From Candidatus Methylomirabilota bacterium (GTDB lineage: Bacteria; Methylomirabilota; Methylomirabilia; Rokubacteriales; CSP1-6): 35,606 bases of DNA. The DNA lies in contig DATFVL010000081.1 of the NCBI GenBank assembly GCA_035260325.1, positions 1 through 35,606 on the forward strand, in the 5' to 3' direction. The translations under genes were made by a program, and so were the position numbers. Positions 1 to 35,606 of this stretch are shown here, piece after piece. The notes beneath the pieces were generated by a model. The model worked only from the letters and a program-made list of their open reading frames with translations. It was not told the DNA's origin and did not search any database. The number at the start of each line of letters is the position of its first letter. Positions within the stretch are counted from its first letter, which is position 1.

Positions 1-2
1 GC

Positions 3-1118
3 CCGCTCGGTGAACCGGGTGACCGGGTCGGCGCCGCACCAGCGGCTCCAGACGAGGACCGGCACGGGCTGCCAGCCGTGGGCGGCGAGCACCGAGGGGG
101 TCGCGTGGTCGCCCGTGACCACGAGCACGTCGGGCGCGAGCTTCCGGAGCTCGGGCACGAAGCCGTCGAGGCGCTCGAGGGCGGCGACCTTGGCGTCGAA
201 GTCCCCGTCCTCGCCCGCCTTGTCGGTGTCCTTGTAGTGGAGGAAGAAGAAGTCGTACGCCTCGCGATGCTCGCGGAGCGTCGCGACCTCTTCGGCGAAG
301 GTGGCCCCCGTCTTCAGCACCTCCATGCCGACGAGCTTCGCGAGGCCCCGGTACATGGGGTAGGCGGCGATCGCCGCCGACCGGAGGCCGAAGACCTCGG
401 GGAAGCGCGGGAGCGTCGGGAGCCGGTCGAACCCGCGCAGCAGCACCATGTTGGCCGGCGCCGCGTCGGCGAGCCGGCGCCTGGCCTCGGCGACGAAGGC
501 GTTCACGCGCTGGGCGGTCGCCTTCGCCCGGGGCTCGAGCGCCCTGACGGGCAGCGGCGGCGTGCCGAGCTGCTGGGGATCGGTCTCGGAAAGGCGCCCG
601 GAGAGGCGGCCCCCCTTGCCGCGGCCGCGGAGGACGAGGACGAAGCGGTGCTCCTTGACCGGCTCGACGAAGACCTCGACGCCCGGCAGCCGGATGCCGC
701 GCAGGCGCGCGGTGAGCTTCACGCAGAGCTCGGTCGCGATCCGCCCAGCGCGCCGGTCGGTGATCCGTCCCTCCCGGTCCACCGTGCAGAAGTTCCCGCG
801 CGCGGCGACGTCGCCGGCGCGCAGGTCGAATTCGATGCCGAGCGCCTCGAGGACGCCGCGGCCCACCTGGTAGCGGAGCGGGTCGTAGCCGAAGAGGCCC
901 AGGTGGCCGGGGCCGCTCCCCGGCGTGATGCCCGGCGCGACGTGGCGGATGAGGCCGCACGCCGACTCGGCGGCGAGTGCCCCGAGGTTCGGCAGGCTCG
1001 CGGTCTCGAGCTCGGACCGGCCGGTCTCGGGGCGGGGAAGGCCGGCCAGCCCGTCGAGCGAGAGTACGACGATCTTCGTCGTGTTGGCGATGACGAGCGG
1101 CGCGATCAGCTCGAGCAT
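3..1118 (-). CDS. apgM: 2,3-bisphosphoglycerate-independent phosphoglycerate mutase, archaeal (ApgM) type; 3' end cut by window edge
   Basis: This enzyme interconverts 3- and 2-phosphoglycerate in glycolysis/gluconeogenesis in the cytoplasm. I translated the minus strand by hand: 372 codons are open and the C-terminus runs off the left edge. The N-terminus reads TKIVVLSLDGLAGLP, the metal-binding Asp-Gly region of the alkaline phosphatase superfamily. It is followed by PGITPGSGPGHLGLFGYDP, whose Ser is the expected phosphoserine nucleophile. Later come FPEVFGLRSAAIAAYPMYRG, FFFLHYKDTDKAGEDGDFD and VTGDHATPSVLAAHG, the metal ligands typical of ApgM. The ATG at 1118 is 13 bases downstream of the FAH-family stop codon, so the two are probably co-transcribed; the ribosome-binding site is weak. 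Its family is clear; the symbol assumes the archaeal-type branch rather than GpmI, which is longer and has a different domain order. Confidence 0.9.
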   Translation of the reverse strand, partial: MLELIAPLVIANTTKIVVLSLDGLAGLPRPETGRSELETASLPNLGALAAESACGLIRHVAPGITPGSGPGHLGLFGYDPLRYQVGRGVLEALGIEFDLRAGDVAARGNFCTVDREGRITDRRAGRIATELCVKLTARLRGIRLPGVEVFVEPVKEHRFVLVLRGRGKGGRLSGRLSETDPQQLGTPPLPVRALEPRAKATAQRVNAFVAEARRRLADAAPANMVLLRGFDRLPTLPRFPEVFGLRSAAIAAYPMYRGLAKLVGMEVLKTGATFAEEVATLREHREAYDFFFLHYKDTDKAGEDGDFDAKVAALERLDGFVPELRKLAPDVLVVTGDHATPSVLAAHGWQPVPVLVWSRWCGADPVTRFTER

Positions 1119-1131
1119 CGGCCCGCCGCGC

Positions 1132-2034
1132 TCAGGCGTCCTTCACCGGGTTCTCGAGCCGGCCGAGGCCCGTGATCTCGAGGCTGCAGACGTCGCCGGG
1201 CTGGAGGAACACCGGCGGCTTGCGCGCGAAGCCCACGCCCGGCGGGGTCCCGGTGGCGATCAGGTCGCCGGGGGAGAGCGTCATGAGTCCCGAGAGGTAG
1301 CTGACGAGGTAGCGCACGTCGAAGATGAACGTCTTCGTGTTGCCGTGCTGCATCTGTTTTCCGTTCACCCAGAGCTTGAGCTCGAGGACGTGCGGATCGC
1401 GGATCTCGCTCGCGTCCGCGATGTACGGTCCCACCGGCGCGAAGGTCTCGGGGATCTTGCCCGCCATCCACTGGCTCGTGATGAACTGGAAGTCGCGCGC
1501 GCTGGCGTCGTTGATGATCGTGTAGCCCCAGACGTGGTCGAGCGCCTGCTCCTTCGCGACGAAGCGCGCGGTGCGGCCGATGACGACGCCGAGCTCCACC
1601 TCCCAGTCGAGCTGCTGGGAGCCCCGCGGGCGGAGGATGGGCTCGCCCGGGTCGAGGATCGCGTTCGACCACTTGGCGAAGATCGGCGGCTCCTTGGGGA
1701 TCGGCTGGTTCGCCTCCGCCGCGTGGTCCCGGTAGTTGAGGCCGATGCAGATGAACTTGCCCGGATCGGTGATCGGCGCGTGGAGCCGCGCGTTCGACGC
1801 GGGGACGGTCACCCACTCGGTGATACCCGCGATCGCGTCCTGGGCCGCCACGCCGCCTTCGAGGAAGGCGCGCGTGCTCGAGGGCACGAGGGCGGCGGCG
1901 ATCTCCTGGGCCCGCACCACCCCGCGCCGGGTCAGCGTCGCCGCGAGCGACGCCTGGAGGTCGGCGATGCGCTCACCCTGGAGCGCCCCGAGGCGCGGGG
2001 ACTGGCCATTGGTGGAGAAGCGTACGAGTTTCAT
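1132..2034 (-). CDS. Fumarylacetoacetate hydrolase family protein
   Basis: This is a 300-residue FAH-fold enzyme, probably a hydrolase or decarboxylase acting on a beta-diketo or 2-hydroxy-dienoic acid from aromatic catabolism; the substrate cannot be read from sequence. The catalytic domain runs from about residue 85 to the end. It contains GLNYRDHAAE (98-107), the metal ligands E145 and E147 in LDWEVELGVVIGR, D176 in NDASARDFQ, and the closing GDLIATGTPPGVG segment. The N-terminal 80 residues are the usual FAH-family cap. The ATG at 2034 is preceded by GGGAGG at 9 bases. A TATAAT box lies 34 bases upstream. The phosphoglycerate mutase gene follows 13 bases downstream. Length and motifs are normal for the family. 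Confidence 0.93.
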   Translation of the reverse strand: MKLVRFSTNGQSPRLGALQGERIADLQASLAATLTRRGVVRAQEIAAALVPSSTRAFLEGGVAAQDAIAGITEWVTVPASNARLHAPITDPGKFICIGLNYRDHAAEANQPIPKEPPIFAKWSNAILDPGEPILRPRGSQQLDWEVELGVVIGRTARFVAKEQALDHVWGYTIINDASARDFQFITSQWMAGKIPETFAPVGPYIADASEIRDPHVLELKLWVNGKQMQHGNTKTFIFDVRYLVSYLSGLMTLSPGDLIATGTPPGVGFARKPPVFLQPGDVCSLEITGLGRLENPVKDA

Positions 2035-2067
2035 GGGCGAAGGCCTCCCGGGCGAAAATTATGGCCA

Positions 2068-2073
2068 ATTATA
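2068..2073 (-). promoter_or_regulatory. Candidate -10 box for the FAH-family gene
   Basis: The minus strand reads TATAAT, a perfect sigma70 -10 hexamer, about 34 bases before the ATG at 2034 in an AT-rich patch within an otherwise GC-rich region. No convincing -35 is visible 16 to 18 bases upstream (CCACCT or similar), so this is only a partial promoter match. Confidence 0.4.
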
Positions 2074-2112
2074 GCCCTTCCATGGAGTTAGGTGGGCGCC
2101 CGGGGCCTGCGA

Positions 2113-2118
2113 TATACT
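2113..2118 (+). promoter_or_regulatory. Candidate -10 box for the small secreted protein gene
   Basis: TATACT on the plus strand, followed by a run of T, lies about 45 bases before the ATG at 2163. No recognisable -35 hexamer is present at normal spacing, so the call rests on the -10 and the position only. Confidence 0.3.
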
Positions 2119-2162
2119 TTTTTTCTCCCGGGACCGTGGCCGGGGAGACCAGGAGGGACGTG

Positions 2163-2552
2163 ATGAGACTGCTCGCCCGTTCGATCGCGCTCGCGGTCGT
2201 GCTCTCGCTCCTGCTCAGCGGGCCGGCTGCGCCTCTGGCGGCGGCGCAGCAGCCGGCCCCGGCCCAGCCCGACCTCATGCAGGAGGCGCTCAAGACCACC
2301 CAGCGCGACCAGTCCGGATCGGACCTCTACGACGTCGGCGCCGGCTTCGCGAACATCGCGTACGTGCCTGGTAAGGCGTTCGTCTGCGGCCTCGGCGTGG
2401 GCGCCGGAGTCATCCTGCTCATCATCACGCTCGGCCACGGCTACAAGGCCGCGGCGGCCGCGGGCGAGGAAGGCTGCGGCGGCAAATGGGTGCTGAAGGG
2501 CGACGACCTGCGGGCGGTGCCCCGGGTCGAGGAAGCCGCCCGGCTCCAGTAG
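2163..2552 (+). CDS. Small exported/membrane protein of unknown function
   Basis: This is a 129-residue protein that I do not recognise. Residues 1-28 form a clean signal peptide (MRLLARSIAL, then a hydrophobic stretch ending AAPLAAA before QQ). The mature part has a Pro/Ala/Gln-rich segment, then one hydrophobic glycine-rich helix at about 72-92. A Cys-containing loop EEGCGGKWV and a charged C-terminus follow. The start was set at ATG 2163 because AGGAGG lies 6 bases upstream and the signal peptide begins here; a GTG at 2160 is equally possible, and a longer reading from 2061 would bury the signal peptide. The next gene overlaps its 3' end, so the two are probably translated together. Confidence 0.7.
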   Translation: MRLLARSIALAVVLSLLLSGPAAPLAAAQQPAPAQPDLMQEALKTTQRDQSGSDLYDVGAGFANIAYVPGKAFVCGLGVGAGVILLIITLGHGYKAAAAAGEEGCGGKWVLKGDDLRAVPRVEEAARLQ

Positions 2553-2869
2553 GCGCGCGGCGCCGGCTCGTCGCCGTCCTCTTCGTGGTGCTGCTGGCGG
2601 CGTTCGCCGCCGGCATCTGGGGCACGATCCTCCGTCCCGCCGCCCACGAGGTGCGCGGCACGCTCGCCGCGCGCCCGGCCGCCAACCTGATCCTCGTCAA
2701 CCACGAGCCGGTCGCGGGCCTCGGCATGGCGGCGATGGAGCTGATGGCGGTCTTCGCCGAGCCCGCGCTGCTCGACACCGCGGGCGTGAAGCCGGGCGAC
2801 CGCGTGCGGCTCGCCGTCCGGCTCGACGGCGATCGCCTCGTCCTCCTCCGGGTCGAAAAAGTCTACTGA
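2486..2869 (+). CDS. Membrane-anchored protein with a CusF-like copper-binding domain
   Basis: This 127-residue protein has an Arg-rich N-terminus, one transmembrane helix at about 28-46 and a periplasmic C-terminal domain at 60-127. That domain resembles the small OB-fold CusF domain: VNHEPVAGLGMAAMELMAVF carries H73, M81 and M84 in the His/Met pattern used for Cu(I)/Ag(I), followed by VKPGDRVRLAVRLDGD. The match is by pattern. Copper binding is inferred, and a generic copper-binding-fold protein without metal is possible. The ATG at 2486 overlaps the upstream gene by 67 bases, which is long; a non-ATG start nearer the transmembrane segment could be the real one. The stop codon overlaps that of the convergent cytochrome c gene. 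Confidence 0.65.
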   Translation: MGAEGRRPAGGAPGRGSRPAPVGARRRLVAVLFVVLLAAFAAGIWGTILRPAAHEVRGTLAARPAANLILVNHEPVAGLGMAAMELMAVFAEPALLDTAGVKPGDRVRLAVRLDGDRLVLLRVEKVY

Positions 2870-3261
2870 TGGCCGCGCGCGCGGGCGAGCCCGCGCACGT
2901 ACGCGACCAGCTCCCGGATGTCCTCGTCCTTGAACGCGGCCCCGAAGGCGGGCATCCCGGGGCGGCCGATGGGCGCCCCGCCGTGCTTGATGATGTCGAA
3001 GAGATACTGATCGCTCTCGCGCCCGGCGCGTGCCGGATCGGTGAGATCCCCGGGGCGGACGAGGAAGAGCGCCGCGCGCCACGAGCCCCGGCCGTCGGCC
3101 CCGTGGCACTCCGCGCAGAGGGCGTCGAAGACGCGCTCGGCGCGCGACGCACCCGGCCGCGGATGCCCCGTGTCGAGGAGCCAGGCGAGGCCCGCTGCGA
3201 AGACGCCGAGGGCCACGATGGCGAGGGCGAGCACGGGCAGGGGGCGAAGGGCGCGGGGCAC
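2863..3261 (-). CDS. Membrane-anchored monohaem c-type cytochrome
   Basis: This 132-residue protein has an N-terminal hydrophobic anchor (about residues 8-29) and a single cytochrome c domain. Haem attachment is CAECH (49-53), and M103 in RPGMPAFG is the probable sixth ligand. The C-terminal helix reads DEDIRELVAYVRGLA, as in class I soluble-type cytochromes. It would act on the periplasmic face of the inner membrane as an electron carrier; the partner is not visible. The GTG at 3261 is chosen because it places the anchor at the N-terminus. An upstream reading extends to 3396 but runs through the promoter of the divergent ABC operon. The last 7 bases overlap the convergent CusF-like gene (CTACTGA contains both stops). 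Confidence 0.85.
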   Translation of the reverse strand: MPRALRPLPVLALAIVALGVFAAGLAWLLDTGHPRPGASRAERVFDALCAECHGADGRGSWRAALFLVRPGDLTDPARAGRESDQYLFDIIKHGGAPIGRPGMPAFGAAFKDEDIRELVAYVRGLARARGHQ

Positions 3262-3300
3262 GGCGCCGAGAATAGCATCCGGAGCGATCAGAAAAGCCAC

Positions 3301-3328
3301 TTGACAAGGGGCGCCCTGGAAGCATAAA
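3301..3328 (+). promoter_or_regulatory. Predicted sigma70-type promoter of the first CUT1 ABC operon
   Basis: A perfect -35 TTGACA (3301-3306) is followed 16 bases later by CATAAA (3323-3328), which matches four of six positions of TATAAT. The start of transcription would be near 3336, giving a leader of about 60 bases with AAGGAGG before the ATG at 3398. The -35 and spacer match the other promoters proposed in this window. Confidence 0.6.
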
Positions 3329-3397
3329 GAAGCTAATTCTTTAGGGTTGTTGGACCGTTCCGGTCGATCGCTTCGAGGACAGCCAAGGAGGCTCACG

Positions 3398-4732
3398 ATG
3401 AATCACCCGCGTCGAGTCCAGACCGACTCCTCAACAGTCAACCGCCGGAAATTCCTCGCGGTCACCGGTGCGGGCGTCGCGGGAGGTGCCTTGGCGACCA
3501 TGCTGGATGCCCGCCAGGCGCCGGCCCAGATCAAAGGGACGACCCTGCGGATTCTGCAGTGGAGCCACTTCATCCCCGCCTACGACGCCTGGTATGACAG
3601 GTTCGCCAAGGAGTGGGGCGACAAGAACGGCGTCAAGGTGCGGGTGGACCACATCCCCCACCTCGATATCCCAGCGCGCATGGCCGCCGAGTTCGCGGCC
3701 GGCGCCGGCCACGACATCATCTACAACGGCTCGTCTATCCTCACCCGGCTCTACTACAAGAACCTGGTGGATCTTACCGACATCGCCGATGCGGCCGGCA
3801 AGAAGTACGGGGGCTGGATCCCGGCGGCGAGGTCGCTCGTCGAGGTGGAGGGACGCTGGTTTGGCCTTCCGATCTTCTACATCTTGGCGCCGATGCTCTA
3901 CCGGAAGGACCTGTTCGAGCAGAACAACCTGAAGCCGCCGGACACCTGGGAGCTGGCGCGGGTGGCGGCGCGCACGCTGAAGCCCAAGGGGCATCCCACC
4001 GGGATCGCGTTGTCCCAATGCGCCGACGCGAACCTCTTCTGGCGTTCGATGTGCTTCAGCTTCGGCGGGACGGAGGCGGAGCCCTCGGGTGAGAACCCCA
4101 CCCTCGACTCGAAGGAACTGCGGGAGTTTCTCCGCTTCGCCAAGGCGATCTTCGACGAGGGCATGACGCCCGAGGTGTTCTCCTGGGATGACGCCTCCGA
4201 CAATCGCTACCTGGCCTCGGGCATCGCGTGTTGGGTCCACGACGCGATCTCGGCCTACCGCACCACCGAGGACACCAACCCTCCGGTGTTCAAGAACACC
4301 TTCCTCGGGCTCGAGCCCCAGGGGCTGCCGGGTAAGAGGGTGAGTGTCGCGGCGCCGAACGTCTGGATGGTGTGGAAGTTCTCGAAGAACCAGCAGGCGG
4401 CCAGGGAGTGGCTGTCCTATCTGATCGACAACGATCTGGAAGGCATGGTCCAGAGCCGCGGCTACAACATGCCGTATCTCAACGACCGCTACAAGAAGCC
4501 GATGCCCGTCATCGGGACCGACCCGAAGCTGCAGATCCTCCAGGACTTCCCGAAGATCGTCGCCTTCTATGGCTATCCCGGGCCATCCACGACCCCCATC
4601 CAGGAGATCGTCAACACCTTCGTCTTCCCGGACATGGTCACTCGCGTGGCGCGCGGGGTGAACATAGAGGAAGCGATCAAGTGGGGTGTGGGCGAGTACC
4701 GGCGGATCTACGCCAAGCACAAGCGCGCATGA
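3398..4732 (+). CDS. CUT1-type ABC transporter substrate-binding protein, Tat-exported
   Basis: This is a 444-residue extracellular solute-binding protein family 1 member, expected to capture a sugar, polyol or similar solute in the periplasm and deliver it to the two permeases encoded next. Residues 15-20 (NRRKFL) and the following Ala/Gly-rich stretch form a twin-arginine signal, with likely cleavage after APA near residue 43. The mature protein opens with TLRILQWSHFIPAYDAWYDR and contains AGHDIIYNGSS and ARTLKPKGHPTG segments typical of the family. The start at 3398 is fixed by AAGGAGG 6 bases upstream. The ligand cannot be predicted. The gene heads an operon that lacks an ATPase gene. Confidence 0.92.
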   Translation: MNHPRRVQTDSSTVNRRKFLAVTGAGVAGGALATMLDARQAPAQIKGTTLRILQWSHFIPAYDAWYDRFAKEWGDKNGVKVRVDHIPHLDIPARMAAEFAAGAGHDIIYNGSSILTRLYYKNLVDLTDIADAAGKKYGGWIPAARSLVEVEGRWFGLPIFYILAPMLYRKDLFEQNNLKPPDTWELARVAARTLKPKGHPTGIALSQCADANLFWRSMCFSFGGTEAEPSGENPTLDSKELREFLRFAKAIFDEGMTPEVFSWDDASDNRYLASGIACWVHDAISAYRTTEDTNPPVFKNTFLGLEPQGLPGKRVSVAAPNVWMVWKFSKNQQAAREWLSYLIDNDLEGMVQSRGYNMPYLNDRYKKPMPVIGTDPKLQILQDFPKIVAFYGYPGPSTTPIQEIVNTFVFPDMVTRVARGVNIEEAIKWGVGEYRRIYAKHKRA

Positions 4733-4747
4733 CGGTCGCATGACGGT
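4726..4747 (+). repeat. 11-bp perfect tandem duplication at the binding protein/permease junction
   Basis: CGCATGACGGT occurs twice in direct succession. Each copy contains ATGA. The first carries the binding protein stop (TGA 4730-4732) and the second carries the permease start (ATG 4740). The simplest reading is that the genes once overlapped by ATGA and a duplication separated them. Confidence 0.85.
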
Positions 4748-5729
4748 AAGGTCGTCGAGCGGCGGCCCGGACGCGGCAAGCGCCCGGGCCGCCGTCGTTT
4801 CTGTAGGGGCCCGGGTAGGGCCCCGCGCGTGGTGGCGCCGCCAGTCGTCACAACGGCTCGCCTTCGGCTACCTCCTGCTGGCTCCTGCTGTCCTCTACGT
4901 CCTCCTTCTCGTGGGCGCCCCGTTCCTGTTCTCGCTGTGGCTGGCCCTCAGCGATGCCAATGTCGGCGAGCCGGTGGCGAGCTTCGTGGGGCTGGAGAAC
5001 TTCGGGGCCGCGCTCGAGAGCGACGTCTTCTACACCGCCCTCACCAACAGCATCGTCTTCACGGTGGTGGCGGCGATCTTCAAGGGCTTGCTCGGGACTA
5101 CGCTCGCCTTCCTGCTGCTCCAGCCGTTCAAAGGCAAGAAGATCGTCCGGGGCTTGGTCGTGATCCCCTTCACGCTGCCGATCAGCATCAGCGTTCTGTC
5201 CTGGAAGTGGATGTACGACTCCCAGTTCAGCGTCATCAACTGGTTCCTGAGCCGGATCGGGCTCATCGGTAGCTACGGCTCTGCGGACTGGCCTGTGTGG
5301 CTGGGCCAGCCTCACCTGGCGTTCGCGGCCTGCATCATCGTCAACGTCTGGCGCAACTTCCCGTTCTCGGCCATCGTGCTGCTGGCGGGGTTCACGTCGG
5401 TGCCGACCGAGGTGATCGACGCCGCCAAGGTGGACGGCACCACCTTCATGCAGCGGTTCCGCTACGTGGTGGTGCCGATGATCGCCCCGATCCTCCTGAT
5501 CGGCTTCCTGTTCGACACGGTGTTCACGCTGTCGGACCTCAGCATCGTGTATCTCTTGACCCAGGGCGGGCCGGCCAACGCGACCAAGATCTTGCCCGTG
5601 CTCGCGTACCAGGTCGGCATCCAGTCGGGGGCACTCGGCCGAGGCGCGGCCATCTCGCTCTTTCTCTTTCCGCTACTGCTGCCGCTCATGATCCTGCTCC
5701 TGAGGAACATCAAACGGAGAGAGTACTAG
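4740..5729 (+). CDS. CUT1-type ABC transporter permease (MalF/UgpA-like)
   Basis: This 329-residue inner-membrane permease has a cytoplasmic N-terminus of about 40 residues rich in Arg/Ser, then six transmembrane segments, the first at about 42-65. The cytoplasmic EAA loop near residues 220-245 reads EVIDAAKVDGTTFMQRFRYV and contacts the ATPase. TQGGPANATKILPVLAYQVG is typical of the sugar importer permeases. The ATG at 4740 lies 7 bases after the binding-protein stop. A second ATG at 4729 is out of frame because of the 11-bp duplication. It pairs with the permease that follows 4 bases downstream to form the transmembrane channel. No ATPase is encoded in this operon. Confidence 0.93.
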   Translation: MTVRSSSGGPDAASARAAVVSVGARVGPRAWWRRQSSQRLAFGYLLLAPAVLYVLLLVGAPFLFSLWLALSDANVGEPVASFVGLENFGAALESDVFYTALTNSIVFTVVAAIFKGLLGTTLAFLLLQPFKGKKIVRGLVVIPFTLPISISVLSWKWMYDSQFSVINWFLSRIGLIGSYGSADWPVWLGQPHLAFAACIIVNVWRNFPFSAIVLLAGFTSVPTEVIDAAKVDGTTFMQRFRYVVVPMIAPILLIGFLFDTVFTLSDLSIVYLLTQGGPANATKILPVLAYQVGIQSGALGRGAAISLFLFPLLLPLMILLLRNIKRREY

Positions 5730-5733
5730 CCCG

Positions 5734-6591
5734 ATGGCCGCCCCGCGCACGCGCCGCCAGAAAGAGATACGGCGCCATCTCTGGATCTACGGCGCGCTCA
5801 CGCCCTACGTCGTCATCGCCGTCTTCCCCATCTACTGGATGGCCATCACCGCCTTCAAGCAGGATCCCGATCTCTATCGGATGGACCAGTTCCCGCTGTG
5901 GTTCCACCTGGCGCCGACCTGGAAGCACTTCAGGTATCTCTTCACCGACACGAACTACGGTGCCTGGATCATCAACACCATGACCATCGCGGCGTGGGTG
6001 GCGGTGATCACGCTGCTCGCCGCGGTGCCTGCGGGCTATGCGCTGGCGCGATTGCGCATTCCGGGCTCTGAGAATTTGGGGATCGCGGTGTTCATGACCT
6101 ACCTCGTCCCCGCCATCATCCTCTTCCTCCCGCTCTCCAGGGTCGTGTCGATGCTCGGCCTTCAAGACAGCTGGTGGGCGCTGGTGCTGGTATACCCGAC
6201 AGTCACGATCCCGTTCTGCACGTGGCTCCTGATGGGCTTCTTCAAGACAGTACCCATGGAGATGGAGGAGGCGGCGCGGGTAGACGGCTGCGGCTACTTC
6301 GGCGCGCTCGTGCGGGTCGTGCTCCCCGTGAGCCTCCCCGGGGTCCTCACCTCGGTGATCTTCGCCTTCACGCTCTCGATGCAGGATTTCCTTTACGGCC
6401 TAGCCTTCGTCGCGCCGGGCGACCAGAAACCGGTCACCGTGGGTGTGCCCACGGAGCTGATCCGGGGCGACGTGTTCTTCTGGGGCTCACTGATGGCGGC
6501 GGCGCTGATGGTGGGGCTGCCGGTGGCGCTCCTCTACAACTTCTTCTTGGACCGGTTCATCCAGGGCATCACCGGCGGCGTCACCAAGTAG
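5734..6591 (+). CDS. CUT1-type ABC transporter permease (MalG/UgpE-like)
   Basis: This 285-residue inner-membrane permease is the partner of the preceding MalF-like subunit. It has six transmembrane helices. The first is at about 23-44 (YVVIAVFPIYWMAITAF), followed by the usual long periplasmic loop ending in the helix around IINTMTIAAWV. The EAA loop reads EMEEAARVDGCGYFGALVRV, and the C-terminus has [19 protein letters not shown], a very common MalG-family segment. The start lies 4 bases after the upstream stop, with GGAGAGAG as ribosome-binding site. It is the last gene of the operon; a hairpin follows its stop. Confidence 0.93.
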   Translation: MAAPRTRRQKEIRRHLWIYGALTPYVVIAVFPIYWMAITAFKQDPDLYRMDQFPLWFHLAPTWKHFRYLFTDTNYGAWIINTMTIAAWVAVITLLAAVPAGYALARLRIPGSENLGIAVFMTYLVPAIILFLPLSRVVSMLGLQDSWWALVLVYPTVTIPFCTWLLMGFFKTVPMEMEEAARVDGCGYFGALVRVVLPVSLPGVLTSVIFAFTLSMQDFLYGLAFVAPGDQKPVTVGVPTELIRGDVFFWGSLMAAALMVGLPVALLYNFFLDRFIQGITGGVTK

Positions 6592-6595
6592 GGCT

Positions 6596-6622
6596 CGGAG
6601 GGGGCCGTCAGGGCCCCCTCCG
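6596..6622. repeat. Perfect 11-bp inverted repeat between convergent genes (terminator-like without a U-tract)
   Basis: CGGAGGGGGCC and GGCCCCCTCCG are perfectly complementary around a 5-base loop, directly after the permease stop. The plus strand continues with a run of A rather than T, and the minus strand has no T-run after the stem. It is therefore not a canonical intrinsic terminator in either direction, although the position between two convergent genes fits transcript ending or RNA 3'-end protection. Confidence 0.6.
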
Positions 6623-6628
6623 AAAAAA

Positions 6629-7078
6629 CTATTCGGGATCGGGCTTCTGCACCGGATCCGGCCGGCCGGGATAGCCGATATGGAGCATGATGTACTTCAC
6701 GGGCTGGCCGCTCCTGTTCGCGTGGTTGTGCCACCACCCGCCGTTGTCCATGAACGACTGCCCGGCGCCGTGGTACTGGGCGCCCTGGATGCCGACGGGC
6801 CCCGCTTCGTAAAAGGTGGTCAGGATGCCTTCGACGACGTAGATGTAGGTCGGCATCCTGAACTGCTGGCGCCCGGTCTGACCGCCCGGCTCGAGGACGA
6901 CGGTCGAGCCCGTGATCAACAGCGGCGCGTTGACGGTGGCGGAGAAGCCTCCGAGCGAGGTGATGAGGCCTTTGACCATGACGCCCTTCGGGTCCTTCGA
7001 GTCCTGGGCGTCGGCCGGCAAGCCGGCCAAGCCGATGAGCAGGGCCGCTCCGACGGTAACCACCATTCTGATGATCAT
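6629..7078 (-). CDS. Secreted cupin-domain protein
   Basis: This 149-residue protein has a signal peptide (residues 1-24, MIIRMVVTVGAALLIGLAGL then PADA before QD) and one small beta-barrel cupin domain. The barrel is recognised from STVVLEPGGQTGRQQF, MPTYIYVVEGILTTFYEAGP and the GQSFMDNGGWWHNHANRSGQ strand, where H117 and H119 could hold a metal. The first cupin motif lacks the classical HxH, so metal binding and catalysis are uncertain; the protein may be a binding protein or an unassigned enzyme. ATG at 7078 with GGGAG upstream. It is divergent from the propeller gene and has a good promoter. Confidence 0.8.
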   Translation of the reverse strand: MIIRMVVTVGAALLIGLAGLPADAQDSKDPKGVMVKGLITSLGGFSATVNAPLLITGSTVVLEPGGQTGRQQFRMPTYIYVVEGILTTFYEAGPVGIQGAQYHGAGQSFMDNGGWWHNHANRSGQPVKYIMLHIGYPGRPDPVQKPDPE

Positions 7079-7139
7079 TGGTCACGCTCCCGGCAAAAAG
7101 GTGTGAGCACCGCGTGAGGTCCCTCGATTGTGCGCGAAA

Positions 7140-7167
7140 ACTAGCATCTGCCATCGCAGCGTGTCAA
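7140..7167 (-). promoter_or_regulatory. Predicted promoter of the secreted cupin gene
   Basis: On the minus strand TTGACA (7167-7162) is followed after 16 bases by GCTAGT (7145-7140). This is the same layout as upstream of the second binding protein and of the bactofilins. The leader to the ATG at 7078 would be about 55 bases. The promoter overlaps the upstream start options of the divergent propeller gene, which makes those long starts less certain. Confidence 0.55.
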
Positions 7168-8192
7168 GGCTGAGTTCGAGGCGATGCGCTGGAGCCGTGG
7201 GTATGGCCGTGGCCTGCGTCCTGGCCGCTGTCCCGACGCTGGTCGTCAGCGGCGAGGTGCCACAGGTCGAGGTGGTCGCGACCGGCTTCGTCCGGCCCAT
7301 CCAGCTCGCGTTCGATGGCCCTGGCCGGCTCGTCGTGCTGAGTCACGGCCGGAGCGATACCGCCGCTGCCGAGATCGTCTGGCTCGATCTGGGCGGCGCA
7401 CCGGTTGACGCGTCGCGCCTCCCGCGCGTCGTCGTCCCGTTCGCGACGGAGCCGCGCAAGGCCTCGTTCGGCAGCTTGGCCGTCGATCCGAGCTCAGGGG
7501 ATCTCCTACTCGGGGAGGAGAACGGCAATCGCATCTACCGTTTCTCCGCCGACCGGCGGCTGACGTCGCTCGCCGTCGGTTTGCAGCATCTGGTGGGCGG
7601 CAGTGCTTTCGCGGTCGACCGCCATGGTCGCCTGGTCGTCGTGGACTACCTGAGCGCCGACACACAGCTCCGCTCGGAGACGCCACCACCGCCTGGCCTC
7701 GACGTGCTCTCTGACCGCAACTATCAGGGACCGCTCATCTTTCGTATCGACCTCAACGACGAGGGACCGCGCCCGCGCCGACTCGACTTGGTGGCGCCGC
7801 TCTTTCCACGGCGCTTGACGCCCACGCCGGGGCGCGAACCGCTCCCCCGCTTCGTGTCCGTGGCCGCTCGCCCAGACGGCGAGGTGATCGTTCTCAGCTC
7901 GCTCGGTGAGGTGTGGACCCTGACCGCCGGCGGTGACTTCAGCCTGCGCGCCCGTCTGCCCTCAGGGAATTACCAGCGGATCAGCATGGCGCTGGCGCCC
8001 GACGGCAGCGTATTCGTGAGCAGTGGGTTGCACATCCGCGAGATCTTCCGGGTTTCCGCCGACGGGGTCGTGACGACCATTGCCCGCGGGCTGGGCGATC
8101 CCGAGGGGATCGCCGTGGATCGTTCCGGCGCGCTCTATGTTGCCGAGAGCGCGCTCCACCGGATCATCCGCATCGTCCCGACGGGTCGCTGA
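7161..8192 (+). CDS. Exported NHL/SMP-30-like beta-propeller protein
   Basis: This is a protein of about 343 residues with repeated blade motifs, such as GFVRPIQLAFDGPGRLVV, FGSLAVDPSSGDLLLGEENG, AFAVDRHGRLVVVDY, VSVAARPDGEVIVLSS and DPEGIAVDRSGALYVAESAL. These are typical of NHL or gluconolaconase-type propellers; no enzymatic residues could be assigned. The start is uncertain. GTG 7161 gives a textbook signal peptide with SRLSSRR before the hydrophobic core. ATG 7203 has GGAG at 8 bases but leaves a signal without positive charge. TTG 7128 has GAGG upstream but a long N-region and overlaps the cupin promoter. The 3' end lies 4 bases from a convergent permease gene. Confidence 0.8.
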   Translation: MSRLSSRRCAGAVGMAVACVLAAVPTLVVSGEVPQVEVVATGFVRPIQLAFDGPGRLVVLSHGRSDTAAAEIVWLDLGGAPVDASRLPRVVVPFATEPRKASFGSLAVDPSSGDLLLGEENGNRIYRFSADRRLTSLAVGLQHLVGGSAFAVDRHGRLVVVDYLSADTQLRSETPPPPGLDVLSDRNYQGPLIFRIDLNDEGPRPRRLDLVAPLFPRRLTPTPGREPLPRFVSVAARPDGEVIVLSSLGEVWTLTAGGDFSLRARLPSGNYQRISMALAPDGSVFVSSGLHIREIFRVSADGVVTTIARGLGDPEGIAVDRSGALYVAESALHRIIRIVPTGR

Positions 8193-8196
8193 CCCG

Positions 8197-9069
8197 TCAG
8201 GCTCCTTCGACCATCGCCGCGGTGAGGCCGCGCACATAGCCCCGCGCGAAGACGGCGGAGATCGTGATCACGGGGATCGCCAGCAAATTGACCCCCGCCA
8301 CCCCGGCCAGTTCGTCGAGAGCCACGTCGAAGGTCCCGAGCCCGGCCGTGATGGTCTGGTTTTGCCCGCTCAGGAGGAAAACGGAGGCGATCATGAAGTC
8401 GCTGGCGACGGTCCCGAGGGTGAAGATGCCCGCGGCGACGAGGACGGGGCGGCTCATGGGCAGGATGATGCGGAAGAACGCGGTGGCGCGGCTCGCGCCC
8501 TCGATCAGGGCCGCCTCCTCGATCTCCCGCGGCAGGTGCTGGAAGTAGGCCGAGAGCATCCACACGCAGAACGGCAGGGCCATGGTGGGATAGATGAGGA
8601 GGAGGGCTAGGAGGTTGTCGTCCAGCCCGAGCCCGTTCACGACCTGGAAGAGCGGGACGAAGAGGATGGTCTGCGGGATCACATAGGTGGCGAAGATCGC
8701 GCGCCGCCACCACCGGAACCCCGGCGGACGTAGCCGGCCCAGTGCGTAGGCCCCGGCGACACTGGCCGCGAGGGTCGCTACCACCGAGCCGGCAAAAACG
8801 AACAGGGTGTTTGCGATCCAGTCCAAGAAGGGGTAGGAGCGGCGGAGCGCGTCTCCCACGAAGCCGCGGACCTCGCTCTTGCGCTCGAACAACTCCTCGA
8901 AGTTCTCGAGGGTTGGATTCATCACGATGAACGGATTGCCGAAGACATCCTCCTCGGGGGTCTTCAGCGACTGTACTAGCATGAAGTAGATCGGGAAGAG
9001 GCAGTAGACCGTGGCCAGGAGCATCAGGCTCCCATGGCCGAGCTTCGCCCACCAGGGCCTCGGGTTCAT
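8197..9069 (-). CDS. CUT1-type ABC transporter permease (MalG-like)
   Basis: This 290-residue inner-membrane permease has six predicted helices, beginning with LMLLATVYCLFPIYFMLV at about 15-32. The EAA loop EIEEAALIEGASRATAFFRI is intact, and the C-terminal segment FARGYVRGLTAAMVEGA is typical of MalG-like proteins. Its ATG (9069) overlaps the stop of the upstream MalF-like permease in an ATGA, so the two are translationally coupled. It is the last gene of a minus-strand unit starting with the kdpD region. Neither a binding protein nor an ATPase is encoded with it. Confidence 0.9.
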   Translation of the reverse strand: MNPRPWWAKLGHGSLMLLATVYCLFPIYFMLVQSLKTPEEDVFGNPFIVMNPTLENFEELFERKSEVRGFVGDALRRSYPFLDWIANTLFVFAGSVVATLAASVAGAYALGRLRPPGFRWWRRAIFATYVIPQTILFVPLFQVVNGLGLDDNLLALLLIYPTMALPFCVWMLSAYFQHLPREIEEAALIEGASRATAFFRIILPMSRPVLVAAGIFTLGTVASDFMIASVFLLSGQNQTITAGLGTFDVALDELAGVAGVNLLAIPVITISAVFARGYVRGLTAAMVEGA

Positions 9070-9959
9070 GCAGCCTCCCGCTCCGGGGCATCGAACAGGC
9101 GGAACAGCACCAGCATGACGGCGAGCAGGAACGGGACCAGCGTCAGCGACAGCGCCGAGGCGGGCCCGAACTGGCCCGCCTTGATCACGAGCCAGTAGGC
9201 GTTGGTGCCGATGACGGGGAAGACGATGCGGCCCGCGGTGAGCATCCAGACATTGGCGAGGTCGGCGAAGGCGCTGGTGAGCGAGAGGAACACTCCCAGC
9301 GCGAGGAACGGCTTCAGCAGCGGCACGGTCACCAGGCGGAAGCGGCGCCACGCACTCTTCGATTCCAGGAGCGCGCACTCGAACAGTTCGGGCGGGATGG
9401 CGTTGATGCCGGCCAGGAGCAGCACAGCGATAAAGGAGCTGCCGCGCCAGATGTTGAACAAGATGACGCTGACAAAGGCCCAGGCTCCGCCGCCGAAGAC
9501 GCTGTCAACGCTATACTTCAGATGTCCCATGAACGGGGCGTAGGCGGTGGTGGTCGGGGGGTTCAGGGTCCAGTACCACCCGATCACGCTCACGCCCGCG
9601 GGATACGCCCAGGGGAGGAAGATGGCCAGGAAGACGAGGGTCCGGCCCCGGAACGGCCGGGTGAGGAGCAGGGCGAAGCCGAGCCCGAGCGCCAGCTTCG
9701 CCAAGCTCGTGACGGCGGCGTACACGACTGTCACCGTCGCCGCGCGCCAGAACCCCGGATCGGCCAGAAGGCGCCGGTAGTTCTCGAGCCCGACGAACGC
9801 CGTCGGGCCGTCCTTGAGCGGCGAGAGGTCGGTCAGGCTCGTCCAGACCTCCCAGCCGACCGGGTACGCCACCACCGTGAGGAGGAGCAGCAGGGTGGGA
9901 GCCAGGAGCAGGTACGCGAGCCCGACCTCTCGACGCCGCACGGTGCCCGGAAGGCTCAT
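9066..9959 (-). CDS. CUT1-type ABC transporter permease (MalF-like) with degenerate EAA loop
   Basis: This 297-residue permease has its first helix at about 14-36 (LAYLLLAPTLLLLLTVVAYP), then FVGLENYRRLLADPGFWRA and five more helices. The cytoplasmic coupling loop reads ELFECALLESKSAWRRFRLV: compared with the usual E-x-x-x-A-A-x-x-x-G pattern, the conserved Gly is replaced and the Ala pair is altered, which may weaken or change ATPase contact. The ATG at 9959 is 38 bases after the kdpE stop, with a weak ribosome-binding site; a GTG at 9980 is possible. It overlaps the following permease start by ATGA. Co-transcription with kdpDE is inferred from spacing only. Confidence 0.88.
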   Translation of the reverse strand: MSLPGTVRRREVGLAYLLLAPTLLLLLTVVAYPVGWEVWTSLTDLSPLKDGPTAFVGLENYRRLLADPGFWRAATVTVVYAAVTSLAKLALGLGFALLLTRPFRGRTLVFLAIFLPWAYPAGVSVIGWYWTLNPPTTTAYAPFMGHLKYSVDSVFGGGAWAFVSVILFNIWRGSSFIAVLLLAGINAIPPELFECALLESKSAWRRFRLVTVPLLKPFLALGVFLSLTSAFADLANVWMLTAGRIVFPVIGTNAYWLVIKAGQFGPASALSLTLVPFLLAVMLVLFRLFDAPEREAA

Positions 9960-9997
9960 GCTCAGCGGGCTACGATACACGAGACGCCCGGCGGCGG

Positions 9998-10690
9998 TCA
10001 CTCCGTCAGGAGCCGGTAGCCCACACCCGGCTCCGTCAGGAGGTGTCGGGGCTGCGCGGGGTTCTGCTCGAGCTTCCGCCTGAGGTGCGCCATGTAGACG
10101 CGGAGGTAGTGGGACTGGTCCTCCGCGTTCGGGCCCCAGACCTCGCGGAGCAGCTGCCGCTGCGTGACGACCTTCCCCGCGTAGCGCACGAGCGTCGCCA
10201 GGAGCCGGAACTCGATCGGCGTCAGGTGCACCTCGGCGCCGCGGGCCAGGACCCGGCGGCGGCCGAGGTCGATCTGGAGGTCGCCGACCGAGAGCGTGGA
10301 CTCGACCGACTCCTCGCCCACGCGCGCGCGGTGGCGGAGGGCGACGCGCATCCGCGCGAGCAGCTCGCCGACGCCGAAGGGTTTGCTCAGATAGTCGTCG
10401 GCGCCGGCGTCGAGCGCCGCGACCTTGTCGGGCTCCTGGCCGCGCGCCGAGAGGACGATGATCGGGACCGCGCTCCACTCGCGGAGCCGCCGGATCACCC
10501 GGAGGCCGTCGATGTCCGGTAGGCCGAGGTCCACGATGACGACGTCCGGCTGCCGGCTCGCCGCCTCGATGAGCCCGTCCTCGCCCGTGCCCGCCTCGAA
10601 GACGCGGTAGCCCTGGCCGGTGAGCGCCGCGCGCAGGAAGCGCCGGATCTGCGGCTCGTCCTCGACGACGACGACCGCGGGCTCAGCCAT
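9998..10690 (-). CDS. kdpE: KdpE-type OmpR-family response regulator
   Basis: This is a 230-residue two-component regulator. The receiver domain (about 5-118) has the acidic pair E10/D11, phospho-acceptor D54 in VIVDLGLPDIDG, and K103 in DYLSKPFGVGELLAR. The winged-helix DNA-binding domain (about 130-228) contains LTPIEFRLLATLVRYAGKVV and HYLRVYMAHLRRKLEQNP, a pattern characteristic of KdpE. The gene overlaps the 3' end of kdpD by 8 bases, so the pair is translated together. In other bacteria KdpE activates kdpFABC under K+ limitation; here no kdpFABC is present in the window and the likely nearby target is the KimA-like transporter gene, which is inference. Confidence 0.93.
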   Translation of the reverse strand: MAEPAVVVVEDEPQIRRFLRAALTGQGYRVFEAGTGEDGLIEAASRQPDVVIVDLGLPDIDGLRVIRRLREWSAVPIIVLSARGQEPDKVAALDAGADDYLSKPFGVGELLARMRVALRHRARVGEESVESTLSVGDLQIDLGRRRVLARGAEVHLTPIEFRLLATLVRYAGKVVTQRQLLREVWGPNAEDQSHYLRVYMAHLRRKLEQNPAQPRHLLTEPGVGYRLLTE

Positions 10691-13364
10691 CCGTCGCCGT
10701 CGGCGGCGGCGCGCCCGTGATCGGCAGCGTGAACAGGAAGGCGACGCCGCCTTCCGGGAGGTTCTGGGCCCAGATCCGGCCGCCGTGGGCGCGGACGACG
10801 CCCTGACAGATCGCCAGCCCGAGCCCGGCGCCCCGGCCCTTGTCGGTCCGCCCGCGGTAGAACTTCTCGAAGACCTTGTCCTCCTCGCCGGGGGGCAGGC
10901 CCGGACCGCGGTCGGCCACCTCGACGGTGGCCGCGCTGTCCGTCGCCGTCGCGATGATCTCGATCGGGCTGGTGGGCGGCGTGTACTTGAGCGCGTTGTC
11001 GAGGAGGTTGACCAGCACCTGCTCGATGAGCACGTCGTCCATCGGCACGAGCGGCAGGTTCGGCGGCACCCGGGTGCTCACGCGCCGGCTCGCGAGCCGT
11101 GGGCCGACGCGACTCAGCGCCGCGCCGATGACCTCCTCCAGCGAGTGCCACTCCTTCCGGAGCTCCACCGCGCCGGATTCGAGCCGCGTCATCTCGAGCA
11201 GGTTCTGGACGAGACGGTTCAGCCGCTCGCCCTCGTCCCGCACCGACTCGAGGAGCTCCCGGCGCGTGCGGTCGTCGAGCCGCGCGCCGTTCTCGAGGAT
11301 CGTGCTCACCGCGCCGGTGATCGTGGCAAGCGGCGTGCGGAGGTCGTGCGACACCGAGCTCAGCAGGGAGCTGCGGAGGCGCTCGGTTTCCATCCGCACC
11401 TGCGCCTCGCGCGCCTCGTCGGCGAGCTGCGCACGCTCGATGGCGAGCGCCGTCTGGTTGGCGAAGGTCTCGAGCTGGTGGAGCTGCTCGGGCTCGTCCA
11501 GGGCGTGGGGGTCGGCGGGCCGGACGGCGAGCACGCCCACCGCCCCGCGCGACGCGATCAGCGGCAGGTGGAGCGCGGACGCTCCCGGCAGCGTGGCGGT
11601 CCCGAGGCCCGCACGCTGCCGGTGCTCGTAGACCCAGCGGGCGACGCCGCGCTCGTTGGCGTCGAGCTCGAACTGCCCACCGCTCCACGGGGCGAGCGCG
11701 CCGCCCGTGCCGGGGAGCAGCACGGCCACCTGGCTCTTGAAGACCTCGCTGATGTGCCGCAGCGCGATCTTCAGGAGGTCGTCCACGCCGCGCGTGCCCG
11801 CCAGCTCCCGGCTCATCGCGTAGAGCGCCGCCGTGCGCTGCTCGCGCAGGCGCGCGGCGAAGGCCTGGGCCCGGGCGCGGACGGTCAGGCCGCTGATCAC
11901 GAGGCCGACGACCAGCATCACCGCGAAGGTGAAGAGGTACCGGGTGTCGGAGACCGCAAAGGTGAAGTACGGCGGCACGAAGAAGAAATCGAACGCCGCG
12001 ACGCTCAAGACGGACGCGAGCAGTGACGGCCCGCGGCCATGCCGCATCGCGACCACGACGATGCCGAGGAGGTACGCCATGATCAGGTTGGACAGCTCGA
12101 AGAACGGGAACATCAGCCACGCCACGCCGGTCGTGAGGGCCACGACCGCGACGGCCCGGCCGTAGGCCGGCCAGTCGGTGGCGCTCGCGCGCCGGCGGAC
12201 GGGCGCGACGGGCGCGGGCTCCTCGCGCTCGCCGCTGATGACGTAGATGTCGATGTCGCCGCTACCCTCGACGAGCGTGTCCACGATGGAGCCGAGCAGG
12301 ATCCGCTTCCAGAGCGGGCGCCTCGGCTTGCCCACCACGATCTTCGTCACGTTGCGGTCGTGCGCGAACGCCAGGAGCGCCTCGCTCATCGTCTCGCCGG
12401 GCAGCGTGACGGTCTCGGCGCCGAGCTGCTCGGCGAGCCGCAGCGAGTGGCTCACGCGCTCGCGCGCCTCCGCTGGAAGGCGAAGCTGGGCCGGCGTCTC
12501 CACGTATGCGGCGATCCACGGGGCGCCGAGCCGCTCGGCCATCCGCTTGGCCGCCCGCACGAGCCTCGCCGAGTCCGGTCCGGGGCTCACGCAGACGAGG
12601 AGGCGCTCGGTCGTCGGCCACACCTTCGCGATCGCGTGGTCGCGCATATAGACGCGCATCTGCGCGTCCACCCGCTCCGCGGTCGAGCGGAGGGCGAGCT
12701 CGCGGAGGGCGATGAGGTTGCCCTTGCGGAAGAAGTTCCTCACGGCCTCCTGCGCCTGCTCCGGCACGTAGACCTTGCCGTCCCTGAAGCGCTGCAGAAG
12801 ATCGTCGGGCGGCAGGTCGATCAGCTCGACCTCGTCGGCCTGCTCGAGCACGGAGTCCGGCACGGTCTCCCGCACCACGACGCCGGTCACCTTGGCGACG
12901 ACGTCGTTGAGGCTCTCCACGTGCTGGACGTTGACCGTCGTGTAGACGTCGATGCCGGCGTCGAGCAGCTCGAGCACGTCCTGCCAGCGCTTGGCGTGGC
13001 GCGAGCCCGGGGCGTTCGTGTGCGCCAGCTCGTCGACGAGGATCAGCGCGGGGCGGCGGGCGAGCGCGCCGTCCAGGTCGAGCTCGCGCAGCGTCGCGCC
13101 CCGATACTCGATGACGCGCGGGGACAGGACCTCGAGGCCCTCGAGCAGGGCCTCGGTCTCCGCGCGGCCGTGCGTCTCGACGTAGCCGGCGACGACGTCC
13201 ACGCCGTCGGCGCGCTGCTCGCGCGCGGCCTCGAGCATCGCGTAGGTCTTGCCGACGCCCGCGGCGGCGCCGAAGAACACCTTCAACTTGCCGCGGCGCT
13301 GGCGCGCCTCCTCGTCCTGGACGCGGGCCAGGAGCGCGTCGGGGTCGGGCCGCGTGACGCTCAC
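10683..13364 (-). CDS. kdpD: KdpD osmosensitive K+ sensor histidine kinase
   Basis: This is an 893-residue sensor kinase with full KdpD architecture. The N-terminal KdpD domain has the Walker A motif GAAAGVGKT (32-40) and DELAHTNAPGSRHAKRWQDV. A universal-stress-protein-like domain follows (LLVCVSPGPDSARLVRAAKR, about 250-370). Four closely spaced transmembrane helices lie at about 400-500 (including FDFFFVPPYFTFAV), followed by a GAF-like region. The kinase core has the phospho-acceptor His at about 673 in SSVSHDLRTPLATITG, N-box DNALKYTPP and G-boxes DRGPGLPPG and GAGLGLAICQG. The GTG at 13364 gives the usual N-terminus; readings further upstream are unrelated. A small two-helix protein gene lies 44 bases upstream and probably shares the transcript. 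Confidence 0.95.
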   Translation of the reverse strand: MSVTRPDPDALLARVQDEEARQRRGKLKVFFGAAAGVGKTYAMLEAAREQRADGVDVVAGYVETHGRAETEALLEGLEVLSPRVIEYRGATLRELDLDGALARRPALILVDELAHTNAPGSRHAKRWQDVLELLDAGIDVYTTVNVQHVESLNDVVAKVTGVVVRETVPDSVLEQADEVELIDLPPDDLLQRFRDGKVYVPEQAQEAVRNFFRKGNLIALRELALRSTAERVDAQMRVYMRDHAIAKVWPTTERLLVCVSPGPDSARLVRAAKRMAERLGAPWIAAYVETPAQLRLPAEARERVSHSLRLAEQLGAETVTLPGETMSEALLAFAHDRNVTKIVVGKPRRPLWKRILLGSIVDTLVEGSGDIDIYVISGEREEPAPVAPVRRRASATDWPAYGRAVAVVALTTGVAWLMFPFFELSNLIMAYLLGIVVVAMRHGRGPSLLASVLSVAAFDFFFVPPYFTFAVSDTRYLFTFAVMLVVGLVISGLTVRARAQAFAARLREQRTAALYAMSRELAGTRGVDDLLKIALRHISEVFKSQVAVLLPGTGGALAPWSGGQFELDANERGVARWVYEHRQRAGLGTATLPGASALHLPLIASRGAVGVLAVRPADPHALDEPEQLHQLETFANQTALAIERAQLADEAREAQVRMETERLRSSLLSSVSHDLRTPLATITGAVSTILENGARLDDRTRRELLESVRDEGERLNRLVQNLLEMTRLESGAVELRKEWHSLEEVIGAALSRVGPRLASRRVSTRVPPNLPLVPMDDVLIEQVLVNLLDNALKYTPPTSPIEIIATATDSAATVEVADRGPGLPPGEEDKVFEKFYRGRTDKGRGAGLGLAICQGVVRAHGGRIWAQNLPEGGVAFLFTLPITGAPPPTATDG

Positions 13365-13408
13365 GGCGTTAGTGTAGCGCCCGCCGCACGTGAAGTGCGA
13401 GCGAAGGC

Positions 13409-13660
13409 TCAGCGGTCGCTGCCCTGGCGCCGCGCGCGCGCTTCCTCCAGCTCGATCGCGACCCTGTTGCGCCGGACCCATGTCGCCATGAGCCCGAACA
13501 TCAGGACGACCACGGCGAGCTCGAGCACCGAGCGCAGACCGTCCCCGGGAACCGTCGCCTCGATGAGGACGGCCAGGCCGACCAGGAGCAGCCCCATCAG
13601 ATAGAGGAACCACCAAGGCTCTTCCTCGGGGAGATGCTCACCGCCACCGCGATGCAGCAC
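13409..13660 (-). CDS. Small two-helix membrane protein upstream of kdpD
   Basis: This 83-residue protein of unknown function has two hydrophobic helices (about 17-35 and 43-60) and ends in a basic/acidic tail starting ATWVRRNRVAIELEEARARR. It resembles the 147-residue protein encoded at 13954-14397 in helix spacing and in the WVR-NR-A ending, so the two are probably paralogues. The first 14 or so residues are read through the edge of the mgtE remnant on the other strand, so the native start may have been replaced. It lies directly upstream of kdpD in the same direction, suggesting a role near K+ sensing or membrane energetics; no function can be assigned. Confidence 0.65.
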   Translation of the reverse strand: MLHRGGGEHLPEEEPWWFLYLMGLLLVGLAVLIEATVPGDGLRSVLELAVVVLMFGLMATWVRRNRVAIELEEARARRQGSDR

Positions 13661-14079
13661 TTCGAGGGGGAGCTGAGCCGGGCTCGCAGGCGACCTCGCT
13701 CATCATCCGGGCGCTCGCGCTCCAGGAGGTGCGGGTGCGCGACTGGTGGTGGATCGGCCTGCGCGAGATGCCCGCGGGCCTCGCCCTCGGCGCCATCCTC
13801 GGCGCGATCGGGATCGCCCGAATCGGGATTTAGCAGGTCCTCGGTCTCTACGATTACGGCGCGCACTGGCCGCTGGTCGCGCTGACGGTGGGCGCGGCGC
13901 TGGTCGGCGTCGTGATGTTCGGCTCACTGGTGGGCTCGATGCTCCCGTTCATCCTACGTCGCGCCGGCTTCGACCCCGCGAGCGCGTCGGCGCCGTTCGT
14001 GGCCACGCTCGTGGACGTCAGCGGCCTCGTGATCTACTTCACCGTGGCGTACGTTGTGCTCCACGGGACGCTGCTCTAG
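13619..14079 (+). pseudogene. Remnant of an mgtE-type Mg2+ transporter gene
   Basis: The plus strand holds the C-terminal membrane part of MgtE in pieces. RLFLGEMLTATAMQHFEGEL (from 13619) is followed by a deletion with a frame change, then GSQATSLIIRALALQEVRVR (from about 13685). This continues through DWWWIGLREM and GLALGAILGAIGIARIGI to an in-frame amber stop at 13831-13833. The same frame then resumes with [40 protein letters not shown] and [16 protein letters not shown] to a TAG at 14077-14079. The cytoplasmic N domain and CBS domains are absent. MgtE usually has Trp near the amber site, so TGG to TAG is plausible. Truncation, frameshift and stop all indicate a dead gene. Two minus-strand genes overlap its ends. 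Confidence 0.85.
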
Positions 14080-14397
14080 CCGCGCCGCGACTAGGTCGAC
14101 GGGCGCGGGCGTGGCGTGGCGCGCGGGAATCACGCGCACGGTGATCTTCGTGCCTGCGCAGGCGCACCAATCCTGTTGGTCGAGGGCGGCGCGGTTCGAC
14201 CGCACCCACCACGCCATCGCGGCGAAGCCGCCGAGCGCGAGGCCGCCGCGGAACACTGCGTGCCAGGTGCCGGGGAGCAGGACGATTTCGCCCGCAGCCA
14301 ACGCTCCGACGGTCAGGACCGCAAAGCCGTAGAGCAGGCTCCACAGGGGCCGCGGAGTCTCCCACGCGCGAGTGCCGCGAGCGGCCGCGTCGCACAT
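13954..14397 (-). CDS. Small two-helix membrane protein, paralogue of the kdpD-adjacent one, with extended C-terminus
   Basis: This 147-residue protein has helices at about 18-40 and 46-64, then [20 protein letters not shown] and [14 protein letters not shown]. The first 95 or so residues look like a real small membrane protein with a CxC pair on the cytoplasmic side. The remainder (from about residue 105) is charged, low in hydrophobics and read antisense to the mgtE remnant, so it is probably an artefact of losing the native stop. ATG 14397 has GAGG upstream at about 11 bases. It is divergent from the KimA-like gene. Function unknown. Confidence 0.6.
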
Positions 14398-14420
14398 CGC
14401 TAGATCCGCCTCGTGCCCAG

Positions 14421-14445
14421 GGTTCCGTCCTCCATGGACGGAGCC
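14421..14445. repeat. Strong 10-bp hairpin in the divergent intergenic region upstream of the KimA-like gene
   Basis: GGTTCCGTCC pairs with GGACGGAGCC (one G-T wobble) around the 5-base loop TCCAT. No T-run follows in either direction. About 20 bases further on, TGACAC (14446-14451) and GTGTCA (14468-14473) form a second, spaced inverted repeat, and on the minus strand the latter contains a perfect TTGACA. The pair could be an operator or leader structure; no known riboswitch consensus was recognised. Confidence 0.55.
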
Positions 14446-14559
14446 TGACACATGCCGTCTCAAGCTCGTGTCAAGAAGGGCCGGTGCGGCGTTAAAAAGC
14501 CGTAAAAATCGCGGCGGGCGATCGCCGAGGGCGCCGAGCGGGGCTAGAGTCACACGGGT

Positions 14560-16389
14560 ATGCGGCTCACCCTGCTGAAGCGCCTCCTGGTCGGCGCGCC
14601 CATGCCGCTCGCCCAGGCCCGGCACGAGCGCCTGAGCAAGACGGTGGCGCTCGCCGTGTTCGCCTCCGATCCACTGTCCTCGGTGGCGTACGCGACCGAA
14701 GAGATCCTGCTCGTCCTCATCCTCGCCGGCAGCGCCGCGCTGAGCTACTCGCTTCCCGTCGCGCTGGGTATCGCCGCCCTGCTCGCCGTCGTCGTGATCT
14801 CCTACCGCCAGACGGTCGCGGCGTACCCGCAGGGGGGTGGCGCCTATCTGGTCGCGAAGGACAACATCGGCATCTTCCCGGCGCTGACCGCGGCGGCGGC
14901 GCTGCTGGTCGACTACGTCCTGACGGTGTCCGTGTCGGTCGTCGCGGGGATCGCCGCTTTGACGTCGGCGGCGCCCCAGCTCCATCCCTACCGGGTCGTC
15001 TTGAGCATCTTCGCCGTCGCCGGAATCGCGCTCGGGAACCTCCGGGGCGTCCGCGAGTCGGGTCGCTTGTTCGCCGCGCCGACCTACTTCTTCGTCGCCA
15101 GCATCCTGGCGACGGTCGGCTACGGGGTCGTGGGCGCGATGTTCGGTCTGCTCCCCGAGGCGCCCTACGAGCCCCACGCTCCGGGCCTCGAGGGGCTCGG
15201 GTTGTTCCTCCTCCTCCGGAGCTATGCCGCCGGCTGCACGGCGCTGACGGGCGTCGAGGCCGTCTCCAACGGCGTCCAGGCGCTCAAGCCGCCCGAGGGA
15301 CGAAACGCCCAGACGGTGATGACCTGGCTCGGCGTGATCTCGATCACGATGTTCCTCGGCATCACCTATCTCGCCTTCGACTTCGGGATCGTCCCGGGGG
15401 GCGACGAGACCGTCGTGTCGAAGATCGCCCGTCGGGTCTTCGGCACCGGCGTGCTGTACTACGCCGTGCAGGCCTCGACGCTGCTCATCCTCGTCCTCGC
15501 CGCCAACACCTCCTATGCCGATTTCCCTCGCCTCTCGTCGATCCTGGCGCGCGACCGTTTCGTCCCGAGGCAGTTCGCGAACCAGGGGGACCGGCTCGTC
15601 TACTCGAACGGGATCCTGATCCTGAGCGGGTTCGCCATCGTGCTGATCGTGGTCTTCCAGGGTGACACCCACGCCCTCCTGCCCCTCTACGCCATCGGTG
15701 TCTTCATCTCGTTCACGCTCTCCCAGGGCGGCATGGTGCGGCGCTGGCTGCGGCTCCGGGAGAAAGGCTGGCGCTGGCGCGTGTGGGTCAACGGAATCGG
15801 AGCTGTCGTGACCGGGATCGTCCTGCTGACTCTTGCGGTCACGAAGTTCGTCGAGGGCGCCTGGATCGTCGTCGTCGTCATTCCGATCCTCGTCGCCGCG
15901 TTCATCGTGATGCACCGGCACTACGAGGAGGTCGCGAGCGAGCTTTCGCTGGAAGGTATGGAGGGCCCGCCGCAGTTCCAGCACACGGTCCTCATCCTCA
16001 TCGGCGACGTCCACCGGGGGGTCGTGCGCGCGGTGCAGTACGCGCGGACGCTCGCCGCCCCCTCCGCCGTCGTGCGCGCCGTCTACGTCGAGACGGACCC
16101 GGCGAACACGGGGAGGCTCGAGGAGAAGTGGGCCCGGTGGGGGCTCGGCGTGCCGCTCGTCGTCCTGACGTCACCCTACCGCTCGCTCCTGCGCCCGTTT
16201 CTCGACTACATCGACCAGATCCAGGCGCGCGGCGACGACCAGATGGTGACGATCGTCCTGCCGGAGTTCCTGCCGCGGAAGTGGTGGCAGCACGTCCTGC
16301 ACAACCAGACCGCCCTGCTCATCAAGGGCGCCCTGCTGTTCCGGAAGAACACGGTCGTGGCGGACGTGCCCTACCTCTTGAAGCACTGA
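14560..16389 (+). CDS. kimA: KimA-like potassium transporter (APC superfamily)
   Basis: This 609-residue membrane protein matches the KimA (YdaO) architecture of about 607 residues: a 12-helix APC-fold domain to about residue 460 and a soluble C-terminal domain. SDPLSSVAYATEEILLVL holds D37 and Y44, where KimA has its K+-coordinating Asp and Tyr. YPQGGGAYLVAKDNIG and AANTSYADFPRLSSILARDR are also family hallmarks. The C-terminal domain reads HTVLILIGDVHRGVVRAVQY and ends VLPEFLPRKWWQHVLHNQTA, in line with the domain that binds c-di-AMP in characterised homologues. It should be a proton-coupled high-affinity K+ importer. It is divergent from the kdpD side, with no good Shine-Dalgarno before ATG 14560. 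Potassium specificity is inferred from motif and context. Confidence 0.88.
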   Translation: MRLTLLKRLLVGAPMPLAQARHERLSKTVALAVFASDPLSSVAYATEEILLVLILAGSAALSYSLPVALGIAALLAVVVISYRQTVAAYPQGGGAYLVAKDNIGIFPALTAAAALLVDYVLTVSVSVVAGIAALTSAAPQLHPYRVVLSIFAVAGIALGNLRGVRESGRLFAAPTYFFVASILATVGYGVVGAMFGLLPEAPYEPHAPGLEGLGLFLLLRSYAAGCTALTGVEAVSNGVQALKPPEGRNAQTVMTWLGVISITMFLGITYLAFDFGIVPGGDETVVSKIARRVFGTGVLYYAVQASTLLILVLAANTSYADFPRLSSILARDRFVPRQFANQGDRLVYSNGILILSGFAIVLIVVFQGDTHALLPLYAIGVFISFTLSQGGMVRRWLRLREKGWRWRVWVNGIGAVVTGIVLLTLAVTKFVEGAWIVVVVIPILVAAFIVMHRHYEEVASELSLEGMEGPPQFQHTVLILIGDVHRGVVRAVQYARTLAAPSAVVRAVYVETDPANTGRLEEKWARWGLGVPLVVLTSPYRSLLRPFLDYIDQIQARGDDQMVTIVLPEFLPRKWWQHVLHNQTALLIKGALLFRKNTVVADVPYLLKH

Positions 16390-16461
16390 CGCGGCGCTAC
16401 GCGCACTGGCATCGTGGCGGCCCAGGCTCGGCGCCGGCCTCGCGGTCCCTCTACGACGACG

Positions 16462-17550
<1,089 letters not shown>

Positions 17551-17574
17551 GGTCGTTTCCCCCTCAATGGGTTC

Positions 17575-17595
17575 CCCGGAGTCGGGGGCTCCGGG
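17575..17595. repeat. Intra-operon hairpin between permease and ATPase genes
   Basis: CCCGGAG and CTCCGGG form a perfect 7-bp stem around a 7-base loop, in the 52 bases between the permease stop (17603) and the ATPase start (17550). There is no T-run. It could stabilise the upstream transcript or attenuate ATPase expression. Confidence 0.5.
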
Positions 17596-17602
17596 CGCTG
17601 GA

Positions 17603-18460
17603 TTAGCCTTTCACGGAGCCGGTGAGACCGGCCACGTAGTGCTCGACGAAGAACGCGTACACGAACGCGACCGGGATCGAGCCGAGGAGCGCGCCCGCCA
17701 TCAGCGGCCCCCAGTAGAAGACGTCGCCGCGGATCAGCTCCGAGACGACGCCGACGGGCACCGTCTTCTGCTGCGTCGTGGACAGGAACACGAGCGCGTA
17801 GATGAACTCGTTCCACGACAGCGTGAACGCGAAGATGCCCGCCGAGAGGATTCCCGGCATCGCGATGGGGAAGATGATCCTGACCATCGCCTGGACCCGC
17901 GAGGCCCCGTCGATCCGCGCGCACTCCTCCAGCTCCTTGGGGATCGTCTTGAAGTACCCCATGAGGAGCCAGGTGCAGAACGGGATCAGGAACGTCGGAT
18001 AGGTGAGGATCAGGGCCCACGGCGTGTCCGTCAGGTGGAACGTTCGCGTGATCTCGGCGAGCGGGATGAACAGGAGCGTCGGCGGCACCAGGTAGGTGAT
18101 GAAGATCGAGGTCCCGAGGCTCCCGGCCAGCCTGAACCTGAGCCGCGCCAGCGCGTAGCCGGCCAGCAGGCCACAGAAGAGCGAGATCAGCGTCGAGACG
18201 ATCGAGATGAACATCGTGTTGTAGAGCCAGGTGCCGAAGAGCGTGTCGGTGAAGAGGTAGCGGATGTGCTCGAGCGTCGGGTGCGTGGTCCAGAACGGCG
18301 TGGTGTTCGCGCGGTTCCAGGGACGGTAGAGCTCCCCGTCCGGACGGAACGTCGTCACCAGCATCCAGTAGAACGGGAACAGCAGCCCGAAGATGAAGGC
18401 GAAGAGCGGCGCGTAGAAGACGGCGACCTTCCGCCAGCCGGAGCCTTGGATCATCGCCAT
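17603..18460 (-). CDS. CUT1-type ABC transporter permease (MalG/UgpE-like)
   Basis: This 285-residue permease has six helices, beginning with [20 protein letters not shown] (about 11-30). The EAA loop [20 protein letters not shown] and the [19 protein letters not shown] segment near the C-terminus are strong family marks. The ATG at 18460 starts one base after the stop of the MalF-like gene, with GGAG about 10 bases upstream, so translation is coupled. It forms the channel with that subunit and is followed by the ATPase gene. It closely parallels the permease at 5734-6591, including the shared ELIRGDVF(Y/F)WG text, suggesting the two operons are related. Confidence 0.94.
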
Positions 18461-18461
18461 T

Positions 18462-19427
18462 CTAGGCCGTCTCCGTCCGCCGGATGTACCAGAGCTGGAG
18501 CACGACGACGACGAACAGCACCGGGAAGAGGGCCAGCGAGATGGCCGCGCCCTGGCCGAGGAGCCCCGCGCCGACACCGATCTGGTAAGCGTACGTGGCG
18601 AACAGGTGGGTCGCGTTGGCGGGCCCGCCCCGGGTGAGGACGTACACGAGCTGGAAGTCCGCGAAGGTCTGGATCACGGAGAAGAGCACCACGACCATCG
18701 TCACGGGCAGGAGCAGCGGCCACGTGATCCTCCAGAAGCGCTGCCAGGCGGTGGCGCCGTCGATCGCCGCGGCTTCCTGGAGCTCGGGATTGACGGTTTG
18801 CAGGCCGGCGAGGAGGCTGATGGCGTAGAACGGGACTCCGCGCCAGACGTTCACGATGATGATCGAGATCAGGGCCAGGTACTCGTCGCCGAGCCAGTTG
18901 ATCCGCTGGGTGATCAGACCGAGCTGCCAGAGACACCAGTTGATGACGCTGAACGTCGGGTCGAACATCCACTGCCAGGCGAGGGTCGAGAGCACCGTCG
19001 GGATGATGAACGGCAGCAGGATGAACGCCCGTGCGTACCGCTTGGCGCGGAATTCCCGGTTCAGGAGCAGGGCGAGCCACATGCCGAGCGCGAGCTTGAA
19101 CACCGTCGTCACGCCCGTGTAGACGAACGTGTTGATCGCCGTCCGGTGGAAGATCGTGTCGTTCCAGGCCCGCTGGAAGTTCTTCATGCCGACGTACTCG
19201 CCCGGATCGCCGACCGTCGCGCTCGTCACCGCGAGCCAGACTCCGCGCAGGAACGGGTAGGCGATGAACATCGTGAGGATCAGCGCGGTCGGCGCGAGCA
19301 GGAGGTACGCGAGGGAGCGCTCGTCCTCGAGGAGCCGCCCGAGCCCTCGCGCGGGCGAGACGCGGGGGCGGGGAAGCGCCGCGGTCGCGGCGTCTCCCCG
19401 GCCCCCGGCGATGGGTTTGGCCGTCAC
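18462..19427 (-). CDS. CUT1-type ABC transporter permease (MalF/UgpA-like)
   Basis: This 321-residue permease has a cytoplasmic N-terminus of about 35 residues rich in Ala/Pro/Arg, then six helices starting LAYLLLAPTALILTMFIAYP. GEYVGMKNFQRAWND precedes helix two, the EAA loop reads ELQEAAAIDGATAWQRFWRI, and TRGGPANATHLFATYAYQIG is the usual MalF-family segment. Start is GTG 19427, just 3 bases after the binding-protein stop; this coupling supports the choice over internal ATG codons. Substrate unknown. Confidence 0.93.
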   Translation of the reverse strand: MTAKPIAGGRGDAATAALPRPRVSPARGLGRLLEDERSLAYLLLAPTALILTMFIAYPFLRGVWLAVTSATVGDPGEYVGMKNFQRAWNDTIFHRTAINTFVYTGVTTVFKLALGMWLALLLNREFRAKRYARAFILLPFIIPTVLSTLAWQWMFDPTFSVINWCLWQLGLITQRINWLGDEYLALISIIIVNVWRGVPFYAISLLAGLQTVNPELQEAAAIDGATAWQRFWRITWPLLLPVTMVVVLFSVIQTFADFQLVYVLTRGGPANATHLFATYAYQIGVGAGLLGQGAAISLALFPVLFVVVVLQLWYIRRTETA

Positions 19428-19430
19428 CGA

Positions 19431-20756
19431 CTATCCGTAGATCTTGTTCAGCTCGCCTTCGGCCCACTTCACGGAGTCTGCGGGCGCCATGCCCTGGATG
19501 GCCTTGGCGTACATGTCCGTGATGATGTACTTCGTCTGGACCTCGGCGGCCTTGGCGTTCGGCGGACCCGCGTAGCCCGGCGCCCGTCCGAGGCGAGCGG
19601 CGTCCCTGTACGGCAGCATGATCGGGTCGTCCTTCCAGATCGGATGCTTCTCCCAGTCCGTCGTCGCCCCGACGGAGAACCCCTTCTGACTCAGGAACCA
19701 GGGCTCGAAGTTCTCCCTGGTCCCGAGCCAGAGCAGCAGGTCCTTCGCGAGCTTCTGGTTCTTCCCGTACTTCATGACCATGTGCGAGAACGGCACGTGG
19801 TAGGCGAACTGCCCCTTCGGGCCCCGCGGGAGGACGCCGTGCAGGATGTCGGTCTTGAGCTGTTCGCCCTTCTCGGTCTTGTACTGGTCCGGCTTGCGGA
19901 GCGACTCGATATAGATCGAGGCGCCGTTGAGCGTCGCGCAGATCGTCCCGGAGAGAAACGCGCGGTTGTTGCTCGAGTCGTCCCACGCGAGCCCGCCCTC
20001 GTCGTGCGCGTCCTTCCAGAAGGCCACCATGAACTTCACCGACTCGACGGTGTCCTTGCTGTTCAGCACGACCTTGCCCTTGGTGTCGACCTCGGCGCCG
20101 CCCCAGGACCAGAGGTATGGGTAGGAGAACGCCGGCGCGTCGCCGAAGGTGTGACCCATGGTCTGGCCGATCGGGCGGCCCTTGGCCTTCAGCTTCTTGC
20201 CGACCGCCCGATACGCGTCCCAGTTCGCCGGGAACTTCGTCACGCCCTCCTCGGCGAACCACGCCTTCCGGTACGCGACCATCAGCCCGACGACGGACCA
20301 GGGGACGGCGATGAACCTGCCGCCCGAGGTGGTGACGTCGCGCGACTGCTTGTAGAACCCGCCCTGCTCCTTGGCGATCTTCTCGGCCACGTCGCCGACC
20401 TCCACGACGCCCTTCTCGTAGAGGTGCTGCCAGTTGTGCTGGGTCATGATGATGTCGGGGCCGCTGCCGCCCTCGATCGCCGCGGTGATCCGGGGCTGGA
20501 TGTCGTTGGCGTTGATCGTCTCGAGCTTGATCGTCGCGCCCAGCGCCTTCTCGGCCTTCGGGAGCACTTCCTCCCGGAGCAGCTTGTCGGAGGCAGGCAC
20601 GAAGTCTGCCCACCGGACCATGTTGAGCGTCACGCCCTGCGCCCAGGCCGGCGCCCGGCGCGCCTCGAGGATGCCCTCGATACCCGTCGCCGCGGCGGCC
20701 GCGGTGGCGCCGGAGACCTTGAGGAACTGCCTGCGGTTCATCCCGTTTGCGTCCAT
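19431..20756 (-). CDS. CUT1-type ABC transporter substrate-binding protein, Tat-exported
   Basis: This 441-residue family 1 solute-binding protein heads a complete importer operon. Residues 7-12 (NRRQFL) followed by KVSGATAAAAATG form a twin-arginine signal, with likely cleavage after AWA near residue 39. The mature part begins VTLNMVRWADFVPASDK and includes EGGSGPDIIMTQHNWQHLYE, WSVVGLMVAYRKAWFAEEG and NNRAFLSGTICATLNGAS, as in sugar or oligosaccharide binders. The ATG at 20756 is preceded by AAGGAGG at about 7 bases. A good promoter lies upstream. It shares the opening and length of the binding protein at 3398-4732 but is clearly divergent, so a different ligand is likely. Confidence 0.94.
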   Translation of the reverse strand: MDANGMNRRQFLKVSGATAAAAATGIEGILEARRAPAWAQGVTLNMVRWADFVPASDKLLREEVLPKAEKALGATIKLETINANDIQPRITAAIEGGSGPDIIMTQHNWQHLYEKGVVEVGDVAEKIAKEQGGFYKQSRDVTTSGGRFIAVPWSVVGLMVAYRKAWFAEEGVTKFPANWDAYRAVGKKLKAKGRPIGQTMGHTFGDAPAFSYPYLWSWGGAEVDTKGKVVLNSKDTVESVKFMVAFWKDAHDEGGLAWDDSSNNRAFLSGTICATLNGASIYIESLRKPDQYKTEKGEQLKTDILHGVLPRGPKGQFAYHVPFSHMVMKYGKNQKLAKDLLLWLGTRENFEPWFLSQKGFSVGATTDWEKHPIWKDDPIMLPYRDAARLGRAPGYAGPPNAKAAEVQTKYIITDMYAKAIQGMAPADSVKWAEGELNKIYG

Positions 20757-20850
20757 GCGTGATCCTCCTTGATCAGTCACAACGGGCACTCTACCTGGAA
20801 CGGCGCTGCTCGCGGCCGATGCGGGCTAACCGCCGAAAAAGCGGGGCATT

Positions 20851-20878
20851 ATTAGCACTTGTGACGCGGAGGTGTCAA
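20851..20878 (-). promoter_or_regulatory. Predicted promoter of the second CUT1 ABC operon
   Basis: On the minus strand TTGACA (20878-20873) is followed after 16 bases by GCTAATAAT (20856-20848). Transcription would start near 20844, giving a leader of about 88 bases. The -35 contains the stop codon of the upstream MFS gene (T-TGA-CA), so the promoter begins inside the preceding reading frame. Confidence 0.65.
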
Positions 20879-22092
20879 CTGCTGGTAGCGCCCTGCGCCA
20901 TGAGTCGGGGCGCCCGGAAGGTGAACGCCACGAGCATCGCGGCCGCGCCGATCGCGGCCGAGCCGATGAAGAGCCAGCCGTACGTTCCGAGGTGGTCGTG
21001 GATCACGCCGCCGCCCCAGGAGCCCAGCCCCATGCCGACCGTCGAGATCAGGAAGACCGCGCCGTACGCGCTGCCCATGACGCGCTCGCCGAAGTACTCG
21101 CGCGTCACGAGCGCGTAGAGCGGCATGACCCCGCCGTAGGCCACGCCGAAGACGACGGCGGCCGCGTAGAAGGCGCCGGCGTCGCGCGTGAAGAGGTACA
21201 CGAAGACCATCACCGCCTGGAGCGCCAGGCCCGCGATCAGCGTGCGCTTGGCGCCGAAGCGGTCGGCGATGAGGCCGCAGCCGATCCGCCCCGCGATGGA
21301 CGAGAGGCCCGAGACGCCGAGGACGGTCGCGGCCACCATGGGGACGACCCCCTGGTCGATCGCGTGCGTCACCATGTGGAAGATCGGCCCCGAGTGCGCC
21401 GCGCAGCAGGCGAAGTGCGTCAGCGCGATCGCCCAGAACTGCGGCGCGCGGAGCACCTGCGCCGTCGAGAAGCTGCGCTGCGGCGCCGCGGCGCCGCCGA
21501 GGGCGACGGCGCCCATCTCCGCGGGCGCGTTCCGGATGAGGAGCGCCGTCGGGATGATCACGAGCCACGCGAGGTCGCCGAGCACCAGCATCGCGACCCG
21601 CCAGTCGTAGAGCGACGTGAGCCAGCGGCTGAGGGGCGAGAGGAGGAGCAGCCCGACACCGCCGCCGGCCGAGACCACGCCCACGGCGAGGCCGCGGTTG
21701 GCGGTGAACCACTTCGTCGCCGTGACCGAGAGCGGCGTCAAGAAGGCGCCCGCCGCGAACCCCACGAAGAGGCCGAAGGTCACGTCGAGCTGCCAGAGCG
21801 CCGTCGCCTGACTGGAAAGCACCAAGCCCAGGCCCATGAGGACGCCGCCCGCGACCGTCACGACGCGGCTGCCGAGCCGGTCCGAGAGCGCGCCCCAGAA
21901 GAACGAGCCGGCGCCCATCGCGAGCCAGTTGAGGAGCGCGACCATCGAGATGGCGCTGCGGCTCCAGCCCATCGAGTCCTCGAGCGGCTTCAGGAAGACG
22001 CCGAGCGAGAAGAGCGCGCCCTGCCCGATCGCGACGATGGCGGCTGCGGCGGCGAGGACCGTCCAGCCGTAGAAGCGTCCGCGCTGACTCAT
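20875..22092 (-). CDS. MFS transporter, oxalate/formate antiporter or monocarboxylate carrier-like
   Basis: This 405-residue major facilitator has twelve predicted helices. Helix 1 begins GWTVLAAAAAIVAIGQGALF with the FSLGVFLKPLEDSMGWSRS segment characteristic of the OFA/MCT-like group. Motif A lies between helices 2 and 3 (WGALSDRLGSRVV). A copy in the second half reads GLIADRFGAKRTLIAGL. The substrate is probably a small organic acid; this is known only at family level. ATG 22092 is divergent from the MscS gene. The gene stops within the promoter of the downstream ABC operon, so it is likely a separate unit. Confidence 0.9.
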   Translation of the reverse strand: MSQRGRFYGWTVLAAAAAIVAIGQGALFSLGVFLKPLEDSMGWSRSAISMVALLNWLAMGAGSFFWGALSDRLGSRVVTVAGGVLMGLGLVLSSQATALWQLDVTFGLFVGFAAGAFLTPLSVTATKWFTANRGLAVGVVSAGGGVGLLLLSPLSRWLTSLYDWRVAMLVLGDLAWLVIIPTALLIRNAPAEMGAVALGGAAAPQRSFSTAQVLRAPQFWAIALTHFACCAAHSGPIFHMVTHAIDQGVVPMVAATVLGVSGLSSIAGRIGCGLIADRFGAKRTLIAGLALQAVMVFVYLFTRDAGAFYAAAVVFGVAYGGVMPLYALVTREYFGERVMGSAYGAVFLISTVGMGLGSWGGGVIHDHLGTYGWLFIGSAAIGAAAMLVAFTFRAPRLMAQGATSS

Positions 22093-22111
22093 GGGCGGGG
22101 ACTACGATAGC

Positions 22112-23155
22112 ATGAACCCCATGTGGCGCCTGGTCTGGCCCGGGCTGGCGTTCGCGGCGACGCTGCTCGCCGCGCTCGCCGTACGCGCGGCGCTCGAGCG
22201 CGCGCTCCGGCGCCGCATGCGGGCGCTCGACGCGCTCGCCGCGTTTCTCAAGGCGGTCCACGCGCCCGCGCTTCTCTGGGCCGTGGTCCTCGCCGTCTAC
22301 GTCGCGATCGAAGCCTCCGAGCTCCCCCGGCGCGTTACGGCGCAGCTCGAGCTCGTCTTCCAGGTCGCGCTCATCCTGTCGGTCACGTTCACGCTCGCCT
22401 CGATCGTCACCGCCTTCATCGGGCTCGCGAGCGAGCGGCGCGCCCTCGGCGGCCCCGTCACGGGCCTCGCCCAGACGGCCGCGCGCGTGACCATCATCCT
22501 CGTCGGCGTCCTCGTCCTGCTGAGCGTCCTCGGCATCCACATCACGCCGATCCTCACGGCCCTCGGCGTCGGCGGCCTCGCCGTGGCGCTCGCCCTGCAG
22601 GACTCGCTCGCCAACCTCTTCGCGGGCATGCACCTCCTCGCCGACCAGCCGATCCGCGTCGGTGACTACGTGAAGATCGCGGACTCCATCGAGGGCTACG
22701 TCGTGGACATCGGCTGGCGCTCGACGCGCGTCCGGATGCTCCAGAATACGATCGTCGTCGTCCCGAACAAGCGCGTGGCCGAGTCGGTCATCCTCAACTA
22801 CGACCTGCCCGAGCCGCGCATGGCGCTCGTGATCGCCGTGAAGGTGGGCTACAAGAGCGATCCGGAGCAGGTCGAGCGGGTGCTCGCCGAGGAGGCCGCG
22901 ACGGCGGCGAAGGAGGTGCCGGGCCTGCTCGCCGAACCCGCGCCGTTTGCCCGCCTGATCCCGGGCTTCGGCGAGTCGTCGCTCGACTTCTCCCTCGTCT
23001 GCCAGATCGCCTCGTTCGTGGACCAGTACCTCGTCCAGCACGAGCTCCGGAAGCGCATCCTCCGCCGGCTGCGCGCCGAGGGGATCGAGATGCCGTACCC
23101 GACGCGCACGGTGGAATGGCGGGGTCGTCCGCCCGGCGGGGGGTCGAGCGGCTAG
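22112..23155 (+). CDS. MscS-family mechanosensitive ion channel
   Basis: This protein of about 347 residues has four N-terminal hydrophobic helices. The third corresponds to the pore helix: LGVGGLAVALALQDSLANLF with the small-residue packing and the following GMHLLADQPIRVGDYVKI. The beta domain (GWRSTRVRMLQNTIVVVPNK) and the alpha/beta C-terminal domain complete an MscS-type channel, which releases solutes on hypo-osmotic shock. ATG 22112 is preferred; an ATG at 22091 would overlap the divergent MFS start. Only about 19 bases separate the two genes, so their promoters must lie within coding sequence. It is close to the K+ genes functionally but not in an operon with them. Confidence 0.93.
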   Translation: MNPMWRLVWPGLAFAATLLAALAVRAALERALRRRMRALDALAAFLKAVHAPALLWAVVLAVYVAIEASELPRRVTAQLELVFQVALILSVTFTLASIVTAFIGLASERRALGGPVTGLAQTAARVTIILVGVLVLLSVLGIHITPILTALGVGGLAVALALQDSLANLFAGMHLLADQPIRVGDYVKIADSIEGYVVDIGWRSTRVRMLQNTIVVVPNKRVAESVILNYDLPEPRMALVIAVKVGYKSDPEQVERVLAEEAATAAKEVPGLLAEPAPFARLIPGFGESSLDFSLVCQIASFVDQYLVQHELRKRILRRLRAEGIEMPYPTRTVEWRGRPPGGGSSG

Positions 23156-23168
23156 GGGCGGCGCCCGC

Positions 23169-23723
23169 TCAGGCCCAGAACGCGGCGGGCGCGATAGCGA
23201 GGTCCGGGAAGGGCTCGGCGCCGAGCGGCGCGTCGCCGGCGGCGCGTTTGATGAGCGTGTAGCGTCCGGCCTCGAGCCTGTAGGCCTCGACCGCGCGGGC
23301 GTCGCTGTCCACGATCCAGTACCAGGGGACGCCGTAGCTCGCGTAGAGTCGAAGCTTGGCGCCGCGGTCGGTCTCGCGCGTCGAGGGCGAGAGGATCTCG
23401 ACGACGAGCGTCGGCGCGCCCTCGATGCCGCGCTCGCTGATTCGCGCCGTGCGGTCCGTCGCGACGTAGACGATGTCAGGCTGGACGACCGTCCTGTCGG
23501 TCAGGATGACGTCGAGCGGAGCGGCGACGACGATCCCGAGACCACGGGCTTCGACGTGCGTGTGCAAGGCGGCCCCGAGCCTCATGCTGACGATCTGGTG
23601 CTTCGAGCCCGGCGCCGCGGTCACCGACAGCTCCCCCTCGTGGATCTCGTATCGCCGCCCGTCGTTGGGGAGCGCGGCGTAATCCTGGTAGGTGAGCACG
23701 ACCCGCCCGGGAGTCATCACCAT
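23169..23723 (-). CDS. Uma2 family (DUF820) PD-(D/E)XK nuclease-fold protein
   Basis: This 184-residue protein has the Uma2 signature: YEIHEGELSVTAAPGSKHQI at the N-terminus, D83 in VVQPDIVYV, E109 in TLVVEILSPST and K123 in DRGAKLRLYASYGVPWYWIV. These are the candidate catalytic residues of the PD-(D/E)XK fold. The biological role of the family is not settled and no toxin/antitoxin partner or transposase is adjacent. The start is ATG 23723; a second ATG two codons later is possible. The gene converges on the MscS gene, with 13 bases between their stops. A TAGAAT box lies immediately before the start. Confidence 0.92.
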   Translation of the reverse strand: MVMTPGRVVLTYQDYAALPNDGRRYEIHEGELSVTAAPGSKHQIVSMRLGAALHTHVEARGLGIVVAAPLDVILTDRTVVQPDIVYVATDRTARISERGIEGAPTLVVEILSPSTRETDRGAKLRLYASYGVPWYWIVDSDARAVEAYRLEAGRYTLIKRAAGDAPLGAEPFPDLAIAPAAFWA

Positions 23724-23844
23724 CCGATTCTACCGCCTCCCGCTTCCAGGAAAGCACCAGAGACGCCGTCCGCCAACGTCCAAAGATTGATACACGGCGA
23801 GGGCCGTACGGCGGGCCGGGCCGCGGGGTCGTCGCGGGCCGCGA

Positions 23845-24585
23845 TCACGAGCGGCGCGCGGCCAGGCGGGCTTCGACGGCGCGGAGGTCGGCCTCGGTGT
23901 CCACGCCGATCGTCGGCTCGTCGGTCTCGGCGACCACGATCGGGATGCCGTGCTCGAGGAAGCGGAGCTGCTCGAGCTTCTCGGTGAGCTCGAGCGGCGA
24001 GGGCGGCAGGCGATGGAAGAGGTCGAGCGCCGCGCGCCGATACGCATAGAGTCCGATGTGCTTGAAGCGGACGACGCCCCGCCCGTCGCGGTCGTAGGGG
24101 ACGGGGTACTTCGAGAAGTAGAGCGCGCGACCGTCGGTGGCGCAGACGACCTTGTTCACGTTCGGATTATCCGCCTCGTCGGGCTGGAGGCGGATCTTCA
24201 GCGTGCTGACCTGGGTCTCCGGGCGCTCCTCGAACGGCGCGACGAGGCGCCGGATGTGGGCCGCGGTCACGAACGGCTCGTCGCCCTGGACGTTGACGTA
24301 GACGTCGGCGGCCCGCGACTGCGCGACCTCCCACACGCGGTCGGTCCCCGAGGGGTGGTCGGACGAAGTCATGACGGCCGGCACGCGGAAGCCGGCGCAC
24401 GCCGCGACGACCTCGTGCGAGTCCGTCGCAACGAGCACGTCCGCGAGATCGGGCGAGCGCTTGGCCGCTTCCCAGACGTGGACGATCAGGGGCTTGCCGG
24501 CGATCTCGCGCAGCACCTTGCGCGGCAGGCGCGTCGACGCGAGCCGCGCGGGGATGACCCCGAGCGCCGTGAGTCGAGGGCTCAT
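23845..24585 (-). CDS. kdsB: 3-deoxy-manno-octulosonate cytidylyltransferase (CMP-Kdo synthetase)
   Basis: This 246-residue enzyme activates Kdo with CTP for lipopolysaccharide inner-core assembly in the cytoplasm. The nucleotide-binding start VIPARLASTRLPRKVLREI (10-28), NVQGDEPFV with metal-binding D102, SSDHPSGTDRVWEVA and the closing HGIPIVVAETDEPTIGVDTE are all KdsB hallmarks. Its ATG at 24585 overlaps the stop of the upstream luciferase-like gene by ATGA. No other lipopolysaccharide gene is adjacent. Presence of kdsB is the best evidence in the window for a diderm envelope. Confidence 0.96.
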   Translation of the reverse strand: MSPRLTALGVIPARLASTRLPRKVLREIAGKPLIVHVWEAAKRSPDLADVLVATDSHEVVAACAGFRVPAVMTSSDHPSGTDRVWEVAQSRAADVYVNVQGDEPFVTAAHIRRLVAPFEERPETQVSTLKIRLQPDEADNPNVNKVVCATDGRALYFSKYPVPYDRDGRGVVRFKHIGLYAYRRAALDLFHRLPPSPLELTEKLEQLRFLEHGIPIVVAETDEPTIGVDTEADLRAVEARLAARRS

Positions 24586-25595
24586 GGAAACGCGCGCAAC
24601 GTCCGGAGGAGCGCGGCGCGGTGGTCCCCGCCCGGGGGCGCGAACGGCGCGATCACGGGCTGGGTGAGCCCCGCCCGCGCGAACTCGGCGATGCGCTCGC
24701 GGCAGAACGTCTCGTCGCCCACGACGCCGAGGCCGTCGAGGACCCGCGGCGAGATCCGCGACACCGCGCCGGCGCGGTCTCCCGCCTTCCACGCTGCGTT
24801 CACCGCCTCCACTTCCTCCGCGAACCCCGCGCTCCTGAAAAAGCTCGCGTACACGTCCACGATCGTGTAACCGGTGATGTCGCGCGCGAGCGTCTCGCGC
24901 GCCGCCGCCGGATCGTCGGTGACGCACGTCCGGATGAACGACGCGATCTCGAAGCCGTCGAGCGTGCGCCCCGCCTTCTTCGCCCCCGCCTCGAGGTGCC
25001 TGACCGACGCCGGTACGGTCTCGGGCGGGATCCAGTTCAGGACGACGCCGTCGGCGATCTCGCCCGCGAGCTCGAGCATCTCGGGGCCGAGCGCGGCGAG
25101 GACGACGCGCACGGGCTTGGCGGGCGCCGGCGCGGTCAGCCTGAAATTCTTCACGCGGTAGACCCTGCCCTCGAAGTTGACGCGCTCGCCGGAGGCGACG
25201 CGCCGGATGATCTCGACCGCCTCGCGGATCTGCTGGAGCGAGTTCGCGAAAGGGAGACCGTGCCAGTCGCCGACGATGATGCGGCTGCTGAGCCCGAGCC
25301 CGAGCAGCACGCGGTCGCCCGAGAGGTGGTTCAGGCTCGCCGCGGTCACGCCGAGGACGACGGGTGTCCGCGTCTGGACCGGGACGACCGCCGACGCCAC
25401 GTGGAGGCGCTCGGTGTGGGCGGCGATCATCGTCATCAGGCTGATCGCGTCGTAGCCGGAGCTCTCGCCGACCCACGCGGTGTGGTAGCCGCGCTGCTCG
25501 GCCTCGCGCGCGGCCGCGACGAGATCGGCGGGCGGCTGGCCGGCGAAGGCGGCGAGGACGATGCCGAGCCGGCGCGTCACGTGGCTCGAGGTCAC
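24582..25595 (-). CDS. LLM-class (luciferase-like, F420/FMN-dependent) oxidoreductase
   Basis: This 337-residue TIM-barrel flavin or F420-dependent oxidoreductase contains AEQRGYHTAWVGESSGYDAI, VVPVQTRTPVVLGVTAASLN and VLLGLGLSSRIIVGDWHGLP, in the order normal for the LLM family. The substrate cannot be deduced, and the cofactor could be F420 or FMN. The start is GTG 25595, which gives a short N-terminus before RRLGIVLAAF. The stop overlaps the kdsB start (ATGA), so the pair is translationally coupled although the functions are not obviously related. It is divergent from the ketopantoate reductase-like gene; TATACT lies about 20 bases upstream, without a good -35. Confidence 0.9.
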   Translation of the reverse strand: MTSSHVTRRLGIVLAAFAGQPPADLVAAAREAEQRGYHTAWVGESSGYDAISLMTMIAAHTERLHVASAVVPVQTRTPVVLGVTAASLNHLSGDRVLLGLGLSSRIIVGDWHGLPFANSLQQIREAVEIIRRVASGERVNFEGRVYRVKNFRLTAPAPAKPVRVVLAALGPEMLELAGEIADGVVLNWIPPETVPASVRHLEAGAKKAGRTLDGFEIASFIRTCVTDDPAAARETLARDITGYTIVDVYASFFRSAGFAEEVEAVNAAWKAGDRAGAVSRISPRVLDGLGVVGDETFCRERIAEFARAGLTQPVIAPFAPPGGDHRAALLRTLRAFP

Positions 25596-25654
25596 AGGTC
25601 GGCAGTATAGCGCGGCTTGCCGGAGGCGAACCTTCTGCTGTAGGCTCCCCGATC

Positions 25655-26689
25655 ATGATCAACCGGATCGGCGTCATCGGCGCGGGGGCGATCGGGTGCG
25701 TCGTGGGCGGGCTGCTCACGCGAGCGGGCCGGGACGTGACGCTCGTGGACCAGTGGCCGGAGCACGTCGAGACGATGCGCCGGCAGGGGCTCCGGCTCAG
25801 CGGCACGTGCGGCGACCACACGATCAAGGTGACCGCGCTGCACCTGCACGAGGCGCAGCGCATCGAGGAGCCCTTCGACGCTGTCTTCATCGCGGTGAAG
25901 TCGTACGATACCGAGTGGGCGGCAGCGCTCGGTGTCGCGTACCTGAAGCGCCCCGACGGCGTCGTCGTGGACTTCCAAAACGGGATGAACGACGAGCGCG
26001 TGGCGGCGGTCGCGGGTCGCGAACGCACGCTCGGGTGCGTGATCACGATCGGCGCGGGGATGTACGAGCCCGGCCACGCGATGCGGACCGACTCGGGCTC
26101 GCTCGGCTTCAAGATCGGCGAGCTCGACGGCAAGGACACGCCGCGCGCGCAGGAGCTGGCGCGGGTCGTCAGCGACGTGGCGCCGGCGAAGGTGACGACG
26201 AACCTGTTCGGCGAGCGCTGGTCGAAGCTCGCGCTCAACTGCATGGCGAACCCGCTGGCCGGGCTCTCCGGGCTCGGGACCGCGGAGGTGCGCACGGAGC
26301 CCGGGCCGCGGCGGCTCTCGGTGCACCTCGGCGCCGAGGTCATCCGCGTCGGCCGGGCGGCGGGTCACGAGGTCGAGCCGATCTTCCACATCGCGGCGCA
26401 GCGCTTCGTGGACGCGGCCGAGGGGCGCGGGCTCGCCGAGGTGGAGGCCGACGTCAGCCGCGACGCCCTGAGCCGCGCGGGCGGCCGGCCCTCCATGCTC
26501 CAGGACGTGATGCGCGGGCGCCGGACGGAGATCGACTACCTGAACGGCTACGTCGTCGCCCAGGGGCGCCGGCTCGGCGTCCCGACGCCGTTCAACGCGA
26601 AGGTCGTGGAGCTCTTCCACCGCCATCCGGTCGGGACGCTCACGCCGGATCCGAAAAACCTCGAGCCGTTGCTCGCGATGCTCGGATGA
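25655..26689 (+). CDS. Ketopantoate reductase (PanE/ApbA) family protein
   Basis: This 344-residue NADPH-dependent dehydrogenase-like protein has the nucleotide-binding motif GAGAIG (9-14) and FDAVFIAVKSYDTEWA. Catalytic-type K191 lies in FGERWSKLALNCMANPLAG, and E292 in RRTEIDYLNGYVVAQGRRLG occupies the position of the catalytic/substrate-binding Glu of PanE. It is about 40 residues longer than E. coli PanE (303), and no other pantothenate gene is nearby. A role on another 2-keto acid is therefore as likely as ketopantoate reduction. ATG 25655 has only a weak ribosome-binding site. The degraded gene at 26712 follows by 22 bases. Confidence 0.88.
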   Translation: MINRIGVIGAGAIGCVVGGLLTRAGRDVTLVDQWPEHVETMRRQGLRLSGTCGDHTIKVTALHLHEAQRIEEPFDAVFIAVKSYDTEWAAALGVAYLKRPDGVVVDFQNGMNDERVAAVAGRERTLGCVITIGAGMYEPGHAMRTDSGSLGFKIGELDGKDTPRAQELARVVSDVAPAKVTTNLFGERWSKLALNCMANPLAGLSGLGTAEVRTEPGPRRLSVHLGAEVIRVGRAAGHEVEPIFHIAAQRFVDAAEGRGLAEVEADVSRDALSRAGGRPSMLQDVMRGRRTEIDYLNGYVVAQGRRLGVPTPFNAKVVELFHRHPVGTLTPDPKNLEPLLAMLG

Positions 26690-26711
26690 GGCGGACAGCG
26701 CCCTAACGCGC

Positions 26712-27037
26712 ATGCCCGTCACGCCGTTCCACCTCGGGCCGGCGGTCGTGCTCGAGGCGGTCTGCCCCAGGCAGCTGAGCCTCGGCGTCTTCGCGCTGGT
26801 CCAGGTCGTGATCGACGTCGGGCGGTACGCGCTCACGCGGCTCGCGACGGCGCTGGCGCCGCGGCTCGGCCCCGCGACGCCACGCTGGGTCCGGGAGGAG
26901 CTCGGCGCGGGGGCAACGGACTCTTCCTTCCCGGCGCTTTCGTCTGGGTCCACGCGGCGTGCGCGGCGCTCGGTCTCGCAGGGCTGCTTCTCTGGCATGC
27001 GCTGGCCGAGCGCCGGCCCGCGGTGACGGCGGGATGA
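26712..27037 (+). pseudogene. Degraded small membrane protein gene (DUF4184/metal-dependent hydrolase-like)
   Basis: The frame from ATG 26712 opens MPVTPFHLGPAVVLEAVCPR and continues to VVIDV, the typical N-terminus of small membrane proteins annotated as DUF4184 or metal-dependent hydrolases. After about residue 66 the frame turns into low-complexity Ser/Arg text. A different frame from about 26911 reads GLFLPGAFVWVHAACAALGL and ends with a TGA at 27035-27037, resembling the family's C-terminal helix. The middle region, usually over 80 residues, is missing. This fits an internal deletion plus frameshift. The retained stop overlaps the next gene's ATG as ATGA. The family call comes from motif memory only. 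Confidence 0.6.
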
Positions 27038-28338
27038 GGCTCATCCCCGACCTGGTGTGGGCCGACGGGGGCTGGCACGCGGGGCGCGTCGTCGAGCTCG
27101 AGCACGGCCGGATCACCACGGTCCATCCCGTGGATCGCCTCTGGCCCGGCGACCTGACGCTCCCCGGCAAGGCGCTCCTGCCGGGCACGGTGAACGCGCA
27201 CTGCCACACCTTCCAGTCGCTCCTGCGCGGGCTCGGCGACGACCTCGACTTCGCGGGCTGGCGCGACCGGGTGCTCTACCCGTTCTCTCAGCGCCTCGAC
27301 CGGCGCGGGATCGCGCTCGGCGCCGAGTTCGCGTTCGCCGAGATGCTGCTTCACGGCGCCACCACGTGCGTGGACTTCTTCTACCTGCAGGACGGCGGCA
27401 ACGCGAACGCGGAGGCGGTGATCGAGGCGGCGCGCCGCGCCGGCATCCGGCTGGTCCTCGCGCGGGGCATGTACGACTGGGAGGGCGCGCCCGCGCGCTA
27501 CCGCGAGCCGGTCGCCGAGGCGAAGGCGCGCACGGCCGAGCTCATCGCGGCGCACCGCAGAGACCCCATGGTGAGCGTCCAGCCCGCGCCCCACAGCCCC
27601 CACGGCGCCTCGCCGGCGATGATCCGGGCGGGGTGGGAGGTCGCGGAGGGCGAGGGCACGCGCTTCCACATCCACGTGGCGGAGGGGCGGTACGAGGGAG
27701 AGCGCACGCTCCGGGAGCACGGCGCCACGCCCGTCCGCCACCTCGACCGCCTCGGCGTCCTCGGCCCGCGGATGATCGGCGTCCACGGCGTCTGGCTCGA
27801 CGACGACGAGGTCGCGCTGATGGGCGCGCGCGGGGCGGCGCTCGCCTACTGCCCGAGCTCGAACATGTTCCTCGGCGACGGGATCACGCGCCTGCCCGAG
27901 CTCCTGCAGGCGGGCGTCCGGGTCGGGCTCGGCACCGACGGCGGCTGCACGAACAACCGCCTCTCGGTGTTCGAGGAGATGCGCATGGCCTCGCTGCTCC
28001 AGCGCGTACGCCTCCTCGACGGCGCGGCGCTCCCCGCCGAGCGCGCGCTCGCGCTCGGCACGGCGTCGGGCGCCGAGATCCTCGGCCTCGACGCGGGCGT
28101 GATCGCGCCGGGCCGGCTCGCGGACCTCGTCGCCGTGGATCTCGCCCACCCCTCGCTCCACCCCCCGAGCGATCTCACGAAGTCGGTCGTCTACGCCATG
28201 TCGCCCCAGGCCATCACGGACGTCTGGGTCCACGGGCGGCGGGTCGTGGAGGCCGGACGCCTCGTCACGCTGGACCTCGCCGGGCTCCTCGGCGAGGTGC
28301 GCGCGCTCACGCGGGGCTGGACGCTCGCGACGGCGTGA
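27034..28338 (+). CDS. Amidohydrolase superfamily deaminase (TrzA/AtzA/MtaD-like)
   Basis: This 434-residue metal-dependent hydrolase probably deaminates or dechlorinates a heterocyclic substrate such as 8-oxoguanine, guanine, S-adenosylhomocysteine or a triazine; the substrate is not predictable here. Metal ligands are H56/H58 in VNAHCHT, H214 in FHIHVAEG (E217 adjacent as in deaminases), H251 in IGVHGVW and D302 in GLGTDGG. YCPSSNMFLGDGITRLPELL and the GVIAPGRLADLVAVDL end strengthen the subgroup. The ATG at 27034 is supported by the ATGA overlap with the decayed upstream gene. It converges on the bactofilin genes across a short G-rich spacer. Confidence 0.92.
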   Translation: MRLIPDLVWADGGWHAGRVVELEHGRITTVHPVDRLWPGDLTLPGKALLPGTVNAHCHTFQSLLRGLGDDLDFAGWRDRVLYPFSQRLDRRGIALGAEFAFAEMLLHGATTCVDFFYLQDGGNANAEAVIEAARRAGIRLVLARGMYDWEGAPARYREPVAEAKARTAELIAAHRRDPMVSVQPAPHSPHGASPAMIRAGWEVAEGEGTRFHIHVAEGRYEGERTLREHGATPVRHLDRLGVLGPRMIGVHGVWLDDDEVALMGARGAALAYCPSSNMFLGDGITRLPELLQAGVRVGLGTDGGCTNNRLSVFEEMRMASLLQRVRLLDGAALPAERALALGTASGAEILGLDAGVIAPGRLADLVAVDLAHPSLHPPSDLTKSVVYAMSPQAITDVWVHGRRVVEAGRLVTLDLAGLLGEVRALTRGWTLATA

Positions 28339-28378
28339 GGGGGGCGGCGGGCCGGGGAACGGCGCCGGGGCGGCGGGG
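28339..28378 (+). other. G-rich tract with five G-runs (possible G-quadruplex)
   Basis: The 45-base spacer between the convergent deaminase and bactofilin genes contains five runs of three to six G on the plus strand, separated by 2 to 9 bases. This meets a loose G4 pattern. In a genome this GC-rich it may be chance. Confidence 0.4.
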
Positions 28379-28383
28379 CCGCG

Positions 28384-28815
28384 TCAGCGCTTGAACGGGA
28401 CGATGGAGAGGTCGCGCTCGCGCGTCGGGGGCGCGGGCGGCGCGGCCTCGACGGGCCGGGCCTTGGTCATCCGGCAGTGGCCCTCGAAGAGCACGCCTTC
28501 CTCGATGACCACCACGGGCGCCTCGACGTCGCCGTAGACGCGCGCCGAGCCGCGCAGCTCGACGCGCTCGGAGGCCAGGACGTTGCCGACGACCTCGCCG
28601 GAGATCAGGACGATGCCGGCGCGGATGGAGGCGTTGACGACCCCCTTCTCGCCGACGATGAGGCTGTCGTTGGAGACGATCTCACCGCGGAAGCGTCCGT
28701 TCAGCATGACGGTGCCGCTGAACGTGTACTTGCCCTCGATCTCCGAGCCTTCGTCGATGAAGGCGGTGAGATCGCTCGCCTTGACCGAGGGCTTGCTGGT
28801 CTTCCGCCACAGCAT
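28384..28815 (-). CDS. Bactofilin family cytoskeletal protein (second copy)
   Basis: This 143-residue protein has a central right-handed beta-helix bactofilin domain (about 17-112). It is recognised by repeats such as FSGTVMLNGRFRGEIVSNDS, LIVGEKGVVNASIRAG and GNVLASERVELRGSARVYGD. Short disordered tails flank it: a Lys/Ser N-terminus and a Pro/Ala-rich C-terminus ending IVPFKR. Bactofilins polymerise without nucleotide at the inner membrane and position envelope or peptidoglycan enzymes. It lies 24 bases after the first bactofilin gene and is probably co-transcribed, with a poor ribosome-binding site. No peptidase partner is present. Confidence 0.92.
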   Translation of the reverse strand: MLWRKTSKPSVKASDLTAFIDEGSEIEGKYTFSGTVMLNGRFRGEIVSNDSLIVGEKGVVNASIRAGIVLISGEVVGNVLASERVELRGSARVYGDVEAPVVVIEEGVLFEGHCRMTKARPVEAAPPAPPTRERDLSIVPFKR

Positions 28816-28839
28816 GGGCGCGGTCCCCGGCGGGCCGGA

Positions 28840-29304
28840 TTACCTCTGGAAGCTCTGCTGTCCCACGCGCTTCTCCTCGATCGGGACCACCTGGCGCGGG
28901 GCGCTCGGCTCCTCGTGCATCTTCGTGACGTTGCCGTTGAAGAAGCCGCCCTTCGAGATCACCAGCGAGTCGGTCTGGATGTTGCCGCTCACCCGGCCGG
29001 TCTCCGTGATCTCGACGTTGCCGGTGGCCACCATGTTGCCCTCGTAGTGGCCCATGATGATCGCGTCCACCGTCTGGACGTTGGCGCTGACGACGCCCTT
29101 CTCGCCGATGACGAGCTTGCCGCCGACGTTCAGCTCGCCGCCGACCTCGCACTCGATCTGGATCGAGTCCGCGATGTCGAACTTGCCCTCCATCCGCGCG
29201 TGGTCGCCGACGACCGTCAGCAGCGTGATGGGGTTGACGGGCTTCGCGTTGTCGACGGCCTGCGGCGCTGCCGGCTTTTGCGGCGCTTTCTTGTCTCCGA
29301 ACAT
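28840..29304 (-). CDS. Bactofilin family cytoskeletal protein (first copy)
   Basis: This 154-residue bactofilin has a 30-residue Pro/Ala/Lys-rich N-terminal tail. The beta-helix domain follows (about 31-130): IQIECEVGGELNVGGKLVIG, EKGVVSANVQTVDAIIMGHY and VEITETGRVSGNIQTDSLVI. A polar C-terminal tail (HEEPSAPRQVVPIEEK) completes it. The ATG at 29304 has AAGGAGG 6 bases upstream and a good promoter. The following gene encodes a second, diverged bactofilin, so mixed polymers are possible. Confidence 0.93.
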   Translation of the reverse strand: MFGDKKAPQKPAAPQAVDNAKPVNPITLLTVVGDHARMEGKFDIADSIQIECEVGGELNVGGKLVIGEKGVVSANVQTVDAIIMGHYEGNMVATGNVEITETGRVSGNIQTDSLVISKGGFFNGNVTKMHEEPSAPRQVVPIEEKRVGQQSFQR

Positions 29305-29377
29305 CTACGCCTCCTTGGTGCGTTTGTGGAACACCGCTCCAGCGAGCGCGATCGCACAGTGCGAGTGGAACGCCAGA

Positions 29378-29405
29378 ATTAGCACCCTTGGCCTGCGGAA
29401 GTCAA
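29378..29405 (-). promoter_or_regulatory. Predicted promoter of the bactofilin pair
   Basis: On the minus strand TTGACT (29405-29400) is followed after 16 bases by GCTAATTCT (29383-29375). The layout is identical to that proposed for the second ABC operon and the cupin gene. The leader to ATG 29304 would be about 67 bases. Confidence 0.6.
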
Positions 29406-29529
29406 CCCTGTCCGGAGCCACACATTACGTGGGGTGCGGCGGCGCGCGACGCCCTAGGCTCAGCGTGCGGTCGCGGTCAGATAACCGGAAACGGGAACGA
29501 GGTGCCTGCCCGTCTCGGAGGTGGGTCCA

Positions 29530-29695
29530 GCTGGATACCGGCAGCATCATCGTCATCAACCGCGCGAACAACACCATCCAGGCCAGGATCCCGATGCCGA
29601 CGGAGCCGGCGCACCTCGCGGTGCACCCCGGGCTGGATCTGGTGTACGTGACCCCGTGGACCGACAACGCGCTCCGGATCATCGGAGATCCGTGA
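29530..29695 (+). pseudogene. Fragment of a YVTN-type beta-propeller gene
   Basis: The plus strand encodes about 50 residues, LDTGSIIVINRANNTIQARI then PMPTEPAHLAVHPGLDLVYV and TPWTDNALRII, ending at a TGA at 29693-29695. This is one and a half blades of the YVTN/YncE propeller type, without a start, signal peptide or the other blades. The rest of the 438 bases between the bactofilin and pafA genes (29305-29742) holds the bactofilin promoter and nothing else I can recognise. Confidence 0.6.
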
Positions 29696-29742
29696 CGGGA
29701 GGTCGCGTCAGTACGAGGTGACCCGGGGCGGTCGGGGCGGCT

Positions 29743-31098
29743 TCAGAAGCTGCGGATCAGGCGCTCGACCCGCTCGTCGTGGGACTGGAACGGGTCCTTG
29801 CAGAGGATCGTCTCGCGCTCCGGATCGTTCAATTTCAGATAGACCCAGTCCACGCGGTAGTCCTTGCCCTTGAGGTTCGCCTGGCGGATGAACTCGCCGC
29901 GCAGCCGCGCGCGGGTCGTCTGTGGGGGAATGTGCTTCGCCTGCTCGATCGTCTCGTCGTCGGTGATCCGGTCCACGTAGTCGTTGGCCACGAGGCGGTA
30001 GTAGACGCCCTTGTCGGGCCGGATGTCGTGGTACTGGAGGTCCAGCAGCGAGACCTTCGGGTCGCGCCAGGACAGCCGGTGGCGGTTCATGAAGTTCTCG
30101 ACGAGCTGGCGCTTGATGACCCAGTCGAGCTCGCGGTGGAGCTGCATCGGGTCGGTTTCGAGCTTCGTGAGCACATCCGTCCAGCGCGCGAGCACGTCCT
30201 TCGACGCCGGGTCCGGGCTGATCGAGTCCACGTAGCGCGTCGCGTACTCGAGGTACTCGAGCTGCAGCTGCAGCGCGCTGATCGTGCGCCCGTCCTTCAG
30301 CTTGATCGTCTCCCGGAGCGTCGGGTCGTGGGAGATGTCGCGAATCGCCTGCACGGGCGACTGCAAGGAGTAATCGCGGTCGAAGAAGCCGTCCTCGATC
30401 ATGTCCAGCACGAGCGCGGTCGTGCCGATCTTGAGGTACGTCGCCACCTCGGACATGTTCGAGTCGCCCACGATGACGTGCAGGCGCCGGTAGCGCTCGG
30501 CGTCGGCGTGAGGCTCGTCGCGCGTGTTGATGATCGAGCGCGACGAGGTCGTGGCGCCCGAGATCTCCTGGCAGATGTGCTGGGCCCGCTGCGAGAGGCA
30601 GTAGTGGAACCCCCGGGGCGTCTGCAGCACCTTGCCCGCGCCGGCGAAGATCTGTCGGGTGACGAAGAAGGGGATGAGCGCCTCGGCGAGCCGCTGGAAC
30701 GACACGTCGCGGCTGACGAGATAGTTCTCGTGGCAGCCGTAGCTGTTGCCCGCCGAGTCGGTGTTGTTCTTGAACAGGAGGATGTTGCCCGAGATCCCGT
30801 CTTCGCGCAGGCGCTTCTCGGCCTGGTGCAGCAGGTCCTCGACGATCCGCTCGCCCGCCTTGTCGTGGATGACGAGCTCGGTGACGTCGTCGCACTCGGG
30901 CGTCGCGTATTCCGGATGGAATCCGGTGTCCAGATAGAGCCTGGCGCCGTTTTCGAGAAATACGTTGGCATTCCGAGCGCCCGGGATCACCTTCTCGAAC
31001 AGATACCGCGCGACGTTGTCGGGCGACAGGCGCCGCTGGCCGTTCAGGGTGCAGGTGAGACCGTACTCGTTCTCGAGGCCGAAGATGCGGCGCTTCAT
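29743..31098 (-). CDS. pafA: PafA, Pup-protein ligase
   Basis: This 451-residue glutamine-synthetase-fold enzyme attaches Pup to substrate lysines. It starts [12 protein letters not shown] with Mg-ATP ligands E9 and E11, has the catalytic-type Asp D57 in [36 protein letters not shown], and [20 protein letters not shown]. The length matches PafA (about 450), and it lacks the roughly 40-residue insertion seen in Dop from this locus. The C-terminal domain ends [18 protein letters not shown]. The ATG at 31098 lies 22 bases after the prcA stop, so it is the last gene of the proteasome operon. No Pup gene is found next to it. Confidence 0.95.
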
Positions 31099-31120
31099 CT
31101 GCGTCTCAGCCTAACACGAC

Positions 31121-31813
31121 CTACCTCGCCGTGCCCAGGAGTTGCCCGAGCGCCTCCGTGGGAATGCGCCGGAACTTGCGCCGGACCTTGGTCCGGTCCA
31201 GGACCGCGACCTCCAGGTCGCGCTCGTTGAGCGTCTTGTTCTGCGTGACGGTCAGCGCGCGGACCCCGAGCTGGAGCGCGGCGTCGAGCGCCAGGCCCTC
31301 CGCGTAGTGGTCCTTGAGGACGCGGCGGATCTCGTCCGCCTGCCCGCCCATCGCCGCGTAGTTCCGCTCGTCCTCGATCGTGCCGTCGTACAGGATGTGG
31401 TAGATCTCGTTGCGCGCGCCGTTGTCATCGCCCACCTCGGCGACGAGCACCTCGACCTCGAACGGCTTGATGTCCTGCGTGAAGATGTTCCCGAGGGCCT
31501 GGGAGTAGGCGTTCGCGAGCGCCTTCGCGGTCACGTCGCCGCGGCTGTAGGAGTAGCCCTTGACGTCCGCGTGCCGGATCCCCGCGATGCGCAGGTTCTC
31601 GAACTCGTTGTACTTGCCGACGCCGGCGAACGCGATCCGGTCGTAGATCTCCGAGATCTTGTGCAGCAGCGTCGAGGGGTTCTCCGCGACGAGCAGGATG
31701 CCGTCGCGGTACTCGAGCGTGACGGTCGACCGGCCGCGTGCGATGCCCTTGCGCGCGTACTCGGCCTTGTCCTTCATCATCTGCTCGGGGCTGACGTAGT
31801 AGGGGAGCGGCAT
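31121..31813 (-). CDS. prcA: 20S proteasome alpha subunit
   Basis: This 230-residue Ntn-fold subunit forms the outer gating rings of the 20S core. It starts PLPYYVSPEQMMKDKAEYAR and has RKGIARGRSTVTLEYRDGIL, the usual PrcA entry, with no catalytic N-terminal Thr. GDVTAKALANAYSQALGNIF and PFEVEVLVAEVGDD also match actinobacterial-type PrcA. The gene starts 4 bases after the prcB stop, so the two subunits are made together. The tail is basic (KVRRKFRRIPTEALGQLLG). Confidence 0.95.
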   Translation of the reverse strand: MPLPYYVSPEQMMKDKAEYARKGIARGRSTVTLEYRDGILLVAENPSTLLHKISEIYDRIAFAGVGKYNEFENLRIAGIRHADVKGYSYSRGDVTAKALANAYSQALGNIFTQDIKPFEVEVLVAEVGDDNGARNEIYHILYDGTIEDERNYAAMGGQADEIRRVLKDHYAEGLALDAALQLGVRALTVTQNKTLNERDLEVAVLDRTKVRRKFRRIPTEALGQLLGTAR

Positions 31814-31817
31814 CGCC

Positions 31818-32633
31818 TCAGTCCCCCGTCGCGTTGCGGGTCCGGTCCGCCAGGATCGTCTCGCACACGCGCCGCACTTCGTCGTCCGGCACGTCCTGGA
31901 ACCCGGAGCGGGTGATGGTCTTGACGGACGGGAAGATGCCGCGCACGAGATCCGGCCCGCCGGTCCCCACGTCCTCGTCGGCCGCGTCGACGAGCGCCTC
32001 GAGCGCGACGCGGAGCGCCTCCTCGCGCGTCATGTCGCGGCGCCAGAGCTTCTTCAGCGAGTCGCGCGCGTCCTTCGAGCCCGAGCCCTGCGCGTCGTAG
32101 TTCGTCTCCTCGTAACGGCCGCCGGTGACGTCGTACTTGAAGAGCCGGCCGGTCCCGGCCTTCTCGTCGAAGCCCGCGAAGATCGGGACCACGACGAGCC
32201 CCTGCATCGCGGCGGGGAGGTTCATGCGGATCATCTGCGAGAGGCGGTTGGCCTTGCCCTCGAGCGAGAGGTTGTCGCCCTCGACCTTCTCGTAGTGCTC
32301 GAGCTCGGTCTGGAAGAGCTTCGCCATCTCGGTCGCGGGCCCGGCGACGCCGGCGATGCCGACGCCCGAGAGCTCGTCGGCCTTGAAGATCTTCTCGATC
32401 CGGCGGCCCGCCACCTGGTAGCCGGCGGTCGCCTGCCGGTCGCCCGCCATGATGACCCCGTCGCGGTAGCGCACGGAGAGCACGGTGGTCCCGTGGGGCG
32501 GCTCGGGCGGCGCCTCGTGCGGCGCAGACGCGCCGCCCGGCATCATGTGCGGCGCCTCGCGGCGCAGCAGGTCCATGAAGCTCGGGTTCGAGTAGTCGTT
32601 GAAGAGATGCTGCCAGCGGCCCTGGTCGGCCAT
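31818..32633 (-). CDS. prcB: 20S proteasome beta subunit (proprotein)
   Basis: This 271-residue proteolytic subunit has a propeptide of about 48 residues, removed before T49 in PPHGTTVLSVRYRDGVIMAG, so the mature chain would have the catalytic N-terminal Thr. GDRQATAGYQVAGRRIEKIF and GVAGPATEMAKLFQTELEHY are typical of PrcB. The ATG at 32633 is only 5 bases after the dop stop. In actinobacteria the pup gene normally sits at this exact place; here there is no room for it. The reading frame continues upstream through dop, but that is not coding. Confidence 0.95.
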   Translation of the reverse strand: MADQGRWQHLFNDYSNPSFMDLLRREAPHMMPGGASAPHEAPPEPPHGTTVLSVRYRDGVIMAGDRQATAGYQVAGRRIEKIFKADELSGVGIAGVAGPATEMAKLFQTELEHYEKVEGDNLSLEGKANRLSQMIRMNLPAAMQGLVVVPIFAGFDEKAGTGRLFKYDVTGGRYEETNYDAQGSGSKDARDSLKKLWRRDMTREEALRVALEALVDAADEDVGTGGPDLVRGIFPSVKTITRSGFQDVPDDEVRRVCETILADRTRNATGD

Positions 32634-32638
32634 GCCCG

Positions 32639-34135
32639 TCACATTCCGGCCGCGCGCGAGATGTTGCGCAGCAGATCCGCCGCCGTGGGCGACTCCATCA
32701 GGAGTCCGCGGACGTGAGCCTCGGTGCCGCGCAGCGGCTCGAGCATGAAGATTTTCTTCAGCGGCCCCTCCTTGAGGTCGAAGATCACAGAGTCCCAGCT
32801 CGCCGACACGATCTCCTCCGCGTACCGCTGCAGGCACATGCCGCGGAAGTAGGCGCGCGTGTCCTTCGGCGGGTCGTAGATCGCCTTGGAGATCTCGTCG
32901 TCGGTGACGATCCGCTCGACGGCCTCGGCCTCCTCGAGCTTGTAGTAGAGGCCCTTGCCCGGGCGGATGTCGTGGTACTGGAGGTCGATCATCTGCACGC
33001 GCGAGGCGTTCCACTCGAGCGTGTGCTTCGCCATGTAGTTCTCGATGACCTGCCGCTTGATGACCCAGTCGAGCTCGCGGCCGAGCTGCGCCGGGTCCTC
33101 GGCGAGGCGATCCAGCGTGTGCTCCCAGCGGCCCAGCACGTCGGCGACCCAGGACTCCTTCTCGCGGTCGCGGTAGTAGCGCTGCGCCATCGCCAGGAAC
33201 TCGCGCTGGAGGTCCACGGCGGAGACGGAGCGTCCGTCCTTGAGCCGGATCGTGTCGCGGCAGGTGAGGTCGCGCGAGACTTTCCGGAACGCGGCCACGG
33301 GCCCGTCGATGGACAGGTCGCGGTCGATGAAGTCGTCCTCGACCATGCTGAGCACGATCGCCATCGTCCCGACCTTGAGGTAGTTGGCGGTCTCGCTCAT
33401 GTTGGCGTCGCCGACGATGACGTGCAGGCGGCGGTACTTCTCGGGGTCGGCGTGGGGCTCGTCCCGCGTGTTGATGATCGGGCGCGAGTGCATCGTCTCG
33501 AGGCCGACCTCCGTCTCGAGGAAGTCGGCGCGCTGCGAGATCTGGTAATCGCACGGGTCCGCGTTGTTCTCGGCGCCGACCTTCCCGGCCCCGGTGAAGA
33601 TCTGACGAGTCACGAAGAACGGCATCATGTGCTGCACGATCCGCGCGAACGGCACCCGGCGGTCCATCAGGTAGTTCTCGTGGGTGCCGTACGAGTTGCC
33701 CTTGCTGTCGGTGTTGTTCTTGTAGATCAGGATCCGCTGCTCGGGCGGCGAGACCGCTTCGGCGCGCTGCCGCGACAGGTTCAGGATGCGCTCGCCCGCT
33801 CGGTCCCAGATCACGAGGTCGCGCGGGTTGGTCGTCTCCGGGCTCGAGTATTCGGGGTGCGCGTGGTCCACGTAGAAGCGCGCGCCGTTCGAGAGGATCA
33901 AGTTGATCAGGCGCGACTCCTCCTTCGAGGTGCCCTCCTTCTCCTCCATGTACTCGAAGCCCCGGGCGTCCCGGAGCGGGCTCTCCGCCTCGTAGTCCCA
34001 CCGGACGCGCGAGGAGCGGAAGGTCTCGTAGGAGTTGATCAGCAGCAGCGAGGACAGGATCGGGTTGAAGTCGGGCTGGTTCTTCACCGTGATCCCGTAC
34101 TCGGTTTCGATGCCCATGACTTTCGGGATGGCCAT
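32639..34135 (-). CDS. dop: Dop, Pup deamidase/depupylase
   Basis: This 498-residue PafA paralogue deamidates Pup-Gln to Pup-Glu and removes Pup from conjugates. It begins KVMGIETEYGITVKNQPDFN and carries the Dop-specific loop (about 42-80, RVRWDYEAESPLRDARGFEY and following). The catalytic-type Asp D90 sits in ARFYVDHAHPEYSSPE. FKNN-like YKNNTDSKGNSYGTHENYLM and [20 protein letters not shown] match the PafA/Dop core. The loop and length distinguish it from PafA. Two hairpins separate it from the upstream ATPase gene. It precedes prcB with 5 bases between them. Confidence 0.95.
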   Translation of the reverse strand: MAIPKVMGIETEYGITVKNQPDFNPILSSLLLINSYETFRSSRVRWDYEAESPLRDARGFEYMEEKEGTSKEESRLINLILSNGARFYVDHAHPEYSSPETTNPRDLVIWDRAGERILNLSRQRAEAVSPPEQRILIYKNNTDSKGNSYGTHENYLMDRRVPFARIVQHMMPFFVTRQIFTGAGKVGAENNADPCDYQISQRADFLETEVGLETMHSRPIINTRDEPHADPEKYRRLHVIVGDANMSETANYLKVGTMAIVLSMVEDDFIDRDLSIDGPVAAFRKVSRDLTCRDTIRLKDGRSVSAVDLQREFLAMAQRYYRDREKESWVADVLGRWEHTLDRLAEDPAQLGRELDWVIKRQVIENYMAKHTLEWNASRVQMIDLQYHDIRPGKGLYYKLEEAEAVERIVTDDEISKAIYDPPKDTRAYFRGMCLQRYAEEIVSASWDSVIFDLKEGPLKKIFMLEPLRGTEAHVRGLLMESPTAADLLRNISRAAGM

Positions 34136-34165
34136 GCGTCCCCCAACGTCGCGTGAGAACAGAAA

Positions 34166-34186
34166 CCCCTGGCCGGGGGCCAGGGG
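34166..34186 (-). terminator. Candidate intrinsic terminator/attenuator between the proteasome ATPase gene and dop
   Basis: CCCCTGGCC and GGCCAGGGG form a 9-bp perfect stem with a 3-base loop, and the minus-strand RNA continues with UUUCUGUUCU. It lies upstream of dop and about 40 bases after the ATPase stop. It may partly terminate transcription, or the U-tract may be too weak and allow readthrough into the protease genes. Positions could be off by one base. Confidence 0.5.
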
Positions 34187-34192
34187 AGGAAC

Positions 34193-34216
34193 GAGGGGGG
34201 CCGCGGGACCCCCCTC
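34193..34216. repeat. Second hairpin next to the terminator candidate
   Basis: GAGGGGGG and CCCCCCTC are perfectly complementary around an 8-base loop, 11 bases after the ATPase stop on the minus strand. No T-run follows directly. Together with the adjacent stem it gives two tandem hairpins in 91 intergenic bases. Confidence 0.5.
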
Positions 34217-34226
34217 CCGATCTCGG

Positions 34227-35606
34227 TTACAGGTATTGGCCGGTGTTGACGAGCTTTTCCACGCTGCGCTGCTTTTCCTTCGCCTCGCCCATCAGCGGTT
34301 TCACGTAGACGATCCGCTCGCCCTTCTTGCCGGCGATCTTGGCCCAGTCGTCGGGGTTCGTCGTGTTCGGCAGGTCCTCGTTCTCCTTGAACTCCTCGCG
34401 CACGGCCGTGGTGAGGTCGTCGGTCGTGATGCCCTTGGGGCCGCCGCCGATGAGGCGCTTGAGGGCGAGCTTCTTGGCCCGGCGCACGATGGACTCGATC
34501 ATGGCGCCGGAGGAGAAGTCCTTGAAGTAGAGGACCTCCTTGTCGCCGTTGGCGTAGGTGACCTCGAGGAAGCGGTTTTCCTCGGAGAGGCTGTACATGG
34601 CCTCCACGCTGGCGACGATCATCTGCTCGATGGCGGCGGCGATGTCGCCGCGGGCCTCACTCTGGGCGAAGGGGATGTCGGTGGTGAGGTACTTCTTGAA
34701 GATGTCGGCGGCCGCGGCGCGGTCGGGCCGCTCGATCTTGATCTTCACGTCCAGGCGCCCGGGGCGCAGGATCGCGGGGTCGATGAGGTCCTGGCGGTTA
34801 CTGGCGCCGATGACGATGACGTTCTTGAGGCCCTCGACGCCGTCGATCTCGGCCAGGAGCTGGGGCACGATCGTGGTCTCGACGTCGGAGGAGATGCCGG
34901 TGCCGCGGGTGCGGAAGAGCGCGTCCATCTCGTCGAAGAAGACGATGACGGGCACGTCCTCGGCGGCCTTTTCCTTAGCTTTGACGAAAATCTCTCGAAT
35001 CTTCCTCTCTGTCTCTCCCACGTACTTGTTCAGCAGCTCCGGGCCTTTGATGTTGAGGAAGTAGCCCTTGATCTTCTCGCCGCGGGTTTCGGAGATCTTC
35101 TCGGCGAGGTTGTTGGCGACGGCCTTGGCGATCATGGTCTTGCCGCAGCCGGGGGGGCCGTAGAGGAGCACGCCCTTGGGGGGCGTGAGCTTGTGCTCCT
35201 TGTAGTAGTCGGCGTAGAGGTAGGGGAGCTCCACGGCGTCCTTGATGGCCTCGATCTGGTCGACGAGGCCGCCGATGTCGTCGTAGCCGATGTCGGGCAC
35301 TTCCTCGAGCTGGAGATCCTCGACCTCGCTCTTGGGGAGCTTCTCCAGCAGGTAGCCGCTCTTGGCGTCCATGAGGAGATGGTCGCCCGTCTTGAGCCGC
35401 TGCAGGCGCAGGGGGTCGGCGATGATGCCGACCTTCTCCTCGTCGGCGCGCAGCGTGACGACGGCGCGCTCGGGGTCGAGCTGCTCCTTGAGGATGACGA
35501 CCTCGCCCTGGATCTCGTAGCCGGCGGCCTCGATGACGTTGAGGCCCTCGTTGAGGATGAGCTCCTGGCCGGGCTTGAGGGCGTCGGGCTTGAGGGCGGG
35601 GTGCAG
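34227..35606 (-). CDS. arc: Proteasome-associated AAA+ ATPase (ARC/Mpa); 5' end cut by window edge
   Basis: The last 459 residues are visible; the coiled-coil N-terminus that binds Pup lies outside the window. The first 78 visible residues ([20 protein letters not shown], then [20 protein letters not shown]) are the OB-fold interdomain. The AAA+ domain has Walker A GPPGCGKT (K156 of the visible chain), Walker [13 protein letters not shown] and the arginine-finger region [20 protein letters not shown]. The chain ends NTGQYL: the C-terminal GQYL tail is what ARC/Mpa uses to dock on the 20S core. This confirms it as the unfoldase partner of PrcBA rather than a generic AAA protein. Confidence 0.95.

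Follow-up and report, generated by a model that had tools for sequence, protein, structure and literature searches.

The stretch of DNA analysed here (35,606 nucleotides, "the window") is the entire contig C81 of a 3.77-Mb metagenome-assembled genome, which is fragmented into 317 contigs. The closest named relatives of this genome in the Pup scan were Candidatus Rokubacteria/Rokuibacteriota. At the end of the contig, five genes of a Pup-proteasome locus follow one another on the minus strand in the order arc-dop-prcB-prcA-pafA, in the common direction given in the earlier note on this DNA. They encode the proteasomal AAA+ ATPase ARC (34227..35606, 459 codons to the contig end), the depupylase/deamidase Dop (32639..34135, 498 aa), the beta subunit PrcB (31818..32633, 271 aa) and the alpha subunit PrcA (31121..31813, 230 aa) of the 20S proteasome, and the Pup-protein ligase PafA (29743..31098, 451 aa).

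The identity of the five genes was assessed by the curated NCBIfam equivalog cut-offs, all of which were exceeded: ARC had a score of 670.8 bits against TIGR03689 (cut-off 504.75), Dop 623 bits against TIGR03688 (492.3), PrcB 318 bits against TIGR03690 (191.9), PrcA 333.9 bits against TIGR03691 (139.05), and PafA 632.3 bits against TIGR03686 (551.3). As the earlier note had read from the translation, ARC carries the docking tail GQYL at its C-terminus, which together with the TIGR03689 match characterizes an ARC/Mpa ATPase. Dop and PafA of the window align end to end, over nearly the whole length, with the solved structures of Dop (5lrt) and PafA (4b0t), respectively. The long repeats seen within the locus reflect the paralogy of dop and pafA.

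The description of the locus as complete had to be amended, because arc is cut by the contig end. The gene overruns the end of C81 and its 5' part is situated on contig C35: the ends of C35 and of the window share an exact 141-bp overlap, and the N-terminus of ARC is encoded on C35:1-570. Directly downstream of pafA, at 28384-29304, there are two genes that we take to be bactofilin-like; such a pair next to pafA is also kept in several relatives.

The stop codon of dop (32641-32639) and the ATG of prcB (32633-32631) are separated by CGGGC, the five bases reported earlier. The usual, though not strictly defining, placement of pup adjacent to dop and prcB is therefore not observed in this genome. 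A six-frame scan for ORFs of at least 20 aa, covering the 35.6-kb window and the adjoining contig C35, produced not a single ORF ending in GGE or GGQ; the same had been noted for small ORFs in the locus and its gaps. The region upstream of arc, to which pup was suspected to have moved, contains on C35 a divergent gene and no ORF with a GG(E/Q) end, and this position was ruled out for the present genome. We did observe such an order in one relative (L149, see below).

A pup gene on contig C183

A search of the same genome with the Pfam Pup model gave one confident match, on contig C183 (E 1.3e-21). The gene (G000:C183:7734-7934) codes for a protein of 66 aa ending in VQRGGE, with a score of 80.7 bits against PF05639 (cut-off 27) and of 63 bits against TIGR03687, the Pup C-terminal equivalog (cut-off 41.45). 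Both the length (Pup proteins have about 60-70 aa) and the GG(E/Q) end are those of Pup, and the sequence matches solved Pup chains, including those in complexes with PafA, Dop and the ATPase. The ATG codon is preceded by GGGAGG, a ribosome-binding-like motif. The gene order on C183 is dcd-pup-fmdB-lysR, where pup starts ~40 bp after dcd (dCTP deaminase) and ends 3 bp before fmdB, which encodes a small zinc-ribbon protein and is in turn followed by the regulator gene lysR.

A Pup encoded in the genome marks membership in the Pup-proteasome system, and the first option in the earlier note, that pup is encoded elsewhere, was borne out by the Pup HMM search which that note had proposed. It had also stated that a pup gene elsewhere in the genome with a normal C-terminus would make the case a simple relocation, and this is what was found. 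Judging from gene content and family membership, the genome almost certainly encodes an ordinary Pup-proteasome system, with pup simply located elsewhere, in the dcd-pup-fmdB-lysR block. In such a system, Pup would be produced from C183; PafA would attach it, via the C-terminal glutamate, to lysines of target proteins; Dop would remove it from the targets; and ARC would recognise Pup and feed the tagged proteins into the PrcB/PrcA proteasome. Deamidation by Dop would be unneeded because the C183 Pup already ends in GGE. These activities, as well as the joint working of the two loci, are predicted from the protein families.

Since the genome was binned from a metagenome, the C183 Pup could have come with a contaminant contig from another organism, the genome's own pup being unassembled or absent. 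The bin has a contamination of 3.89%, and the GC content of C183 is 73.5% compared to 69.1% in the window. Still, C183 is in the same bin as the window and its tetranucleotide correlation with the window is 0.979. Moreover, the four-gene block is also present in the congeneric genome G001, with an identical Pup and with the neighbours of pup 84-88% identical, while its Dop, 96% identical to that of the window, belongs to the same proteasome locus, again unlinked to pup. We consider contamination very improbable, and even if it were true, the lineage as a whole would still, as a rule, have its pup apart from the proteasome genes. That C183 and C81 lie on one chromosome is deduced from the binning and from the relatives, with the residual doubt usual for binned genomes.

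Position of pup among relatives

Pup was present in 54 of the 60 relatives and Dop/PafA-type proteins in 49 of the 60; among the Pup copies read in relatives, 33 end in GGQ. For 50 Rokubacteria-type pup loci from named public genomes we considered the flanks, which extended to at most 10 kb on either side; dop, pafA and prc genes were absent from all of them. The gene dcd was situated less than 400 bp upstream of pup in 34 of these 50 loci. Generally, in the sampled Rokubacteria pup is separate from the proteasome genes and adjoins fmdB, usually as dcd–pup–fmdB–lysR. In the single-contig genome G045 of the same class, pup-fmdB is found ~47 kb from arc-dop-prcB-prcA-pafA.

The synteny comparison suggested in the earlier note thus showed a separate pup lineage-wide in Rokubacteria, with the classic order dop-pup-prcB-prcA-pafA retained in other relatives (L072, L073, L167, L169). 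Two further orders look like intermediate arrangements. In L149 (genome G061) pup-fmdB is positioned directly upstream of arc-dop, and dop-prcB-prcA-pafA continues on another contig; in L086 and L148 pup-fmdB is ~6 kb from arc. A Dop tree of 37 rows gave no resolution of the direction and number of the pup moves: the pup-unlinked label needs three changes, and the tree leaves many forks open and places long branches together.

What we observe is a lineage-wide relocation of ordinary Pup. A canonical Pup is encoded elsewhere in the genome, and the missing gene in the locus can therefore be explained without a new tag protein. The speculation that PafA and Dop act here on a different small modifier, which the absence of pup at or near the locus had invited, found no support and is rejected as having next to no probability, given the canonical Pup in this genome and in most relatives, the scores of Dop and PafA above curated equivalog cut-offs for Pup enzymes, the match of Dop, PafA and Pup to canonical, structurally solved families, and the presence of pup between dop and prcB in relatives with 56-62% identical enzymes. 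A false lead is thus removed.

In comparison with the Pup-proteasome systems of actinobacteria and Leptospirillum (arc/mpa, dop, pup, prcB, prcA, pafA), all six components are encoded here as well, the relative order of the five window genes is the classic one, and the C-terminus of Pup is GGE; the difference is that pup is on another contig beside fmdB and not between dop and prcB. Iyer et al. 2008 stated that pup always neighbours a gene of the pafA family (PMC2588565), and a 2012 review considered the gene order rigidly conserved (PMC3511204). The arrangement reported here is an exception to both statements and not a new kind of system.

An unlinked pup is not unique to the lineage of the window, since pup is also apart in Nitrospira. 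In the complete genome of Nitrospira moscoviensis, dop-prcB-prcA-pafA has no pup between dop and prcB, like the window, and pup is ~49 kb away. Unlike the case described here, that pup has other neighbours, with no fmdB match beside it, and the genome has a second, divergent cluster of dop/prc/pafA type. The proteins of this second cluster (L175, about 759-764 kb) are about 31-37% identical to those of the window, and no small ORF ending in GG(E/Q) was detected in the stretch examined. Among Nitrospira pup loci, 0 of 16 had dop, prcB, prcA or pafA in the flank examined.

Evidently, pup is not always beside its enzymes, and a survey that confined its search for Pup to the surroundings of dop or pafA would mistakenly record its absence from Rokubacteria, Methylomirabilis and Nitrospira. 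A literature search for pupylation or the proteasome in Rokubacteria or Methylomirabilis returned nothing relevant; most subscription papers were outside its reach and may hold a prior mention of the separate pup.

The pup–fmdB pair

Besides its separation from the proteasome genes, pup showed a stable association with fmdB, the one mildly unusual element of the system. In 55 of 60 named loci (L090-L149) fmdB is situated on the same strand no more than 100 bp downstream of pup, mostly at 0-5 bp. The five exceptions comprise one deletion and one additional copy of Pup, and otherwise loci where the contig ends or is interrupted by an N-run. The pair is kept together in Methylomirabilis relatives too.

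The neighbour of pup in the present genome had a score of 50.3 bits against TIGR02605 (cut-off 31.3) and 47.8 bits against PF09723 (cut-off 34.4). The pattern CxxC-(16)-CxxC near its N-terminus is that of a zinc ribbon with two CxxC pairs. Two such pairs, at C8/C11 and C29/C32, are described for Ruc (Rv0991c) of M. tuberculosis, in which a zinc ribbon with four cysteines is followed by a disordered tail. Ruc acts as a redox-regulated chaperone, and its induction by heat depends on the Pup-proteasome (PMC7448276). The likeness, an FmdB-type zinc ribbon with two cysteine pairs, is one of description and not of sequence comparison. On the other hand, that paper does not describe Ruc as encoded beside pup, and chaperone activity was reported for the M. 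tuberculosis protein only (PMC7448276).

As an addition to the relocation of an ordinary pup, and not as a competitor, pup and the gene of an FmdB/Ruc-like chaperone might work as one functional unit, in which the supply of the tag would respond to stress separately from the enzymes. The frequency of the pairing in the named loci, its presence in Methylomirabilis, and the properties of Ruc are consistent with such a unit, which we nonetheless regard as rather unlikely: FmdB proteins are common (four genes over the Pfam cut-off in this genome), the neighbourhood analysis in the Ruc paper did not bring up pup (PMC7448276), and tight spacing suggests co-transcription, not joint function. Tentatively, the conserved and probably co-transcribed pair that pup forms, outside the proteasome locus, with a gene for a Ruc-like FmdB zinc ribbon in Rokubacteria and Methylomirabilis could place tag supply under redox or heat-stress control, independently of the proteasome and of the enzymes that attach the tag. 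A shared function of pup and fmdB is a reasonable hypothesis suggested by gene proximity, and the conserved pair provides a specific connection, open to experimental test, between pupylation and a family of chaperone-like zinc ribbons.

Additional and altered pup genes

Two or three Pup genes are present in each of several relatives: L078, L079 and L080 in G026, L081 and L082 in G029, L034 and L089 in G038, and L073 and L074 in G046. In G046 one pup occupies the classic place between dop and prcB and the second is situated elsewhere, as a route of duplication followed by relocation would predict.

In two loci, L076 (G022:C102, 2902 on) and L077 (G032:C259, 3413 on), pup ends just after ...EEFVKSY, with the GG(E/Q) end lost. 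Both G022 and G032 are draft genomes, 81% and 77% complete, in neither of which Dop, PafA or PrcA was found; in G022, no pafA is present in the ~12 kb that lie upstream of a bactofilin pair. The shortened genes could reflect decay that followed the loss of the ligase, or an error of assembly. Ligase loss in G031 and G011, in which the search gave Pup and no Dop, PafA or PrcA, was not established, as their contigs break off next to the flanking bactofilins or within pafA or arc.

In G010, where Pup is present and Dop, PafA and PrcA were not found, a full ARC ending in GQYL (L198, G010:C5, 2298-4088) is encoded alone in a different neighbourhood. Finally, a Candidatus Sungbacteria contig (MHQO01000062.1, 26-241; L151) carries a Pup ending in GGQ beside an IMP-dehydrogenase-like ORF. 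Its genome (G062, candidate-phyla-radiation, ~1.1 Mb) has five matches to the Pup-ligase family (PF03136), an unusual expansion if they are not mis-binned.
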